From Akkermansia sp. (lineage in GTDB: Bacteria > Verrucomicrobiota > Verrucomicrobiia > Verrucomicrobiales > Akkermansiaceae): 64,000 nt of DNA. This document shows, piece by piece, positions 1-64,000 of the stretch. How positions within the stretch are numbered: the stretch's first letter is position 1; each line of letters starts with the position of its first letter. The DNA is taken from NCBI GenBank assembly GCA_017399165.1, contig JAFQEF010000108.1, positions 1 through 64,000 on the forward strand. Reading direction: 5' to 3'. The notes beneath the pieces are model-generated. The model was not told the DNA's origin, ran no database searches, and saw only the letters and a list, made by a program, of their open reading frames with translations. Both the position numbers and the translations under genes were made by a program.

Positions 1-333
1 CTGATTTCCCGCGAGGTCACATTCAAGAATCTCTCTGCGCATATCTGGTTCTCCGAAACGTATTCCCCCATAGCAACAGGGCGAACAGATACCTCTGCAA
101 TCTTGGGCGTACATGATGATGTGGCGTATGTGGTACTGCATCCGGAATCGTCCTCCACCGAGGTGCTTACCTCTGTAGTCCTGCGCAAGCTCAAGGATGA
201 GCTGGAGCTGCAGGGATATTCAGAAGTGAAGAAAATAGTAGTGTATGGAGAATCCTGTCGCATGGGTGACGACCGCCTGCGTGAGCAAGGAGTGGTATTC
301 AAGCAAATCCCCTATGATGTAAAGGCCCGCTGA
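1..333 (+). CDS. mod: Type III DNA methyltransferase (Mod), C-terminal end only
   Basis: The frame is open from the first base to TGA at 331-333, so this is the last 110 residues of a gene that starts outside the window. No methylase catalytic motif lies in the visible part. The call rests on the next gene, which starts one base after this stop and is a type III restriction subunit; Mod and Res are normally encoded as such a tight pair. Mod would methylate adenine in an asymmetric site and supply sequence recognition to Res. A helicase-associated or hypothetical protein cannot be excluded from this fragment alone. Confidence 0.6.
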   Translation: MISREVTFKNLSAHIWFSETYSPIATGRTDTSAILGVHDDVAYVVLHPESSSTEVLTSVVLRKLKDELELQGYSEVKKIVVYGESCRMGDDRLREQGVVFKQIPYDVKAR

Positions 334-334
334 T

Positions 335-2986
335 ATGGAACTGAAAAAATATCAACAGAAAACGCTTGCGATACTCAAGGAGTATCTGAATGAAGCCCGC
401 ATTCTTGGAGCCAAGGAAGCTTACGAAAAAGTAACGGAGCCGTTCGATATCAGAACCCGCTTGGGAGCTCTCCGTGGTTATAAGGAACTGAGCGACCTCC
501 CCAATACGCCGCGAGTCTGCCTCAAGGTACCCACGGGCGGCGGTAAGACAATACTGGGGGCCTATTCTCTCCGCATCATAGCAGACTCCTGGAGTGATTG
601 CGAAAATCCGGTAGTGCTCTGGTTCTGCCCGAGCGATACCATCCGCAAGCAAACCGCCGAAGCTCTCAAAAATTCGCGCCACGCCTACCGAAAAGTGATA
701 GATGAACAGTTCGGTGGCCGGGTACGCGTTTTTGACCTAGATGAGAAGTTCGATATTCGCCCGGCAGATCTGTCTCAAAATCTCTGCATCATTGTGAGCA
801 CCATGCAGAGCTTCCGGCAAAGCAATACGGACAAGTACAACGTATACAAGCACAACGAAAATCTGGAGCCGCATTTCAGCACCATCCGCAAGGAGAATGG
901 GATGGAACTGCACGAAGATGGGACGCTCAAATTCTCATTTGCGAACCTGCTGCGCCACTATCGCCCCGTCATTATCGTGGACGAGGCTCACAAGGCGGTG
1001 ACAGACCTCTCGAAAGAGATGCACTCGCGCCTCAATCCCAGCATCATTCTGGAGCTCACGGCCACACCGTACACCAAGAACAATACGCTGTACAACGTGA
1101 CCGCGCTTGAATTGAAAGACGAGGAAATGATTAAGATTCCTATCGTGCTGGATGCGTGCGGCGACTGGGAGAAAGCCATTCAACTGACCATACATCAGCA
1201 GAAATTCCTCGAAGTACAGGCAGAGCGAGAGCGGGAATACTTGCGTCCCATTGCGCTGATTCAGGCTCAAAGCAAGCAGAAGGGAGTCGAAACCCGGCTT
1301 ATCCCCGAGCTGATACGAGAGCACCTGATGACTGTGCACAACATTCCGGAAGGGCAGATAGCTATCGTTACCGGTGAGCAAAAAGAGTTGGATAATATCG
1401 ACCTGTTCCAGCCTTCTTGCCAGATTCGCTTTGTCATTACCATTGAAGCCCTCAAGGAGGGGTGGGATTGTCCCTTTGCATACATTCTTTGTTCCGTTTC
1501 CAACATTAAGAGTAATACTGCTATCCAGCAGCTTCTCGGTCGCGTAATGCGTATGCCTTACGCCCGCAAGCGAACACTCTCCAAGCTGAACAAGTCCTAT
1601 GCTTTCGTCATGTCTCCGTCCTTCAGTGAAGCCGCGCAAGACATCATATCTTGTCTCAATGAAAACGGCTTTGACGAACAAGTGGCCGCAGACTGCGTGG
1701 AACAGGTGGCCCGGGAAGACTTGCTCAAGGAACTTGGCTACTATAGCTCCGGAATATCCCTTACTCTGGCAGAGGCCGAACAGGTGGAGGAGACGGAACA
1801 TGTCAAATTGGAGGATGACGGCAAGGGCGGCAAGACTATCTTCCTGACCATAGAAGCCACAGAATCTGAGGTCAACAAGGTGGCAGAGCGTTTACCGGAG
1901 CAAAAGCGAAAACAAGCCAAGGAGGTAGCGGACACGCTCCGCAGGAATCGCGAGGCCTACATCCAAAACTTGAAACCGGCTCCGAAAAGCCCGGCGGAAT
2001 TAGGCGAGAAGCTGATAGTGCCTCGCCTGATGACTGAGCTGCAGGGAGAACTTGTCCCGGCTGAACTGGACTACATGGTAGAAGTGTTCCCGTGGGATAT
2101 CAACGACTTTGCAGAAGTAGACATCCCCCCGCAAAGCATTGCACCGGATTCCAACGGTACTGTGGTTGAGATTGATATCGTGGGCGACCCCATCAACCGC
2201 CAAAAACTCGTTTATTCCAACAATCAGGACCAGCAGATGATACTGAATCTGGAAAGCGTGCAGCCGGAAGGATGGACAGAGGCAACTCTGGTCAACTGGC
2301 TGGATAGAAAGGTGCGCCAGAACGACATCAATCAAGCTCAGATGCTCAAATGGTTGTCGGCGGTCGTGCATAGGTTGGTAGTCAACTACGGGCTGAGTAT
2401 TGCAAGACTCATGATGGCGAAGTATTCCCTCGCCAATCGCCTGAACTTCGAAATCAGCCGGGCGCGTCAGAAGATGAAGAAGACGGCGTACCAGCTGAGC
2501 CTTTTCGGACAGACCTCCAGAGTAGAAGTCGATTTTGAACAGGGATTCGAGTTCCACGAAGGCATGTATGATGACGATTTGGCATATAATGGCTCCTTTG
2601 TATTCAAAAAGCACTTCCTGCCTAAAGTGCCACGCTTTGATGGTACCGAAGACGGCGAAGAATTTGAGTGCGCCAAGATGCTGGACTCCTTACCGGAGGT
2701 ACAGTATTGGATTCGTAACAAAGCGGGGCATCCGTCATCGTTCCACCTGCCAACAGCGACCGACCGATTCTATCCTGACTTTATCGCGAAGCTCACGGAT
2801 GGGCGAATCCTTGTCGTGGAGTACAAGGGCGAGCATCTTATCACGAACGCAGACACGGCAGAAAAGAACACCATCGGGCAGCTGTGGGAGTACCATAGCA
2901 AGGGGGCCGGGCTCTTCATGATTGCCAGCGGAGCAAGGAGGCAAGCTCAGTTCAAGCAGATGTTCATGGAGAAAATCACCCGCTAA
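335..2986 (+). CDS. res: Type III restriction enzyme Res subunit (helicase plus nuclease)
   Basis: The 883-residue protein is a superfamily 2 ATPase fused to a nuclease. Walker A (VPTGGGKT) is at residues 65-72, the DEAH box at 216-219, and the helicase arginine motif (QLLGRVMRMP) near 400. At the C-terminus a PD-(D/E)XK pattern is visible: YPDF near 812 and VEYKG near 829. This is the normal order for Res, which translocates on DNA with Mod and cuts when two unmodified sites meet. The start ATG follows the Mod stop by one base, so translational coupling is likely. The length fits the family, there is no sign of decay, and this defence locus directly abuts the left end of prophage A. Confidence 0.9.
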   Translation: MELKKYQQKTLAILKEYLNEARILGAKEAYEKVTEPFDIRTRLGALRGYKELSDLPNTPRVCLKVPTGGGKTILGAYSLRIIADSWSDCENPVVLWFCPSDTIRKQTAEALKNSRHAYRKVIDEQFGGRVRVFDLDEKFDIRPADLSQNLCIIVSTMQSFRQSNTDKYNVYKHNENLEPHFSTIRKENGMELHEDGTLKFSFANLLRHYRPVIIVDEAHKAVTDLSKEMHSRLNPSIILELTATPYTKNNTLYNVTALELKDEEMIKIPIVLDACGDWEKAIQLTIHQQKFLEVQAEREREYLRPIALIQAQSKQKGVETRLIPELIREHLMTVHNIPEGQIAIVTGEQKELDNIDLFQPSCQIRFVITIEALKEGWDCPFAYILCSVSNIKSNTAIQQLLGRVMRMPYARKRTLSKLNKSYAFVMSPSFSEAAQDIISCLNENGFDEQVAADCVEQVAREDLLKELGYYSSGISLTLAEAEQVEETEHVKLEDDGKGGKTIFLTIEATESEVNKVAERLPEQKRKQAKEVADTLRRNREAYIQNLKPAPKSPAELGEKLIVPRLMTELQGELVPAELDYMVEVFPWDINDFAEVDIPPQSIAPDSNGTVVEIDIVGDPINRQKLVYSNNQDQQMILNLESVQPEGWTEATLVNWLDRKVRQNDINQAQMLKWLSAVVHRLVVNYGLSIARLMMAKYSLANRLNFEISRARQKMKKTAYQLSLFGQTSRVEVDFEQGFEFHEGMYDDDLAYNGSFVFKKHFLPKVPRFDGTEDGEEFECAKMLDSLPEVQYWIRNKAGHPSSFHLPTATDRFYPDFIAKLTDGRILVVEYKGEHLITNADTAEKNTIGQLWEYHSKGAGLFMIASGARRQAQFKQMFMEKITR

Positions 2987-3089
2987 AACACACAAAACAC
3001 CACCCGCAAGACCATGACCCGCACCCGGCAGACCAAGGGCTCCACTTCGAGCAAATCCTCGGCTTTTGGCTCAGTTTTTCACGCCATCG

Positions 3090-3104
3090 GCAACAAAAAT
3101 GCTG
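3090..3104. repeat. Predicted attL core of prophage A (15-bp direct repeat)
   Basis: GCAACAAAAATGCTG occurs here and again at 29243-29257. Base composition drops sharply to the right of this copy and recovers to the right of the other, and the integrase gene starts about 200 bp inside. The core holds its own inverted arms (AGCA and TGCT). I infer it is the crossover region; exact ends are unproven. Confidence 0.7.
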
Positions 3105-3133
3105 AATACAAATTTCTGAAAATTACAACTTTT

Positions 3134-3157
3134 CCCCTAATGCTTCTGTATTAGGGG
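3134..3157. other. Inverted repeat CCCCTAA / TTAGGGG upstream of the integrase
   Basis: Two perfect 7-bp arms are separated by 10 bp and followed by a T-rich stretch. It could end transcription entering the prophage from the left, or be an operator for the integrase promoter that lies 85 bp downstream. Confidence 0.5.
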
Positions 3158-3241
3158 TTTATAGTTTTTCCGATTTTGTATCCTGCATTAGAATATAGCC
3201 TTTTTCAGACCCATTTTTACAGACTTTTTTCAACAAAACGC

Positions 3242-3269
3242 TTGACTTTGAGGACCTTTCATGTATGCT
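3242..3269 (+). promoter_or_regulatory. Integrase promoter
   Basis: TTGACT, 16 bp, TATGCT, about 30 bp before the chosen integrase ATG. The promoter at 4930 shares the downstream stretch reading roughly CTTACNTGGGGCAA, so the two may be controlled together. Confidence 0.65.
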
Positions 3270-3298
3270 TACCTGGGGCAACACTCCACACAGTAACA

Positions 3299-4822
3299 AT
3301 GAAAGTAACATACAACACTAAGTTAAACGCTTACCAAGTTATCTACAAGGACGAATTAGCAGCCCTGAGTGGTAGACCCCTCTATGCACGAAAGCAATTC
3401 ACAGCAGGTAAGAAGAAACCAACAGCAGCAGAGAGAAAAGCTAAAATTCGTGAGCTTGAGACATGGGCAAGTGAACAAGAAGAAAACTGTTCTAAGGCTG
3501 CACAAGAAAAACTTTCAGGTATTACTAATGATAACTTGGAAGGTGAGAAGCCTATACTTGCAGTTGATTACTTGAAGAACTTACAAGGTGACAGACTTAC
3601 TACTACTACCAAAATTGAGCAAATAAAAAAAGCTAAACTGTGTATAAAAGATTTTATACTATTCTTAGAAGAAAAGTATGGTTCTCTTTACTTACACAAG
3701 GTGAACAAGAAGATAGCACTTGAATTTGCAGGGTGGATGACAGAACAGAAAAGAAGTTTTGCTTATAAAAAATCACGCTGGGTAAGATGTGGTTTTGTGT
3801 TCAACAGGGTAATGATTGCTTACGAAGAAAGCAGCCTGAAATATACTAATCCTTTTCGGACACTAAAAGTAGAAGATGTAGCAGAAGAAGAACCTGTAAT
3901 ACACAAGAAAACATTTACACCTCAGTTAGTGAAAACACTACTTGACGAGGCTAAAGTGTGGAAACATACAAAGAACCAAACTAAAGAATTAAGATTTCAA
4001 GTGTATGCTATTCTTTACATTCTTTCTATTTGTGGTGTACGCCCTAAAGATGTAATACTCATGAAGTGGGAACAAATAGACTTTGACAACAGAACACTTA
4101 CCATAGAACATAACAAGACTAAAAGAAAAGGTATAAAATCTGTACTGTGGCTCACACCTCACTTATTAGAACTGTTTGTAACATTGCGTGATATGCACAA
4201 GAAGTGTAAGCCATGTTCTAAAGAGTATGTTTTTAGTTTCAACCACTATACCAAGAAAGAAGCTAAAACTTCTATGGCTGATTACCTTTACAGTTCTACA
4301 AAAATTGAATTGAATAAGTTTTTTGTATTCTTTAGAAAGAAGTTCGGCTTAACTCAGGTTCTAAAAACAGGGGGTAAGAAAATCATGGGATATTCAATGT
4401 ATAGTTTGCGTGGTACTGTTGGTACACTTCTTTCTAATGCTAATTTCAACATGAATAACATTGACTACTTACAAGGACATGCACCTAATAACACTACTGC
4501 TAGGTTCTATCTTGACAGAGAAGCAGACCCTAAAGCAGCAACAGCAGCAATGATAGATTACTTGGCTTACAGAGTGGCACAGCAGCCTTTAGGAAAGTAT
4601 GGTATGAAGATTGCCTACGAAGACGCACTTGAGGAAAAGAAGAAGCAGCAGAGACAAGCAGAGATTAACGAAGATATACGGTATACCAATGACGGAACAG
4701 CACTACTTACAAGTATTCTACTTGACAAGGTTGAAGCAGAGAAGCAGCAACAGCAAGCACTCATTGACCAATACGGTGAAGAAGTAGCCAATATACTTAC
4801 AACTGATAATTCGCCACAGTAG
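3299..4822 (+). CDS. int: Tyrosine integrase of prophage A
   Basis: The 507-residue protein is a tyrosine recombinase that would catalyse insertion and excision at the 15-bp core. The catalytic half shows the first arginine (ICGVRPKD), the second region (YSLRGT, where most family members have His in place of Tyr), a GHAP histidine and the nucleophile in ARFYLD. The N-terminal half looks like the SAM-like core-binding domain of Bacteroides-type phage integrases. ATG 3299 was preferred over an in-frame TTG at 3176 because the promoter lies between them. The gene has no internal TAG and ends with TAG, just before a terminator, unlike every other gene of this prophage. Suppression would add about 35 residues through that terminator. 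Confidence 0.85.
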   Translation: MKVTYNTKLNAYQVIYKDELAALSGRPLYARKQFTAGKKKPTAAERKAKIRELETWASEQEENCSKAAQEKLSGITNDNLEGEKPILAVDYLKNLQGDRLTTTTKIEQIKKAKLCIKDFILFLEEKYGSLYLHKVNKKIALEFAGWMTEQKRSFAYKKSRWVRCGFVFNRVMIAYEESSLKYTNPFRTLKVEDVAEEEPVIHKKTFTPQLVKTLLDEAKVWKHTKNQTKELRFQVYAILYILSICGVRPKDVILMKWEQIDFDNRTLTIEHNKTKRKGIKSVLWLTPHLLELFVTLRDMHKKCKPCSKEYVFSFNHYTKKEAKTSMADYLYSSTKIELNKFFVFFRKKFGLTQVLKTGGKKIMGYSMYSLRGTVGTLLSNANFNMNNIDYLQGHAPNNTTARFYLDREADPKAATAAMIDYLAYRVAQQPLGKYGMKIAYEDALEEKKKQQRQAEINEDIRYTNDGTALLTSILLDKVEAEKQQQQALIDQYGEEVANILTTDNSPQ

Positions 4823-4845
4823 AACAACTTCACATCACTTTACAG

Positions 4846-4880
4846 GGAGTATAGCCACATTGGTTATACTCCTTTTCTTT
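4846..4880 (+). terminator. Terminator behind the integrase
   Basis: GGAGTATAGCC and GGTTATACTCC form an 11-bp stem followed by T residues. A second copy of the right arm (TATACTCCTTTTT) follows at about 4904, an arrangement also seen behind the terminator at 17443. Confidence 0.8.
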
Positions 4881-4929
4881 TATTCCAAAATAAAAGCTAT
4901 ACTCCTTTTTACTTTTTTGAATTTTTGGC

Positions 4930-4957
4930 TTGACATACTACCTTGAACAGATACACT
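4930..4957 (+). promoter_or_regulatory. Promoter of the second transcription unit of prophage A
   Basis: TTGACA, 16 bp, TACACT. It starts the unit that holds the small reading frame at 4992 and the gene at 5112, neither of which contains TAG. It is therefore a candidate for expression in the lysogen. Confidence 0.65.
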
Positions 4958-4991
4958 TTACTTGTGGGGCAAACAACCACTACTACAAGAC

Positions 4992-5069
4992 ATGAGCACA
5001 GTAAACACAGACACGGCGATTAAGCAAGCTGTAGTTGAACAGGTTAATGCAGCAGTAAGAAAGAAGTAA
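4992..5069 (+). CDS. Possible 25-residue peptide
   Basis: ATG to TAA gives a short hydrophilic peptide starting MSTVNTDTAIKQ, between a good promoter and the gene at 5112. No family is recognised. It may be a leader peptide or chance. Confidence 0.35.
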   Translation: MSTVNTDTAIKQAVVEQVNAAVRKK

Positions 5070-5111
5070 TTACTTATTAAACAATCCACTAAACACTTTA
5101 CTAATACTATT

Positions 5112-5603
5112 ATGGACGAAGAACAAATGAATAACAACGGTACTATGGAGACAATAGTAAAAATAGACAACAAAAAAGCGTTAATCTTTATTCTTTCTGA
5201 TGCTTATGATGAAATAATGAGCTATTGGCGAGAAGTAACAGAGAAAGAATATCCCAATGCTCACAAAATTCTTACAGCCAAGAATATGTTAAATACAGAT
5301 AATTGGCTTAAAGTAAAAACAGAATTAACACAAGAAGAAGTAGAGTATTTAGAATGTGCTATTACTTCTGATGATAAGGGAAGTGAGTTAATTGAATACG
5401 AAGGTACAAGGATTTCTATTAGTGAAATTCTTTGTTTAGATAACATTGAAATTTATACTGCGTACTGCTTATTCATGGGTAATTCATCTTGGATTGCAGA
5501 CGAGATATATAACAACACTATTTTTAGTGATATTGACATTAACGACTATTCCCCTGAAGCAAAAGCATTCATTGCTAAATGGGATGAAATACCAGAAGAA
5601 TAA
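5112..5603 (+). CDS. Acidic protein of unknown function, early region of prophage A
   Basis: The 163-residue protein is acidic and soluble, with no signal peptide, membrane segment or recognised motif. It is preceded by its own promoter and followed by a strong terminator. It has no in-frame TAG and ends in TAA, so it can be read by the host code. With the integrase it is the only such gene in the first 6 kb, which makes it a candidate for a lysogeny-phase or regulatory role; that is inference from position only. No DNA-binding motif is visible. Confidence 0.7.
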   Translation: MDEEQMNNNGTMETIVKIDNKKALIFILSDAYDEIMSYWREVTEKEYPNAHKILTAKNMLNTDNWLKVKTELTQEEVEYLECAITSDDKGSELIEYEGTRISISEILCLDNIEIYTAYCLFMGNSSWIADEIYNNTIFSDIDINDYSPEAKAFIAKWDEIPEE

Positions 5604-5627
5604 CATCTTTTAGCAAGTAATTTATTG

Positions 5628-5659
5628 GGCAGTAGGGCAACCCCCTGCTGCCTTTTTTT
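5628..5659 (+). terminator. Terminator behind the 5112 gene
   Basis: GGCAGTAGGG and CCCCCTGCTGCC pair around a short loop and are followed by seven T residues. Confidence 0.8.
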
Positions 5660-5795
5660 GTTACCACTCAGAATGACCAACAGCAGCCCTTTACCCTTTC
5701 TGTGGTACATGGACTACTAAAACAACTAATACCCCCTTATACGCCATTCTGTGAGGTAAATGAAATACCATTCATGGTATGAATTGGCAAATAAA

Positions 5796-5834
5796 AAAAC
5801 ATACCAAGTAGGGGTTAGACCTTGGTATGTTTTT
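5796..5834. terminator. Bidirectional terminator in the 5660-6100 gap
   Basis: A 13-bp stem (AAAACATACCAAG / CTTGGTATGTTTT) has A residues on one side and T residues on the other, so it can work in both directions. A separate 7-bp palindrome (ATACCAT, TC, ATGGTAT) lies just upstream at about 5765. Confidence 0.7.
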
Positions 5835-5882
5835 AACTGTGATGAATACGCATGTTTGATATAAATTCACCCCTAAAAACTG

Positions 5883-5940
5883 TATGGCTTGGATTATTAC
5901 TAATTCCTCACCTATGGCTTGAATTATTACTAATTCTTCA
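5883..5940. repeat. Two 28-bp direct repeats, iteron-like
   Basis: Copies at 5883-5910 and 5913-5940 differ at two positions and are spaced one every 30 bp. The gap between 5660 and 6100 holds no gene I can support; these repeats plus palindromes suggest a regulatory or replication site. Confidence 0.5.
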
Positions 5941-6100
5941 CTCACTCTTATTTAGTGATTCATGACTTACTACCCTTATATTATACGCATGTTCTCTATG
6001 GGTTGAATGAAAAACATTCGGCCCCCATTGACTTCTTGAAAAAAATTACAGAAATTCACATTTTTGTATAACTTTTTAACAAAAGAACATGAGTATAATA

Positions 6101-6109
6101 CTAAATAAG
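6101..6109 (+). promoter_or_regulatory. CTAAATAA motif of the 6114 gene
   Basis: CTAAATAAG starts 13 nt before the ATG. Upstream lies a TTGTATA and TTTTTAACA stretch that recurs before the motif at 8195. Confidence 0.55.
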
Positions 6110-6113
6110 ACTG

Positions 6114-7562
6114 ATGAGTACAATGATTGATATAAATTCCTTGGTGGATTCTGTAATGAATTCACAAGATGAGAAGCAGAAGCGAAAGATTGAGAACATA
6201 CACAAGCGTTACGAGTGGTTACAGAGTTACAGTAAAGAACACAATGTAACCAATGTGGAGCGTATAGAAGTAAAGCCAACTGTTGTAACCACTACTTATA
6301 CCACAGAACATAAGAAGATGTGGAAATGTGGTAAAAGTAAAAGTATTGAATGTGGTATTGAAACTAGGGAACATGAAGTAAAGGAAAGAGTGGTAACAGA
6401 TGAGGATATTATAACCACCTTGAAAACTATTCACCCTGACCATGTGGATAATTCATTGTATTGGTTTGATAACGGTAACTACCTCTTCACCACAGATAAA
6501 GACCAAGTGTATAACTTACGCAGAATACCAAGACCTTTAACTAATGAAGAACAACTTGAGATTAACAACATTGTTAAAGATATTGAAGAAAAGAAAGCAG
6601 AAATTGAGCCACTACTTCATGAAGCAAGACTTCTACAAGCCTACATTATACCAAGTGAGAAAAGAACTAAAGAACAGCATGACATGGCTAATAGTGGTGA
6701 GTGTGTAATGTTGCTACTTGGTATGAGTAAAGAATTTGAAAAGGAAAGAAGAAGTAAGGGTTACATTCTTGGTGAAGACTTTGACCGTAACATATATGGT
6801 GAGACTGTGGAAGAAACCGTTATTAGAAGAAGACTCATTGACGCAAGTGTTGCTAATAAGGAACACTAGAAAGCAGCAGAAGAAGCACTTACCAAGATTG
6901 ATGAATATACCACCAAGTGTAATGAAGAACCACTTTACTTTATACATCGTATGAAGCAGAATAACCAGATGAAAATTTACATTGGTAACTCAATGAAGAC
7001 CAAGTATGAAAACTTAGGATATACTGTGTATTCTGTGGAAAGAGAAGAAAAGAATAAAAGAATGATTGCTAATAATGGCTTGATAGTGGAAGAAGAAAAA
7101 GAATTCACTAAAACTTCTCATTACTTTCAGATGAACTTAAAGGCATTCAAGACTTCATGTATTCATGGTAAGGTGTGTAGAAAAGGTTATTACTTTGACT
7201 GTGGTAATGAAGTTGAACTAAAGAGAAGACCAACAGAAGCAGTTACTATTACTGATGAATGTGGTAATGTACGAACTTTCAACAGCAAGAATGAAGCAGC
7301 CAAAGAATTAAAGGTTGCAGCATGTAGTATAACAAGATGTTGTAAGAATGGTGGTAATATCAATACTACTAATAAGAAACATGGTAGTAAGCCAATAACA
7401 TTACTAAGAGAAGACAATACTGTTATTAAGTGTGCTTCAATGGCAATACTTGCCAAAGAACTTAATACAAATAAGATGAAAGTAAGCAGAACATTGAAAG
7501 GTAAGACTGTTGGTGATAAGGTGACATTGAACGGTGCAACTTATACAATATAGGATAACTGA
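6114..7562 (+). CDS. Phage DNA-binding protein with NUMOD1-like end (one internal TAG)
   Basis: The frame runs 6114-7562 with TAG at 6867-6869, and 7551-7553 is another TAG three codons before TGA. Read as sense it gives 482 residues; in the host code it stops at 251. The N-terminal half is charged and coiled-coil-like. The C-terminal part has two copies of a helix-turn-helix-like unit (FNSKNEAAKELKVAACSITR and a second near the end), as in the modular DNA-binding repeats of homing nucleases (NUMOD1). I see no nuclease motif. Role unknown; DNA binding is inferred. The two halves are in one frame with no spacer, which argues against two genes. Confidence 0.65.
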
Positions 7563-7581
7563 CAGAACTTAACTGACAGAA

Positions 7582-7903
7582 CTAATAACCTCTTGGCTAA
7601 TACTCCAATGGCAGTACCTGCCAAGATATAGCCATGTAAAATAATATAAGATGTTGGATACAATGACATACATTCACTTTTATTCACTACTAGACCTGTT
7701 ACTAGACTAGACTGTTACAGATGAAAATAATATAACCCATAAGAAGAAGGACCTATTAGGTTGAATTATTTTCAACCGTAACACACGGAGTGTAACGGAG
7801 TGGGTTACGAGTTGAGTAAAGATGTAGTTCTGTTGTGTTAATCCAAGGTCTTATATTATTTTACATGGCTAACATGTGGCAAGTATTGCCATGAGGTTAT
7901 TAG
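7582..7903. repeat. Large imperfect inverted repeat, structured non-coding region
   Basis: Arms of about 80 nt (from 7582) and 65 nt (to 7903) are complementary. They include a perfect 22-nt core at 7630-7651 paired with 7849-7870 and an 11-nt end at 7582-7592 paired with 7893-7903. The roughly 175-nt loop carries further small hairpins such as GGTTGA and TCAACC. No gene is visible in it. It could be a replication origin, a structured RNA or a protein-binding site. I looked for a tRNA here and found none. Confidence 0.7.
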
Positions 7904-7927
7904 CCAACAGCAGTAATAAAGAGTACA

Positions 7928-8074
7928 TTGAGTGCTACGCATATCCACGGTGAAGAATCCACAGACATTAGACATGAGCCAATAGAACATGAAGCCGAAT
8001 TCATGACAGATACACCTAATAATGACTTTGAGGGGATAGAAGTTTTAACTAATCAATACTTTGACTTGATATAA
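7928..8074 (+). CDS. Possible 48-residue acidic protein
   Basis: A TTG start gives MSATHIHGEESTDIRHEPIE followed by an acidic tail, ending in TAA. The frame is open further upstream only through a TAG codon. It follows the inverted repeat and precedes a terminator. No family recognised, and chance is possible. Confidence 0.35.
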   Translation: MSATHIHGEESTDIRHEPIEHEAEFMTDTPNNDFEGIEVLTNQYFDLI

Positions 8075-8108
8075 TTACAGATTAAAACACATAATATACA
8101 GCCATGAA

Positions 8109-8142
8109 AGCCACAGTTTAACCGCTGTGGCTAATTTTTTTT
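8109..8142 (+). terminator. Terminator before the first HNH gene
   Basis: AGCCACAG and CTGTGGCT form an 8-bp stem followed by eight T residues. Confidence 0.8.
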
Positions 8143-8194
8143 GCAAATTTTACAACTTTTTTCTAATTTGTATAGTTTTTTAACATTGAATAGA

Positions 8195-8203
8195 CTAAAT
8201 AAT
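8195..8203 (+). promoter_or_regulatory. CTAAATAA motif with a longer leader
   Basis: CTAAATAAT lies 50 nt before the next ATG, with a GTTGAAT/ATTCAAC hairpin (8212-8231) between. This is the only copy followed by a real 5' leader and a gene. Confidence 0.45.
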
Positions 8204-8244
8204 AATAGAGAGTTGAATACAACAATTCAACCACATTATAAATT

Positions 8245-8949
8245 ATGGCAAATAACATTAATACATAGACTGACGGAGTTACCAAGAATGGTAACATTAG
8301 TGGAATAGTTAAGGTAGCAATATTACCTAATCTTACACGGTACATTATCTACTCAGACGGTAGAGTATACAATCGTGAAACAGATACTTACTTGAATGAG
8401 GGTAATAGAAAGAATAGATACATGGCTGTTACCTTGAAAGATGACAGTAACAACAGGGTTACAAGACTCTTACATAAATTGATATATGAAGCTTTTATTG
8501 GTGATGTTCCTGAGGGAAAGCAAATTAACCACATTGACGAAAACAAGGCTAATAATCTCATTCTCTTTGACGCACAAGGTAACATTGTTTATACCAATCT
8601 TGAAGCAGTTACACCAAGAGAGAACTGTAACCACGGTACAAGGAATTAGAGAATACGCTTTACAGAAACAGGTAAGAAGAGAATTAAGCAGACATTCACG
8701 GTTATTACAGAACCTCATAATGACCCCTCTAATAAGGTTATAGAGGAGTTTAACAGCATTACAGCATTCATTACAGCATACCCTGAGCAGAACCGCTTAA
8801 CATGGAATTATAGACTCTACTATTCAACTACGCCTCAGAAGATGTACATAGACATTACACCTGACGCTGTTATAAAAATTATACCAACTTCAGAACATTA
8901 CCAACAGAGACTTGAAGCTTATAACCAGAAGAAAGGAGAAGAAGCCTAA
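8245..8949 (+). CDS. HNH-type endonuclease, free-standing (two internal TAG)
   Basis: Read through TAG at 8266-8268 and 8647-8649 the protein has 234 residues. The central part fits the NUMOD4/HNH family: an opening YIIYSDGRVYN segment, INHIDENKANN with the HNH histidine and asparagine, then TNLEAVTPREN and HGTR. The second TAG sits inside that conserved tail, which shows that it is read as sense. In the host code the product would end after seven residues. Such genes copy themselves between phages (homing). It overlaps the next gene by one base (TAATG). Confidence 0.75.
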
Positions 8950-9101
8950 TGAATATAGCAGATTGGATAATCACAGTAGTAACAGTATTAGCAGCCATAC
9001 CTTTCTTATTGGTGCTTACTTTTGGTGGTTACTTGGTAGTAGAAGACATGGCAAGAGAGATACACGAAAGAATGAGAAGTTGGAAGAATAATAACCACTA
9101 A
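8949..9101 (+). CDS. Small single-span membrane protein
   Basis: 50 residues, starting MNIADWIITVV, with a long hydrophobic segment (residues 5-30) and a basic C-terminal tail with REIHERMRSW. The start overlaps the stop of the HNH gene. Too short for the supplied gene prediction, but tightly coupled. Function unknown; a small holin-like or regulatory peptide is possible. Confidence 0.5.
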   Translation: MNIADWIITVVTVLAAIPFLLVLTFGGYLVVEDMAREIHERMRSWKNNNH

Positions 9102-9156
9102 TAACACTACTAATAATAGTAGTAGTAAAACACTAATAGAACACAGTTATACTAAT

Positions 9157-9185
9157 GGAGTATTGGCAGTTAATGCTGATACTCC
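9157..9185 (+). terminator. Weak terminator-like hairpin
   Basis: GGAGTAT and ATACTCC pair with an inner CAG/CTG stem. Its arms match the terminators at 4846 and 12118, but it lacks a clear T run. Confidence 0.5.
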
Positions 9186-9553
9186 TGATTAGTTGAGTTA
9201 TTGAAATTTTTAGAAGTTGTGGCGAATAGTTATGGAAACTGAAGTAAAAAAGGGTCAAAAATGGCTAAATTTCAGCACTTTTCACGAATTTTCTAATCCC
9301 CCTACCCTTTATAGGAATTATAAGCCGCTGACAACCAAAGGAATCTTTTTAGGGGTGGTAATATGAAGGGCGGAAACCCTTGACTCTCCGCTAAAACCGC
9401 CCAAATTTGAATTTACTTCACGAACTAAAAAAGAACAGGGTGAGGTACTACTAAAATATGTATGAATAATACTAATTGGTGAGTATGGTAATAGGGTTTA
9501 GTATTAGTAGAGCTAAAAGTAATATCAGAGAGAGTTAAAAAAGGGGTAAAATA
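9186..9553. other. Non-coding stretch before the fibre gene, with nested hairpins
   Basis: No reliable gene. Around 9365-9405 several stems overlap (AAGGG/CCCTT, GCGGA/TCCGC, GGGCGG/CCGCCC), which could fold as a pseudoknot. It is more GC-rich than its surroundings. A 44-codon ATG frame at 9232-9366 is judged to be chance. Confidence 0.4.
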
Positions 9554-9564
9554 CTAAATAAAAG
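9554..9564 (+). promoter_or_regulatory. CTAAATAA motif of the fibre gene
   Basis: CTAAATAAAAG begins 15 nt before ATG 9569. Confidence 0.6.
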
Positions 9565-9568
9565 TATA

Positions 9569-11731
9569 ATGAAGAATAAAGTTATTGAGACCATAGAGGG
9601 GGCAAAGTATAAAATAAGCTTAAATGTAGTAAGCACAGAAGATTTTACTAATTATAGCGTATATGGCTATTGTAAGCCTGTATTGGGCTGTATGTGTTCA
9701 AGTCAGGTACACCATACACATTTTGATGTAACAGAACACACAGATAAGGGGTGCGTGTTAGTTATACCTGCATTAAATAGAGGTAGCCACGATTACCAAG
9801 TATTCATTAAACAAAACAGCACTAATAGAGAGTTTAAGATTTTAGAAGGTAGAATTGAGGTAGCAAGTAGAATTTGTAACGGTAGTGAAGAAGTAAGTGC
9901 TGAATACTCCACTATTGCAGATGTAACTATTGATGCAGACACAACAGAAGTAACCTTGACTATTGAAAAGGGATTACAAGGCCCACAGGGTGAGCGTGGC
10001 GAGAAAGGCGATAAGGGAGATAGAGGTGAGCAAGGAATTCAAGGTGAACAAGGCCCACAGGGTGAACAAGGCCCAGTAGGTGAAAGCGGCGGTATTGATT
10101 GGGCTGTTACTAAATCAAACACGGAAGAATTACCTGTTGTATCAGATTCTGTAATAAACGGTATTGCCATAGGCTATAATTCTACTTTACAAAGTAGTGG
10201 CGTTACTATTGGCTATGGTTCATCTAATGGAAACGGTGTAACAATTGGCACAAGGTCAAAAGCAAATTGGGGTGTAGCAATAGGAACAGATGTAAACAGC
10301 AATTTAGGAGAAAGTGATATTGACAATGTGGCTATTGGTAATGCCTCTTCTGCGGGACAACAATCAGTTGCTATTGGTAATGGTGCTTCTACAGTAGAAG
10401 ACACAGATAACGCAGAAATAAGTAAAGAAAGTATTGCTATTGGTAAGGACGCAAAAGCAAAAGGTCAAAAATCTATCGCAATCGGTCATAAAGCAGAAGC
10501 AATTTCTACATCAGTTGCTTTAGGTGAGGGTGCAAAGGCTGATGCTATTGGTTCTACTTCTATAGGTAGAGGTGCAAACAATACAGGGGCAGGTAATTTT
10601 TCAGTTGCCCTTGGCAATAGTGCAAAATCAACAGGTGGATTTTCCGTTGCCCTTGGCAATAGTGCAAAATCAACAGGTTATTATACAGTAGCACTTGGAC
10701 AAGAATCAAATGCAACAGGTGAAAGAAGTATTGCCATTGGTTATAAATCACAAGGTGGGGAAGACGGAATAAGTATAGGCACAATTGCAAGAACTGATAA
10801 CAGAGCTGTTGCAATAGGTTGGGGTGCAGAGTCTAATACTTACGGCGTTGCTATCGGATTTAGTGCTGTTACAACTGGTTCAGAAATTGTACTTAAATCG
10901 GGAACTTCACATTTTGGTGGAGAACAAACTATAAGATTTTACCCGCCACAAACCGTGGATAGTAATTGCCCCGAATATGACAAGTTGCGTCCTAATGGGG
11001 GTATCTGGATTCAAACATTAGATTCATACGGAAACACGAATAACTATTGTTATACTTTTGACGAATTAGGGGGTAGTTCAAGTGGTGGTGGTTCATCAGA
11101 TAGCGGTTCTAATAATAACAGTTCATCATTCAGCATCGGAGATTACTACATCTGGGTTAGTAAAGGTTATCTAACCAAGTATAAAGATTGTTACAATACT
11201 GACGATATGGCTAATGTAAATAGTGATTGGCGTAATGACCTTGATGAAAATGGTGCATGGAATTACAACCTTGAAAATCTTACAAACACAAGCAGTAATT
11301 TCCAATACTGGTGTCCTGAATATGGATACTCCAGCCTAAAAGAATTTAACAGTTATATGCCCAAAATTCTGAACCTCTACTAGGCATTTTATTATTGCCA
11401 ACAATTAGAAAGTTGGAACTGCCTAACGCCACAAGTCATAGATATGTCATATTGTTTCCAAGGCTGCATGAGTCTAAAACATTTCCGTGGTGATTTGAGC
11501 AACTTACAAAATGCTTATGCAATGTTCGGAAGTCATGCTGGTGAGTGTACACAGTTAGACCTTGCATCAGTCCAACACATTGCAAAGGTAATTTCTTCTT
11601 CTGGCAACTACAACACTATTACTCTTGGCGTATCTAATACTCTTAATGGTAATAGTGATTTAGAAACAGCCTTGCAACAGATACGAGATAAATATTGGAA
11701 TGTTGAAGTTTATTATTCAGAAATAGGCTAA
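9569..11731 (+). CDS. Tail fibre / receptor-binding protein with collagen-like and YadA-like repeats (one internal TAG)
   Basis: Read through TAG at 11381-11383 the protein has 720 residues. Residues 1-130 are the virion-anchoring part. From 135 there are about 13 Gly-X-Y triplets, a collagen-like trimer. Residues 190-430 hold many copies of a SxAIGxxA unit typical of YadA-type trimeric adhesin heads, including two near-identical 33-bp DNA repeats near 10600-10680. The end after the TAG reads MSYCFQGCMSLKHFRGDLSNL and matches the repeated distal unit of the prophage B fibre (51246). The TAG therefore splits one protein. In the host code the receptor-binding tip would be lost. It probably mediates adsorption. 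Confidence 0.85.
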
Positions 11732-11732
11732 A

Positions 11733-11742
11733 CATAAATAAG
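11733..11742 (+). promoter_or_regulatory. ATAAATAAG motif of the 11746 gene
   Basis: CATAAATAAG lies about 12 nt before the ATG, a variant of the CTAAATAA motif. Confidence 0.45.
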
Positions 11743-11745
11743 AGT

Positions 11746-12000
11746 ATGAATAACGAGAATCAGAACAAAGAACAGGCAGTAAAAACAGGTTACAAGAAGT
11801 TACTTGAACTACTCTTGAAATGGGGATGTAATGAGACAGTAGCAAAATTGGTAACAGGTGCTATTATTGGTATTCTAGTTGCCTTATTCATGACTTCATG
11901 TGACAGTATTACACCAACTCAGATACACACCGTACATGACCTTTACCATAAAGTAACAGATAATCCTTGTATATTCGTAGTAGAAGATTACAAAAAGTAA
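11746..12000 (+). CDS. Small membrane lipoprotein-like protein, probable lysis accessory
   Basis: 84 residues: charged N-terminus, one hydrophobic segment (GAIIGILVALFMTSC, residues 38-52) ending in a lipobox-like Cys, then a soluble tail with TPTQIHTVHDLYHKVTDNPC. Prophage B has a clear counterpart at 50438-50677 with TPEQLQAAHGLYHAITGKPC after the same type of segment, next to holin-like and amidase genes. The family is therefore likely part of the lysis cassette (spanin- or holin-like); this is inferred from that neighbourhood. Here it follows the fibre gene. Confidence 0.7.
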   Translation: MNNENQNKEQAVKTGYKKLLELLLKWGCNETVAKLVTGAIIGILVALFMTSCDSITPTQIHTVHDLYHKVTDNPCIFVVEDYKK

Positions 12001-12020
12001 CAAAGAGTTACTAAAAACTA

Positions 12021-12151
12021 CTAAATAATAAAAAGAACATCGTTATAATAGAAGCGTTGTAAAACATTAGACATACATAAAGCCATTGTATAAATAAGTT
12101 AGTAGCCATAATTAAAAGGGAGTATGACCAATTAGGTTATACTCCTTTTTT
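12021..12151 (+). other. Short untranslated unit: CTAAATAA motif to terminator
   Basis: A motif at 12021 has no start codon behind it. About 95 nt later follows a terminator (GGGAGTATGACC at 12118, GGTTATACTCC to 12145, then T residues). If the motif is a promoter, this makes a small RNA of about 120 nt. It does not fold as a tRNA by eye. Confidence 0.4.
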
Positions 12152-12157
12152 CATTCC

Positions 12158-12168
12158 CTAAATAATAG
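12158..12168 (+). promoter_or_regulatory. CTAAATAA motif of the terminase small subunit gene
   Basis: CTAAATAATAG begins 19 nt before the ATG and only about 7 nt after the T run of the preceding terminator. Confidence 0.6.
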
Positions 12169-12176
12169 TAATAACG

Positions 12177-12716
12177 ATGAGCAAAGAAACAACATACTGT
12201 AAAACCTTAACAGAAGTGGCTAATAAGTTACAAATACCTTATACAGCCTTGTATAAGCACAAGCACAGACCAGAACTTACAAAGACTGCTAGAGGTTATA
12301 ACTTGAAGAAGATAACGGAATATCTTGACGAACAAGAAACTATACGAGAAGAAGAAGAAAAAGCACAATCTTTACTTGGAGCAGAAGACGAACTACTTGA
12401 AAAGAGTATAAAGTTAGAACATGCCAAGTTAAAGTGTAGATTACTAGAGTTACAGATTCTACAAAAGGAAAATAACTTAATTGATGTGAATACGGTAATT
12501 GAGACAAGAACTAAGGAAATTAGTAGATTAAAGAAAGGACTAATTGAGATGACTAAGCAATTACCTATTGAATGTAAAGAATGTGATGAAGATACAATAC
12601 GCTTGAAAGTAACAGAAGCGGTTAATAAGATTATAGCAGACTTGGCAGAATTCATAGCAGATGATTGGTGTAACAGCGATGAAGAACCAGAAGAAGACCT
12701 TGAAGAATTAGAATAA
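12177..12716 (+). CDS. terS: Terminase small subunit
   Basis: 179 residues. The N-terminal 50 residues form a helix-turn-helix (LTEVANKLQIPYTALYKHKH, then an arginine/lysine stretch), followed by a long charged coiled coil and an acidic tail. This is the Nu1-like layout, which binds the packaging site and hands DNA to the large subunit. It lies one gene upstream of terL, and prophage B has its own at 61235-61825. No in-frame TAG. Assignment rests mainly on layout and neighbours. Confidence 0.75.
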   Translation: MSKETTYCKTLTEVANKLQIPYTALYKHKHRPELTKTARGYNLKKITEYLDEQETIREEEEKAQSLLGAEDELLEKSIKLEHAKLKCRLLELQILQKENNLIDVNTVIETRTKEISRLKKGLIEMTKQLPIECKECDEDTIRLKVTEAVNKIIADLAEFIADDWCNSDEEPEEDLEELE

Positions 12717-12724
12717 TAGAACAC

Positions 12725-13285
12725 ATGTATAATATTAGTATGGTTACGAACATGAAAGACATTAAAGGTTACGAAGGACTTTATAAAATTACTGATACAG
12801 GTAAAGTATGGAGTGAGAGAAAGCAGAAATTTTTAATACCTGGCCATGACCGTACAGGCTACGAAAGAGTAACACTTTCCAATAATAAAGTAGTAAGATA
12901 CTTCTTGGTTCACAGATTGGTATATACCGCTTTTTGTGGTGAAATACCAAGCGGATTATACATAAACCATAAGAACGAGGTTAAGACTGATAACAGGGTT
13001 GAAAATCTTGAGTTAGTTACATGCCAATAGAATAACACTTATGGAACGAGAATAGAGCGAGCAAGGGAGACATACCGCAATAATCTTAAAGCGCGAAGTA
13101 GAAAATGTATAAGATTGGTGGAAGTTAAAGGTAGCGGTAATTACTTCTTTCATTCATACAAGAAAGCAAGTAAGCACTTTGGAGATACATACGGTGCTTT
13201 TAAGATGAAGATACAGACCGCTAGAAAACGGAACACTAACAGAATTACCATAAAAGGAGTAGAATACATTATAAAGGAAGCGTAA
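12725..13285 (+). CDS. HNH homing endonuclease between terminase genes (one internal TAG)
   Basis: 186 residues when TAG at 13028-13030 is read as sense. It opens with a NUMOD4-type motif (MKDIKGYEGLYKITDTGKVW), then YINHKNEVKTDNRVENLELVTC, the HNH core. The TAG falls directly in the conserved tail (VTC-Q then x-N-N-TYGTR). The rest resembles a DNA-binding repeat. Insertion between terminase small and large subunits is a classic site for free-standing homing nucleases. The start could also be ATG 12740 or 12752. The terminator at 13274 overlaps the stop. Confidence 0.8.
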
Positions 13286-13299
13286 AGGCTTCCTTTTTT
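13274..13299 (+). terminator. Terminator behind the second HNH gene
   Basis: AAGGAAGC and GCTTCCTT pair around GTAAAG and run into six T residues; the stop codon of the gene is in the loop. Confidence 0.8.
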
Positions 13300-13300
13300 A

Positions 13301-13312
13301 GTAAATAATAAC
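13301..13312 (+). promoter_or_regulatory. TAAATAAT motif of terL
   Basis: GTAAATAATAAC begins 16 nt before the ATG and directly abuts the preceding terminator. Confidence 0.6.
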
Positions 13313-13316
13313 AACG

Positions 13317-15212
13317 ATGACCAAAGACAGAAGAACTAACGGACTAAAGATATACAAGAAGAAGTTACTAAACTTGCTACAACCTGTAGAAGTATTAGAT
13401 ATAGTAGAATGGGCTGAAAAGTATATTGAAACAATACCTGATTCACCTTATACAGGGCAACTAGACCTACACAGAACACCATTCCTAATAGAACCTTTAA
13501 GACAGACAATGAATAGCAATACTACATTATCGGTATTATGTGTACCTGTTCAATGGGGAAAATCACTAATACTAAAACTACTAGCCTTATACACTATACA
13601 AACTGACCCTGCCCCTGTATTATTCCTTGCCGATACCCCTGCTAACTCAGAAGACTTTTGTGACACTTCACTTACTCCAATGTTGAAGCAAAACAGAATC
13701 TTTGACGGCTTAATATCTACCGCTCATGGTGCTAACATGAAAGAAACAAAGATTTTTAACAATGGTGCTATCTTATGGAATAGAGGAGCAAGTAACTTAA
13801 AGAACCTACAAAGAAGAAGCGTAAAGTTATTATTGGCTGATGAATGTTGGCTTTACCCTAATGGACATATAGAAGAAGCAGTAAAGCGTATTACACGCTT
13901 TCAGGGTGAAGGTGGAAGGGCTGTATTAGTATCACAAGCAGGTGATGTAGGTGGTGAATTGAATAATTACTTTGAGCAGACTAACCAACAGGAATACAAG
14001 TGGGTATGCCCTCATTGTAAAAACCACAACCCTTATAACCTTTCAATGGTAAAGTGGGACACTAACGCTACTGATGATGACGGTAACATTGACTTTGACG
14101 CAGTAAAGAATACATTATGTTATACATGCCCTAACTGTGGTAGTGAATGGCTACCAACTAAGCAACAGTTGCAATAGTTTAATACAAATTCCTTATGGGA
14201 AGCAGAGAATCCACAAGCACCTAATGACAAGATAGGTTTTCATACTTCTGCATTTTGTTTCTTAGATGCCTTTACCCTAGTTACTGAATATTTGAATGCT
14301 AAGAGTAGAGCTAAAGACGGAGATTTTTCACAGTTAAAAATCTTCACGCAGAAACGCTTAGCCTTACCTTGGACAGAACAGAATGAGGTAATAATCACTT
14401 CAACAGTAGAAGTAGAGGGTCAGGTAATGGGTCAGAAGTGGGATAAAATGGGCTATCTTTGTAAGAATGGAGAAATTATTACCAAGGAGAGTGAACGCTT
14501 TAAGAAAGAGGTTCTAAACGGAGCATTACCGCTAATCTTTATGAGCGTAGACGTGCAGAAGGATAGTTTTTATTATGCAATCCGTGCTTTTAGTGAGAAT
14601 CCACAAGATGAAAGTATGCTTATTGAATGTGGCAGATTATACACTTGGGATGATGTTTTTAGTAAAAAGGCAGAATTTCTTATTCCTAATAGTAACATGG
14701 GTATAGATAGTGGTTACAGAACACAAGAAGTATATGCAGTAACAGTAGATAACAGGTGCTACTCCATGAAAGGACACGAACAAAGAACATTCAAGCGTGA
14801 AGCAGGTAAAGCCATTGGTAAGAAGTTGTATGAATCACATACAGTAGCAGCCCCTCAGATTATTCAGATTCAGACACAAGAAAAACTTTCTAACGGTGGT
14901 ATTAAAACAAGGGTAAGAAAGGCTTTACTTCTCTCATTCTCTGCTAATGCTGCTAAAGATTGGGTATTCTTCAACAGACAGAGAACACAGAGAAACAAGG
15001 CACACTTTGACAAGCCTGAGGGAACGCCACAAGAATATGAAGAACATCTTAACGCAGAGAAAAGAATTCGTGAAGGTAGGTATTATGTATGGAGACCAAG
15101 AAAACAGAAGATAGCGAATCACCATCTTGATAACGAGACCATGATATACGCCTTACTTCTTAACTTGCTTCTTACTAACGGTAACAATCAGTTGCTAGAA
15201 TACATGGAGTAA
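13317..15212 (+). CDS. terL: Terminase large subunit (one internal TAG)
   Basis: 631 residues across TAG at 14175-14177; the host code would stop at residue 286. This is the packaging motor and nuclease of the lambda GpA type. The ATPase part shows VPVQWGKS near residue 80 as Walker A, ADTPANSEDF, and LLADECW as Walker B. A zinc-ribbon follows (CPHCKNH and CPNCGSEW), and the nuclease part has MSVDVQKD and GIDSGYRTQE. The stretch after the TAG (GFHTSAFCFLDAFTLV) aligns with the same place in the uninterrupted prophage B enzyme (GYHLNALYSRF). One protein is thus split by the TAG, which is the best single proof of recoding. Confidence 0.93.
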
Positions 15213-15235
15213 CTTGTTAATACATGAAGCGTTGA

Positions 15236-15248
15236 CTAAATAATAATA
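15236..15248 (+). promoter_or_regulatory. CTAAATAA motif of the 15251 gene
   Basis: CTAAATAATAATA begins 15 nt before the ATG. Confidence 0.6.
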
Positions 15249-15250
15249 CA

Positions 15251-15511
15251 ATGAATAGAACAGAAAAATTAGTGTATAGTAGAGCACTAGCAGAAACTTT
15301 TACTGAGTAGGAATTAAAAGAGATGAGGAAACAATGTCTTACAAGTGGTGTGAAGGGCCGAATTACAAATTGGAGTGACATTGGCTTATCTTCTTCTATT
15401 AGTTATGATTTTAATGTTGTAACAGCGGTGGATATTCTTACAGCAGCCATTGATATGTTGAACGGTAAATGTATTACCAAGGGTAAAGGTATTGTTAAAT
15501 TCGTACTTTAA
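15251..15511 (+). CDS. gpW-like head-tail joining protein (one internal TAG)
   Basis: 86 residues when TAG at 15308-15310 (codon 20) is read as sense. Its place between terL and the portal gene, its size and the order helix, ITSAATG-like loop (here ITNWSDIGLSSS), helix match the small lambda gpW-type protein, as does the prophage B gene at 59242. The host code would give only 19 residues. It ends in TAA, and the portal gene begins at the next base. Confidence 0.7.
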
Positions 15512-16954
15512 TTGATAGAAAGACTAAAATTCGTGGGATTGTATAATTTTTTTAAGGGAATGTTAGGTAAAGGGACTTCTGGTTATGAAGTGGTAGATAG
15601 AGTTGAAACTAACCAACTACCCCATACACCCAGACCACAAGTAGCAAGTAAGGAATTAACCAATTATAACCGTAGTAATATATTGGGGCAATCACGCTAC
15701 TATTACCGAAATGACGGAACAATAAAGGAATTAGTAGATAACTTGGCACTTTACAGCATTGGTAGAGGTATTACACCACAACCAATGACCACAAGTATTA
15801 CTACTAATAAGATGATTGGTGACATGTGGGCTATGTGGTGGAAGAATCCAGAAGTAACAGGACGCTTTACAGGAAGACAGTTACAGGACTTCATAAGTAA
15901 AGCCTATGATGTAGACGGTGAAATTTTTATTGTTAAGACTTTTGACCCTGCTACACTCACACCTAAAATTCAGATTGTAGAAGCACAGCAAGTAAAATCT
16001 CCTGAGGGTTCTACTGAATACGAGAATGGTATTAAGTTTGACGAAGTAGGCAGACCAATAGAATATTCTATTGAACAGGCTAACGGAGACTTCAAATTCG
16101 TATCAGCAAAATCAGTAATTCATGTATTCAATGCAGAACGTGCAACTTCTACTAGAGGTATTAGTACATTCTTCCACCTTCTTTCCCTCACTAATCAGAG
16201 AACAGAATTACTTGACCTCACCATACAAAAGGCAAGACAAGAAGCTAAATTCGTTAATGCTATTGAGCAGACTAAAGCAGATGATGCGTTGAGCAGCCAA
16301 GACTTTCTTAACGGCTCATGTAACGCAGAAGAAGAAGCAGAAGAACAAGAAAGGTTACTCTTTGAGAGTGCTAACAGAGTAAGTTCTGTTATTGGTGGTA
16401 CTACTGTTTCATTACCTCATGGAATGACATTAAAGCAACTCAGTAATAATACCCCTGGTGCTTCTTATTTGGGCTTTGCTGAACAGTTGCTTAAACTTAG
16501 TTCTACTGGTTTAATGCCTTATGGTTTTGCAGACCCTAGCGGACTTACAGGCGTATCAGTACGTATGGTAATAGCCAAGGCAGCAAGAGTTATATCAGCA
16601 AGACAAGATATTCTTTGTGAGGTAATGACGAAGATATATCAGTATTGGTTAGGGTGCGTATTAGCCAATAACCAATTATACGCAGAAAAAGATACTCATA
16701 ACCTTTTTGGTGTAGATTGGCAATGCCCTAGAACTGTTACAGTAGATTATGGCAGAGATGAAAAGACAGACTTAACGCTTGTACAGAGTGGCTTAAAGCC
16801 TGTAGAAGACTACTACGCAGAAAGAGGGCTTGACTTTAAGCAAGAGGTACAGAAGAGATTAGAAGCACTTACTGAGGTTAAAGAACAATGTGAGAAGTTA
16901 GGAGTAGAACCAAGTGTTGCTTTCCCTGCATTATTCACTACTAAAACAATCTAA
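15512..16954 (+). CDS. Portal protein
   Basis: 480 residues, lambda gpB family by position and by the motifs DGEIFIVK, VIHVFNAERA and the C-terminal SSTGLMPYGFADPSGLTG stretch. Twelve copies would form the ring through which DNA enters the head. The start is TTG directly after the previous stop, so coupled translation is likely. No in-frame TAG. Prophage B counterpart: 57771-59240. Confidence 0.85.
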   Translation: MIERLKFVGLYNFFKGMLGKGTSGYEVVDRVETNQLPHTPRPQVASKELTNYNRSNILGQSRYYYRNDGTIKELVDNLALYSIGRGITPQPMTTSITTNKMIGDMWAMWWKNPEVTGRFTGRQLQDFISKAYDVDGEIFIVKTFDPATLTPKIQIVEAQQVKSPEGSTEYENGIKFDEVGRPIEYSIEQANGDFKFVSAKSVIHVFNAERATSTRGISTFFHLLSLTNQRTELLDLTIQKARQEAKFVNAIEQTKADDALSSQDFLNGSCNAEEEAEEQERLLFESANRVSSVIGGTTVSLPHGMTLKQLSNNTPGASYLGFAEQLLKLSSTGLMPYGFADPSGLTGVSVRMVIAKAARVISARQDILCEVMTKIYQYWLGCVLANNQLYAEKDTHNLFGVDWQCPRTVTVDYGRDEKTDLTLVQSGLKPVEDYYAERGLDFKQEVQKRLEALTEVKEQCEKLGVEPSVAFPALFTTKTI

Positions 16955-16959
16955 TAGTT

Positions 16960-17127
16960 ATGGGTAAGCAAGAACTACTTGAGAAGTATAAGAATGAAAG
17001 AACACCTGTAGAAGTTTGGTCCCGTGTAATGGGTTACATGCGTAATGTAAATTCTTTCAATGTGGGTAAGAAATCTGAATTTAAACAGCGTGTATTCTAC
17101 AAGGTAAAACATTAGAATTCTAAATAA
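16960..17127 (+). CDS. Mini protein resembling the C-terminus of anaerobic ribonucleotide reductase (NrdD)
   Basis: 55 residues, ending at TAA after a TAG at 17113-17115 (51 residues if that TAG is the stop). VEVWSRVMGYMRNVNSF and NVGKKSEFKQR match the conserved tail of NrdD, where the glycyl radical and zinc-site region lie, but the cysteines are missing here. It is too short to be an enzyme. Stand-alone NrdD-tail proteins occur in gut phages; their role is unknown. It lies between the portal and a small membrane protein. Confidence 0.6.
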
Positions 17128-17131
17128 TAAG
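17120..17131 (+). promoter_or_regulatory. CTAAATAA motif of the 17133 gene
   Basis: CTAAATAATAAG begins 13 nt before the ATG; it overlaps the end of the preceding gene. Confidence 0.55.
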
Positions 17132-17132
17132 T

Positions 17133-17387
17133 ATGAAGGAGACATTAAAAGAAGTAAAAGATACATTTATGACTAATCCAACTGTGGCTTTCATACTTGT
17201 AACATTAGGGGCTGTATATCTACTTTACACAGACCTTTCTTCATTCATACATGAGCAACAGAAGATTCTTACTAATCAGGTACAGCAACAGCAAGCAACC
17301 ACGGACTTATTGAACCAGATTAGCCAAAGAATAGCAGAGATTGAGCTTAAACTTTTTGAGTGCAATCACGAAGAAAAGAATAAATAA
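17133..17387 (+). CDS. Single-span membrane protein with coiled-coil tail, holin-like
   Basis: 84 residues: an amphipathic start, a membrane segment at residues 16-33 (PTVAFILVTLGAVYLLY), then a heptad-rich tail (HEQQKILTNQVQQQQATT). The prophage B protein at 50164-50436 has the same layout and sits beside an amidase gene. Holin or holin regulator is the likely role, inferred from that comparison. Confidence 0.6.
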   Translation: MKETLKEVKDTFMTNPTVAFILVTLGAVYLLYTDLSSFIHEQQKILTNQVQQQQATTDLLNQISQRIAEIELKLFECNHEEKNK

Positions 17388-17442
17388 TTACAACCCTTAT
17401 AACATGTATAAGGGGGTCTTGGGTTTATCGTTATTATTCATG

Positions 17443-17475
17443 GAGAGTAGCCTTTTTAGGTTACTCTCTTTTCCT
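17443..17475 (+). terminator. Terminator with echo of its right arm
   Basis: GAGAGTAGCC and GGTTACTCTC pair and run into T residues. About 25 nt later the right arm recurs (GTTACTCTCTTTTT), so the left arm has two possible partners, as at 4846. Confidence 0.75.
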
Positions 17476-17531
17476 TTGTTCCAAAGTATAAGTTACTCTC
17501 TTTTTCTTTCATACAAAGTAGAACTAATTGA

Positions 17532-17543
17532 CTAAATAATAAC
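17532..17543 (+). promoter_or_regulatory. CTAAATAA motif of the scaffold-like gene
   Basis: CTAAATAATAAC begins 15 nt before ATG 17547. Confidence 0.6.
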
Positions 17544-17546
17544 AAG

Positions 17547-18089
17547 ATGAACCAAGAAGAGAATAATACTAATAATGGAACAGTAGAAGAAGTTACTACT
17601 GTTGTAACTACTGATAACGATAACACCAACACTACTACTAAGGAAGTAACAGAAACACCTACACCAACAGTAGAACCAAAGACTTCACGCAGACGCAGTA
17701 GAAAAGCAAGTGAAGAAGTTAAGCCTGTTGTAGAAGAACCTGTTACTAATACCGACATTGTTATTGAGGTTGAAACACCTAACACAGAACTTGACGCGCT
17801 TAAAGCAGAACTTGAAGCAATGAAAGCAGAGAAGTTGAAACTTGAGGAAGAAAGAAAGACGCTCAATGAAACAGTAACCAAGCTACAGGAAGAAGTGAAA
17901 ATTACTCCACAGAAGTTAGGTAAAGCTATACAAGAAATGGGAGTAACGCCCTTGTCAATGAGTAGAGAGAATTCTGCCGTTATGACTATTGAAGCGTATA
18001 ACGCAATGAGTGATACACAGCGTAGAGAATGGCAACGGTCACACAGAACTGAATTCCTTGCTATGATGCACAACATAAAACTTCACTAA
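17547..18089 (+). CDS. Putative scaffold / capsid assembly protein
   Basis: 180 residues: a long Thr/Asn/Glu-rich disordered part, a basic patch (SRRRSRK), a coiled coil (residues 86-125) and a compact C-terminus (MGVTPLSMSRENSAVMTIEA). It lies directly before the major capsid gene, the normal place of a scaffold. In prophage B that place is taken by a protease with a coiled-coil tail (56656). No protease motif is seen here, so how prophage A matures its head is open. Confidence 0.55.
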   Translation: MNQEENNTNNGTVEEVTTVVTTDNDNTNTTTKEVTETPTPTVEPKTSRRRSRKASEEVKPVVEEPVTNTDIVIEVETPNTELDALKAELEAMKAEKLKLEEERKTLNETVTKLQEEVKITPQKLGKAIQEMGVTPLSMSRENSAVMTIEAYNAMSDTQRREWQRSHRTEFLAMMHNIKLH

Positions 18090-18141
18090 TTCTAGTGAAG
18101 ACAAAGTTACACTAATAGTATAAATAAAAGTAATAAAGATA

Positions 18142-18164
18142 GTGAATAGTAAGGTTCTATTCAC
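18142..18164 (+). other. Hairpin in the leader region of the capsid gene
   Basis: GTGAATAG and CTATTCAC form an 8-bp stem. A TATAAATAAAAG stretch (about 18117) precedes it and CTAAATAA follows. A 15-codon GTG frame (MNSKVLFTKRIFKTK) covers it and may be a leader peptide, or chance. Confidence 0.4.
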
Positions 18165-18181
18165 AAAAAGAATTTTCAAGA

Positions 18182-18192
18182 CTAAATAAAAA
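18182..18192 (+). promoter_or_regulatory. CTAAATAA motif of the major capsid gene
   Basis: CTAAATAAAAA begins 15 nt before ATG 18197. Confidence 0.6.
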
Positions 18193-18196
18193 CAAG

Positions 18197-19126
18197 ATGA
18201 TTATCAACGACACACAAATTCAGACGGAAGCCGAGGCATACAAGGCTCGTATTATCGGTGACGCTATTGTAACCGCTTTCGGTGCTCACAAGATTAACTT
18301 CTCTGACTTCTCTAATGACTTTAGCGGAGTTTATGGTAACGCAGGTTCTACTATTCGTGTTCCTCTTATCGGTAAGACTGGTGGTGTTCAGTCTGCTAAC
18401 GCTGACGGTACTGATGACTTTTCTATTGGTACTAAGACTACCCAGTATGTAGACCTTGAACTTTCCTTGAAGTATGTAACAGCTCCTCTTACCATTGGTG
18501 AGTTAGAAACTGGTGCAGCCCTTTCTGACTGGGCTACTAGCCTCGCAGCCGATGTAGTAGAAGATGTACAGAAGACTCTTGAAAACAAGGTAATAGCCAG
18601 CGGTAAGAGTATTGTAATTGGTACTGCTGATGACTTTACCGTATCTACGCTTATTAAGAAGGTTCGCCCTGAGGTTCGTAAAGCAGGTGTTGCTGAACCT
18701 GTATGCTACCTTGAAGGTGGACATTATGCTTCTGTAATTCCAATGGACAAAGACGGTTTTGACGCTAATACTCCTCACTTTGGCTTCTCTAAGATTGCAG
18801 AATACACTTCCTATAATGACGGTGTAGTTGGTTTTGCTGCTTCACAGTCTGCTGTTGCAGTTGCCACTCGTATTCCACAGTCACTTATGCAGAATCCTTC
18901 CTACCTCACCAAGTACGCCTACCAGATGCCTGAACTTGGTATAAATGTATTGTACCTTGAATGGGCTAATCCCTCTAATGGTACAATGACCGCAGGTCTT
19001 TTCTACCTCATGGGTATGGAAGTTGCCAACGGTGATGCTTGCGCTGTATTGATGAGCGCTGAGCCTAGCGTTAGCGAGCCTAGCGAACCTACCGAAGGTG
19101 AGGATAACGAGACTACCGAAGGCTAA
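18197..19126 (+). CDS. Major capsid protein
   Basis: 309 residues with the look of an HK97-fold shell protein. VYGNAGSTIRVPLIGKTG and the stretch GHYASVIPMDKDGF through GVVGFAASQSAVAVATRIP parallel the prophage B capsid protein (HYAGLKPEDNDS through GVVGLLAAKNCMAVGMRAP). The C-terminal 20 residues are an acidic Ser/Glu/Pro tail. Codons are visibly richer in C and G than in the neighbours (for example GCT, AAG, ACT, CTT), as expected for the most abundant product. No in-frame TAG; ends in TAA before a terminator. Confidence 0.85.
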   Translation: MIINDTQIQTEAEAYKARIIGDAIVTAFGAHKINFSDFSNDFSGVYGNAGSTIRVPLIGKTGGVQSANADGTDDFSIGTKTTQYVDLELSLKYVTAPLTIGELETGAALSDWATSLAADVVEDVQKTLENKVIASGKSIVIGTADDFTVSTLIKKVRPEVRKAGVAEPVCYLEGGHYASVIPMDKDGFDANTPHFGFSKIAEYTSYNDGVVGFAASQSAVAVATRIPQSLMQNPSYLTKYAYQMPELGINVLYLEWANPSNGTMTAGLFYLMGMEVANGDACAVLMSAEPSVSEPSEPTEGEDNETTEG

Positions 19127-19166
19127 TCTCATTAGGAATAAGTAAAATCTATTTGTAAAACATCGG

Positions 19167-19198
19167 ATACCCTTACATTAGTAGGGGTATTCTTTTTT
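19167..19198 (+). terminator. Terminator behind the capsid gene
   Basis: ATACCCTTAC and GTAGGGGTAT pair with one bulge and run into seven T residues. Confidence 0.75.
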
Positions 19199-19199
19199 A

Positions 19200-19209
19200 G
19201 TAAATAATA
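19200..19209 (+). promoter_or_regulatory. TAAATAAT motif of the 19212 gene
   Basis: GTAAATAATA begins 12 nt before the ATG and touches the preceding terminator. Confidence 0.6.
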
Positions 19210-19211
19210 GT

Positions 19212-19526
19212 ATGAGTTTAACAGAAGTAATAAGTAATTCTTTTCAGCAGATACTACAAACTAACACAACTACCATAACCAATACTAAAAGTGGTATAAC
19301 TTTTTAGGGTATGGTTACAAGTGGTGACTTTGTAGCAGCCTTTACAGAGAGTGACCAAGATACTGAGTATTCTATTCAGATAACAACAATGAGAGATAAC
19401 AAGCCTAATACAGGTGATATTCTACTTATTGAGGGTAACAAGTACATTACTCAAACTGTACAGAGTAGAACCAATAGCCCATTGGTAAGAATTACTGCAT
19501 ACTTAACAAAGAAGAAAGTAAAGTAA
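19212..19526 (+). CDS. Head-tail connector, gpFII-like (one internal TAG)
   Basis: 104 residues read through TAG at 19305-19307; the host code stops at 31. The core (EYSIQITTMRDNKPNTGDIL, then IEGNKYITQTV) has the beta-strand pattern and GD turn of head-tail joining proteins. It resembles the prophage B gene at 55177 (RQGDRVTVGGELYTVAAV) in the same relative place after the capsid gene. Confidence 0.7.
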
Positions 19527-19530
19527 TAAC

Positions 19531-20370
19531 ATGGCAAGTCTTAAAAAGTTAAGTCAGACATTAGATGTAAGTGTTGGCTTCTTAAAGAACATAACTAAGA
19601 ACAAGAGAAGTAAGGATGACTTTTTAACTTCTAATACTGCTAACTGTTGTAGAGCCGTAGCAAGATATACAGGTTATTCTTCCAAAGAAAGGGCAGAAAA
19701 GGCTATAAGAAGTAATGTAAAGATGTTGTATGTAGCAAGTGATACTTTAGCCAACAGAATACTAAAACTTGCTAATAAGTATGGCGAAGTTAAGAAGAAG
19801 ATATTGAAAGAAGCAGCACTTGCGTTAAAGAGTAATAACTTTCAGGAATACAACAGGCTTATTAAGTCTAATAAAGAATTATCGGATTATAAAAGAAAGT
19901 GTGCCAAGAGTATTAAGAAAGAACTTATTGAAAAGTTACGAAGTGCTGAAAAGTCTAATACAGCAACAGCAAGGGCAATACTAATATCAGCAAAGTCTCC
20001 TAATGGTTACAAGATAGTAGTACCAAGAGACAAGATAGAGAAAGAAATTCAGAAGCGTCTTAAAAGATACGGTGCTGTTGCTTCACTTTTCTGGCAGAGT
20101 GCCAAGAAGTTAAACCCTAAAATTAAGCCTGATAAGTTACCTAAGGAGAAAAGGAAAAAGCATAAGATGACCAACGGAATGAGTTATAAAGCAGGTAGTA
20201 GTAATAACTCTGCTAGTGCAGTTATTAACCATAGGGCTGAGAAGTTAAACAGTAAGTTTAAGTCAAAACTACTAAAGCGTATAGCACAACAAGAAAAATT
20301 TTGGAGTAGGCAAGCAGAGAAGCAGATTATAGCAGCAGGGGTACTTAATAAGTTAATAGAAAAGGTATAA
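19531..20370 (+). CDS. Tail completion / minor tail protein
   Basis: 279 very basic residues (many Lys) with predicted helices throughout. The prophage B gene at the same place (54344-55180) codes for 278 residues with a similar basic C-terminus, so they are taken as counterparts of the HK97 gp10 / gpZ-type neck protein. The start follows the previous stop by four bases. No in-frame TAG. Function assigned by position. Confidence 0.6.
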   Translation: MASLKKLSQTLDVSVGFLKNITKNKRSKDDFLTSNTANCCRAVARYTGYSSKERAEKAIRSNVKMLYVASDTLANRILKLANKYGEVKKKILKEAALALKSNNFQEYNRLIKSNKELSDYKRKCAKSIKKELIEKLRSAEKSNTATARAILISAKSPNGYKIVVPRDKIEKEIQKRLKRYGAVASLFWQSAKKLNPKIKPDKLPKEKRKKHKMTNGMSYKAGSSNNSASAVINHRAEKLNSKFKSKLLKRIAQQEKFWSRQAEKQIIAAGVLNKLIEKV

Positions 20371-20377
20371 ATAATAA
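20367..20377 (+). promoter_or_regulatory. TAAATAAT motif of the 20380 gene
   Basis: ATAAATAATAA begins 13 nt before the ATG and overlaps the stop of the gene before. Confidence 0.55.
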
Positions 20378-20379
20378 CA

Positions 20380-20781
20380 ATGAAGAAGTTATACACAACA
20401 CTTACAGACATTCTTAAAGGTAGTGGTTATAATGTGGCAGATTGGGGTGAAGACTCACTTGAACCTGATGAGAGAACCCTACGCCTTGAAGTAGTAGAAC
20501 AGGAACAATTAGCCGCTAGTTTTGACATGTATTCTGCCACTTTCACAGTAACATTCTTACATGGTGATTGGGCAGAGAATGCTGTAAAGTTATCAGATGC
20601 TTTAATGACTTTCATACCAATGGAAGACAGACAAGATAACGATAGTAAGAATTTACCTGATAATTCTGCTAAACTTACTCTTCTTGAAGTGCCACAGTTT
20701 AGTGATATTCTGTGTGAATACGATAGCGAAACAGCAGAAGAAGAACATAGTGTAAGTGTAACAATCTATTACCAATACTAA
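20380..20781 (+). CDS. Tail terminator-like protein
   Basis: 133 residues, mixed alpha/beta, ending in TIYYQY. Size and place (after the neck gene, before the tube gene) fit a tail terminator (lambda gpU type); prophage B has a 145-residue protein at 53904-54341 in the same place. No diagnostic motif. Confidence 0.55.
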   Translation: MKKLYTTLTDILKGSGYNVADWGEDSLEPDERTLRLEVVEQEQLAASFDMYSATFTVTFLHGDWAENAVKLSDALMTFIPMEDRQDNDSKNLPDNSAKLTLLEVPQFSDILCEYDSETAEEEHSVSVTIYYQY

Positions 20782-20786
20782 AAGAA

Positions 20787-20797
20787 CTAAATAAAAG
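20787..20797 (+). promoter_or_regulatory. CTAAATAA motif of the tail tube gene
   Basis: CTAAATAAAAG begins 15 nt before ATG 20802. Confidence 0.6.
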
Positions 20798-20801
20798 ATA
20801 T

Positions 20802-21242
20802 ATGAGTACAACAAATTTAAAGAATGCAGCAGGAAGTGTTAAAGGTTACTTTGGTACTACTAAAAGCCGTGGTTTAGGTGGTGTTATCCAATCTCATAAC
20901 CATACGCTTGAAGCCGAAGAAGCCACAGCAGCAGATGAGAATGGCGATATTTGCTTTATTATGAAGTATAACAAGTCAGCAAAAGGTACTATTGAGTTGC
21001 TTATGTTGAACGATGAGGAAAGTAAAACAGCACGTCTTGAGTTAGTGCCTGGTGCAACTTTCACCATTCCTACTAATAAAGCACTTAGAGAAGTAGAAGG
21101 ACTTCCAATTATTGACACGGTAGAAGAATCCACTTCTAACGGTGAACTCGCTAAATTCACTATCTCTTATACTGCTAGACCTAACGTAACAGAGGCAATT
21201 AACGATTCAATTCTTGCTTCTGATGAACCTGATGAACAGTAA
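20802..21242 (+). CDS. Major tail tube protein
   Basis: 146 residues, rich in beta strands, with an acidic tail (DEPDEQ). Its place between the tail terminator gene and the assembly chaperones, and a terminator of its own, fit the abundant tube protein. The prophage B counterpart at 53472-53846 is smaller (124 residues). No in-frame TAG. Assigned by order and fold character. Confidence 0.6.
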   Translation: MSTTNLKNAAGSVKGYFGTTKSRGLGGVIQSHNHTLEAEEATAADENGDICFIMKYNKSAKGTIELLMLNDEESKTARLELVPGATFTIPTNKALREVEGLPIIDTVEESTSNGELAKFTISYTARPNVTEAINDSILASDEPDEQ

Positions 21243-21264
21243 AATTAAAGAATAACTAATAATT

Positions 21265-21298
21265 GCTACCAATTCTAGTAATGGAGTTGGTAGCATGT
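21265..21298 (+). terminator. Terminator behind the tail tube gene
   Basis: GCTACCAA and TTGGTAGC pair; the T run is short (ATGTTTTA). Confidence 0.6.
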
Positions 21299-21325
21299 TT
21301 TATAACTTAAACCCATAGACTAAAC

Positions 21326-21655
21326 ATGTTAAAATTTGACTTACAGAAAGTAGAAGACTTGGCTTTAATTGGCGTATTATTGAGTAAAGACAGATACCCT
21401 AAACAAGGTAGTAATTACATTACCCATGAGGGTAAAAGGGAACACTACGCTTATTATGAGGATGAGGTAAAGGAATTATTGAAAGATGTAGAAGATACGC
21501 CTGAGTATAAAGCAGCCTATCTTATGGCGGTATTCGTAGATGAAGCACGGAAACAAGTACCATTAGTAGTACATAAGTTACCTAACAATAAAGAAGTAAT
21601 GATACCTGCCAACATGAAGAAGCAGGATGTATTAGAGCTAATAAGTAAAATCTAA
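21326..21655 (+). CDS. Tail protein of unknown role
   Basis: 109 residues. The stretch KAAYLMAVFVDEARKQ, then EVMIPANM, resembles LAAIIVAFRNRQRLLDW and AFVPENA in the prophage B protein 48949-49374, so a conserved tail role is likely. It sits just before the tail assembly chaperone gene. No in-frame TAG. Confidence 0.6.
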   Translation: MLKFDLQKVEDLALIGVLLSKDRYPKQGSNYITHEGKREHYAYYEDEVKELLKDVEDTPEYKAAYLMAVFVDEARKQVPLVVHKLPNNKEVMIPANMKKQDVLELISKI

Positions 21656-21662
21656 GAACAGT

Positions 21663-22085
21663 ATGAGTAAAGAAGATTGGAAAGATTACCTTGTTACAGT
21701 AGGTGGTATAGAGTTTAGACCTGTTAGTATGGGAACATTAACTTTACTTTACAACATACAATCCCCACTTGTTGTAGGTGGTGAAGTTGAACCTTTAGAC
21801 TTCTGTGTATTCGCATGGATGCACGCAGCCCCTATTATGGAAGTGTTTGCAGCGGTAAAGAGTGGTACTTATATTAAAAAATCAGTATTATGGGGTGCAG
21901 AAGTTCCACCTGTTGTATTCGCTTCATACATTCCTGATACAATAGCAGCGTTAGCAGATGACCTAAGTAAAGTATTCATTGAAGAAAGTAGCGGTTATAT
22001 CCCTTTTCCTGTTCCCTCGCTACATAGGCAGTCATGGCTAGTGAGGGTATGGAATTTTATTACACGCCTCTTTCAGCGTGGTTAA
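21663..22085 (+). CDS. Tail assembly chaperone, G-like
   Basis: 140 residues. IEFRPVSMGTLTLLYNI near the start corresponds to LIVRPVSFGAMLVFRKM in the prophage B protein at 46480-46884. That protein lies in front of a programmed frameshift, and both precede or follow the tape measure gene. It would keep the tape measure soluble during tail assembly. A possible slippery site is noted under the next entry. Confidence 0.65.
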   Translation: MSKEDWKDYLVTVGGIEFRPVSMGTLTLLYNIQSPLVVGGEVEPLDFCVFAWMHAAPIMEVFAAVKSGTYIKKSVLWGAEVPPVVFASYIPDTIAALADDLSKVFIEESSGYIPFPVPSLHRQSWLVRVWNFITRLFQRG

Positions 22086-22219
22086 GTAACAGACTGTACA
22101 ACATACACAAGGCAGGTAAAACAGTAGTTCTACTTTCACAACATGAAGCACAGAAAGAAAAAACTACTAATGACCTTATTACAAGACTTGAAAATTTGAA
22201 TTCAACAGGGGAGTGGTAA
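22034..22219 (+). CDS. T-like extension of the tail assembly chaperone, -1 frame
   Basis: 61 codons from ATG 22034 overlap the end of the 21663 gene in the -1 frame. The heptamer C CCT TTT (22001-22007) could shift ribosomes into this frame, which then passes one TAG (22025-22027) and ends at TAA. The segment YYTPLSAWLSNRLYNIHKAG recalls KIWKMSYARGLMYLHAH in the prophage B T part. Independent initiation at the ATG is the alternative. Confidence 0.5.
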   Translation: MASEGMEFYYTPLSAWLSNRLYNIHKAGKTVVLLSQHEAQKEKTTNDLITRLENLNSTGEW

Positions 22220-22236
22220 TAATAACCACTCCCTTT
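22209..22236 (+). terminator. Terminator before the tape measure gene
   Basis: GGGAGTGGT and ACCACTCCC form a 9-bp stem overlapping the stop of the T-like frame. Confidence 0.7.
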
Positions 22237-22253
22237 AATATTCACTATTAAAA

Positions 22254-22264
22254 CTAAATAAAAG
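22254..22264 (+). promoter_or_regulatory. CTAAATAA motif of the tape measure gene
   Basis: CTAAATAAAAG begins 15 nt before ATG 22269. Confidence 0.6.
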
Positions 22265-22268
22265 CATA

Positions 22269-23792
22269 ATGTCAGCAGAAGTAAAGATTACAGCGAATAC
22301 AAGGGACGCACAGCAGAAGATACAGAGATTAAAGAAAGAAGTAGATAATCTTGACAAGTTAGCAAAGAAGCCTAAAACTATCAATGTAAAAGGTAATGGT
22401 AAGTTAGGTGGTGTTGCAGGGGCAGCAGGTGGTGCTATTGGTGCAGGTGCAGTAGCAACAGGAAACTTGATAGCAGATGCCATTAAAGGATTTATTAAAC
22501 AATACATACCTTCTGTAGCAAGATTGAGTGCAGGATTACTTGGTAAAGGTTTTGGATTACAAGAATTGGAGCGTGCTGTTACTAGAATCACGCCGAAATT
22601 CCGTAGTTTAATAGATGCGCTTGACACTTTCGGAAACCCTGGGACAGAAGCACTTGACAGGGCTGACAGAATAGACGCTTTAGATGATGAGAGAAGAAGC
22701 CACAACTCACAATCCTTAGCAGAAGAATATGCTTATAGTAGGGCATTCTCTAACATAGCTGGTGTGAATGGTAATCAGTTAGTAGATAGGGTTCAATCTC
22801 TACTTGACATGGCTACAAGTGGTAGTATTAGTGAAATGGATAGAGCGTGGAAGCAGTTGGACGGTTTTGGCGTTACCTATGAGGATATACAAAAAGGTAG
22901 CACATGGCAAGTTTTACAGAAGATGTTAGCAGCGTATGCAGCAGCAGGTGCAGACGGTGAGAATGAACTTGAACCTAACATGCAGCAGATTGTTGGTAAA
23001 AGACAAATGGCAGCGGTTAGAAAGATTGGGGACGGTTCAGAACTTGCACAACAGGCAGCAGAACTTACTAAAGAATTCAATGAGAGAATACAGAACCAAC
23101 AAGAGATTCTACAAGAAGCAGCACAATCAGAAGTAACAAGAGCCAAGGCAGACATACAGAACATGGCAATACCACAAGAAGGGTTACATTATATCAATGA
23201 AGAAGCAGATAACCAATTATCTACAGCAGAGTTAAAGACAGGTATGATAGGTGATGTAGATAAAGCAGGTGAAGCAGTAGGATAGATGTTAAGTGAAGTA
23301 GCAGACATGGCTGACCCTGCTATACAAGAAATTAAAGATAAGGTATTGAGTAGCCTATTACCCTCTTGGTTGGCAGGTGGTGACAGTAATACCGCTATTG
23401 GTAATATCAATGTAGAGCATGGTAATATCAATGTACAGGAAGCGAACCCTTTAACAGTTCAACCACCTACGGAGATTAACACAAGTGGGGCTTTAACTTT
23501 GTTACATAATAACGCTACACCTGTTCCACCTTCTGTATTAGAGCCAGCAGAGAGTATAACCTTACCTAGACAAGAAGTAACTGTTACTGCTATGGGTTCA
23601 ACATAGCAACCTGTTACATTACCTAAGGCAGAAGTAGATATGAGTGCAGCAATTAGACAACTTACCACAGAGATTAAGAACAATACTTCTGCTAGTAAAA
23701 CTGCTACTGATGTAATGAGAAACTTACAAGTACGAAACACTACTACAAGTAGTGGTAATAGTGATGTAACCAACATATCAACTTTTGCTTAA
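22269..23792 (+). CDS. Tape measure protein (two internal TAG)
   Basis: 507 residues through TAG at 23283-23285 and 23604-23606. A coiled-coil N-terminus (residues 1-45) is followed by a Gly/Ala-rich hydrophobic segment (GGVAGAAGGAIGAGAVATGN) and long helices, as in tape measure proteins, which set tail length and are injected with the DNA. The host code would cut it at 338. The prophage B counterpart (46939-48936) has 665 residues, so this phage should have a shorter tail. Confidence 0.75.
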
Positions 23793-23805
23793 TACTAATA
23801 ACGAA

Positions 23806-23817
23806 CTAAATAATAAC
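23806..23817 (+). promoter_or_regulatory. CTAAATAA motif of the 23822 gene
   Basis: CTAAATAATAAC begins 16 nt before the ATG. Confidence 0.6.
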
Positions 23818-23821
23818 AACA

Positions 23822-25168
23822 ATGTATAACACTTTATACCAGAAGCCAGATGTAGAACTCCCCTACAACATTGATAACCGATACAGTAAGAGTATTCAAG
23901 AAGGAATAACAAAAGAGAAATGGGAATGTAGGTGGGTAGTATTGACAGAAGAAGTTAATGAGTTTATTAGTAATCTTGAAAAGAGTTACAATAACTTAGC
24001 CCTTGTAGATGTTACCAGAGATGATAGAGGGCCTTTAACTGTATTGACTGCTAATTATGGTGATAGTGGCTTGACCAATGGTTATGACGGTGACGGTGAA
24101 ATTTCATGGTGGACTTTTGGCGGTTCTGTGTATAGTTACCACATTAGACGCTGGGTAACTAATACTGCTAGTGATATTAAAAACTTCTGTACCTCATGTG
24201 TGGCAAACTACGGTTATAATAAGGATGAGGTAACAGTTAATTGTAACCCTATAGCAGGTGAGCCAAGGGTAATGTGTGAAGCAACTTTCACCCCTAACAT
24301 TGAAAACCTTGACGAAGAAGGTAATTATAGTGGTGGTGACTTCAACGATGACGAAGCAGATGAAGAAGGACTTGTTGAACAAGGTAACAGTATACAGTTC
24401 AATAGTTCTACGGATAGTATGGCAGTTCCTACAAGTTCTTATGTATCGGTAAAATTAGAGTGTTCGCTAATGGATGCTGACAATCTTATTGCACTTGTAG
24501 GGCGTATAGATAGTGGTGAATTGGTATACCGTGAATCAGGTACATATGGTGGTACTATGCCACCAAGTAGCGGTTGGTATTATGCTGACGATAACCCACA
24601 AGCCTTACGCAGACCAGCAGTATCAGAAGACGGTATTTTAACAGCAGATAATGTTGCAAGATGTAGGGCAGCAATGCAGAATGTACCAGAAGCAAGTTTT
24701 ACTTCAATACGAGTAACAAAAACTTCTACAATTAGCAGCCGTACCAAGATAACTAACCAGACCTTACAGAACAGGTTCAATGAAACAGGTACAACACAAC
24801 AAGGTAGTATTGGTAGTGGTAGTGGTTCTGCTAATAATGGTGGACAAAACCCAGAAAATGACATACCAGGCACTAACGGTAATATAGGTATTGAAAACAA
24901 CCCTTCCTTGAATGCAGGTGGTGCAAGTATTCAAATTCCACAGAATTGTTGGGTTGCAACAGACCCAGAAGGACATACATACCCCCTTGTATGTGGTTGG
25001 CTCAATGAGGGAACTTCTTTTGACGCTACCACAGTTAAGAGTAACTACACCACAGATAGAAGAGTATATTATACAGGAACAATGACACAGAGTTATAGAA
25101 CAACAGCTACTTTTGCTAACCTTGAAAGTGGATGTAATAGCGGTAGTGGTACGCCAATCAATTTATAA
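23822..25168 (+). CDS. Minor tail protein (distal tail region)
   Basis: 448 residues, rich in beta strands, Gly, Ser and Asn, with no TAG. It follows the tape measure gene and is the place-match of the 262-residue prophage B protein at 45381-46169. Such proteins build the tail tip or baseplate hub. The low-complexity part GSGSGSANNGGQ near residue 330 may be a linker. No enzymatic motif was recognised. Confidence 0.55.
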   Translation: MYNTLYQKPDVELPYNIDNRYSKSIQEGITKEKWECRWVVLTEEVNEFISNLEKSYNNLALVDVTRDDRGPLTVLTANYGDSGLTNGYDGDGEISWWTFGGSVYSYHIRRWVTNTASDIKNFCTSCVANYGYNKDEVTVNCNPIAGEPRVMCEATFTPNIENLDEEGNYSGGDFNDDEADEEGLVEQGNSIQFNSSTDSMAVPTSSYVSVKLECSLMDADNLIALVGRIDSGELVYRESGTYGGTMPPSSGWYYADDNPQALRRPAVSEDGILTADNVARCRAAMQNVPEASFTSIRVTKTSTISSRTKITNQTLQNRFNETGTTQQGSIGSGSGSANNGGQNPENDIPGTNGNIGIENNPSLNAGGASIQIPQNCWVATDPEGHTYPLVCGWLNEGTSFDATTVKSNYTTDRRVYYTGTMTQSYRTTATFANLESGCNSGSGTPINL

Positions 25169-25192
25169 CACTAAACCAAGAATTGATTTATT

Positions 25193-27175
25193 ATGGTAGT
25201 AAAAAATGTAGGTAGAGGTGAACCAATAACAGCATTCTGGGCGAATAGCCTCGTAAATGAAGTAAACCTTAAACAAGGTATACATTTATCAGGGCGTAGT
25301 ATTCCTAGACCCTCAATGAGAAATTTACAACTTTCTAGTGAGCCTGCTTTCCAGATTCGTTATACTAAGAGTGGTGATGTTACCTTGAATGCAGGACAGG
25401 TTTACATTAATGGGTTATTAGTAGGAGCAGGTAATCCTGACGAAGACGGTAATGTAACAGGTGTAGTAGATAAACACTCATACAACCAATACAGCAGCCT
25501 TAAAGATTGGGACGCTAACAGCGTTCATACAATGCAAGATTTAGATGACTTACCAGAATGGTATGTTGTAATTACTGCACCTAAAGTAGTTAATTCTTCT
25601 AATATACATGAAGCAGAAGCAACACTTATAAAACAGGCTAAGGGAAGTAAACCACCTGAGCAACCTAAACAGAATACTGATACAGGTAATAATGGTAGTG
25701 ATTCTACTACCGAAGAAGAGGAAAAGATGTGGTGTTGCATTCAAATTTCTAAGGTGGTTAATGGTTAGTTGCTACAATTAGTAAGTGGTTCAATCTTCAT
25801 ATCTATCGCTACTGTATCCTTGGTAAGTGGTGACGGTATTCTTATTGAACCTGACGAAAAGGGCGAAGTATATAAGGTGAATCTGTATATATCTTTCATA
25901 GCAGATGACGGTATTGAAATTTCTGAGGGTTACGAACCACAAGAAGAAGATGAAGAGAATAATACTGATAGTGGTAATAACTCTACTCCTGAGGATGAAG
26001 ACAAGCCTAAGCCTCACCCTAAGAAAGTTATTCGTATTAAAGCAACTAATAAAAATATGTCATTTATTGGTATTGACGGTATTACCGTTCATGATGAAGT
26101 GATGAATGTAGATGTAAGTAATGAAAATGACCCTGTTAATAAGTGGGTTCAAACAAGAGTTATAACAATAGAACATGACATTAAATCCTTTATTGGTAAA
26201 GATAACATTAAAATATCAGTAGAACATATTACAGATGAATTTACAGACCCTAATACAAATGAAACTACTTCTACAACTAAGAAGTGTATAGTAATTCAGC
26301 AAGATAAGCCAACTAGGTTATCCTTTATAGGTGATGACGGTATTACCGTTAGCCAATCAGAAGAAGAAGTTGCTACTACTGATGACGAAGGTAACGCTAC
26401 AACAGAAAAGGTTACAGTAGTTACTATTAAAGGTGAACAAGTAGGTAAGTTTTCATTCATTGGTATTGACGGTATTACCGTTGCACAATCAGAAGAAGAA
26501 GTTTCTACTACTGATGAACAAGGTAACGCCATTACTGATGACCAAGGTAACGCTGTTACTGAGAAAATGCAAATAGTGACCATTGGCAACGCTAACAATA
26601 ACGAGTATGAATTTATAGGTAAGGACGGTGTAGAAGTTACCACAGAAGAAACTACCGCTACTGTGGATGGAAAAGAAGTAAAGAAGACCAAGGTAACAAT
26701 AGGGGCTTCTGTGATAGCAGATGTAGATGTTGATGTAAGAGGGGGGGAGAATGTAACCGTGGATAAGACTACTGAGGGAACTACGCAAGTATTCACAGTT
26801 AATACTACTACCCCTGAGGTAGAACAAATAAGTATAGTAGCAGGTGACGGTATTACAGTTACTCATTCAAGCAACACTTATACAATTAGTGCTACTATCA
26901 GCGGTATTACCTATGACTTTGACCCTTCTTGGTTCACAGTAACAAATAACAATGTTACAATCAATGAAGCAAAACTTGACGAAGTAGCAGAGGGACTAGC
27001 AAAAAATGTATCTTCACAAATTGTTTCTACAACTTCTGCCACAATTGATACTTGGACTGATACCACAGGTTACAGGGGTTACAGCGGTAGTATTGTTGCC
27101 ACTATTAATACTACAAGTGGAGAAAGTGCTAACTGTTCTATAAGTTCTATATCAGACCCTAAACCAGAAGAATAA
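25193..27175 (+). CDS. Large tail-tip protein with repeats (one internal TAG)
   Basis: 660 residues through TAG at 25766-25768; the host code would stop at 191. The middle carries four or five copies of a roughly 40-residue unit beginning FIGIDGITV or FIGDDGITV. The C-terminus (YDFDPSWFTVTNNNVTI, then LDEVAEGLAKNV) clearly matches the end of the prophage B protein 44082-45296 (FDPEWFDVSEDGEVTI, LATVAEELAAEM). The TAG joins two parts that are one gene in the other phage. Probable role: tail tip or fibre-attachment structure. Confidence 0.75.
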
Positions 27176-27179
27176 CAGC

Positions 27180-27452
27180 ATGGAAAAATCAGTAACAATA
27201 AATGAAGAAAAAATAAACCAACTGTTAGCAGAGAAAATAGCAGCATACTGGAACGGTAAAATAATAAATGTTACTTCTGGTGTTGGTGCTCAATGGTCGG
27301 ACTGGACAGGTGATGAAACAAATTGGCGTTATAGAGTTTAGGGAACGCTAGACAGAGTAGAAGCAGTTACAGGTGTTATATCCGCTACTGCTAACGGTAA
27401 TACAGTAGAGTTTCAGATTAATTACACTATCAGCATACAAAACATTGGCTAA
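27180..27452 (+). CDS. Small tail protein (one internal TAG)
   Basis: 90 residues read through TAG at 27339-27341. VISATANGNTVEFQINYTI after the TAG matches DISATAAGNTISIRLAFEV in the prophage B protein 43733-43981, which also ends the tail block. The host code would remove this conserved part. Function unknown. Confidence 0.75.
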
Positions 27453-27460
27453 TCTTAATG

Positions 27461-27485
27461 AGGGTGGAGCAATCCACCCTTTACT
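27461..27485 (+). terminator. Terminator at the end of the tail block
   Basis: AGGGTGGA and TCCACCCT form an 8-bp stem with a GCAA tetraloop. Confidence 0.75.
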
Positions 27486-27490
27486 TTTAA

Positions 27491-27502
27491 CTAAATAATA
27501 AC
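27491..27502 (+). promoter_or_regulatory. CTAAATAA motif of the glycosyltransferase-like pair
   Basis: CTAAATAATAAC begins 19 nt before ATG 27510, about 10 nt after the terminator stem. Confidence 0.6.
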
Positions 27503-27509
27503 GATAACG

Positions 27510-28373
27510 ATGAAAACAGAAATTTTACATGAAGAGTGGAATACTGTTAAGGGTAAGATAGCAGTATTCATTATGTCATTCAGCGGTGATAAGCCATGCC
27601 TTACACAATGCTTGCGTGGTATTGAACAGCAGAAGAAGAAAGGTTATAACATTGAGGTCTTTATTATAGATGATGCTAACAGCCCCCTTGAGTTATCAGA
27701 AGAACAACTACAACAGGTGAAGTACAGGAAGTCTTACTTTAACAGGAATGGTAACTTGAATGGTACACAATGTGCTCATGGTATGCTAATGGAGATGTTA
27801 CGATGTGCAAGAGAGAGTAAAGCAGAATACATACTTAAAGTAGATAGCGATATGTATATTAGAAGTCTTGACCGCTTCTTAAAACCACTAGAAGAAAACC
27901 CTGAATGTGTTATTGGTTTTAAGTTATGTAAAGATATGTGTTACTGTGCAGGGGTAACATACTTACTACCTACAAAAGGATTATACAAGGCTATTAAAGA
28001 CTTCTACAAGTGGTATAATAACGAGAAAGATAACACTAAAGCGTGGATTGAACATTGCCCTGAAGATTGGGCTATAACCAGATGTGTTACTTCTGTGAAT
28101 GATTACACAATGTTCCAATGGGATAATTCAACTGACCCTTCCACTTGGTTACTTGCTCCTTTTAACTTTAAGGAGATTGAAAAAGACGGAACTATTAGCC
28201 CTCTTGCTATTACACGCTTCACCATGTATGACTTTGTGAATTTCGGTAACAGATATGACCTTGAAGAATGCAAATGTGGTGAATTAGTGAATAAAAAACA
28301 CCCACGAGATATAGCAGGTGAATTTATGGCTATCTTTACTGACTATGACTTACTAAACTTCTTACCTTACTAA
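27510..28373 (+). CDS. GT-A fold glycosyltransferase-like protein
   Basis: 287 residues with the order of a family-2-like GT-A enzyme: a beta-strand start (IAVFIMSFSG), IIDDANSPL, NRNGNLNG, then the metal-binding YILKVDSDMY near residue 115, and a late acidic motif (CPEDWAITR). It would transfer a sugar from a nucleotide-sugar, but the target is unknown: phage DNA, a tail protein or the host surface. The next gene is a paralogue and prophage B has a third member (42390). No TAG. Confidence 0.65.
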   Translation: MKTEILHEEWNTVKGKIAVFIMSFSGDKPCLTQCLRGIEQQKKKGYNIEVFIIDDANSPLELSEEQLQQVKYRKSYFNRNGNLNGTQCAHGMLMEMLRCARESKAEYILKVDSDMYIRSLDRFLKPLEENPECVIGFKLCKDMCYCAGVTYLLPTKGLYKAIKDFYKWYNNEKDNTKAWIEHCPEDWAITRCVTSVNDYTMFQWDNSTDPSTWLLAPFNFKEIEKDGTISPLAITRFTMYDFVNFGNRYDLEECKCGELVNKKHPRDIAGEFMAIFTDYDLLNFLPY

Positions 28374-28378
28374 TAACA

Positions 28379-29113
28379 ATGAATAATAACAAGAAAATCA
28401 AATTCGTATTCTGTATATTCACTTTTGGAGAAGATGCCTACATGTTAGGGCAATGTGTGAGGGCGTTACGCAGATTAGGAGCAACAAGAAGTAATACTTA
28501 CATATTTGATGACGCTAATAACCCCTTACCCTATCCAATACCCAATACTCAATACAGACAGACTACTTTTAACAGGAACGGTAACTTAAACGGTACAGCA
28601 TGTACAGACGGTGAATTATTGTGTATGTATGAAGCAAGTAAAGAATGTGACGCTCATGTTGTAGTTAAAGTGGATAGTGATGTTATTATTAACTCACTTG
28701 AATGGATTACTAATAATGACTTCATGAATTCGCATTGTGGCTTTAGAGTATGTGGTAAAAGCCATAATAACGGAGCGTGTTATTCCTTACCCTCATGGGC
28801 TTTACTTTCCATGATACGAACCTTAAAAACACTACCACCTAATAACTTTATTGGTGAATCCTTGGTTATTACTGAACTTGCTCATAAAGTTGGACTTGAC
28901 CAAGTAGGTTATGACTGCTATTCACCAAGTGAAATTTGGCGTGCTTCTTCCATTAGTGATACCTCACTTGATAACCAAGGTAACATTGAACCAAGGGCGT
29001 TATTAGTAATGAAAACTTTAGATGTTATACTGTGTGACCTCATTACCACTAACAGAAACAAGAAAAGAAACTACCAACTAATGAAAGGTTACAATGACTT
29101 TGTGGAACGGTGA
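28379..29113 (+). CDS. GT-A fold glycosyltransferase-like protein, second copy
   Basis: 244 residues sharing YIFDDANNPL, NRNGNLNGTACTDG and VVVKVDSDV with the preceding gene, so the pair arose by duplication. The late acidic motif of the first copy is weaker here (GESLVITEL). The start lies six bases after the preceding stop, with ACTAATAACA before the ATG. Ends in TGA. It may act with its paralogue or on a different acceptor. Confidence 0.65.
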   Translation: MNNNKKIKFVFCIFTFGEDAYMLGQCVRALRRLGATRSNTYIFDDANNPLPYPIPNTQYRQTTFNRNGNLNGTACTDGELLCMYEASKECDAHVVVKVDSDVIINSLEWITNNDFMNSHCGFRVCGKSHNNGACYSLPSWALLSMIRTLKTLPPNNFIGESLVITELAHKVGLDQVGYDCYSPSEIWRASSISDTSLDNQGNIEPRALLVMKTLDVILCDLITTNRNKKRNYQLMKGYNDFVER

Positions 29114-29148
29114 CACTTCTACCTATTAGAACAGTAGGAGATAACTTT

Positions 29149-29242
29149 ATGACAACGAATTTACAAGAAAAATTTACAGCACAGATTGTAAAAAACTTCA
29201 CAAAGAACAGAACAGCAACAGACAACAGAGATAATGCAGCCA
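29149..29242 (+). CDS. Last phage reading frame, cut by the right attachment site
   Basis: ATG 29149 has AGGAG eight bases upstream, an unusual clear Shine-Dalgarno for this prophage. The basic product (TAQIVKNFTKNRTATDN) runs into the att core. In the circular phage it would continue into the DNA left of the integrase and meet TAG at 3152-3154. In the lysogen it fuses to a chromosomal frame. Function unknown. Confidence 0.45.
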
Positions 29243-29257
29243 GCAACAAAAATGCTG
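29243..29257. repeat. Predicted attR core of prophage A
   Basis: Second copy of GCAACAAAAATGCTG. Here it is the centre of a 19-bp hairpin (CCAGCA, 7-nt loop, TGCTGG), which may be read by the integrase. A related GCAACAAAATGC follows at about 29265 and again at about 30369 in chromosomal DNA. Confidence 0.7.
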
Positions 29258-29328
29258 GAAACGCGCAACAAAATGCCCGCCGCGAGCGTCTATTTATTAG
29301 AAAAAACGCACTTTCTGCAATTTTTTTG

Positions 29329-29357
29329 TTGCGGATTCGGTCCCGGAACACTATAAT
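29329..29357 (+). promoter_or_regulatory. Promoter of the beta-lactamase gene
   Basis: TTGCGG, 17 bp, TATAAT. The -10 box ends eight bases before the ATG, so the transcript should have almost no leader. Confidence 0.65.
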
Positions 29358-29365
29358 GGCAGCGT

Positions 29366-30256
29366 ATGGGAATCATCAAAAAATGTTTTCAGCATTTGTT
29401 CAGAGCGGTATTGTGCTTACTCTTGGCTAACAGTATTCACGCAGCGGACTTACGTCATGGAATGGCTGTATCGATAAATGGACACCCTGTGGCGTCTTTT
29501 GATAGTCACACGGATGAGCTGTTTCCTCTGATGAGTGTTGTAAAATTTCCCTTGTCTATTGTAGTTCTTCATCGAGTAGATAAAGGTGAACTATCGCTGG
29601 ATATGGAATATCATCTGGATGCTCATGACTTGGATCCCCACACATGGAGTCCCATGCAAAAACGCTACCCCAATGGGGGCGTATTCTCCTTGGCTGAGTT
29701 ATTGCGATTATGCCTGTGCGAGAGTGATAATAACGCTTGCAACTACCTTTTTACTCTGGTTGGAGGGCCGGAGTCGGTACAACAATTTTTTGTTAAGCGA
29801 TATGGAACCGACTTTGCTTTTCGCGTAGCATGTACCGAGGCTGATATGAAGAAAATTGAAGCTAAGTCTGTTAATCAGGCATCTCCATCAGCGGTGAGAC
29901 AAATCCTTGAAGATGTATATGTTGCTGCAACGTTGCCCCCGAAAAATCCTATACTTTCGCAGCCACAAGCAATTTTTCTTATCAAAACGATGAATCAATG
30001 TTCAACAGGTCAAAATCGACTTAAAGCCGGATTTTCGGAGACTTCTGTTGCTTTTGCTCACAAAACGGGTTCTTCGGGCATAATTAATGGTAGAACGCTT
30101 GCTCATAACGATATCGGGATCATCCAGATGTCGGGAGGAAACTACGCGTGTATCGTATCCTTTATTTCTGATAGCGGCCTCAATGAAGCCCAGATGAACG
30201 AATGTCATTCAAAACTCGGGAGCCATGTCTATAATGCACTTATAGCTTCGCCTTGA
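29366..30256 (+). CDS. bla: Class A beta-lactamase
   Basis: 296 residues with a Sec signal peptide (KKCFQHLFRAVLCLLLANS, cut near residue 27). Active-site motifs are in order: SVVK with the catalytic serine near 57, SDN in CESDNNACN near 120, a glutamate in the omega loop (TEADM), and HKTGSSG near 231. The spacing is that of the PER/CfxA-like subclass. It hydrolyses beta-lactams in the periplasm. The gene sits on the chromosome strip between the two prophages, eleven to twelve bases behind its own -10 box. The substrate range cannot be read from sequence by eye. Confidence 0.88.
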   Translation: MGIIKKCFQHLFRAVLCLLLANSIHAADLRHGMAVSINGHPVASFDSHTDELFPLMSVVKFPLSIVVLHRVDKGELSLDMEYHLDAHDLDPHTWSPMQKRYPNGGVFSLAELLRLCLCESDNNACNYLFTLVGGPESVQQFFVKRYGTDFAFRVACTEADMKKIEAKSVNQASPSAVRQILEDVYVAATLPPKNPILSQPQAIFLIKTMNQCSTGQNRLKAGFSETSVAFAHKTGSSGIINGRTLAHNDIGIIQMSGGNYACIVSFISDSGLNEAQMNECHSKLGSHVYNALIASP

Positions 30257-30391
30257 ATGTCGACTCGCGGAACAGCTCAGCAATGTCCTGTTTAGGAACA
30301 ATCTTCACCGGGCCAATGGCTCCTCGATGAACGAATCATCGGCTTGTCACCTTTGGCTCTAGCACTATCGGCAACAAAATGCCATCCACGC

Positions 30392-30420
30392 TTGAATAGA
30401 GGGGCGGGAATTGATATAAT
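30392..30420 (+). promoter_or_regulatory. Promoter of the lipoprotein gene
   Basis: TTGAAT, 17 bp, TATAAT, about 28 bp before ATG 30448. The 30257-30391 stretch otherwise holds only a degenerate relative of the sequence left of prophage A (GGCTCC, TCGGCTT, ATCGGCAACAAAA). Confidence 0.7.
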
Positions 30421-30447
30421 GCCCGTAACAGATATACGCTTAGAGTT

Positions 30448-30885
30448 ATGACCATGAAATCACCTGCCATTCTTTCCCTTTGTGCTGTTATATGCCTGTG
30501 TTTGTCCAGTTGTGGCGTGAATCTGGCAGAGCAATATCGTAGTCCGGGGTATCGTCCCGGTATTGATTATAAGACGCTTGCCCCGGGGGAACTTCCGGAG
30601 GTTTGCAGAACGGAGGACATGATAGGCTCCTTGATAATATACGAAAATCTCGGGTATGTGAGTATTGGGAGGATGTATTTTTCAGGTAAGTTTCCGGACT
30701 TGAAAGAGTTGCAACAGTTTGCTGCAGAGCAGGGGGCGCAAGTGGTATTGTATAGTTCGAAGGAGAATGGTAAAATCGAGGGTACAATACAAGCTTTTGG
30801 GGGGCTCTCAAATCCTGCGCCTGCGCCCGAGCTTGACAGCTATGACCAAGAGTATCAATTTCTTTCTAAAAGGCACGATAGATAA
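30448..30885 (+). CDS. Lipoprotein of unknown function
   Basis: 145 residues. The start MTMKSPAILSLCAVICLC ends in a lipobox (LSSCG), so Cys about residue 22 would be lipidated. The mature part is soluble, and ends in a charged stretch. ATG 30454 is an equally good start. No family recognised. Confidence 0.7.
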   Translation: MTMKSPAILSLCAVICLCLSSCGVNLAEQYRSPGYRPGIDYKTLAPGELPEVCRTEDMIGSLIIYENLGYVSIGRMYFSGKFPDLKELQQFAAEQGAQVVLYSSKENGKIEGTIQAFGGLSNPAPAPELDSYDQEYQFLSKRHDR

Positions 30886-30963
30886 TTCATATCCCCTTGC
30901 AAGCGATGTTTCATTTTAGGTTGCCACTCGGTGAAAAATGCGCCTTAAACACCTGATTCTGTG

Positions 30964-31070
30964 TAGATTGGCAGTTCGAAACATCTTTGCTTGTCACAGA
31001 GTCACCATTCGCTCAAAACCGACTAAGTTCACAGAGTCAACAGATTGTAGATTCGAGACATCTTTAGTGA
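30964..31070. repeat. Direct repeat in the gap left of prophage B
   Basis: Two copies of AGATTG, four variable bases, TTCGA(A/G)ACATCTTT lie about 78 bp apart, each with a nearby CACAGAGTCA. The gap 30886-31264 has no gene that I can support. Confidence 0.45.
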
Positions 31071-31223
31071 CCCTAAAAAGCGTTCGCGTTTAGGAAAAGA
31101 GGCTTAGGCATGCTTAGGCTTTTTGGCCTTTTGGAGCCGTTTTGCGCCCGGAAGGGCGGTGGCATCGCTTGCAAGCGTGCAATGCCTAAGCGTGCGTAGG
31201 TATTGAAAATCAATGCAAAGCAA

Positions 31224-31258
31224 AAACCGAACCAGATTGCTTTCTGATTCGGTTTCTG
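31224..31258 (+). terminator. Hairpin at the left edge of prophage B
   Basis: AAACCGAA and TTCGGTTT pair around a loop that contains further short complementarity (CAG/CTG). T run is weak. Confidence 0.45.
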
Positions 31259-31264
31259 GGATTA

Positions 31265-31275
31265 AGTGGAGCATA
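31265..31275. repeat. Predicted attL core of prophage B
   Basis: AGTGGAGCATA is identical to 63722-63732, which is the 3' end of the tRNA-Ala gene. Beyond it similarity fades (AGGAGCGAAAC here, GGGGATTCGAAC there). Integrase arm-type repeats occur just inside both ends, which supports these borders. Confidence 0.6.
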
Positions 31276-31330
31276 TAGGAGCGAAACAGTATAAAAATCA
31301 ACGGCTTGCGCAGTTTGTGCGGTGCTTTTT

Positions 31331-31338
31331 GTACACCC
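31331..31338. promoter_or_regulatory. Arm-type integrase site, left end of prophage B
   Basis: GTACACCC occurs once here and three times (plus one variant) near the integrase start at 63579-63629. Confidence 0.45.
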
Positions 31339-31482
31339 TTGGGCGGGGACGCGATTTTTTTTGTGGCGGGCGGGGCTGACGGTGGGGCGATATTTTGGGG
31401 AGGTTAAGCATCGAGCCCGGGAGCCTCATTTTGCCGGCGTCAGCAAAATGATAAAAAAAACACAGAAAATATACGTTTTTCC

Positions 31483-31511
31483 TTGACTCTCAACGTGTAA
31501 CATGATATAAT
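31483..31511 (+). promoter_or_regulatory. Promoter of the small peptide gene, TA-like locus 1
   Basis: TTGACT, exactly 17 bp, TATAAT. Confidence 0.85.
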
Positions 31512-31549
31512 CATCTCGCCGACAATGGCATAGAAAGGAGATGAAACAT

Positions 31550-31624
31550 GTGAAACTCCTTTTATCGATTCAGCCCCAAGTCATTGAGTACCTCATCTAT
31601 ATGGTGTTCATGATTTGCCAGTAA
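31550..31624 (+). CDS. Hydrophobic 24-residue peptide, putative type I toxin
   Basis: GTG 31550 follows AAAGGAG (31534-31540) at nine bases and gives MKLLLSIQPQVIEYLIYMVF and four more residues. An in-frame ATG at 31541 is too close to that site. The peptide could form one short membrane helix, like the toxins of type I systems. It has its own promoter and terminator. The ribosome-binding site and the start codon are complementary to the small RNAs that follow. Toxicity is inferred from size, hydrophobicity and antisense control, not shown. Confidence 0.65.
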   Translation: MKLLLSIQPQVIEYLIYMVFMICQ

Positions 31625-31645
31625 TAAGCTCCCTGCGAGCATTTC

Positions 31646-31680
31646 AGAGCCCCGACTGACCACCGGGGCTCTTTTTTTTT
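31646..31680 (+). terminator. Terminator of the peptide mRNA, locus 1
   Basis: AGAGCCCCG and CGGGGCTCT form a 9-bp stem followed by nine T residues. Confidence 0.9.
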
Positions 31681-31726
31681 GCATTTTTGCATTGACAAAA
31701 CGGCACGCCGGCCTTAAAATAAGCGT

Positions 31727-31816
31727 GCTGAATCGAGAAGGACGACAGTTTCACAAAATGGAGTCTCTTTTCAAACAGCCCCGCGCGGTGTTGGTCGCAC
31801 CTTGCGGGGCTTTTTT
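31727..31816 (+). ncRNA. Putative antisense RNA 1 of locus 1
   Basis: Promoter TTGACA 31692, 17 bp, TAAAAT 31715. Terminator GCCCCGC / GCGGGGC ends at 31816. Inside, GTTTCACA (31748) is complementary to the peptide start-codon region and TCTCTTTTC (31764) to its ribosome-binding site, with an 8-nt gap against 7 in the mRNA. Confidence 0.7.
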
Positions 31817-31854
31817 GTATTGACATTTAACGCCGCAAGCATTAAAATCCATGC

Positions 31855-31939
31855 GGATTTAGTAAGAAGGCGCGAGTTTCACAAACGCCATCTCTTTTCA
31901 AACAGCCCCGCGGTGCAGACCACACCGGCGGGGCTTTTT
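31855..31939 (+). ncRNA. Putative antisense RNA 2 of locus 1
   Basis: Promoter TTGACA 31820, 17 bp, TAAAAT 31843. Bases 31874-31899 pair with mRNA bases 31533-31558: ten pairs over the start codon, five unpaired, then eleven pairs (one G-U) over the Shine-Dalgarno, with no length change. This is the best match of the three. Terminator ends at 31939. Confidence 0.75.
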
Positions 31940-31978
31940 CGTATTGACAATACCCTCCGCTTTTTGTACAATGCCCTC

Positions 31979-32053
31979 GTAGTTAGCGAAAGAGTCATTT
32001 ACATCTCTTTTCAAACAGCCCCGCGGTGTTGGTCGCACCCGCGGGGCTTTTCT
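31979..32053 (+). ncRNA. Putative antisense RNA 3 of locus 1
   Basis: Promoter TTGACA 31944, 17 bp, TACAAT 31967. It shares CATCTCTTTTCAAACAGCCCC with RNA 2, so it can pair with the ribosome-binding site (about eleven bases). The start-codon part has diverged. Terminator CCCCGCGG to GCGGGGC, ending at about 32053. Confidence 0.7.
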
Positions 32054-32055
32054 TT

Positions 32056-32481
32056 TCACGCCGTTATGCACCCCGGTTGCTGCTTAAGAATGCGCAGCAG
32101 CTTTGCCGCCGCCGCATCCGGCCGCCGCTCCCCCGACTCCCACTTGGAAAGCGTGGATTTGGATATCCCCAGCGCCGCCGCAAAATCCCCCTGGCTCAGC
32201 TGCAGGCTGTGCCGCAGCTCCCGCACCTGTGCCGCCGTGTCGCTATTGCGCCCCGCATGCGGCACAATCACCATCGCACTGCCCGGCCGGTCAAAGGGTA
32301 TACCATGCTCCAGGCACGCCTGCAAGCTATCCTCAGCTATCTCATCCAGCAGCGCCGCCACCTCCGCCACACTCTGCCCGTGGCAGCACTCCGGCGCTAT
32401 CTCCGGCAGCGACCCCACAAAAAGCCCATCCTCCGCACTCCAGCGGATTAGGCGCGTAAACATTTTAGAATCAGTACTCAT
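32056..32481 (-). CDS. hicB: HicB-like antitoxin with C-terminal helix-turn-helix
   Basis: 141 residues. The first half is a degraded RNase H fold of the HicB type (FVGSLPEIAPECCHGQSVAEV, then a helix). The second half is an Xre-type helix-turn-helix (LSQGDFAAALGISKSTLSKWESGER) that binds DNA. It would neutralise HicA and repress the operon. It starts 41 bp after the hicA stop, on the same strand, and is followed by the RNA units of locus 1 on the other strand. Confidence 0.85.
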   Translation of the reverse strand: MSTDSKMFTRLIRWSAEDGLFVGSLPEIAPECCHGQSVAEVAALLDEIAEDSLQACLEHGIPFDRPGSAMVIVPHAGRNSDTAAQVRELRHSLQLSQGDFAAALGISKSTLSKWESGERRPDAAAAKLLRILKQQPGCITA

Positions 32482-32522
32482 AATCTCTCCTTTCTCTTTC
32501 TGCCCCTGGTAGGTGGGGGATG

Positions 32523-32732
32523 TTACTCCCCCACCTTGGCCGCATTAAGAACAGCGCGCTTCACCTGCTTTTCCAGATATGCCGGAGCATCGTCACCGTC
32601 ATTCCCGCATATCGTCACCAGCTTCAGCCCCGGGTGGTAGTACTGGCAGTGGCTGCCTTTCCCTTTCCCCTTCAGCTGGGTGAAGTGTGCCTTCTTAAGC
32701 ATTGCCTTTAATTCGCGAATCTTAAGAGGCAT
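32523..32732 (-). CDS. hicA: HicA-like mRNA interferase toxin
   Basis: 69 residues from ATG 32732; an upstream in-frame extension exists but lies behind the promoter. The dsRNA-binding-like fold and GKGSHCQYYHPG with the catalytic histidine are typical of HicA, which cleaves mRNA. The promoter (TTGACT, 17 bp, TATAAT) ends six bases before the ATG, so the message should be leaderless. Toxin before antitoxin is the normal hicAB order. Confidence 0.85.
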   Translation of the reverse strand: MPLKIRELKAMLKKAHFTQLKGKGKGSHCQYYHPGLKLVTICGNDGDDAPAYLEKQVKRAVLNAAKVGE

Positions 32733-32738
32733 GCCCGG

Positions 32739-32767
32739 ATTATAAGGCTCCACCCTCCGAAAGTCAA
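32739..32767 (-). promoter_or_regulatory. hicAB promoter
   Basis: TTGACT, 17 bp, TATAAT on the minus strand. The predicted start point is the A of the hicA ATG. Confidence 0.75.
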
Positions 32768-32841
32768 GAAAAATATGCCACAAAAAGCGAGAAAAAGCCT
32801 TTTGTGTTACCATTCGCAGCGAAAATCACAAAAAAAACATA

Positions 32842-32881
32842 AAAAAAATCCTCCGGGTACGCGTACCACCGGAGGATTTTT
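32842..32881. terminator. Bidirectional terminator between repressor and hicAB
   Basis: ATCCTCCGG and CCGGAGGAT pair; A residues flank one side and T residues the other. Confidence 0.8.
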
Positions 32882-32904
32882 GCCACACTCAAAAGAAAAC
32901 TACC

Positions 32905-33372
32905 TCACGCAAACGGCTCGCGTGCCGCCGCGTAGCCGTTGGTAGGCGGCAGCAGGTGCGGCGTCAGGTCCAGGTGGTGCTCCACCGGTGCTACCGGCAG
33001 GCTACCGAAAAAACGCTCCAGTAGCTCCAGCTCCTCTCCCGTGAGCTTGCGCTTGTACGCTTCGGCCAGTTGCTCCGCCGCCTTCAGCAGCACCTGCTCG
33101 ATGGCTGTTTTGCGTTGCTCCGGGGTAAGATGTTCCCAGCCGGGCAGCCAGCTCTCACACACAGCATCGGGGAAGGTGACTTTATACATCAGCAGCTGCT
33201 GCTGGGTATCTTTGAACAGTAGCTCGATGTGTGCCGCGAGCGAAGGGCTGAGAGGTTGCTGACCGCTTAAAACGTTTTTTATGCTCGAGGCCGACCTGTG
33301 CAGCTTCTCTGCCAAATCCGCATAGCTCCATCCTCGCTCTTTAAGAGTGTTTTTGATTTCATCGATGGTCAT
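32905..33372 (-). CDS. Phage repressor (Xre-type helix-turn-helix)
   Basis: 155 residues from ATG 33372. Residues 1-60 form a helix-turn-helix (YADLAEKLHRSASSIKNVLSG). The rest is helical and rich in Glu, with no peptidase motif, so it is not a self-cleaving CI/LexA type. It is transcribed away from the rightward early genes across a symmetric operator region, the normal repressor position. The -10 box ends six bases before the ATG, so its mRNA should be leaderless, as is lambda cI from PRM. A TTG start five codons upstream is possible but overlaps the promoter. Confidence 0.75.
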   Translation of the reverse strand: MTIDEIKNTLKERGWSYADLAEKLHRSASSIKNVLSGQQPLSPSLAAHIELLFKDTQQQLLMYKVTFPDAVCESWLPGWEHLTPEQRKTAIEQVLLKAAEQLAEAYKRKLTGEELELLERFFGSLPVAPVEHHLDLTPHLLPPTNGYAAAREPFA

Positions 33373-33378
33373 GCCGAC

Positions 33379-33407
33379 ATGGTACAAAAAAATGACCTTT
33401 CGGTCAA
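33379..33407 (-). promoter_or_regulatory. Repressor promoter
   Basis: TTGACC, 17 bp, TACCAT on the minus strand. Confidence 0.65.
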
Positions 33408-33439
33408 GTCATTTTTACGCTTTAGTCATTTTTTTGTAC
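33382..33439. promoter_or_regulatory. Symmetric operator pair
   Basis: GTACAAAAAAATGAC at 33382-33396 and its exact complement at 33425-33439 flank a 28-bp centre with TGACC/GGTCA and a further TGACTT. The left half overlaps the repressor -10 box. This suits a dimer or tetramer binding both sites. Confidence 0.7.
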
Positions 33440-33480
33440 TGTTGTTTTGTCTAGCTGTCTAAAAAAATTACATTTTCTGC

Positions 33481-33509
33481 TTGACTTAGCGGTAATTATT
33501 TTGTACTTT
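33481..33509 (+). promoter_or_regulatory. Early rightward promoter of prophage B
   Basis: TTGACT, 17 bp, TACTTT. GTACTTT and AAAGTAC (33503-33526) form a palindrome over the -10 box and may be another operator. Confidence 0.6.
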
Positions 33510-33532
33510 CTGTGCAGCAAAAGTACAAATTT

Positions 33533-33889
33533 ATGACCTACAGCATAAAACTCACCCCCTTCACAGCCGCCCTGATGGACGGTGCAGCCCGTGCCGCCGG
33601 CTGCTCTGTGGAGGCTCTGCTCGCCGGCACCATCAGCGGGTGGCATACCCCTTCCACCCCCCGCTCTGCCCGCCGTGCGGCGAACCGCGCAGCGCACGCC
33701 GCCGGGCAAGCCGCCGCCGCCCCCACGCCGGAGCAAGCGGCGGAGGTCGCGCGCCAGCTGGCAGAGTACGGCACCCCCGCCCCCGGCGAGCCCGCCGCCA
33801 CCCTGCTGCACAGCGACCCGCTCGCCACACGCGCCCCGGGCTACGACCCGGATTTCACGCCGGACCCGGAGAACTTCGGCACGCTCTGA
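33533..33889 (+). CDS. First early protein of prophage B, unknown
   Basis: 118 residues from ATG 33533. The N-terminal SIKLTPFTAALMDGAARAAG and CSVEALLAGTISGW suggest a small DNA-binding fold; the rest is Ala/Pro-rich and probably disordered. As the first gene after the early promoter, facing the repressor, it is in the Cro position. This is inference. Confidence 0.6.
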   Translation: MTYSIKLTPFTAALMDGAARAAGCSVEALLAGTISGWHTPSTPRSARRAANRAAHAAGQAAAAPTPEQAAEVARQLAEYGTPAPGEPAATLLHSDPLATRAPGYDPDFTPDPENFGTL

Positions 33890-33920
33890 AAGTACAATCT
33901 ACAAAGTAAAAGCCCCCACC

Positions 33921-34172
33921 ATGACCGACACCGACAAAGCACTCGACCTCCTCGAATCCATCGAGTGCCACATAGCCGAGGCCGCATCGGCTATAGCAAA
34001 CGCCGCCGCAGCGGCGGATGAACTCACAGCCACGCTGCCGGACGACCTGCCCGGCGAGGCAAAAGAGAACCTGACCTTTCTCATCTCCCACCTCACTCTC
34101 CTTGCCACATTGTGCTCGAAGGTCGAAAACAACAGCTCCGACCTACAGTATGAACTTAGCACCCCCTACTGA
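33921..34172 (+). CDS. Small acidic helical protein, unknown
   Basis: 83 residues from ATG 33921, starting MTDTDKALDLLESIECHIAE, almost all alpha-helical with hydrophobic heptads. It is preceded by the TCTACAAAGT repeat found before many genes of this prophage. No family recognised. Confidence 0.55.
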   Translation: MTDTDKALDLLESIECHIAEAASAIANAAAAADELTATLPDDLPGEAKENLTFLISHLTLLATLCSKVENNSSDLQYELSTPY

Positions 34173-34358
34173 CGCCATGCAAGCCTTCCTCACCCCCTCG
34201 CCTTTGGCCTGCTCATCGGCCTTTGCCACGGCTTCACCGTGGGCGCCCTGGCGGCGCTCATCGGCCTGCCCGTCGCTCTGCTGGCACACTGGCTCTTCAG
34301 CCACTGAGCCGGCAAGGCCCATATCCCCACCTCTCAACCTCAAAAACTCGCAAACACC

Positions 34359-34859
34359 ATGACCACATACGACATATCCGACATCACCGACCGCCTGGAG
34401 GACCTCGATTCCTACCTGGACTACCTGGAGACCGCCCTCGAATCCGCCCGCGAAGCGCGCAGCGACATGGCAGAGTACGCCGAGCAAATCGGCACCTTCT
34501 GCCACCTGCAGCACCTGGTGGACACCTTCACCGCCGACCCGCACCTGCACGCCGACCTCGCGGAATACGTGGCCGCGCACGAGCCCGCCATGCCCGAGCG
34601 CACCGCCCGCATGTTCCGCACACTGCTGGCGCTCCTGGAGTATGCCGAGCTCGCCGCCCCCGAGCCGCCCGAGCCTAGCTTCTGCAACGATGGCACCCTC
34701 ACCCTCCAGCTTGCCGTCACCCCCGCAGAGCTGCGCACCCTCCTGCGTGCCGTCCGCTCCGAGCTAGGCCGCTCCCCCGAGCATCAGCCATACCACCGCG
34801 AGCTCCTCGCCGCGAGCTCCCGCCTCACCGCCCTGCTCGAAAAACTCCCCGCATTCTAA
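34359..34859 (+). CDS. Helical protein of unknown function
   Basis: 166 residues with two long helical regions, the first a coiled coil (SYLDYLETALESAREARSDM). Acidic, soluble, no recognised motif. It is part of the rightward early operon. The gap 34173-34358 holds a 32-codon hydrophobic frame without a good start codon. Confidence 0.6.
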   Translation: MTTYDISDITDRLEDLDSYLDYLETALESAREARSDMAEYAEQIGTFCHLQHLVDTFTADPHLHADLAEYVAAHEPAMPERTARMFRTLLALLEYAELAAPEPPEPSFCNDGTLTLQLAVTPAELRTLLRAVRSELGRSPEHQPYHRELLAASSRLTALLEKLPAF

Positions 34860-34892
34860 CCCCCAAATTCGCACCTCAAAACCTCGAAACTC

Positions 34893-35195
34893 ATGAAAAC
34901 CTCCCCCACATACCGCCTCAACCAGCACATCGCCCTGCGCTGGCGCGCCATCGGAGAAGCCGCCCCCGGCATCTACACCCTGCTGCAAGCAGACGGCACC
35001 GCCCACGGTGCCTCCTGGCACCCCCGCTTTAGCGGCTGCTGCATCCTGCCCCCCGTCATCACCGTCTGGGCAGAGGTAAGCGGCAAGCCCAAAAACGGCC
35101 GCTATACCCTCGCCCTGCCCAACGACCTGGGCGGCGGCTACGTCACCCTCAGCGCGCAGGAACTCGCCGCCTGCGAAAACAAGCTGGACGTTTGA
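34893..35195 (+). CDS. Hypothetical protein
   Basis: 100 residues, beta-rich (RYTLALPNDLGGGYVTLSAQ). ATG follows a short AT-richer leader after the previous stop. No family recognised; position implies an early accessory role. Confidence 0.55.
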   Translation: MKTSPTYRLNQHIALRWRAIGEAAPGIYTLLQADGTAHGASWHPRFSGCCILPPVITVWAEVSGKPKNGRYTLALPNDLGGGYVTLSAQELAACENKLDV

Positions 35196-35253
35196 ATCTA
35201 CAAAGTACAATCTACAAAGTGAGAGCCAGGCGAGCCTCCGGCTCGCGGAACTC
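35196..35253 (+). repeat. Prophage B intergenic repeat, copy 1
   Basis: Two TCTACAAAGT units are followed by a GCGAGCC/GGCTCGC hairpin; 37189-37246 is nearly identical. It may end transcription between genes. Confidence 0.65.
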
Positions 35254-35299
35254 TACACTTTCACCATTCAAAATTCAACTTTCAACTTAAAAAAATCCC

Positions 35300-35812
35300 A
35301 TGAACACCGAAACCTTACCGGAAAACGCCCAGGCGCTGCGCCGCGCACTGGGGGACTGCCCCGTAGTCACGCCGGATGCCCTGTGCACCTTTGCCGCCTG
35401 GCTGCTCTCCACGCTCAAGAGCGACATCACCGCCCTTGCCGCCACAGAAGGCGGCGGGCAGCAGTGGGCACGCAGCAGCCAGCTTGCCCTGCGTTTCGGC
35501 TGCAAGCGCAGCCAAATGACCCTGTGGCTCACCACCCTGCACGAGCGGGGGCAGGTGCGCGTGTGGCGCCCCCGGCTGCCCAACGGCTGCGAGGGCAAGC
35601 CCTACTACAGCATAGCGGATGTAGAGCGCGCCTGGCTCGTGCGGCAGGAAGCACCCCCCGCCACAGACCCCAAAGAGCAGCAGAAAGCGCAGCAGTGGCC
35701 ATTCCGCCGCCAGCTGCCCCCCAACCAGCAGGCAGGCCTGCGCGCCATGAACGAGCTCAAAGCCCGCATACGCGAGGAAAGTACGAAGGACGAATTCCGA
35801 CATACGAAGTAA
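35300..35812 (+). CDS. Winged-helix-like protein of the replication region
   Basis: 170 residues. SSQLALRFGCKRSQMTLWLT reads as a helix-turn-helix, followed by a wing-like segment ending in KPYYSIADVERAWL as in excisionase/MerR-type folds. The last residues (ESTKDEFRHTK) are encoded by a repeated DNA element also used at the 3' ends of the genes at 38470 and 42390. DNA binding is likely; role unknown. Confidence 0.6.
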   Translation: MNTETLPENAQALRRALGDCPVVTPDALCTFAAWLLSTLKSDITALAATEGGGQQWARSSQLALRFGCKRSQMTLWLTTLHERGQVRVWRPRLPNGCEGKPYYSIADVERAWLVRQEAPPATDPKEQQKAQQWPFRRQLPPNQQAGLRAMNELKARIREESTKDEFRHTK

Positions 35813-35935
35813 GCAAGCCCCGCCACGGCCTAACTCTCCAATTCGTCCTTCGGAATTCGCCTGCCACGGCGTAGCAAGCGAGCGCAGCGAGACGCGGAGC
35901 CGGGTACCTCGTACTTCAAAAAAATCGTAACTCGT
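35776..35935. repeat. Imperfect inverted repeat element, copy 1
   Basis: GAAGGACGAATTCCGA and its complement TCGGAATTCGTCCTTC-like arms flank about 60 bp. The element covers the end of one gene and the leader of the next. Related copies: 38716-38830 and 43078-43115. Leaders continue with TTCGTAACTCG units just before the ATG. Confidence 0.55.
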
Positions 35936-36034
35936 AATTCGTAACTCATGAACATATTTTCCTTGCTCAAGAAGTGGCGCGGGTCGCCTGCCCCTGCCGC
36001 CCCGGTGGAGCCCGCGGCGCGGGTCGTTGTCAAC

Positions 36035-36574
36035 CTATTTACCGACGGCGTACTCTACCGCGAGCGGCCGCTTAGCCCCCAGCACATCACGCCCCGCGTC
36101 ACTGTATGCCCATGCAGCCACATATGGCGCGAGCTCCGCCTCCACCTCATGGTGCAGCGGCAGCTGCTCCTCACCGCGCTCTGCCACCCTCAGCACCCCG
36201 GCGGCCAGCAGATCGTGCACAGGCTTTTCACCTGCATCCACGAACCGGCAGACCACCCCCGCCTCCACCCAGGCGCAAAGCAAAGCTTTTTCCTCCTGGC
36301 TGAGAGCGCGGAGCTTTGCGCGGCAGCGCTTGCTTCCGAAGCGTTTCGCCATGCCCTCGCGCAGGCGGAGCAGCAGAGCACGCAGCTGGTAGAACCCGGC
36401 AGCAAGCCAGCAGAGCCAGCACATATCCAGATATGGCTCTGCTACCCGCCGGAGGGGCAGCCCATCCGCCCCCGGCAGCAAGGGCAGCAGCACCACACTG
36501 CACACGCAGAACACGCAGAGGTTCACATCTTCACGCCTCAGCAGCTTGTGAAAGTCTTTCAGCCCATTGAACAT
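36035..36574 (-). CDS. Superinfection exclusion protein B-like membrane protein
   Basis: 179 residues from ATG 36574. Two hydrophobic segments near the N-terminus (LCVFCVCSVVLLPLL and MCWLCWLAAGFYQL) are followed by a cytoplasmic part beginning ALSQEEKALLCAWVEAG, the order of SieB-like proteins that abort infection by other phages. It runs against the early operon, as a gene expressed in the lysogen would. A + strand frame 35948-36601 overlaps. Its first 30 residues look acceptable and carry the usual leader, but the rest reads as the shadow of this gene. Confidence 0.65.
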   Translation of the reverse strand: MFNGLKDFHKLLRREDVNLCVFCVCSVVLLPLLPGADGLPLRRVAEPYLDMCWLCWLAAGFYQLRALLLRLREGMAKRFGSKRCRAKLRALSQEEKALLCAWVEAGVVCRFVDAGEKPVHDLLAAGVLRVAERGEEQLPLHHEVEAELAPYVAAWAYSDAGRDVLGAKRPLAVEYAVGK

Positions 36575-36675
36575 GCCGGCACCATAGCAGAAAAATGCTG
36601 ATTCGTCCACAAAAAAAAATCGCAACTCGTACCTCCCCAAATTCGTAACTCGTAATTCGTAATTCGTCATTCCCC

Positions 36676-37188
36676 ATGTCCATTCCCCGCAGAGGCCCGC
36701 ATGTGCAGCTGGTAGACAGCTGCATCATCGGCAACAACACCCCCGCCGGCGCACACTGCGCGCCCGATTCCCTGCCCCCCGGTGCACTGCTCCCCCCCGG
36801 CTTCCCACGGGAGGGCTACACAGAGGAGCAGCTGCTGGAGCTGGAAGAGTGGTACCTCGTAGCCAGCCAGACCGCCCTGCAGCGCTTCTTCTTCCTCACC
36901 CGCACCACACGCGATGGCGGCGAGCCCACAGCCCGCTCCGTCATGTACTGCTGCGCCATATTGGCCAAAATCTTCGGCTTCAACCCCGGCATGTCCTGGG
37001 CCGCCATCGCCCGCCAGCTCGGCACCGGCGCCAGCCACCTCTGCCACCTGCGCCGCGAGGTGTGGCGCCGCCTGCGCTCCGGCATACAGCCCGCCACCGC
37101 ATTCGAGCTGCAGCAAAACGCCGTCCGCCTGCGCACCGCCGCCCGCAAGATGGAGCTCGCAGCCGCCTTGCGGCGAAGCCGTAAATGA
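36676..37188 (+). CDS. Helix-turn-helix protein of the replication region
   Basis: 170 residues. ILAKIFGFNPGMSWAAIARQ followed by GTGASHLCHLRREVW reads as a DNA-binding helix-turn-helix; the C-terminus is basic. Located directly before the primase gene. Role unknown, possibly origin binding or regulation. Confidence 0.55.
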   Translation: MSIPRRGPHVQLVDSCIIGNNTPAGAHCAPDSLPPGALLPPGFPREGYTEEQLLELEEWYLVASQTALQRFFFLTRTTRDGGEPTARSVMYCCAILAKIFGFNPGMSWAAIARQLGTGASHLCHLRREVWRRLRSGIQPATAFELQQNAVRLRTAARKMELAAALRRSRK

Positions 37189-37246
37189 ATCTACAAAGTA
37201 CAATCTACAAAGTGAGAGCTAGGCGAGCCTCCGGCTCGCGGAACTC
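37189..37246 (+). repeat. Prophage B intergenic repeat, copy 2
   Basis: Nearly identical to 35196-35253, including the GCGAGCC hairpin. Confidence 0.65.
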
Positions 37247-37261
37247 CCAAAATCGTAATTC

Positions 37262-38452
37262 ATGAACCTCCGCCACTTCATCGAGCAATTTTGCGGCGTC
37301 AGCCTCACGGCGGACGATACGTCCGCCTGCCCCTTCGCCGGGCGCCTGCACGATACGGACACCGGCGAGCGCGCCGTCAAATGGACCTTCCCGGAGGACG
37401 GCGGCAAGCCGCACGCCCGCTGCTTCCATGCCAAGTGTCAGGACGCGTGGAACGAGCTCATAAAAGACCTCTACCGCGCCATCAACGCCGAGCGCGCACG
37501 CGAACGCGGCGAGCGCGCCGCCGAGCACCCCGCCACCGGCACCCCCTCGGGAGGCCAAAGCGCCCTCGCGCGGCGGCCCCTGCCCGCAGCCCCCAAGGCA
37601 CAGCCCCCGCGTGCGGCGAAGTGCGACCTCGCACGCGCCGCCCAGCTGGCAGAGCGCTGCCCGGTGGGGGATGTCACGCCCGACCTCCTGCGCCGCATCT
37701 CCCCCGTAGAGATACCGGCGGATCCCGCCGCACACGGCGCCCTGCTCATCGATACGCTCTACCGGCAGGGCGAGCACGTGCTCGTGTTCACCACATTTGC
37801 CAGCCAGGGGCAGTTCCTGCATACAGCGGGCACTCAAGATTTCTTCCGGTTAGGCGGGCAGCCCGGCATCAAGGCCCGGCGCAGCCCCCGCCTGCCCATC
37901 ACCGGGCGCGAGGGAGTGTGGTACCTCACCGCCCCGGTGGTGGGCACCTGGCAGCCCAACCCGCACAAGCACACCGCCACCGGCGGGCAGGCACTTGGCC
38001 GCAGGCACACCGCCTGCTGCACCCGCTTCCCCTACCTCGTGCTGGAGAGCGATGAGGTGCCCCCCGAGCAGTGGCTGCGCATCCTCGCCCAGCTGCGCGA
38101 ACGCATCGCCGCCATCTACTCCAGCGGCGGCAAAAGCATCCACACCCTCATCCGCGTGGACGCCAACACGCCGGAGGAATTCAACCTCCACCGCTCCCGC
38201 TTCCTGCAACGCCTCACCCTCGTGGGGGCAGACCCCGCCGCCATCACCCCCGTGCGCCTCAGCCGCCTGCCCGGCTGCACCCGCCAAGGCGTCACCAAAA
38301 ACGGCGTCTACACCCCCTACGAGCAGCCCCGCATGCAGGAGCTCTACTACCTGGCACCGGAGCCAAGCGACACGCCGCTGGCAGAGAAAATACAAGCTGC
38401 AAATCTACAAGCTGCAAATCTACAATCTACAAATCTACAATCTACAAAGTAA
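37262..38452 (+). CDS. Primase (archaeo-eukaryotic type, primase-polymerase-like)
   Basis: 396 residues. A short Cys/His cluster near the N-terminus (CPFAG at 23, CFHAKC at 54) may bind zinc. The core after residue 240 (YLVLESDEV, then YSSGGKSIHTLIRVDA and RLSRLPGCTR) has the acidic and Ser-Gly-Gly-x-x-x-His motifs of AEP primases of phage plasmids and prophages. It would make primers for replication with the helicase gene downstream. The last 20 residues are encoded by the TCTACAA repeat. Confidence 0.75.
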   Translation: MNLRHFIEQFCGVSLTADDTSACPFAGRLHDTDTGERAVKWTFPEDGGKPHARCFHAKCQDAWNELIKDLYRAINAERARERGERAAEHPATGTPSGGQSALARRPLPAAPKAQPPRAAKCDLARAAQLAERCPVGDVTPDLLRRISPVEIPADPAAHGALLIDTLYRQGEHVLVFTTFASQGQFLHTAGTQDFFRLGGQPGIKARRSPRLPITGREGVWYLTAPVVGTWQPNPHKHTATGGQALGRRHTACCTRFPYLVLESDEVPPEQWLRILAQLRERIAAIYSSGGKSIHTLIRVDANTPEEFNLHRSRFLQRLTLVGADPAAITPVRLSRLPGCTRQGVTKNGVYTPYEQPRMQELYYLAPEPSDTPLAEKIQAANLQAANLQSTNLQSTK

Positions 38453-38469
38453 GAAATTCGTAACTCACC

Positions 38470-38754
38470 ATGATCACATTGCCTATATCCGAACTCAGTT
38501 ATTACCTGCTGGAGAGCCGCCTGCCCATGGGCACCGTGCTGCTGCCCGCCTGCGAGGGCTCCGTGCAGTGCACCAACGGCGTCTCCACCCGCTACGGCGA
38601 GCACCCCGCGCGGCGCGTCCCCGTCATCCTCCCGCTCTGGGCAGCACACGCCTACCCCGAGGAATACTACCAAAACGCCCCCGCACAGCCCGAGCAAGCA
38701 GAAATACCCAACCTTATGGAAAGTGCGAAGGACGAATTCCGAGGTACGAAGTAA
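38470..38754 (+). CDS. Hypothetical protein between primase and helicase
   Basis: 94 residues starting MITLPISELSYYLLESRLPM; no recognised motif. Its end (SAKDEFRGTK) is encoded by the inverted repeat element also seen at 35776 and 43078, so its true C-terminus may have been replaced by the repeat. Confidence 0.5.
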   Translation: MITLPISELSYYLLESRLPMGTVLLPACEGSVQCTNGVSTRYGEHPARRVPVILPLWAAHAYPEEYYQNAPAQPEQAEIPNLMESAKDEFRGTK

Positions 38755-38830
38755 GCAAAGCCCCGCCACGGCCTAACTCTCAAATTCGTCCTTCGGAATT
38801 CGCACCTCGTACTTCAAAAAAAATCGTAAC
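38716..38830. repeat. Imperfect inverted repeat element, copy 2
   Basis: Same arms as the element at 35776-35935; it ends with the leader TCGTAACTC directly before ATG 38833. Confidence 0.55.
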
Positions 38831-38832
38831 TC

Positions 38833-40449
38833 ATGATAACTGACGCACAAATCCTGGGCGAGGCTCCCCTTGCCACCGAGGGGCTGCCCTGCGTAGCCAC
38901 TAGCCTGCCCATAGCCGCCCTCACCCGCGCCATCATGCGCAACATACCCCCGCACAAGCTCTTTCTCTCCAACGGCGGGCTCTTCACCGTGGAGATCGAA
39001 GAAGTACTCACAGCCGATGGCGTGCTCACCCGCCGCCCCAAGCTGTATGAGATGACGCCCCGCCGCTTCACCACCTGGGTGGAGCAGTTCATGTGCTTCG
39101 CCAAATTCGGCGCGGGCGACACGCTCGAAAGCCTCTCCGTGCAGCATGCGGACAAGGTGCTTGCCAGCGACATCTGCCGCGAGTACGCCCACCGCCTGCG
39201 CGGCGTGGTGCCCGTGCGCCTCCCCGTGTGGAGCACAGACCCCGCCTCCGGCAAGCGCACCATACGCCTCGCCCCCGAGGGCTACGACCCGGAAAACCAG
39301 ATATTCACCTGCAACCTCCTGCCCTACGATGAGAGCTTCACCCCCGCCAAAGACGCCTGCATCGGAGCCATGGCACGCCTGCTGGGGGATTTCCCGTGGG
39401 CGGACATCACAGACGGTTCGCGCACCTTTGCCGCCTCGCGCGAGGTCTGCTGCTTCATCACCTACATGGTCGGCCAGTATTGCCGCCTGCTGATGGGGCG
39501 CCAGCCCATCGTCATTTTCAACGCCAACCAGCCCGGCAGCGGCAAGACTCTGCTCGCCGCCATGGGTCTTGCCCCCATGCACGGCGCCCCCACCATCATC
39601 TCCGCGCCCAAGGAGGAAAACGAAATCAACAAGACCCTCTTCTCCGCCCTTGCCGGCGGTGCCAACTACGCCCTGCTGGATGACATCCCCAACCTCACCT
39701 CCAACTACATCAACCAGTACGGCACCGCCCCCAGCATCACGGGCCGCTTGCTGGGTAGTAACAACATGCTGCAAGTGGAGAACACCATGCAGCTTATCGC
39801 CACCGGCAACGGCCTGCTCACCACCCCGGACGTAGAGCGCCGCACCATCATGATTGACCTTTTCTCCCCCTGGGAAGCCACCGAGAAACGCCACACGCAG
39901 ACCCTCACCATGGCCAGCATCAACCGCCCCCGCTGGCGCGGCGAAATGCTCGCCCTGCTCTGGCACTGGGTGCGCAGCTGGGTGGAAGCCGGCATGCCCG
40001 CCTACTACAAGGGCGAGCAGAAAGCATCCTTCGAGGACTACGTGCGCATCGCCGGCAACATCGCTGCCCACGCAGGCTTCTTGCACGCCTGGGATAAACG
40101 CTCCACCACCGGCGCCGGCGGCGACACCGGTACCGCCTACGTGCAGCTCATCATCCGCGAGGCCGCATCCCTCGCATGCGAAGACTGGCCGGAAAACCCC
40201 GGGCACAACGCCTTCCAGTACACCGTGCAGGAGCTGCTCAGCATCGCCGAGAATCTTGGCGTGTCCGACATGGTGACATCCAGCCGCGACAAAGACCGCG
40301 CCCGCTCGCTAGGCCTGCGCCTCGCCCGCTTCAAAGGCCGCTACTTCACAGACAAAAACGGCCGCTGCTTCGAGTTTGGCCGCCGCCGCGACCAGGACCG
40401 CACACGCTACCTCATCACCTTCTTCACCGCCGACAATCCACCCAGGTAA
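38833..40449 (+). CDS. AAA+ replicative helicase (D5/phage primase-helicase type)
   Basis: 538 residues. Walker A is NQPGSGKT near residue 237, Walker B YALLDDI near 280, a sensor-1-like asparagine/threonine (LIATGNG) near 322, and an arginine-finger stretch (DVERRTIMIDL) near 335. The order is that of SF3/AAA+ helicases paired with AEP primases. It would unwind DNA at the phage origin. No primase domain of its own is visible. Confidence 0.75.
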   Translation: MITDAQILGEAPLATEGLPCVATSLPIAALTRAIMRNIPPHKLFLSNGGLFTVEIEEVLTADGVLTRRPKLYEMTPRRFTTWVEQFMCFAKFGAGDTLESLSVQHADKVLASDICREYAHRLRGVVPVRLPVWSTDPASGKRTIRLAPEGYDPENQIFTCNLLPYDESFTPAKDACIGAMARLLGDFPWADITDGSRTFAASREVCCFITYMVGQYCRLLMGRQPIVIFNANQPGSGKTLLAAMGLAPMHGAPTIISAPKEENEINKTLFSALAGGANYALLDDIPNLTSNYINQYGTAPSITGRLLGSNNMLQVENTMQLIATGNGLLTTPDVERRTIMIDLFSPWEATEKRHTQTLTMASINRPRWRGEMLALLWHWVRSWVEAGMPAYYKGEQKASFEDYVRIAGNIAAHAGFLHAWDKRSTTGAGGDTGTAYVQLIIREAASLACEDWPENPGHNAFQYTVQELLSIAENLGVSDMVTSSRDKDRARSLGLRLARFKGRYFTDKNGRCFEFGRRRDQDRTRYLITFFTADNPPR

Positions 40450-40526
40450 TCTACAATCTACAATCTACAAAGTCAAAATTCGCACTTCGGAATTCGTACC
40501 TCAAAAATTCGTACTTCGATACTGCC

Positions 40527-41108
40527 ATGCCCGACACCTACCTCCCTTACACCGAGCTCTACCGGCGCGTGCAGGCACGCCGGGCACAGCTGGGGCTGCC
40601 ACCGCTGAGCGACCGCAACTCGCTGGGCTCACGCCTGCACCGCTTGCGGCACACCGGCGAACGCGGCGAGCGCCGCTACTCACTCGCCGACGCCCTGCGC
40701 GTCTACTGCACCATCCGCCACCGCCACGCGCAGCCCTGGAACCGCCCCGGCACCGCCGACGAAATCACCTCCCGCAAGTTCATGCCGCTGCTGACCGCTG
40801 TGCAGGCATACCGCTGCCACATCTGCCACTTCGACAACGCCATCCACCATCTCAATTTGCTGGCATGGCGGCACCCCGTCACCGGCGCCCGCTGGGTGCA
40901 TATCGAACAGGCCTCCTATGTCGCGCAGTGGCGCTCCATCCACTTCCTGCGCCGGCACCTCAGCCCCGAGCAGCTGGAGCACATCACCACCACCCGACCT
41001 GTCCGCACCACCTACACCGGCGACGGCTACACCCAGACCTGCTACTTCGTGCCCGAGTACTCCCACCTCGGCACGCGGACAACACGCTACTCAAAGAAAG
41101 ACATTTAA
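40527..41108 (+). CDS. Hypothetical DNA-binding-like protein
   Basis: 193 residues from ATG 40527, basic. The first 65 residues (TELYRRVQARRAQLGLPPLS, then SRLHRLRHTGERGERRYSLADAL) look like a helix-turn-helix with wing; the rest has CHICHF, a possible metal site. No family named. Confidence 0.55.
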   Translation: MPDTYLPYTELYRRVQARRAQLGLPPLSDRNSLGSRLHRLRHTGERGERRYSLADALRVYCTIRHRHAQPWNRPGTADEITSRKFMPLLTAVQAYRCHICHFDNAIHHLNLLAWRHPVTGARWVHIEQASYVAQWRSIHFLRRHLSPEQLEHITTTRPVRTTYTGDGYTQTCYFVPEYSHLGTRTTRYSKKDI

Positions 41109-41126
41109 CCCCCCCCCAAAAAAAAC

Positions 41127-41438
41127 ATGAAAACCATCAAACTCACAACAACACAAATCGACATCGACACCACCACCGAGGACAGCACCCGCCGTTCACT
41201 TATCGACGCCGCTGTCGACCGCGCCACCGAGGCATTCAACGACCTGCCCAACAGCCTCATCACCGGCTGCGCCTTCGCACTCCTGACATCATTTTTTGCC
41301 CTGGAGTTCTCCCTGCGACTCACCGAGGGCGACGATGACCCGCAGGACGTTACCGCCCTGCGCCACGAAACCCTGCGAGAGGTTCTGCGCCTGGCCGGCC
41401 TCGAGTTCGACTGCAAAATGACAACCCTCGCAAAATAA
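41127..41438 (+). CDS. Small protein, unknown
   Basis: 103 residues; a hydrophobic stretch at 43-62 (SLITGCAFALLTSFFALEF) could be a membrane span. It follows an unusual run of C then A residues (41108-41126). No family recognised. Confidence 0.5.
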   Translation: MKTIKLTTTQIDIDTTTEDSTRRSLIDAAVDRATEAFNDLPNSLITGCAFALLTSFFALEFSLRLTEGDDDPQDVTALRHETLREVLRLAGLEFDCKMTTLAK

Positions 41439-41441
41439 AAC

Positions 41442-41783
41442 ATGAAACAAGCAAACAAATACCACGCAGCCCCCGGCTCATCCACCCATCTACTGCTTTC
41501 TAAAATTGCAGAACATTGTATCCCCCTCATCGACACCCCGGAGATGCGCTGCTGGCACATCTCTTTTGCAAGCGGGTACAACGATATACCTTGCACCGCC
41601 GTTTGCGAACTAAGCGGCTCCCCCGTGCGGGCTACGCTCATCGTACACATACCCCCGGCAAGGCCGGCTTTTATTGCCCTGAATTCAAAACTTACCCCCT
41701 CCCGGCGTAAATGCCCGCCCGGTGAACTCACCGCATTGATTCATTGCCTGGATTCAATCCTTAAAAACTCCAAAATTCCATGA
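41442..41783 (+). CDS. Small protein, unknown
   Basis: 113 residues, starts four bases after the previous stop and overlaps the next start (ATGA). Base composition is lower in GC than in neighbouring genes. No family recognised. Confidence 0.5.
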   Translation: MKQANKYHAAPGSSTHLLLSKIAEHCIPLIDTPEMRCWHISFASGYNDIPCTAVCELSGSPVRATLIVHIPPARPAFIALNSKLTPSRRKCPPGELTALIHCLDSILKNSKIP

Positions 41784-42325
41784 AACACGCATTAACCGAC
41801 CTCGTAGAGGTTATCTTCCCCCCCGGCTTGCGCAAGCTCACCGCCCGCGCACTGCTGGAAGCACCCACCGCCTTCTGGCAGGCACCTGCCAGCACCTCCG
41901 GCAAATACCACAAGGAGGATGAATGCGCCCCCGGCGGCCTCGTGCTGCACACGCGGCGCGTCTTCCGCATGGCACAGCACCTGTGCGACATGTACGGCAT
42001 ACGCGAAAACGCCCTGCTGCGCAGCGTGGTGCTGGCCGCCGCCCTGCTGCACGACACGCACAAGGTACAGGCCGAGGGCGAGCACAGCCGCTTCGACCAC
42101 CCACTGCTCGCCGCCAAAGCCGTGGCGCACCTGCTGGAGCAGTACCCAAGCATCCCCCCGCACGCAGGTGCTCAGCTGCTCGCCGCCATCGAGAGCCACA
42201 TGGGCCGCTGGAACACCTCCGCACGCTGCCCCGGCATCCGCCTCCCCTACCCCGAGGGCGAGCACTGCTGGCTCCTCCACACAGCGGACTACCTCGCAAG
42301 CCGGAAAGATGTGACCATCGAATAA
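41780..42325 (+). CDS. HD-domain phosphohydrolase-like protein
   Basis: 181 residues with the HD pattern: LVLHTRRV (first His), LLHDTHKV (HD pair), ESHMGRW (His) and LHTADYLASR (Asp). These ligands bind the metal for hydrolysis of nucleotide or cyclic-nucleotide phosphates. Its role in the phage, for example nucleotide supply or defeating nucleotide-based defence, is unknown. Confidence 0.75.
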   Translation: MKHALTDLVEVIFPPGLRKLTARALLEAPTAFWQAPASTSGKYHKEDECAPGGLVLHTRRVFRMAQHLCDMYGIRENALLRSVVLAAALLHDTHKVQAEGEHSRFDHPLLAAKAVAHLLEQYPSIPPHAGAQLLAAIESHMGRWNTSARCPGIRLPYPEGEHCWLLHTADYLASRKDVTIE

Positions 42326-42389
42326 CCTTCAAATTCGACCTTCGTACTTCAAAAATTCGTCCTTCGTACTTCGTACCTCGTACTTCAAC

Positions 42390-43115
42390 ATGTTATACTG
42401 CATATTCGCCTACGCGCCGGATGCCGCCATGCTCCGCATGGTGTGCGCCCGCCTGCGCTACCTCGACCCCGAGGCCACCATCTACATCATCTCCGACCCC
42501 GAGCACCCCGTGGACCCCGCCGCCATACCCGGCGAGGGAATCCACCACCGCATGGGGCACACCAAGCGCGGCGGCAACCTCAACGGCCTGCACATCGTAG
42601 GCGAGGAAATCGCCACCTACAAAGCCCTCATGGAGCTGCACGGCGCAGAGCACATCGTCAAGCTGGATGCGGACTGCTACCCCCTGCGCTGGGATGCCCT
42701 GTGCGACACCACGCAGCCCGGCGATTTCGTGTGCTGCGAGCGCTGGCAAGCCTTTGTGCCCTCCGGCATGGCATACACCCTATCCCTCCGCATGGCCAAT
42801 GCCCTGCTGGAGCTCTACAACGCCCGCACCGCCGGCAAGCTCTGGCAGCCCGGGCAGCTCTGGCAGGAGGATATCACCCTCTGGGCACTCGCCTGCCAGA
42901 CCGGGCTGCCCGTGCGCATGCTGCCCTACATGGGAGGCTACGCCGCAAGCATGCCCGATGTCCTGCCCCACGAGGTGCCGCAAAACGTGCTCTCAGCCCA
43001 TTTCATCCACTGTGGCGAGCCCACAGCGGACGGCAGGCGCATACCCCGCGAGCACGCCACCCTGCGCATGCGAATCCTGGAAAGTACGATGGACGAATTC
43101 CGAAGGACGAAGTAA
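42390..43115 (+). CDS. GT-A fold glycosyltransferase-like protein, prophage B member
   Basis: 241 residues. YIISDPEHPV, KRGGNLNGLHIV and HIVKLDADCYPL correspond to the DDAN, GNLNG and KVDSD motifs of the two prophage A proteins; QLWQEDITLW is the late acidic motif. It lies at the end of the rightward operon, beside the end of the tail block, as in prophage A. The C-terminal STMDEFRRTK comes from the repeat element. Acceptor unknown. Confidence 0.65.
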   Translation: MLYCIFAYAPDAAMLRMVCARLRYLDPEATIYIISDPEHPVDPAAIPGEGIHHRMGHTKRGGNLNGLHIVGEEIATYKALMELHGAEHIVKLDADCYPLRWDALCDTTQPGDFVCCERWQAFVPSGMAYTLSLRMANALLELYNARTAGKLWQPGQLWQEDITLWALACQTGLPVRMLPYMGGYAASMPDVLPHEVPQNVLSAHFIHCGEPTADGRRIPREHATLRMRILESTMDEFRRTK

Positions 43116-43193
43116 GCGGAGCCCGGCAACGACCTTTTTCGGATCCGCGCGGCGTCAGCCGAGTGGAGCTGTAAACGACTTGTGCCGACTTGT

Positions 43194-43276
43194 CAACGCA
43201 AAAAAAACCGGGGCGCCCACAATAGGCACCCCGGCAAGTTTTTCTAAATGAAAGAAGCGGGACCCCTCCCGCGGAT
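43194..43276 (-). ncRNA. Putative antisense-like RNA A of locus 2
   Basis: Promoter TTGACA (43306-43311 complement), 17 bp, TTAAAT. Hairpin GCGGGA-GGGG-TCCCGC (43257-43272) and a strong terminator. Its middle pairs with only seven bases (AAATGAA) of the local peptide start region, so its main target may be another gene. Confidence 0.65.
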
Positions 43277-43321
43277 GCCCTTATTTAATCACTGTCGCCT
43301 TTCCATGTCAATCCTTTTTTT

Positions 43322-43394
43322 AAAAAAGATTCGCCCCGCGCACCGGAGCACGCGGGGCAAAAAGTAATACAAATGCGGGACCCCTCCCGCGGAT
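43322..43394 (-). ncRNA. Putative antisense RNA B of locus 2
   Basis: Promoter TTGACA (43424-43429 complement), 17 bp, TTTAAT. It shares the GCGGGA-GGGG-TCCCGC hairpin (43375-43390). Bases 43363-43375 are an exact 13-nt antisense match to 43598-43610, which covers the start codon of the peptide gene. A terminator with a GCCCCGCG stem closes it. Confidence 0.75.
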
Positions 43395-43455
43395 GCCCGT
43401 ATTAAAACACTTTTGCCCGTACTTGTCAACGTTTTTTTATTAAAAAGATTCAGCT

Positions 43456-43493
43456 TCAAAGATTCGCCCCGCTCCGGCGAACCGGAACGGGGC
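43456..43493 (-). terminator. Terminator of the peptide mRNA, locus 2
   Basis: GCCCCGCTCCGG and CCGGAACGGGGC pair with one mismatch; T residues follow on the minus strand. Confidence 0.85.
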
Positions 43494-43498
43494 TTTGC

Positions 43499-43600
43499 TT
43501 AACACAGCATCCTGACCAGATAATATATGATTTTCACCATTTTCTCCACTATCGCAAGGATAGCTGCCAGTTGCTTGTGTTTTGGGTTGGGGGTATTCAT
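43499..43600 (-). CDS. Hydrophobic 33-residue peptide, putative type I toxin
   Basis: Starts MNTPNPKHKQLAAILAIVEK, with a membrane-like second half ending YYLVRMLC. It resembles the peptide at 50771 (VVTVLAIVWYVLDILVK) in length, charge pattern and in the mRNA leader hairpin. It has its own promoter and terminator and lies in the convergent gap between early and late blocks. Toxicity inferred. Confidence 0.65.
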   Translation of the reverse strand: MNTPNPKHKQLAAILAIVEKMVKIIYYLVRMLC

Positions 43601-43632
43601 TTGTATTACTACCGCACCCTCACGGCGGGATT

Positions 43633-43647
43633 GCCGCTCGGGGCGGC
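43633..43647 (-). promoter_or_regulatory. Leader hairpin of the peptide mRNA, locus 2
   Basis: GCCGC-CCCGA-GCGGC, identical to 50726-50740. Its C-rich loop could kiss the GGGG loop of the small RNAs. Confidence 0.6.
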
Positions 43648-43653
43648 GCGCGC

Positions 43654-43682
43654 ATTATAGCGCGTTGACTATCAAAAGTCAA
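43654..43682 (-). promoter_or_regulatory. Promoter and operator of the peptide gene, locus 2
   Basis: TTGACT, 17 bp, TATAAT. TTGACT and AGTCAA (43665-43682) form a palindrome over the -35 box. Confidence 0.75.
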
Positions 43683-43689
43683 CAACTTT

Positions 43690-43721
43690 TTTTATTTTTT
43701 TTTACGCGGACTAAAGTCCGC
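43690..43721 (-). terminator. Terminator at the end of the tail operon
   Basis: GCGGAC and GTCCGC pair around four bases and are followed on the minus strand by a long T tract. Confidence 0.8.
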
Positions 43722-43732
43722 CTCGCGAGGGG

Positions 43733-43981
43733 CTAGATTTCCACCACCTCAAACGCGAGGCGTATGGAAATCGTATTGCCCGCAGCGGTGGCGGAGATAT
43801 CCGTGCGCAGGGAGTGGCGCTGTGTGTGCTCCGCATCTGCCCACCATTGGGAGGGCGAGTAGTTGTCATCCCGGTTCACATGCTGCCAGGGTGCCGCCGC
43901 CACGCGCCTCGCGATAGCCGCCTGCACCAGCGGCCGCAGCGCATTCTTCACCGCCTCCCGTTTTATCGTCACGTACTGCAT
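43733..43981 (-). CDS. Small tail protein, last gene of the late block
   Basis: 82 residues from ATG 43981 (an upstream extension is leader sequence). DISATAAGNTISIRLAFEV matches the prophage A protein 27180-27452. Unknown role in the tail. Confidence 0.7.
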   Translation of the reverse strand: MQYVTIKREAVKNALRPLVQAAIARRVAAAPWQHVNRDDNYSPSQWWADAEHTQRHSLRTDISATAAGNTISIRLAFEVVEI

Positions 43982-44081
43982 TTTTTGAATATCGGAAGTG
44001 CAAAGCACCCCGCGCCGGAGGCGCGGCTATCTCTCACTTGGTAGATTGTACTTTGTAGATTGTACTTTGTAGATTGTAGAT

Positions 44082-45296
44082 TCAGTATGTCACCGTTGTA
44101 TTAAGCGTCAGCGTGCCCGCCGTGTTCGCCTTCAGCGTGCCGGCAAAAGTTTCCTCCAGCACACCGGTGCCCGTCACCTCCACGGCCATCTCCGCGGCCA
44201 GTTCCTCCGCCACCGTGGCCAGAGCTTCCGTCTTTATCGTCACCTCCCCGTCCTCCGACACATCGAACCACTCCGGGTCGAATAGGTAAGACGACTGAGG
44301 CGGCGGCTCCGGTATTTCCAGCAAGCCGTCAGTTATGACGGGGGCGCTGATGCGGGTCGTATATTCCACCCCGCGGAGAGCCCCGGGAACGCAGGCAACA
44401 TGCCCGGCGCCATAACACTGGCAGTGCGCCAGCGGGAAGCGGACAAGCCCGTCCCGCGCCTCCGGCTCTGTAATGCCGCTCACAATCTCCATGCCCCCCA
44501 CCATGCCGAGGATATCCACCACAGCGGGGCCGAACTGCGCATTCGGCACCACCGGCACCACCACATCCCCGCCGGGGTCGATAACGCCGTAGAGCGGAAT
44601 CTCGATAACGCCGTGGTCAATTTGCGGCGAGCTGATGGAGGCATTCGTGCGTATGCCGTAGATACCGCCTGCCACGGCAGAGGCATTCGCATCCACCGCG
44701 CTGTTGGGGCTATGTGCCAGCGGAATCAGCCCATGCCCCTGCACAAAGCATGGGCGCGGCAAGCCCCCCACAAAAGACAGGTCTGCCACCAGCCCCGGCC
44801 AGGCAACGGGCGGCAGATTCGGGTTTTCCTCCTCCCCCTCCGTCATCTCCGGGTCCTCGTCCGGGTACTCTGCCAGCGGCAGCACCACGTGCCCGTTGTC
44901 CAGCGTGGCGGGCGTGCCTGCGCGCGGCTCAATGCCGCACACACCGCCTGCATAGGGCAACACCGAGGCGATTTCACCCGTCTCATCATTCATGGTGGTC
45001 TCCACGTGCGCATGCGGCAGCCACAGCATGCCGTCCTCTATCACGCAGGTATCGAAACGCCCGGAGAATGTCGCCCCGTTTATCAGCCCCGCATGCTGTA
45101 CAGTCGTCTTCTCCACCGGCGAAGACGTGCCCGGCACATACCAGGCATTCCCCGCGCGGGCAGAGCCACGGCGCCCCCCGCCACCCACACTGCCAATCTT
45201 CATCTGCGCATCGCGCACACCGTTGGCCAGGCTCTCAAGCTCTGCCAGCGATAACACTTTCTTCCCGGTAAACACCGGCACAGGTGTAGCATTCAT
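44082..45296 (-). CDS. Tail-tip protein
   Basis: 404 residues with short Gly-rich beta repeats (GGVCGIEPRA, GGIYGIRTNA and similar) and a C-terminus FDPEWFDVSEDGEVTI that matches the prophage A protein 25193-27175. It is smaller because it lacks the FIGxDGITV units. Probable tail-tip structure; no enzymatic motif. Ends in TAA. Confidence 0.65.
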   Translation of the reverse strand: MNATPVPVFTGKKVLSLAELESLANGVRDAQMKIGSVGGGGRRGSARAGNAWYVPGTSSPVEKTTVQHAGLINGATFSGRFDTCVIEDGMLWLPHAHVETTMNDETGEIASVLPYAGGVCGIEPRAGTPATLDNGHVVLPLAEYPDEDPEMTEGEEENPNLPPVAWPGLVADLSFVGGLPRPCFVQGHGLIPLAHSPNSAVDANASAVAGGIYGIRTNASISSPQIDHGVIEIPLYGVIDPGGDVVVPVVPNAQFGPAVVDILGMVGGMEIVSGITEPEARDGLVRFPLAHCQCYGAGHVACVPGALRGVEYTTRISAPVITDGLLEIPEPPPQSSYLFDPEWFDVSEDGEVTIKTEALATVAEELAAEMAVEVTGTGVLEETFAGTLKANTAGTLTLNTTVTY

Positions 45297-45380
45297 CGCG
45301 ATTTACGAATTACGAATTCCTACTTTGTACTTTGTACTTTGTAGATTGTACTTTGTAGATTGTAGATTGTAGATTGTAGC

Positions 45381-46169
45381 TCACCCATAAATTTCCTCGT
45401 CCCAGCCGCCGGGGGAGCTCAGCAGGTACGTCTCGCTCACCCATATTTCCTCGCCCTGCACATCCGCACCCGCCCCCAGGAAAAGCCAGTTGCAGCCGGA
45501 GGGCGTGCCAAAGCCGCCCGGCGGCGAGGCTATCTTCATGCTTTCCGTGGTGGCGGGAATGCTTGAGCTCTTGTAGCGAGCCGTCACCGCCACTTGCGGT
45601 GCCATGTAGTGCGTCTGCCCCTTCTTGATTTTCTTCACCAGCTCCGGATCCGCCGCCGCCAGCACCTCCCCCAGCGTCCTGAGGTTGCCTTCCTCATCCT
45701 TGCTGATGATTTCCGTCTCCTTGTAGCCGTCCATCAGCATTTTTAGCGCCGTCAGCGTCTCCCCGCTCTCGCTCGCATAGGCCGAGTGCGTGAGCAGCGG
45801 CTCCTGCACACTCGTCACCTGCATGCTGTAGCTCGGGTTCTCCCGCGAGCTGCCCGGCACCTCGAAAGACGTACCGCCGCCACCCTCGGCATCGTCATCA
45901 TTGAGCGTGTACTCCGTCCACACCGCTTGCAGCTCCGACATATCGCCGTCTTCCAGCCGTGTGAGCGTGGCCTGCAGCCGCCTGTCCTCCGTAGCGGCCA
46001 GCCCGTGCATCTTGGCCTCCAGCTCTGCCCAGGGACCCGTCCACCGCTGCTCCAGCGTGTCGCCGGTGGCCACGTATTTATCCGTCTTCCCGGCCATCAC
46101 CGGGCGCGAGATGCGGCGCACCTTGTACACCTGCTCCCGCACTGCTACGTTGTAATCGATTAAACCCAT
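45381..46169 (-). CDS. Minor tail protein
   Basis: 262 residues, in the place of the prophage A protein 23822-25168. Starts MGLIDYNVAVREQVYKVRR. An acidic Gly-rich linker (DDDAEGGGG) lies near residue 95. Spacing on both sides is filled by the TCTACAAAGT repeat. Assigned by order. Confidence 0.55.
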   Translation of the reverse strand: MGLIDYNVAVREQVYKVRRISRPVMAGKTDKYVATGDTLEQRWTGPWAELEAKMHGLAATEDRRLQATLTRLEDGDMSELQAVWTEYTLNDDDAEGGGGTSFEVPGSSRENPSYSMQVTSVQEPLLTHSAYASESGETLTALKMLMDGYKETEIISKDEEGNLRTLGEVLAAADPELVKKIKKGQTHYMAPQVAVTARYKSSSIPATTESMKIASPPGGFGTPSGCNWLFLGAGADVQGEEIWVSETYLLSSPGGWDEEIYG

Positions 46170-46213
46170 TTTCTGAAGTTTGAATTTTGAAGTTGAACAT
46201 CGGAAGTATCAAA

Positions 46214-46276
46214 TCCCGCGAGCCGGAGGCTCGCCTAGCTCTCACTTTGTAGATTGTACTTTGTAGATTGTAGATT
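46214..46276 (-). repeat. Prophage B intergenic repeat, copy 3 (reverse)
   Basis: GCGAGCC hairpin plus two ACTTTGTAGATTGT units on the minus strand; the T extension of the chaperone ends inside it. Confidence 0.6.
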
Positions 46277-46884
46277 AAAAAGGTCCTCGAATTTCGCATC
46301 CAGCGCGGCGGCCTCCTCGCGTGTGGGGGCTGCCCAGCGCGTGCTGCAACCCTGGTAGAGCAAGTGAGCGTGCAGATACATCAGCCCGCGTGCATACGAC
46401 ATCTTCCATATCTTGTCCTCGCCCCACCCCGTGGCGCGTGCCAGTATGTACACCAGCCACGCCGCCGTGGGGGGCTCTGCTAGTTTTTTGCGCCCGTGTC
46501 AGGCGTGTGTTTCTCCGGTATCACCTCCGCCGTGGCGGCATCGATGCCCTCTTTCTGCCCGGCCAGGTATTCCGTGAACTCTGCCAGCTGCAGCGGGCTC
46601 ACACCGGCGGCAAAATCCAGCACAGCGGCCTCCACAGTAGCCGCACCTGCCAGCACCGCACGCCGCACCTGCTCCCAGGGCGCACACAGCACCCACAGAG
46701 CTTGTGCCAGGTGGTCCTCCGTGAGCACAAGCTCCGCGCCCGCTGCCAAACCCGCAAAGGGATGTCCCATCTTGCGGAACACCAGCATCGCGCCGAAACT
46801 CACCGGCCGCACTATCAGCCCGCTCTCCAGCTGCACAGCGGCATCCCCCGCCAGCAGCACATCATTCTGTGTTTGTTCTCTCAT
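46235..46884 (-). CDS. Tail assembly chaperone G and frameshifted GT product
   Basis: The G frame (46884 to TAG at 46480) codes for 134 residues. It ends GCA AAA AAC TAG: the heptamer A AAA AAC (46483-46489) directly before the stop is a canonical -1 slippery site. A -1 shift there opens a frame through LAEPPTAAWLVYILARATGW and KIWKMSYARGLMYLHAH to TAG at 46235, the typical T domain. The GT fusion would have about 215 residues. Both forms guide tail assembly around the tape measure protein, as lambda G/GT do. Confidence 0.8.
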
Positions 46885-46938
46885 AGTCTCACTTTGTACT
46901 TTGTAGATTGTAGATTGTAGATTGTAGATTGTAGCTGC

Positions 46939-48936
46939 CTAGGGCACCACCTGTATGCCGCTTGTGCCTACGGGGGTCTGCATCAGCCGCCGCAAATCCT
47001 CCAGAATGCGCTTCTGCTCCGTCATGATAGCCACGCCCTGCCTGGCCACATCCAGCTGCGCATCCCCCAGGCGTATGCTGCGCCCGCCGCCACCCACTGC
47101 CACCTGGCTCTGGGCGATAAGCTCCGGCTTCTGCAAGCCCGCTTGCTGCGCGGCGTTCTGCGTGGCCACCAGCTCAGCCGCGCGGGTGTCTGCTTCCTCC
47201 GCGCTCATGCCCTGTCCCCGGTACTGCTGCGAGAGCGCCAGCGCGGCCTCCGTAGCATCCAGATGCCGCAGCCCCAAGCTATCCCCCGCCAGCGTCAGAT
47301 TCGCGCGCTCCATGGCCGCATCTGCCTTGCGCCGGGCTTCCGAGAGCGCGGCGGCGCGCTTCTTCTCCGCCTCATAGGCGTCATTTTTGGCGTCAATTTC
47401 CTTTTGCTGCGTTTCCTTGTAAAGCTCTGTATACTCGCGCAGCTTTGCCAGCTCCGACATGGCGCCCCTGTCGCCGTTTTTTGCAGCGGCATCCTCCGCA
47501 CGCAGCAGCGCCTGCTCATCCTCGCCGAAACCGCCGCCCCACTTCTGCCCGGTAGCCTGCTCGAAACGGTAAGCGAGCTCGTTGCGCATGCCCTCCGCAT
47601 TCTGCGAGCCGAACAACTCCGCATCCCGTGCCTCCGCGCGGCGGGCGCGGTCGGTCGCAAGCTGCTTTTGCAGCTCTTTGCGTGCGTCCCGTTCTTCCTT
47701 GGCTTTTTGGGCGGCTTTCTCTGCGTATTCTGCTACACGCTGCTCCGCATCTGCTCGTAGCTGCGTCTGGTGCGCAAGCTCGCGCTCCCGAGCTTGCTCC
47801 ACCCCGGTTTTGAAAAGCGGCGTAGTGCTCCACTCCAGCAGCTGCGCATTCATTTCCGCCAGTTCCTTAAACTCACGCATCGGCTCCAGCACAAAATGCT
47901 CCAAGCCGCGGGCGAACAGAGCCACGAAGGGATTCCACTGCTCCATGGAGCGGCAGACATCCACAGCCGTAGCACCGCAATCCTTCAACACAGCCAATCC
48001 GGAGGAAAACGCCTCCGCAAAGCCTCCTCTCCACTCGTTTACAAAGCGAATGCCCGCATCCAGCAGCCCCTTGGCATCCGCCAGGGCTATCTGCCCCAGC
48101 GCGGCTTTCAGCTCTTCGATATTGTCCGCCAGCGTGCTCCAGAGCCCCGCGAGCGTCTGCGATTGCTTGATGGTAGCACCGAAAAAGAGCCCGCCCTCCG
48201 CTGTAGCCTGCTCCAGCACATAGCGCAAATCGTCAATGCCGTACATACCCGCCTCGATATTCTTGCGAAGCTGCGTGGAGGATATATTGTCGCGCTCCAT
48301 GAGCATAGCGCGCACATTCAGCCCTCGGTTGGAAATTTGATTGATGTCCGCCGTGTCCATCTTGCCGCCGGTGTTGACCTTGCCGTATATCTGCGCAAGC
48401 TCTTCCAGGCTGCCACCGGAGCCGGCGGCCACGTCCCCCAGCATGCGCAGAATGCCCATACTTTCCTCCGCCTTGACACCGAAAGCCAGCAGAGCCGTGG
48501 ATGCAGCAGATATCCCCGCCAGTTCAAAGGGTGTTTCCGCTGCATATTTGCGCAGCTGCCCGAAATGCGCGGCGGCGGCTTGCTCACTCCCCATAAGCGT
48601 AGCGAAGCGCGTGGCGTAGGTCTCCACCCCGGCGGCAGCCTCCAATATCCCTTGCGTAAATTCCTTCACCGCCACCCCGGCACCCAGGGCTGCTGTGCCC
48701 ACCGCTGCCCACCCCAGCCCGGCCAGGGCTTTACTGAGCACACCGGAGGCGGCACTACAAGCTGAAAAACCGCCGGTGGCGGGCTGCATGCTGTTTTTCA
48801 TCTGCTGCCCTGCGCGGCGGGTGCTGGTGCGGATGGAAACAAGGGCCTCCATCACGCTGCTGGTATCTGCCGAAAATTTAAATGTTGCCGCTTCCATTTT
48901 TTTTATCTTGACGTTATTACTTTTTCTTCCGGGCAT
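46939..48936 (-). CDS. Tape measure protein of prophage B
   Basis: 665 residues. After a basic start, MEAATFKFSADTSSVMEALV opens the usual tape-measure N-terminus; ALAGLGWAAVGTAALGAGVA is the hydrophobic segment, and long coiled coils rich in Ala, Glu and Lys follow. ATG 48897 is an alternative start. It sets tail length. Stop is TAG. Confidence 0.8.
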   Translation of the reverse strand: MPGRKSNNVKIKKMEAATFKFSADTSSVMEALVSIRTSTRRAGQQMKNSMQPATGGFSACSAASGVLSKALAGLGWAAVGTAALGAGVAVKEFTQGILEAAAGVETYATRFATLMGSEQAAAAHFGQLRKYAAETPFELAGISAASTALLAFGVKAEESMGILRMLGDVAAGSGGSLEELAQIYGKVNTGGKMDTADINQISNRGLNVRAMLMERDNISSTQLRKNIEAGMYGIDDLRYVLEQATAEGGLFFGATIKQSQTLAGLWSTLADNIEELKAALGQIALADAKGLLDAGIRFVNEWRGGFAEAFSSGLAVLKDCGATAVDVCRSMEQWNPFVALFARGLEHFVLEPMREFKELAEMNAQLLEWSTTPLFKTGVEQARERELAHQTQLRADAEQRVAEYAEKAAQKAKEERDARKELQKQLATDRARRAEARDAELFGSQNAEGMRNELAYRFEQATGQKWGGGFGEDEQALLRAEDAAAKNGDRGAMSELAKLREYTELYKETQQKEIDAKNDAYEAEKKRAAALSEARRKADAAMERANLTLAGDSLGLRHLDATEAALALSQQYRGQGMSAEEADTRAAELVATQNAAQQAGLQKPELIAQSQVAVGGGGRSIRLGDAQLDVARQGVAIMTEQKRILEDLRRLMQTPVGTSGIQVVP

Positions 48937-48948
48937 GGTGCGGGGCTT

Positions 48949-49374
48949 CTAGTGCCCCTGCAAAAATGCCTTGGCGCGGGAGACATGCCCGGCGGGGGCG
49001 TTCTCCGGCACAAATGCCCAGCGGCTGCCCGCCTTCACCGCCACCATGGGGGCGGATTGCTTCACCCAATCCAGCAGCCGCTGGCGGTTGCGAAAAGCCA
49101 CGATGATGGCTGCCAGCGGGTCGTTGTTGCCGGGATCCGTGAGCCAGGCGTCATTCTGCCAGGCGGCCAGCACCTGTTCGAGCGTGTAGCTGCCATCCGC
49201 CGATACGGTGTCGAATGTCCAGTAGCAGACCTCGCCGGAGCCGGGAATGTCCGGGTTTTTGATGCGCTGCATGCCCCGGCACTCAAAGCCGAGGGTAGTC
49301 AGCGCGGCGGCCAGCTCCATATCCGTGGTCTTATCCGCCACAATGGCGGTGCGTGTTTGTGTTTGCTCTCTCAT
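48949..49374 (-). CDS. Tail protein, counterpart of the 21326 gene
   Basis: 141 residues from ATG 49374. CYWTFDTV, LAAIIVAFRNRQRLLDW and WAFVPENAPAGH form a pattern also seen in prophage A. It lies directly before the tape measure gene. The late motif at 49375 precedes it, and a TTG start upstream was rejected for that reason. Function unknown. Confidence 0.65.
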   Translation of the reverse strand: MREQTQTRTAIVADKTTDMELAAALTTLGFECRGMQRIKNPDIPGSGEVCYWTFDTVSADGSYTLEQVLAAWQNDAWLTDPGNNDPLAAIIVAFRNRQRLLDWVKQSAPMVAVKAGSRWAFVPENAPAGHVSRAKAFLQGH

Positions 49375-49403
49375 ATCTACCCTATAGGGCAAAACGTTGT
49401 CGG
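49375..49403 (-). promoter_or_regulatory. Prophage B late motif, copy 1
   Basis: On the minus strand CCGACAACGTT, then TATAGGGTAGAT directly before the ATG. The TATAGG box ends six bases before the start codon. Confidence 0.6.
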
Positions 49404-49578
49404 ATTCTGAAAAAGTACAATCTACAATCTACAATCTACAAAGTGAGAGCTAGGCGCGCTCCGCGCGCAGAATAGGGCGCAGCTCATGCCGCCGCCAACG
49501 CCCGCGCCTTGAGGGCGCGGAAAATAGCTTTTGCCGGGCTTCGCTTACTTTGTAGATTGTAGATCCGTAGATTGTAGA

Positions 49579-50112
49579 TTACTCTGTCCACGCGATGATA
49601 CCGCCGGCGATGGCCCGCGCCAGCAGGATAGGGCGGGTGCGGATGATTTCGGCATCCTCCGGGCTGCTCAGGAAACCGCATTCCACCAGCACCGCCGGCG
49701 GGCGGGTCTGATTCAGGATAGCGAGGTCGTGCCGCTGCACCAGCGTGCGGGCTCGCCCCGGCAGGTGCACGGCAAGCCGCTCTGCGATTTCCAGCCCCAA
49801 AGCCTGCCCGGCGGCGCTCTTGTAGATGACATGAGCCCCCCGCGCGGACGGCGTGCCCGCGCAGTCGCAATGCAGCGACACCACGGCATCATACCCGCCC
49901 GCATTCACCGCCGCGATGGCGGCGGCTAAATCCTGCTTGTTGGAGAGCTCCGGGAAATCCACGATATCCGCATGAATATGCGGCGTGGCTTGCAGCATCT
50001 GCTTCACATAGCGTGCCAGCTTTGCCGACACTTCATGCTCCTGCAAGCCGTTACCGCTCGCACCCGTGGTGCGGGCGTGGCCGATGTCGATGGCGATTTT
50101 ATAGTAACGCAT
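49579..50112 (-). CDS. N-acetylmuramoyl-L-alanine amidase (endolysin)
   Basis: 177 residues of the zinc-dependent Amidase_3 type: IAIDIGHARTTGASG (first His), HEVSAKLARYVKQML (Glu), VVSLHCDCAG (second His) and VLVECGFLSSPEDAE (catalytic Glu). It cuts the peptide from glycan in peptidoglycan at lysis. It has no signal peptide and so needs the holin-like protein upstream. No amidase is visible in prophage A. Confidence 0.88.
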   Translation of the reverse strand: MRYYKIAIDIGHARTTGASGNGLQEHEVSAKLARYVKQMLQATPHIHADIVDFPELSNKQDLAAAIAAVNAGGYDAVVSLHCDCAGTPSARGAHVIYKSAAGQALGLEIAERLAVHLPGRARTLVQRHDLAILNQTRPPAVLVECGFLSSPEDAEIIRTRPILLARAIAGGIIAWTE

Positions 50113-50163
50113 AAAATCCTAGCTCTTTTTTACTTTGTAGATTGTACTTTGTAGATTGTAGAT

Positions 50164-50436
50164 TCACTTGTTCCTTGCGGCTTCGTGCTCGCGCTCCAGG
50201 TGCTCCACCCGGCCATTCAGCAAGATAAGCTGCGCCTTGATTTCGGCCATCACTCCCGTGCTCTCCTTTATCTGCTCCACCAGCGCGTTGTTCGCGTGCT
50301 TGGAATCCTCGCGGTTGTCCTGGTACAGCCACACAAGAGCTGCCATGAATGCCAGAATCAGAACCCTCAGCGGCTCCTCACGAAACTGCCGGAACCAGTA
50401 CTGAAGCAGCGGCTCATTGTTTGCTCTGTGACACAT
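50164..50436 (-). CDS. Holin-like membrane protein
   Basis: 90 residues from ATG 50436. One membrane segment (RVLILAFMAALVWLYQ) is followed by a coiled-coil tail (LVEQIKESTGVMAEIKAQLI). Directly before the amidase gene; same layout as 17133-17387. Upstream in-frame codons come from the intergenic repeat. Confidence 0.7.
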   Translation of the reverse strand: MCHRANNEPLLQYWFRQFREEPLRVLILAFMAALVWLYQDNREDSKHANNALVEQIKESTGVMAEIKAQLILLNGRVEHLEREHEAARNK

Positions 50437-50437
50437 T

Positions 50438-50677
50438 TTACTTTGTAGATTGACACGGTTTGCCGGTGATGGCGTGGTAGAGCCCATGCGCCGCCTGCAA
50501 CTGCTCCGGCGTCACCCTGCTGCACGAGGGCTGGCAGGTAGCCAGAGCCCCCACCACAGCACCGATGATGATGCCCGCCCCCACCTTCGCCCAGTTCGCG
50601 GGCACACCCAAGCCCGCAAGCCACCCCGCAAGGCGGCCGTGAGCTTCCTGCACTTTCTCTTTCTGCGTCTCGTTCAT
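50438..50677 (-). CDS. Small membrane protein of the lysis cassette
   Basis: 79 residues: amphipathic start, membrane segment (AGIIIGAVVGALATC), Cys-containing turn, and TPEQLQAAHGLYHAITGKPC. Counterpart of 11746-12000 in prophage A. The final QSTK comes from the TCTACAAAGT repeat. Spanin- or holin-like role inferred from neighbours. Confidence 0.7.
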   Translation of the reverse strand: MNETQKEKVQEAHGRLAGWLAGLGVPANWAKVGAGIIIGAVVGALATCQPSCSRVTPEQLQAAHGLYHAITGKPCQSTK

Positions 50678-50691
50678 AGTTGTTTATTGTG

Positions 50692-50719
50692 TTGACATTG
50701 AAAAATTATCTGCTATATT
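50692..50719 (+). promoter_or_regulatory. Promoter of the peptide gene, locus 3
   Basis: TTGACA, 16 bp, TATATT, running against the surrounding late genes. Leader hairpin GCCGC-CCCGA-GCGGC follows at 50726-50740. Confidence 0.75.
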
Positions 50720-50770
50720 CTCCCCGCCGCCCCGAGCGGCAATCCCGCTGTGAGGGCGCGGCTTGTAAAC

Positions 50771-50869
50771 ATGAAAAACAAACCCACCCCCACCCAAGTA
50801 GTGACAGTCCTCGCGATTGTCTGGTATGTGCTCGACATCCTGGTGAAGACCGTCCAGCTGCTGCGGTGA
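50771..50869 (+). CDS. Hydrophobic 32-residue peptide, putative type I toxin
   Basis: Starts MKNKPTPTQVVTVLAIVWYV and ends KTVQLLR: a basic flank on either side of one membrane helix. Paralogue of 43499-43600. Own promoter, leader hairpin and terminator. Its start region (50764-50779) is complementary to the small RNA encoded next to it. Confidence 0.7.
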   Translation: MKNKPTPTQVVTVLAIVWYVLDILVKTVQLLR

Positions 50870-50876
50870 AGACAAG

Positions 50877-50913
50877 CCCCGCCCGCCATGGGCGGGGTGA
50901 ATCTTTTTTTTTT
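50877..50913 (+). terminator. Terminator of the peptide mRNA, locus 3
   Basis: CCCCGCCC and GGGCGGGG around five bases, followed by GAATC and ten or more T residues; the same GAATC joins stem and T run in locus 2. Confidence 0.9.
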
Positions 50914-50959
50914 GAAAAAAAGCGTTGACATGGGGAGGGAAAGGTGTTTTAATGAAGCC

Positions 50960-51036
50960 ATCCGCGGGAGGGGTCCCGCAGTTTTTTATGTTTACATGCA
51001 GCCCGTGTGCATCATGTGCGCGGGCTGCATGTTTTT
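50960..51036 (+). ncRNA. Putative antisense RNA of locus 3
   Basis: Promoter TTGACA 50925, 17 bp, TTTAAT 50948. Hairpin GCGGGA-GGGG-TCCCGC at 50964-50979. Bases 50981-50996 can form 16 consecutive pairs (one G-U) with 50764-50779, across the peptide start codon. A stem of 11 bp (CATGCAGCCCG / CGGGCTGCATG) and T residues end it, and may also serve the converging gene. Confidence 0.8.
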
Positions 51037-51224
51037 CAGCTTGGCAGCGGCTCTCTCTCCTCCTCAGTAATACCGAAATACTCGCAGGCTTCCTCCACGC
51101 TACCGAAAACGCGGTACCCGTTCGCCTCCCAGTTGGTGACATAGTGCCCCCAATCCAGCACGCGCTCAAGCGTACCATCCGGCCGCTCCACCATCTCTAC
51201 TCTGGCATAAATAACTGTGTTCAT
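51036..51224 (-). CDS. Small protein, unknown
   Basis: 62 residues starting MNTVIYARVEMVERPDGTLE, acidic. It sits between the fibre and lysis genes and converges on the small RNA of locus 3, sharing its terminator. A fibre accessory role is possible but unsupported. Confidence 0.6.
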   Translation of the reverse strand: MNTVIYARVEMVERPDGTLERVLDWGHYVTNWEANGYRVFGSVEEACEYFGITEEEREPLPS

Positions 51225-51245
51225 AATCTGCTGTTTTTTATATTC

Positions 51246-53426
51246 TCAGGCTGTTGCCGTGCCGTTCCACTGCACCGTCAGCGTCCAGCCCTTGCCCTCT
51301 GCCGCCGTGATTGCCGCCAGCACCTCCTCGTCCGTCTGGTGGTCTACATGGATGCCAATGGTGAGCTTGTGTGTGTCGCTGGTGTAGGTGGGTATAGTCG
51401 TCAGCACCCGAAGCGCAGAGGCCTTATCCAGCTTGCAGGAGTTGAACATACTAGTCCCGATCGACAGAGACGGCAAATCTGCGGCGAAGCTCGTCAAGGC
51501 GGTGCAAGAGGAAAACATAGAAGTCCCACCAGTCATCAGGGGCAAATAGCTGGAAAAGCTCTGCAAAGAGGCGCACCTTATGAACATGTTTCCACCACTC
51601 TGTAACTCGGGCAAATCGACGGAAAAACTCCTCAGCCCGCAGCGGTCAAACATCTGGAGGCCCGATTGCAACACGGGCAAGGCTCCTGTAAAGCTTTGCA
51701 AGCCGCTGCTTTGGAACATCTGACTCCCACTCGTTAATGCAGGCAAGTCGACGTCAAAACTCCTTAGGGCACTGCATGCACAGAACATTTGCGTTGCTTC
51801 TGTTAATGAGGGTAATTCGCAGGCAAAACTCGCCAAGCCGCTATTGGTAAACATAAATTTTCCATTTTGCAACGATGTTAAATTGGAGGTAAATCTAGCT
51901 AATGCGGTGCACTTGTAGAACATGTACTCCCCGGTTACCAGCGAGGGCATCGGGATATCCCAGCTCGTCAATGTTGATCTTTCATATTGTAAATATCTAC
52001 CACTAGTCAGTGTATCCAGCCTCCCCCCTGTCAGCGTGCTATCCGCAGCTACTGTCACATAATCCCCTTCCGGTTCGCCGCCGCCGGCTCCACTCAACTG
52101 CACAGCGGCGGCCGGCCTAAAAAGCTCGGTAAGCGAGCAAGAGCCGTTCAGGGTGGCTGTGGTGGTGGTGGCCACAAAGCCCAACTGTTTGCCGGCGGCG
52201 CAGGTCAGCTGAGCCTCACCACAAGAGCCGGTTACAGCCCCGGTGGCGGTAATGACGTAGGTATGCCCCACCTGCACAATAGCCTCCCCGTTCAAAATGG
52301 GCACATCGCGCCCGGTGGTGCCATAGGTTTCCAGCAGCTCCGCCAGCCCCGCGTGCTCGTCCGCTGTGATATGCACAGCCATATCCTCCACATGCTCAGC
52401 CGGGGCGAAGACACCCACCAGCATATGCCAGGTGTGCTTTGCCTGCCAGCTGCGCTGGGTGGGGTCAGAGTCCTCGCCATACCCGCCGGCAGCCCCCAGC
52501 AGGCCGCCGGGCGTGTCGGGGTCCTTGGCCACCACGCGCAGGCAGCACTGCCGCCCCATGTAGTAGCCGGTTTCTGCCAGCCCCTCCTCAGCGTGGAAAG
52601 ATACCTTAATTTCCTCGCCCGCTGCCACCTCGAAAGGCGCTGCAAAACTGTAGCTCAGCACGGCAGCTACAGCGTGCTGCTGCGAGTTCTCCGAGCGGGC
52701 TATGAGGGTGGTACCGCGCCATACCTTGAGCCATACGGGGGTATCTGCCGGGGTGGCAGTGTTATTATCGCGGCATTCGAGGGTAAGCCCTTTTATGCGC
52801 CCCGCGCGGGGCATCTCAAAGCCGAAGCCGTAGGCGTTGTAATTATCCTCCGTGGTGCCCTCGGGCGCCACATCCACCGCTGCATAGCCCAGCGGGGCGA
52901 TAAGCTCCGCCTTCTGTTCCTCGGTAAGGTCGTCATAGGTGAGCGGGTCTCCCTTGTCGCCCTTGGGGCCTTGCTCGCCTTGGGGGCCGGCGATGCCCAT
53001 GGTGATGGTGCCGGTGACGACTTCCGCATCTTCCAGCGCGGCATCGGCCGCCACGCGGGCGGCGTCCACCATGCCTGTGGAGGGCTCTGTCTCGCCATAC
53101 CAGGGGTCTACGGTAAGCTCGCCCTGCAGGAGGACGTAGACGCGGCCGGTGGCCAGCTGCGTGGCGCGCAGCTGGTAGCCCCAGGGCTCGCGGCGCGGTT
53201 TGCACACCTTTTGAGGCCCCAGAGCGAGCGGCGGGAGCTGCAGCACGGCGCTGCCGTCTGCAAACTCCACCACGGTGGCGTCCACCTTGTCGCCGGAGCT
53301 GTTTTCCGCGCCGCCCCCCAGCTGCCACTCAGCAGCGGGAAGCGGTGCGCCGGATGCGGAGCGCAGCGCAAGCTCGAATCGCTTGGCCACGCCCTCAAGT
53401 ACGCGTATGTTGAGTTGTTGAGACAT
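51246..53426 (-). CDS. Tail fibre / receptor-binding protein of prophage B
   Basis: 726 residues. A virion-binding N-terminal part, a short collagen-like stretch (GPQGEQGPKGDKGDP near 148), a middle beta domain, and from about 480 nine copies of a unit of the type MF..C.AL.SF...LPSL, like BspA-type leucine-rich repeats. The end (TLTVQWNGTATA) follows an AA-rich helix. The distal unit is shared with the prophage A fibre, which otherwise differs. The repeat region uses less GC-rich codons than its surroundings, a sign of separate origin. Confidence 0.8.
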   Translation of the reverse strand: MSQQLNIRVLEGVAKRFELALRSASGAPLPAAEWQLGGGAENSSGDKVDATVVEFADGSAVLQLPPLALGPQKVCKPRREPWGYQLRATQLATGRVYVLLQGELTVDPWYGETEPSTGMVDAARVAADAALEDAEVVTGTITMGIAGPQGEQGPKGDKGDPLTYDDLTEEQKAELIAPLGYAAVDVAPEGTTEDNYNAYGFGFEMPRAGRIKGLTLECRDNNTATPADTPVWLKVWRGTTLIARSENSQQHAVAAVLSYSFAAPFEVAAGEEIKVSFHAEEGLAETGYYMGRQCCLRVVAKDPDTPGGLLGAAGGYGEDSDPTQRSWQAKHTWHMLVGVFAPAEHVEDMAVHITADEHAGLAELLETYGTTGRDVPILNGEAIVQVGHTYVITATGAVTGSCGEAQLTCAAGKQLGFVATTTTATLNGSCSLTELFRPAAAVQLSGAGGGEPEGDYVTVAADSTLTGGRLDTLTSGRYLQYERSTLTSWDIPMPSLVTGEYMFYKCTALARFTSNLTSLQNGKFMFTNSGLASFACELPSLTEATQMFCACSALRSFDVDLPALTSGSQMFQSSGLQSFTGALPVLQSGLQMFDRCGLRSFSVDLPELQSGGNMFIRCASLQSFSSYLPLMTGGTSMFSSCTALTSFAADLPSLSIGTSMFNSCKLDKASALRVLTTIPTYTSDTHKLTIGIHVDHQTDEEVLAAITAAEGKGWTLTVQWNGTATA

Positions 53427-53471
53427 ATCGGGAAGTACGAGGGACGAAGTACGATGGACGAATTTGAACGT

Positions 53472-53846
53472 TTATTCAGCGGCGAAGGCGCGCACCTCCA
53501 CGGTGACATCTTTTTTCACGGCATCGGAATTGCTGTAGTTGTAGCTGATATCCGTGATGATGGAGACGGTGACGGTAGGCTGCTGGCACCAGGTCTCCGG
53601 CAGAGCGGTGGCGAGGGTGAGCGTGTCGCCCATCTTCCAGGCTTCCGCCGGCTCCAGCGGCTCCGCACCGGACAGGGTGACGGTCTGGTACTCATCCACC
53701 AGGATTTTGCCGCACACGCGGCCGTCCGGGCCCTTCTGGTCGTACCACTCTGCATTGTGCTGCACCTGGATGGACTCCACCAGAATGCCGTTCTCTGCGC
53801 TCATGCCGTACTGAGGCACGCAGCCGATAAGTTTGATTCCTGCCAT
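53472..53846 (-). CDS. Major tail tube protein of prophage B
   Basis: 124 residues, beta-rich (GKILVDEYQTVTLSGAEPLE). Place between tail terminator and fibre genes. Corresponds in order to 20802-21242. Assigned by position. Confidence 0.6.
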   Translation of the reverse strand: MAGIKLIGCVPQYGMSAENGILVESIQVQHNAEWYDQKGPDGRVCGKILVDEYQTVTLSGAEPLEPAEAWKMGDTLTLATALPETWCQQPTVTVSIITDISYNYSNSDAVKKDVTVEVRAFAAE

Positions 53847-53903
53847 AATTGTGTGTAAATGTGTTAGGTTGTTAGTAAATCGGGGTTTATCTCTCGAATC
53901 TCT

Positions 53904-54341
53904 CTAAAATTGTACCGTGAGCAGGAAAGCCTGCTCTGCTGTGTAGCCTACGGCTTTCTCTGCGCTCATGGTGACGCCGCCGGTGAGGTGGAAGCCCAGC
54001 ACCAGCCAGCGCTCCGCGCTAGTGGCATCGAGCAGGTGCATGCTCCACGCGGCCTCCTGCAGGGCGGCGGACAGCTCATCCGCAAAGTCTACCATCTGCG
54101 CCGCGCTCCACGGGCCTTCCGTGGGGACGATTTGCGCATAGAGGCGGCACTCCGCCTGCATGGTGGCATTGCCTGCCACCAGCTCGCGCGGCTCGCCCTG
54201 CAAGTGCACGCAAGCCCAGGTATTGAGGCTTTCCTTGGGGTCTGCCACCGTGGCGGTGATGCAGCCTTTCCACGGGTTGCCCGCGGGCAGCCGCACGTCC
54301 GTGCACTCAGCAATCTTTTGTAAAACAGGCTCGAAATTCAT
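53904..54341 (-). CDS. Tail terminator-like protein of prophage B
   Basis: 145 residues from ATG 54341; longer frames upstream overlap the next gene and were rejected. Starts two bases after that gene's TAG stop. Mixed alpha/beta, corresponds in order and size to 20380-20781. Confidence 0.6.
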   Translation of the reverse strand: MNFEPVLQKIAECTDVRLPAGNPWKGCITATVADPKESLNTWACVHLQGEPRELVAGNATMQAECRLYAQIVPTEGPWSAAQMVDFADELSAALQEAAWSMHLLDATSAERWLVLGFHLTGGVTMSAEKAVGYTAEQAFLLTVQF

Positions 54342-54343
54342 GG

Positions 54344-55180
54344 CTACTTGAGGATTTTCTTTGCTTGGCTTTCGTACCACTTGCGGATGTTCTCTATCTG
54401 CACCTTGCGGGCAGCGCGGGCGATTTTCATGACGCGCGGGATGCGCTTTTTGATATCCTCCCCCTGCTGTGCGCTGTAGGGCATGCGGTTGGTGGCGATA
54501 CCCGCCATCTGCCCCTTTTTGTTCTTGTAGATGCGGCCGAAGCCCTTGCCGCCGTGGTGCTCGAAGAAGCCGGCAGCGATGCGCTTGCCCATGGCGAACA
54601 CGCGGGCAGCCGGAGCCCAGCCGGAGATGAGCTTGCCGGCGTGCGCCTGCTGCTTGCGAATGAATGCAGCCAGCTTGGCACGCCGCACGAAATGCCGCCG
54701 GCGGCGCCCCGTGGGCTGCATGTGCCCGCTCTGCCAGCGTGCGCCCGCAAACGCGGCCTCCGGCGTGCTCTCCGGCACGGCTTGCTTGTGCACGCGTGCC
54801 CAGGAAGTGGGAACCACGATGCCGAAATTGCCGCGCGGCTTGGCGAGGCGATTGGTGGAGGGGTCGATAGCCAGCCACGCGCCGGAAAGTTTCCTGTACG
54901 GCACGGGCTTAGCGAACGCCTGCACCTGTGCGGGGCTGTCCACCCCGGCAATATCCTGCGCAATGCGGCGGTGCAGGCTCTTGATGTCTGCATGCCCCGT
55001 GCTTCTGAGAGCCTCGGGATCCGTTCCCACCGGGTGCGGCGGGGTGGAGGCGGCCATCCGGCGCACATAAATGGTGCCGAAAGCCTTGACAGCGCGGTCG
55101 TTCATGTCCTCTGTAAGCACCTGCAGGCGATGAAAGGCGCTGTTGTTCACCGTAGCTGTCAGGGTGAGCCCTCCGCTCAT
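54344..55180 (-). CDS. Tail completion / neck protein of prophage B
   Basis: 278 basic residues. Starts MSGGLTLTATVNNSAFHRLQ; a middle WRSGHM-like part and a basic C-terminus. HK97 gp10-like position. Overlaps the connector gene by four bases. Stop is TAG. Confidence 0.6.
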   Translation of the reverse strand: MSGGLTLTATVNNSAFHRLQVLTEDMNDRAVKAFGTIYVRRMAASTPPHPVGTDPEALRSTGHADIKSLHRRIAQDIAGVDSPAQVQAFAKPVPYRKLSGAWLAIDPSTNRLAKPRGNFGIVVPTSWARVHKQAVPESTPEAAFAGARWQSGHMQPTGRRRRHFVRRAKLAAFIRKQQAHAGKLISGWAPAARVFAMGKRIAAGFFEHHGGKGFGRIYKNKKGQMAGIATNRMPYSAQQGEDIKKRIPRVMKIARAARKVQIENIRKWYESQAKKILK

Positions 55181-55509
55181 AAGTGTTTGGCCAGCTGAAG
55201 GGTGAAAAGGGGGTCGGCAGCGGTGGTGGAGACCGCCGCCACGGTGTAAAGCTCGCCGCCCACGGTCACGCGGTCGCCCTGGCGCGGGGCAGCCCCTGCC
55301 AGCGCCTCCTTGCGCACGGTGGCGGTGAGTTTTACCTGATACTCTGCGCCGCCCTGCATGTAAACAAGCTGCTCCATGGCGGGGGCACAGATGACGGGTG
55401 CGGACGCATAGGCCACCGGCCCGTGGCTGAGCACAGCCGGCTCCCCCAGCAGGCGGCGCGCTTCCGCATCGCCTGTGCTCATGAATGCTGTGAAGGGGTT
55501 ACCGGCCAT
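55177..55509 (-). CDS. Head-tail connector of prophage B
   Basis: 110 residues; RQGDRVTVGGELYTVAAV is the beta-rich core of gpFII-like joining proteins and corresponds to the prophage A gene 19212-19526, which has a TAG. Confidence 0.65.
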   Translation of the reverse strand: MAGNPFTAFMSTGDAEARRLLGEPAVLSHGPVAYASAPVICAPAMEQLVYMQGGAEYQVKLTATVRKEALAGAAPRQGDRVTVGGELYTVAAVSTTAADPLFTLQLAKHL

Positions 55510-55532
55510 GTCAGTATAGTGGAATACCGGGG

Positions 55533-56612
55533 TTACTCTTCGGCAGCAGCGGCAGAGGCTTCGGCTGCGGCAGCGCCATCCTTAAGCAGGATAGCACCGG
55601 CGCCATTCACGCGGCGGGCACCCACGGCGGTGAGCACGGCAATGCGCAGCTGCATCTCGCCGGGCTTAAAGTACTGCACCATAGTGAGCGGGAGCTGCGT
55701 CTCGCCATCGGTAAGCTGCACCACGGCGGAGTAGGCCTCCGACCACATGAAGGGGGCACGCATGCCCACAGCCATGCAGTTTTTGGCTGCCAGCAAGCCC
55801 ACCACGCCCTCACCCAGCGGGGCGAGGTCGCTCACCTTGTGCACGCCCTCCACATCCAGCTTATTCAGGGAGAGGGAATCGTTATCCTCCGGCTTCAGCC
55901 CGGCATAGTGCGGGCGGTCCACCAGCAGGCAGACGCCCTCCGCATCGATGGCCTCGCTGAGGTTGCGATTCACATAGCCGGCACCCCAGCCGGAGCCTAC
56001 AGCGGGCACGGTGAGTTCGCCGGGGGCGGATACAGCCTCGCCGTCCGTATCCGTGACGCCGGCCTCCACCAGCTTACCCAGCACATAGGCCATAGCCTTG
56101 CGGCGGCAGGTCTCTACGCAGGCCAGCACCATCTCGTCGGCACGGTGGCCGTCCATGATGGCAGAGGCGGGCACCTTGCAGCCGGCGGCGATGATGTCGA
56201 GCGACACCTCCACGCCGGTGGAGCTGCCACCGTCCAGGGCGTCCAGATTGGTGGGGTTGATGACGGCGGAATCGGCATCCACATCCACCACGTTGACCGT
56301 GATTTTCGGGTGCACGTCCGGGTCGTCTGCCAGCACGGTGTCGCCGGAGATGTCCGTGGAGAATGCACCGGTGAGCGGTGCCAGGGTGCTGTGCCATTTA
56401 CGGATGGCCTGCTTGCCCACGATATTCCAGGCAAGGGAGCCGTAGTTGGCGGCGGCGGTCTGCCCGGGGGCTACGTCTGCGAGTTTGGCCTCGATGGCGG
56501 CTTTGGCCTCTGCCATAGCCTCGGGAGTGATGCCGAGGCGGGCGAGCTGTGCGGGCTGTGCGGTGGCAAGCACGGGGTACTTGCTCAACAGGGCGATGAT
56601 TTTTTCTTTCAT
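55533..56612 (-). CDS. Major capsid protein of prophage B
   Basis: 359 residues, Mu/HK97-like shell protein: N-terminal helix, AANYGSLAWNIVGKQAI, then VDRPHYAGLKPEDNDSLSLN and GVVGLLAAKNCMAVGMRAP, which parallel the prophage A shell protein. Ends in an Ala/Glu tail. Follows the protease gene. Confidence 0.8.
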   Translation of the reverse strand: MKEKIIALLSKYPVLATAQPAQLARLGITPEAMAEAKAAIEAKLADVAPGQTAAANYGSLAWNIVGKQAIRKWHSTLAPLTGAFSTDISGDTVLADDPDVHPKITVNVVDVDADSAVINPTNLDALDGGSSTGVEVSLDIIAAGCKVPASAIMDGHRADEMVLACVETCRRKAMAYVLGKLVEAGVTDTDGEAVSAPGELTVPAVGSGWGAGYVNRNLSEAIDAEGVCLLVDRPHYAGLKPEDNDSLSLNKLDVEGVHKVSDLAPLGEGVVGLLAAKNCMAVGMRAPFMWSEAYSAVVQLTDGETQLPLTMVQYFKPGEMQLRIAVLTAVGARRVNGAGAILLKDGAAAAEASAAAAEE

Positions 56613-56655
56613 GATTTTAGTGTGTGTGTTGTAAGGTTAAAAAGGGGGTGTTCTC

Positions 56656-57756
56656 TCAGTTCTCTGTGGCGGCCAGCAGACGCTCCACCTGATGATACGC
56701 CTCGCCGGAGGTGGCGCTGTACTCCAGTAGGGCGCCGGTGCGCGCGCCGGTGATGAGTGCCTGCACCTGTGCATCCGTGAGCTTGCGGGGTGCCACAGGC
56801 TCAGCCGGCGCAGGGGCAAGCGGAGCCCCCACGGCGGCGAGTCTGTTTGCTACCTCTCGCTCAATTCTCGCGGAAATTTGTGCGCACTCTGCCTCCGCGG
56901 CCTGCTGCACGGCTTGCAGCTCTGCCCGTGCGGCGGCTGCATCTGCCAGCGCAGCATCGCGCGCGGCCTTGGCATCGGCAGCGGCGGCGGTAAGCTCGGC
57001 GAGCTTTTCGGCCTGCATGGCGAGCCGCTGCTGCATGAGCTGCAGCGGGCTTGCTGCGTTGCCGTCTTCTGTAGGTTCGCCTTCTGCCTGTGCGGCGCGT
57101 TTGTGCGGCATGAGCCACGCCCCGGCGCGGCGGGCTATCTCCGCCGCGGCCTGGCGCAGGGTGCCGCTCTGCTTCTCTGTGTCTGCCAGCTCGAAAGGCT
57201 CCACGGTGCCATCTGCCAGCTTTGCCTCGATGGCTTGCGCGGCGGTGTACCAGGTATCGCGCTGCAGGGTGGCGGAAAGCTCGTCCGCCGGGGTGCCGGT
57301 GCGCTCGCTGTAGATGGCGCACATGCGCAGCCAGCTGTCGCGCAGGCTGTCCACTTGCTCCTGCAACTCATCCAGCCGCCCCCATACGCAGGTGGAAGGG
57401 GCATGCAGCATGAGCTGCGAGTTCTCGCTCATGAGCACGCGCTCAGCCGCCATGATGACAACGGACGCGGCACTGGCTGCCACGCCGTGCACCTCTGCCA
57501 CCACCTCGCAACCGGCTGCGCGGGCGGATTTGAGCGCATCGTACATAGCGAAAGCGGAGAAGAGACAGCCGCCGGGGCTGTTCACCCGCACCGTCAGGCG
57601 GGTGCAACCCTGCTTCAGCGCGTCTTCCACGTGGCCGCGGAACACCAGAGAATCGTCCGCATCCTCGCCGAAGATACCCACAATGTCGATGACACCGTGG
57701 CCGGAGTTCTCCCCGGCGGCGGTGTAACTGTACCTGATAATCTTTTTTTCTTTCAT
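56656..57756 (-). CDS. Head maturation protease (ClpP/S49 type) fused to a scaffold-like tail
   Basis: 366 residues. Residues 1-190 have the ClpP-like layout: VNSPGGCLFSAFAMYDAL, GVAASAASVVIMAA with the catalytic serine, and LMLHAPST with the histidine. A coiled coil of Ala/Glu follows (residues 230-310), probably an internal scaffold that the protease removes. The prophage A counterpart region lacks the protease. Confidence 0.8.
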   Translation of the reverse strand: MKEKKIIRYSYTAAGENSGHGVIDIVGIFGEDADDSLVFRGHVEDALKQGCTRLTVRVNSPGGCLFSAFAMYDALKSARAAGCEVVAEVHGVAASAASVVIMAAERVLMSENSQLMLHAPSTCVWGRLDELQEQVDSLRDSWLRMCAIYSERTGTPADELSATLQRDTWYTAAQAIEAKLADGTVEPFELADTEKQSGTLRQAAAEIARRAGAWLMPHKRAAQAEGEPTEDGNAASPLQLMQQRLAMQAEKLAELTAAAADAKAARDAALADAAAARAELQAVQQAAEAECAQISARIEREVANRLAAVGAPLAPAPAEPVAPRKLTDAQVQALITGARTGALLEYSATSGEAYHQVERLLAATEN

Positions 57757-57784
57757 TCTACCTTATATGCTCAAACGTTGTCGG
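57757..57784 (-). promoter_or_regulatory. Prophage B late motif, copy 2
   Basis: On the minus strand CCGACAACGTT, then TATAAGGTAGA directly before the protease ATG. Confidence 0.6.
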
Positions 57785-59240
57785 GTTTCCGTATTTCCTC
57801 CTGCTCAGGCACCGGCGCGGGCGCATCCGTAGCGCCCAGGGCGGCCTGGTGCAGGGAGCCGGGCGGCAAACCGAATTCCTCTTCCAGCTTGCGCTGGTGT
57901 GCCATGCGGCGGGCTTTCTCTCGGTCCACGTCTTCCGGCAGGAGTCCCTCCGTGGCCAGCGTGAACGCGGAGGGCGACATGAGCCCCTCGCGCACGAGGT
58001 TGATGGTGGCATCCGCCACACGGCCCACGTCTATAGTCATATCCCGCCCGGGCACCCAGTACACCTCATCGAAACGCCCTTCGCGGGGCGGGGCGAGGCG
58101 GCCGGAGGCTATCTCGCAGGCGATGACGTGGCGCCAGATGCGGGTGAGCCCGGGCGTGCGCCACTGGAGGCGCTTCTGCGCCCAGCGGGAGAGCTTAGCG
58201 AGGTCGAAACGCGTGCCCGCGCTGCCCAGCTGTGTGGAATCGTACAGAACGGTGGGGTCCAGCCCCACGCTGTGCGCGAGGTCGGCAATCAAAAAATCAA
58301 GAAAAGCTTTGCTATTCGGCCCCGGGCGGTTGTCGTTCACCACTTTGACATCGCGCCCCGGCTCAAGGGAGGTGATGGTGGTGGCGCCTACCATGCGGGC
58401 GATGGACACCGCACCCGCGCCCATGGTAGTAGGTGCTACGGGCATGAGCTTGCCGGCAATGCCCGGGTGCTTGTCGCCCTCTTTTTTGACCTCCACAAGC
58501 CCGATGGCGGCGGTGAGCTTGAGGCTTGCCTTGAGGTAGCCGGAGATTTCAGTGATGTCTTTCGCGTTCAGGATGGCTGCCACCAGGTCTGTGACGCCGC
58601 GCGGGTAGGAGGGCTCCGGGTTGTGGCGGTACAGCCAGCAGGCGGCGGCGGGAATCTCGCGCGTGGTGTTCGCGGCGTAGTCGTAGAGCACATAGGCGAG
58701 CGGACGCCCGGAGGGGGCGCAGCGCACGCCGGTATTGAGCCCGTGGCCGTAGCCATCCTCGCTCACTTGCGGGGCTTTGTAGAAGCTGAAGCTGGCATAG
58801 CCCCCACTCTTGCCCATGACGCAGAGGGCATCGCCGTCTATGCAGCGGTTCTGCTCCAGCCAGAGCTGCGCGGTGACGAAATTGAGCGCGCCGGAGGTGT
58901 CGAAAAAGGCCGGATTCATGACGCGCTGCAGGAAGAGGCGGCGGGCGGTGCGGTTCCATTCCTCATCCGCCGTGCAGGGTTGCGGCATGGCCCAGCCCTG
59001 CAAATTGACGATGATTTCCACGGCCTTACGGATGCGCCCACAGTTGTAGTACAGGGCACGGGCGGAGCGGTAGAGCGTCTGCTGGTCCCAGGGCGTTATC
59101 TCCCGGCGGGAGTCGAGCGTGGGCCAGGAGAGCAGCCCGCCGAAGTCCGGGCGGGTGGCCTCAATGCCCCACGCGGTGCGCGGGGCGGCGGTGGCAGCAG
59201 CGGTGGTGGTGGTGGTGTTTTTCTTGCGGCGGCGGGACAT
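57771..59240 (-). CDS. Portal protein of prophage B
   Basis: 489 residues from ATG 59240; the longer frame upstream overlaps the connector gene. After a Thr-rich start, ITPWDQQTLYRSARALYYN and the core with DGDALCVMGKSGG, MVGATTITSLEPGRDVKVVN fit lambda gpB portals. Ends in TGA within the late motif region of the next gene. Confidence 0.85.
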   Translation of the reverse strand: MSRRRKKNTTTTTAAATAAPRTAWGIEATRPDFGGLLSWPTLDSRREITPWDQQTLYRSARALYYNCGRIRKAVEIIVNLQGWAMPQPCTADEEWNRTARRLFLQRVMNPAFFDTSGALNFVTAQLWLEQNRCIDGDALCVMGKSGGYASFSFYKAPQVSEDGYGHGLNTGVRCAPSGRPLAYVLYDYAANTTREIPAAACWLYRHNPEPSYPRGVTDLVAAILNAKDITEISGYLKASLKLTAAIGLVEVKKEGDKHPGIAGKLMPVAPTTMGAGAVSIARMVGATTITSLEPGRDVKVVNDNRPGPNSKAFLDFLIADLAHSVGLDPTVLYDSTQLGSAGTRFDLAKLSRWAQKRLQWRTPGLTRIWRHVIACEIASGRLAPPREGRFDEVYWVPGRDMTIDVGRVADATINLVREGLMSPSAFTLATEGLLPEDVDREKARRMAHQRKLEEEFGLPPGSLHQAALGATDAPAPVPEQEEIRKPDNV

Positions 59241-59241
59241 A

Positions 59242-59511
59242 CTAGGCACGGGTATGGGTGAACATGACAACGCTGCACTGCCCGACCGTAGGCTGGCAGC
59301 CGGGGGTGAGCTTGCGCCTGATGGCTTGCCGGATGGCGGCGAGCCAGTTGACGGGCGAGATGGCGCGTGCCTTGGCATACTGCACGCCGCCACCGGTGGC
59401 GGCGGAGGTGATGTAGTCCCCCGCTTTGACGGCCTGCAGGGCTTCGCTCTGCCAGGCTTGCAGGGTTTCCAGCGATTCCTCCGCGAGGACTTCTATGAGT
59501 TCTTCATTCAT
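59242..59511 (-). CDS. gpW-like connector of prophage B
   Basis: 89 residues; helix, VKAGDYITSAATGGGVQYAK loop, helix: the standard gpW/gp6-like small joining protein. TAG stop lies one base before the portal ATG. Counterpart of 15251-15511. Confidence 0.75.
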   Translation of the reverse strand: MNEELIEVLAEESLETLQAWQSEALQAVKAGDYITSAATGGGVQYAKARAISPVNWLAAIRQAIRRKLTPGCQPTVGQCSVVMFTHTRA

Positions 59512-59540
59512 TCTACCCTTTACTGTGCGAGCGTTGTCGG
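59512..59540 (-). promoter_or_regulatory. Prophage B late motif, copy 3
   Basis: CCGACAACGCT, then TAAAGGGTAGA before the gpW-like ATG (minus strand). Confidence 0.55.
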
Positions 59541-61244
59541 GTTTTCGGCAGGAGCGGGGGCGGCGGGTGCCTCCGGGGCCTCGAACACCTTGGCCAGCAC
59601 CTGCCAGGAGAGGGCGCAGAGCTTGCAGCAGTCCCCCAGGTGGTCGCCTGCCACGGGTTTCCAGGTGGGGAGGCGGGCGCCGCCGCGCTTGCCCAGCTCC
59701 TGCCCGGCGAGACCGCGCATGAGGGTCTCATCCGCATCGCGCGGCACGTGGAAGGGGGCGCCGCGACCGTGCGCGATGCGCTCGCCGTAGAGAGCCGTCT
59801 TGGCCTGGTGGTCCGAGTAGATAGTGAGCACGAGATTGGGGTGCGTGAGGATCTCCCGCTCGCTGTAAGTGCCGAAACGCGCCTCGCTGCCCTTGGTAGG
59901 CCACAGGAGGCCGCCGGAGCGGGCACAGGTGTCGTACACGGCGCCGGTGGCATAGCCGGAATCCACATAGCCCATGGTGATGCTTTTGCCCTGGTAGGTG
60001 AGGGAGGCGGCGTGCGCGGCGATTTCCTCGATGGTGAGCAGGCTGCCCCAGTCGATAACCCACTGCTCGCCGCCCGCGCCAATGGCGCAGACGCACCACC
60101 ACTGCTCCCCCTGGTGGCAGTCGTACGCCACGGCGAGGTAGTGGTAGTGCGGCGGGAGCTCCCCGCGTGCGTAGTCCGGGCAGCGGAGGCTCTCCACGGA
60201 TTCTTCGCGTACGCGGACGCTGTACACGGTGAAGGGGGCGGCCATGTAGCTGTTTGTGAAGTCCTGAAGGGCATAGGCGCCCTCTGCTGAGCGGGCGGCC
60301 TCCACAAACTTGGCTGCCACGTCCCCCCACGGCATGAAGCGGCTGTAAAGGGCATTCAGATGGTAGCCCCGGCGGCGAGAGTCCGCAGCGGTGTTTTGCG
60401 GCACCCAACGGCCGGCGGCTATCATGCCCGCCTTGTCGCGCTCCCACAGCTCCGCCTCGCAGTGCGGGCAGATATAGCGGGTGGTGCGCCGCACGGTATC
60501 GAGGGCCACTTTGTCGCCGTTTTCCGGGTGATCCCACACGAGGGCGCCGCGCCCGAATTTGAGCTCGAACTCGCCGCCGCAATGCGGGCAGACAACGAAG
60601 TAGTGCCGCTGATCCGTGGCGAGGAAGCGCTGCCAGAAGGGGTGCTCCTCTGTGGACGGGGTGCTGGTAGTGATGACTTTTTTGCGCAGGAAGGTATTGG
60701 TGCGGGCATCGATAAGCTGATCCGGCGCGGCTTCTGTTTTGACAAGATGGAGGTATTTGGAGGCCTCATCCATGACGACAAAAGCAATAGGGCGGCTGGA
60801 GAGCTCGCCGGGGCTGTTCACGCCCACGAAGGCGAGGTTGCTGTCCCGAAACTGGAAATTGAGGGTTCCCAGATTTTCCCGAGGCACGCCGCCGATGAGC
60901 CACGGATTCGCCTCCAGGAAGGGGCGGAAGCGCTCTTTGACGAAGGTGCGGGCAAGGTCTTTCGTGGGGAGTGCCCACAGGGCGGGCGAGGGCTCGAACG
61001 CCCGCATGTATGCGAATGCCACGAAATCAAAGGTAGTCTTGGCCACCTGTGCACCAAAGCACAGGGAGAGGTGTGTGACGCTGTCATCGCGCAGCAGCTC
61101 CAGCGGCTCGCGCAGGTATTCCTGCCCTTTGAACGAGAGGGCACCGGGGGCATTGGGGGAGGTTTTTACCGGCAGCTGGAGGGTGGACTGTGCCCAATCC
61201 CACACAGACGGCTTTACCTTGTACAGCAGGCGATTCAGAAACAT
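59520..61244 (-). CDS. terL: Terminase large subunit of prophage B
   Basis: 574 residues, GpA type. ATPase part: LCFGAQVAKT (Walker A variant), WALPTKDLARTF, FVVMDEASKY (Walker B). Zinc ribbon CPHCGGEF and CPHCEAEL. Nuclease part: LAVAYDCHQGEQ and YVDSGYATGA. It is uninterrupted where the prophage A enzyme has TAG. Overlaps terS by ten bases. Confidence 0.9.
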   Translation of the reverse strand: MFLNRLLYKVKPSVWDWAQSTLQLPVKTSPNAPGALSFKGQEYLREPLELLRDDSVTHLSLCFGAQVAKTTFDFVAFAYMRAFEPSPALWALPTKDLARTFVKERFRPFLEANPWLIGGVPRENLGTLNFQFRDSNLAFVGVNSPGELSSRPIAFVVMDEASKYLHLVKTEAAPDQLIDARTNTFLRKKVITTSTPSTEEHPFWQRFLATDQRHYFVVCPHCGGEFELKFGRGALVWDHPENGDKVALDTVRRTTRYICPHCEAELWERDKAGMIAAGRWVPQNTAADSRRRGYHLNALYSRFMPWGDVAAKFVEAARSAEGAYALQDFTNSYMAAPFTVYSVRVREESVESLRCPDYARGELPPHYHYLAVAYDCHQGEQWWCVCAIGAGGEQWVIDWGSLLTIEEIAAHAASLTYQGKSITMGYVDSGYATGAVYDTCARSGGLLWPTKGSEARFGTYSEREILTHPNLVLTIYSDHQAKTALYGERIAHGRGAPFHVPRDADETLMRGLAGQELGKRGGARLPTWKPVAGDHLGDCCKLCALSWQVLAKVFEAPEAPAAPAPAENPTTLAQ

Positions 61245-61825
61245 GGCAGGACGCGGTTGATGCTTTCATTCAGGTGCTCTATACCGGCATTCCACTCCGG
61301 CATAACGGACTCGAACGCAGCGAAGAAGGATTGCCGGGCGTCATCGTTTTTCATGGCCGCGCCGATTTTGTCCTTCAGCCCCACAAACAGCACCCCCAGC
61401 GGCTCAAGCGCGCCTTGCAGGCTCATAACCGTCTCATACGGCACCAGCAGCCCGCGCCGCGCCCGGATGTCATCCTCCGCTTTTTGGGCGGCGAGGTACC
61501 TATCCATAGCCGCCACGGTGGCGCGCTCGTACTTGCCCAGGGTGTCCGCGCCCGCCCCGTGCCCCGCGGCTTTGTCGTAGGCGTGGCTCAGCGCTTGCCA
61601 TTGCCGCCAGGCGGCGTCCTTCAGCGCGGCCGCACGACCTAAGTCATCCCCCGCCGCCACCGGAGCACACGCAGACGGCACCGGAGCCACCGGCTGCCCG
61701 GCGATAAACTCCTTCCACGTGTCCACCCCTTTGTCCCGGTGCATGCGCGCACTGCGCACCGTCAGCCCCATTTTCGCGGCGTACTTATCCAGCAGCACAC
61801 CCATCTCTGTCTTTTTATTTCCCAT
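61235..61825 (-). CDS. terS: Terminase small subunit of prophage B
   Basis: 196 residues. Starts with a helix-turn-helix (YAAKMGLTVRSARMHRDKGV), then helical regions (residues 60-190). Nu1-like position and size. It would recognise the packaging site, possibly in the C-rich stretch next to it. Confidence 0.75.
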   Translation of the reverse strand: MGNKKTEMGVLLDKYAAKMGLTVRSARMHRDKGVDTWKEFIAGQPVAPVPSACAPVAAGDDLGRAAALKDAAWRQWQALSHAYDKAAGHGAGADTLGKYERATVAAMDRYLAAQKAEDDIRARRGLLVPYETVMSLQGALEPLGVLFVGLKDKIGAAMKNDDARQSFFAAFESVMPEWNAGIEHLNESINRVLPCF

Positions 61826-61853
61826 TTCACCCTATTAGCGGAAACATTGTCGG
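61826..61853 (-). promoter_or_regulatory. Prophage B late motif, copy 4
   Basis: CCGACAATGTT, then TAATAGGGTGAA before the terS ATG (minus strand). Confidence 0.55.
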
Positions 61854-62357
61854 AAAACGCGCACACCGCCCCCGCGCCCCGTGTTTCGGAATGGCTCCGG
61901 CTCCCCTTGCCAGACCCACGAACGCCACTCCACCGGCCGCACTCCACCCGCCGGCTTCCCCGTTCCCGCTTCCCATTTCACACAATCCGCCCCCCGCCAA
62001 ACCTCCATCCACCCCTCACCCCACCCACAAGCCTCTCCACCACCCCTCTCCACCTCCCCCACACCACGCGCCCCCTCTCGCATCACCCCGCCCCCTCACC
62101 GCCCCCCTCTCTCCGCTCCCCACCTGCCTCACCCCCCCCACTCCCAATCCCGGAAATCCCATTTTCTTTTTTTTCCGCCATCCCCCCCGCCATGTTTTCA
62201 TCGGAACGCGAACCTCGGGGGAGCCACCTCTGTAAGAAGACTCCCTTCCCCCGGGGGGGAGCGCACGCGCTCACGGGCGCCTGAAGCGCGCCCGCGCTAT
62301 GCGCGTGAAAGAATGGACCTTTAATACCATACTTGCAAGCCCGCCCCACAACTCCAC
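61854..62357. other. Non-coding C-rich stretch between terS and integrase
   Basis: No gene is supported. From about 62000 to 62200 the + strand is almost free of G and full of CCC and CCCC runs, so the minus strand could form G-quadruplexes. Position beside terS suits a cos/pac site. Confidence 0.5.
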
Positions 62358-63548
62358 CTAGGGCGCGGGTGCGGGAGCAGAAGCCACCGCCACCGCAAGC
62401 GCCCTGCCAACCGCCTCCCGCTGCTGCTGCGTAGCCGTGAAATACCCCCTCTCCACCGCCTCCGAATCATGCCCCACCGCATCGCGCACCACATCCGCCG
62501 TGAAAGCCCCGTCAGCCCGCAAACACGACACCACAGCATGGCGAATGGAGTGGAAGCTTTTCTGACTCACCGAATGCCTCCGGCCGTCCCTCTTGGCAGC
62601 CACCGGCGGCAAAATCCCCAATCCTCGCAGCAGAGCCGTAAACTGCGTGCTCACATACCCCTGACATGTCCCCAAATAATAATGAGCCATCAGCGGGAAC
62701 ACATATTCCTCGCCCCCCTCACGTTGAGAAAACAGCCTACTCAAGCGCTTGCGCAGCGGCTCCACCACCGGGATATATCTATCTTTGCCCGTTTTTTTCT
62801 CGCGCAAATAAATATAGCCCTCCCTCCAATTCACCGCATCCCATCGCAGCAAACACACATCACTCAACCGCAGCCCAAACGCATACCAACTCACCGCCAC
62901 CATATCCGCCCAGGGAGCGGGCAACTCCTTCATCAGGCGCCGAATCTCCTCCAGCGTAAACGGCAGCCGCCTGCGCGCCATCGGCTCCTCCGGCTGCACC
63001 TCCCGCGCCAACTTCGTAGCCGACACCACCGCCCACGGATTACGCTCCACCAACCCCAACACCTTGATAGCCCTATTCCACGCCGCCGACAAATACACCC
63101 TGTACCCCTCCGCCGTCCCCCGGCTCACCTCCCGGAGCAGCCCCCGCAAAAACTGCTCCGCAATCTCCACCGACACCGAATCGAGCGGCGCCTCCGCCGC
63201 CGGCCCCAAAAACTCCAGCAACCTCCGGAACGCGCGGCGCCGACTCGCCTCCGCCTTCACGCCCGCGCACACCGGTACACTGTCAAAAAACTCCCGCACC
63301 GTAGGCAACTGCGCCGCCGCGCCCATCGCCACCGCCGCCGCGCGCACCGCCGCGAGAGCCCGCACGCAAGGCGTATCCCCCTTAGCCGCGGCCTCCATCA
63401 TATTAGCCGTCTGCCGTGCGAGCTGCTCCGCCTTAGCGGCACTCATCCCCGGCTCCTTCACGCGGATGCCTGTCGACTTCTTCACCGTCTGCCCGGCCTG
63501 CTTCCAGCAAGCCACCCACGAATTACCTCTTTTCGTAACACTAGCCAT
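62358..63548 (-). CDS. int: Tyrosine integrase of prophage B
   Basis: 396 residues. Catalytic residues: YAFGLRLSDVCLLRWD (Arg), HSIRHAVVSCLRADG (His-x-x-Arg), GHDSEAVERGYFT (His and Tyr nucleophile). The N-terminal part (KRGNSWVACWKQAGQTVKK) is an AP2-like arm-binding domain. It lies beside the tRNA-Ala gene with its start facing arm-type repeats, the usual layout for tRNA-integrating phages. Stop is TAG. Confidence 0.9.
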   Translation of the reverse strand: MASVTKRGNSWVACWKQAGQTVKKSTGIRVKEPGMSAAKAEQLARQTANMMEAAAKGDTPCVRALAAVRAAAVAMGAAAQLPTVREFFDSVPVCAGVKAEASRRRAFRRLLEFLGPAAEAPLDSVSVEIAEQFLRGLLREVSRGTAEGYRVYLSAAWNRAIKVLGLVERNPWAVVSATKLAREVQPEEPMARRRLPFTLEEIRRLMKELPAPWADMVAVSWYAFGLRLSDVCLLRWDAVNWREGYIYLREKKTGKDRYIPVVEPLRKRLSRLFSQREGGEEYVFPLMAHYYLGTCQGYVSTQFTALLRGLGILPPVAAKRDGRRHSVSQKSFHSIRHAVVSCLRADGAFTADVVRDAVGHDSEAVERGYFTATQQQREAVGRALAVAVASAPAPAP

Positions 63549-63578
63549 GTTAGTTTTGCTTTAGATTTATCTAACTTT

Positions 63579-63629
63579 GTACACCCTCGGCAAAAATGTA
63601 CACCCTATGTACACCCGGAATGTACCCCC
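63579..63629. promoter_or_regulatory. Arm-type integrase sites, right end of prophage B
   Basis: GTACACCC at 63579, 63598 and 63609 and the variant GTACCCCC at 63622, just upstream of the integrase start. One more copy is at the left end (31331). Confidence 0.6.
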
Positions 63630-63668
63630 ACGCTACCACACGGCTATATACGCCTGCAAGCAAAAAAG

Positions 63669-63704
63669 ACCGCCCGTCAAGGCCTTGCGTACCTTAACGG
63701 GCGG
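63669..63704. terminator. Terminator between integrase region and tRNA
   Basis: CCGCCCGT and ACGGGCGG pair; A residues flank one side, and T residues follow later on the other, so it may be bidirectional. Confidence 0.7.
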
Positions 63705-63721
63705 AAAAATACAGTTTTTTT

Positions 63722-63732
63722 AGTGGAGCATA
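63722..63732. repeat. Predicted attR core of prophage B
   Basis: AGTGGAGCATA, overlapping the 3' end of tRNA-Ala; matches 31265-31275. Confidence 0.6.
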
Positions 63733-63796
63733 GGGGATTCGAACCCCTGACCTGTTGCGTGCGATGCAACCGCTCTACCAACTGAGCTAATGCCCC
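63724..63796 (-). tRNA. tRNA-Ala, anticodon CGC
   Basis: 73 nt fold fully: acceptor GGGGCAT/ATGCTCC, D arm with AGCTCAGTTGGTAGAGC, anticodon stem GTTGC/GCAAC with loop ATCGCAC (anticodon CGC), T arm AGGGGTTCGAATCCCCT, discriminator A. CCA is not encoded. Confidence 0.93.
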
Positions 63797-63821
63797 GGAT
63801 ATGAGTTGAATCACGGGGGCG

Positions 63822-63850
63822 ATTATACACGTGGTGATGGGGCTTGGCAA
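63822..63850 (-). promoter_or_regulatory. tRNA-Ala promoter
   Basis: TTGCCA, 17 bp, TATAAT on the minus strand, about 26 bp before the tRNA. The remaining 63851-64000 holds no gene I can support; a TTGACA at 63979 may be a promoter cut by the window edge. Confidence 0.7.
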
Positions 63851-64000
63851 GCACAATGTGCGTGAGGTGACAGAAAAAACGCGGTAGCAGTTTATTTTTC
63901 GCGTGGAGGCAAGTCGGGGTGAGAAGGCACAGAGGGAGGAGAGGTTGTTTTCTTATGGCGCAAAACAACACTTTGGTCTTGACAATTCGGCTACTTAGTG

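Follow-up and report, generated by a model that had tools for sequence, protein, structure and literature searches.

We analysed a stretch of 64,000 nucleotides from an Akkermansia sp. genome (contig JAFQEF010000108.1; hereafter the window) and identified at 50692-51037 of its plus strand a compact locus, W1, that encodes a small hydrophobic peptide and a predicted small RNA (sRNA). In order along this strand are a promoter, a 5'-terminal mRNA hairpin, a 32-aa hydrophobic ORF, a terminator, and then a second promoter with a predicted RNA of ~78 nt (Table 1). The two transcription units stand in tandem, with a phage gene of the minus strand on either side (50438-50677 and 51036-51224). This part of the window belongs to a prophage, which has an integrase gene adjoining a tRNA-Ala as well as genes for terminase, portal, head protease and endolysin. 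Also on the minus strand are the endolysin gene (49579-50112; PHROG 435, E 3.7e-37) and a collagen-repeat, fibre-like gene (51246-53426) that has no firm PHROG match. The original prediction described a mRNA for a 32-residue membrane peptide with an RNA unit behind it on the same strand, both running against lysis and fibre genes. We located all of these parts, in that arrangement.

Of the named phages, Akkermansia phage Moulinsart has the closest terminase (identity 45%, E 2e-141; the remaining matches listed are below 28%). Its terminase, portal, protease, tape-measure, fibre and endolysin genes also stand in a similar order, which makes Akkermansia or a near relative the probable host. A short repeat, AATCTACAAAGT, often in tandem steps of 14 nt, occurs at gene junctions of this prophage between 33896 and 50451. 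There are 20 copies versus 0.25 expected, mostly oriented in the local direction of the genes.

Table 1. Features of locus W1, its homolog W2 and the orphan sRNA unit (positions in the window).
Feature	Position	Strand	Evidence or remark
W1 peptide mRNA promoter, TTGACA-16-TATATT	50692-50719	+	11/12 consensus matches
W1 leader hairpin, mRNA 5' end	50726-50762	+	one long stem is best; short GCCGC/GCGGC form is an alternative
W1 sRNA target site over the start codon	50764-50779	+	16-nt ungapped complement
W1 presumed toxin, 32-aa hydrophobic peptide MKNKPTPTQVVTVLAIVWYVLDILVKTVQLLR	ORF 50771-50869	+	peptide HMM match, dN/dS, hydropathy
W1 peptide mRNA terminator	50876-50913	+	
W1 sRNA promoter, TTGACA-17-TTTAAT	50925-50953	+	read from sequence; six units aligned
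W1 predicted sRNA, ~78 nt	50960-51037	+	fold of -44.1 kcal/mol (z -5.9); promoter and terminator used to place the ends
W1 sRNA hairpin GCGGGA-GGGG-TCCCGC, 6 bp, GGGG loop	50964-50979	+	conserved
W1 sRNA antisense recognition segment	50981-50996	+	pairing with 50764-50779; cognate tests
W1 sRNA terminator	50994-51037 (stem 50994-51032)	+	fold
W2 peptide mRNA promoter, TTGACT-17-TATAAT	43654-43682	-	sequence
W2 leader hairpin	43611-43647	-	
W2 peptide, 33 aa, MNTPNPKHKQLAAILAIVEKMVKIIYYLVRMLC	43499-43600	-	peptide HMM E 6e-17; the sequence is itself a query row
W2 sRNA unit: promoter, GGGG hairpin 43375-43390, antisense 43363-43375, terminator	43320-43429	-	
Orphan sRNA unit: promoter, hairpin 43257-43272, antisense 43235-43256, terminator	43201-43311	-	

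One further homologous locus was identified in the same genome. This locus, W2, lies at about 43320-43690 on the minus strand of the same prophage and is 68% identical to W1, which agrees with the description of W1 as the second peptide/antisense-RNA locus. Leader and sRNA hairpin are nearly identical in the two copies, and the peptide has diverged. The recognition segment of W2 is unlike that of W1, yet complementarity is retained (mRNA AGTAATACAAAT, sRNA ATTTGTATTACT), with a Watson-Crick run of 13 nt between the sRNA and its own mRNA. As each pair has its own recognition letters, W1 and W2 should act largely independently.

Behind W2 is an orphan sRNA unit. Its promoter is similar, its hairpin is unchanged, its antisense segment (TTCTTTCATTTAG) is a different one, and no peptide accompanies it. 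A search of the same genome and 76 same-genus genomes found no target with a leader for this sRNA, which may be either the remnant of a lost pair or an antitoxin-only gene. The predicted fold of the W1, W2 and orphan sRNAs consists of the hairpin, an open segment (~14 nt unpaired in W1) and the terminator. The putative sRNA promoter is conserved as a consensus sequence among members of the type found in the window (alignment of six units), and the GGGG-loop hairpin is identical in W1, W2, the orphan and three members from elsewhere (G038, G054 and L019).

The open segment of the W1 sRNA is complementary to the start of the peptide mRNA over 16 nt, gapless and with one G-U pair, and the duplex spans the start codon, exactly as originally predicted. 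This run exceeds chance, as none of 300 dinucleotide shuffles of the region matched it (the longest shuffled run was 14 nt). For a wider comparison, the recognition segments of all sRNAs were combined in turn with the mRNA start regions of all 19 peptide/sRNA pairs. Duplex energy averaged -20.6 kcal/mol for cognate versus -11.4 kcal/mol for non-cognate combinations, and the Watson-Crick run averaged 10.5 versus 5.4 nt; in both cases 0 of 100,000 label permutations were as good, although the permutations treat pairs as independent and some members are close relatives. Because some hairpins were first recognized by eye, we also ran a scan of ~600 nt of flank that ignored the hairpin. Cognate combinations again stood out (10.84 versus 7.52 nt; 0 of 100,000 permutations), and the opposite-strand control showed no excess (7.21 versus 7.20 nt). 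The best site starts within 3 nt of the hairpin end in 17 of the 19 loci, and the whole AUG lies inside 16 of these 17 runs. The two exceptions are W1, where the G-U pair interrupts the Watson-Crick run, and G015c, where the run is only 8 nt. A few sRNAs (G054, G039, W2 and G017c) pair better with a non-cognate mRNA of another genome.

Functionless complementarity, arising by chance as an inverted repeat or left behind when a DNA element was duplicated, could be suspected from the A/T-rich start region and from the 68% identity of W1 and W2, due to which some of their similarity is inherited. We consider this explanation extremely improbable, given the outcome of the shuffles and permutations and the fact that the letters differ between pairs while complementarity persists. 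Such a change of letters on both sides with the pairing kept is the in silico counterpart of a compensatory-mutation experiment. The central idea of the original prediction, a peptide mRNA with a separate antisense RNA over its start codon, is strongly supported by this joint change and by purifying selection on the peptide in close pairs.

The leader of W1 is ~45 nt long and can be folded in two ways. The long hairpin (-25.6 kcal/mol) is more stable than the short GCCGC-CCCGA-GCGGC hairpin (-17.4 kcal/mol) that had first been proposed. All 20 leaders tested have the long form as their minimum-energy fold. In the alignment of these 20 members, 91% of cells are paired, and the covariation score was reached by 3 of 500 shuffles (i.e., it lies above the other 497). 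The short hairpin is the less stable alternative in every member and could exist transiently during transcription.

A further proposed mechanism is a kissing contact between the sRNA's GGGG loop and the C-rich leader loop, which would precede the start-codon duplex. Six members (W1, W2, G038, L019, G054 and G039) combine an sRNA GGGG with a leader CCC, and the short leader hairpin would be the first to form as the mRNA is transcribed. However, CCC is paired to the leader's own GGG arm in the best fold, and leader loops of other members are UUCG, ACU or CUGAU. Cognate loop pairing hardly exceeds the permutations (3.00 versus 2.75 nt; 924 of 20,000 permutations equally good). Such a kiss could occur, and these numbers argue for it weakly; we regard it as unlikely.

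To define the family, a peptide HMM built on five members was searched against 76 same-genus genomes. We identified 24 loci in 14 of the 76 genomes (G065 not counted), and one extra member in an IMG/VR viral contig (L019). Every intact member combines the leader hairpin and a terminator with a 31-33-residue peptide, for which LLR or LLC is the usual C-terminus. A same-strand sRNA unit adjoins 22 of the 24 genomic loci and the L019 member, with a hairpin loop that is nearly always G-rich. The two loci without this unit are G029, which is cut by a contig end, and G043c, in which the leader is missing. The sRNA is downstream of the peptide gene in the six members with GGGG and CCC named above and upstream in the remaining loci, with its hairpin 149-181 nt ahead of the AUG. 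Loci of the downstream type are mostly in phage regions, with the exception of G054. The two upstream-type regions that we inspected closely are both chromosomal: G015, near the gene for ribosomal protein S11, and G017, a tandem array. Three members are arranged in tandem in this array (L193/L261, C118:15760-16684), with a separate upstream sRNA and distinct recognition letters for each peptide. In one G017 locus, G017d, the peptide ORF is out of frame due to a frameshift, and the sRNA is intact. The G054 member is located directly beside a chromosomal HipB/HipA toxin-antitoxin pair (L259 4704-6930).

Searches beyond the genus and in phages returned little. An order-wide peptide search of 387 genomes with a wider alignment found no convincing member outside the genus. 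Matches to a loose hairpin pattern in the genome collection were, where examined, not members, and one contig titled as Akkermansia (L072) was without the locus. In the viral contigs, this pattern had L019 as its sole real match (most others being chance matches), the leader pattern gave nothing real, and no upstream-type hairpin was identified. Phage records searched with the DNA and with the peptide yielded no member. The sRNA model (R1) is confident for downstream-type units only. No above-cut-off family for the peptide or the RNA was found in Pfam, NCBIfam, PHROGs, PADLOC or Rfam; sub-threshold matches included DUF7554 (17.4 of 25 bits) and, weakly, PHROGs with one holin among them (E 0.056).

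Close pairs of members indicate purifying selection on the core of the peptide. G033, G026b and G036 have 5-8 synonymous and zero non-synonymous differences. The dN/dS of W1 against G038, G015a and G017a is 0.20, 0.14 and 0.12, respectively; more distant pairs are close to saturation and little informative. Hydropathy in the best 19-residue window is 1.9-2.8, and net charge is +1 to +5.

Judging by these sequence comparisons, W1 probably belongs to an undescribed family of type I-like toxin-antitoxin pairs in which the antitoxin sRNA is encoded on the same strand as the toxin. The suggestion of an undescribed RNA-controlled toxin family comes from relatives that keep the fit to the start codon while its letters change. 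From the first promoter, a short mRNA with a strong 5' hairpin would be made, and its product, a positively charged single-helix membrane peptide of ~32 aa, would harm the membrane when over-produced. The second promoter would give the sRNA, in which the GGGG-loop hairpin and the terminator are predicted to leave ~14 nt free to pair with its own mRNA over the start codon and the codons next to it. The duplex would keep the ribosome off, and its cleavage may follow. If the supply of sRNA fell, the peptide would be made and would act on the membrane. The pair carried by the prophage is probably cargo that would serve lysogen stability, exclusion or abortive infection.

Two features expected of a type I system are present: a putative antitoxin RNA complementary to the presumed toxin mRNA, as seen in the cognate excess of the 19 pairs, and a hydrophobic protein below 60 aa, here of 31-33 aa. 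The opposite-strand antitoxin is absent, as every pair has its sRNA on the strand of the peptide gene, either downstream or upstream of it. Because the logic is that of type I and this feature is lacking, and the toxicity of the peptide is presumed, we class the family as a variant of type I.

The same sequence evidence, with a conserved peptide of presumed toxicity, would also fit a small membrane protein that is tuned by a neighbouring sRNA and is not a toxin, such as a regulatory or stress peptide or one for phage exclusion or lysis timing. W1 is beside lysis genes, and one of the weak sub-threshold matches is the holin named above. However, chromosomal members are far from phage genes. The sRNA units whose peptide is dead or missing are better explained by tight silencing of a harmful product; loss of the peptide with the sRNA kept, as in G017d and in the peptide-less unit in the window, is how a toxin locus would be expected to decay. 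The presence of several differently addressed pairs per genome and occlusion of the start codon also favour a harmful product. A non-toxic function is therefore improbable, and a toxin remains our preferred reading.

A broader scheme, which we consider rather doubtful and offer as speculation, is that recognition in the family is modular. One sRNA scaffold (GGGG-loop hairpin and terminator) and a conserved leader and peptide would be linked by a short start-codon sequence that diversifies into mutually specific pairs, with different gene orders in prophage and chromosome. The orphan at 43201-43311 would then be an antitoxin-only gene, acting against a toxin encoded by other hosts or rival prophages.

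Several known systems resemble the family in part. TisB/IstR-1, ShoB/OhsC, ZorO/OrzO and DinQ/AgrB of E. coli likewise combine a small hydrophobic peptide with a separate neighbouring sRNA; this sRNA has its own promoter in E. coli and a predicted one in the Akkermansia loci. We found no sequence similarity to any of the four. Pairing at such unconventional type I loci is short (18-21 nt) and overlap limited, and zor/orz also shows tandem loci with target-specific sRNAs as well as orphan antitoxins (PMC3919570, PMC11264685). However, the sRNA at the unconventional E. coli loci is divergent and pairs inside a long 5' UTR, well ahead of the start codon (PMC4147584, PMC3919570), whereas the Akkermansia loci have same-strand tandem units, a ~45-nt leader and pairing over the AUG, and thus lack the feature of the divergent class. 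In Ibs/Sib and SymE/SymR, an RNA also lies over the start codon of the mRNA (PMC4147584). These antitoxins are opposite to and overlap the toxin gene, whereas the Akkermansia RNA does not overlap and pairs over 8-16 nt only. TimP/TimR is a further small toxic inner-membrane protein with an sRNA antitoxin and mutually exclusive mRNA folds (PMC11228461); its translation needs an upstream pseudoknot, whereas the alternative leader folds of the Akkermansia family are predictions only. MsoT1/MsoA1 of Microcystis is likewise a case of type I features in a non-classical phylum (PMC12390103), but that phylum is not the one studied here, the gene arrangement is another, and the method by which it was found requires overlapping cis-encoded antitoxins.

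A 2025 paper reports that, before this one cyanobacterial case, type I systems had been described only in Proteobacteria, Firmicutes and Tenericutes; it blames this limit on searches that use sequence features of known loci, and it words the type I antitoxin as encoded on the opposite strand (PMC12390103). We found none described for Akkermansia or Verrucomicrobia in open-licence papers. The family reported here, in genomes apparently of Akkermansia, departs from the usual type I gene arrangement. Thus, a search for same-strand RNAs complementary to the start codon near tiny hydrophobic ORFs, combined with the cognate versus non-cognate test, is suggested. The natural sRNA/mRNA pairs (about 19) are also material for study of the evolution of antisense specificity.

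Other genes in the window include one at 29366-30256 (plus strand), between the two prophage regions, for a beta-lactamase-family protein that has SxxK, SDN and KTG-like motifs and matches Pfam Beta-lactamase2 (E 3e-28). A helicase encoded at 335-2986 (plus strand) resembles the res subunit of type III restriction systems (Pfam ResIII, E 8e-17), and its closest plasmid relative adjoins a DNA methyltransferase.
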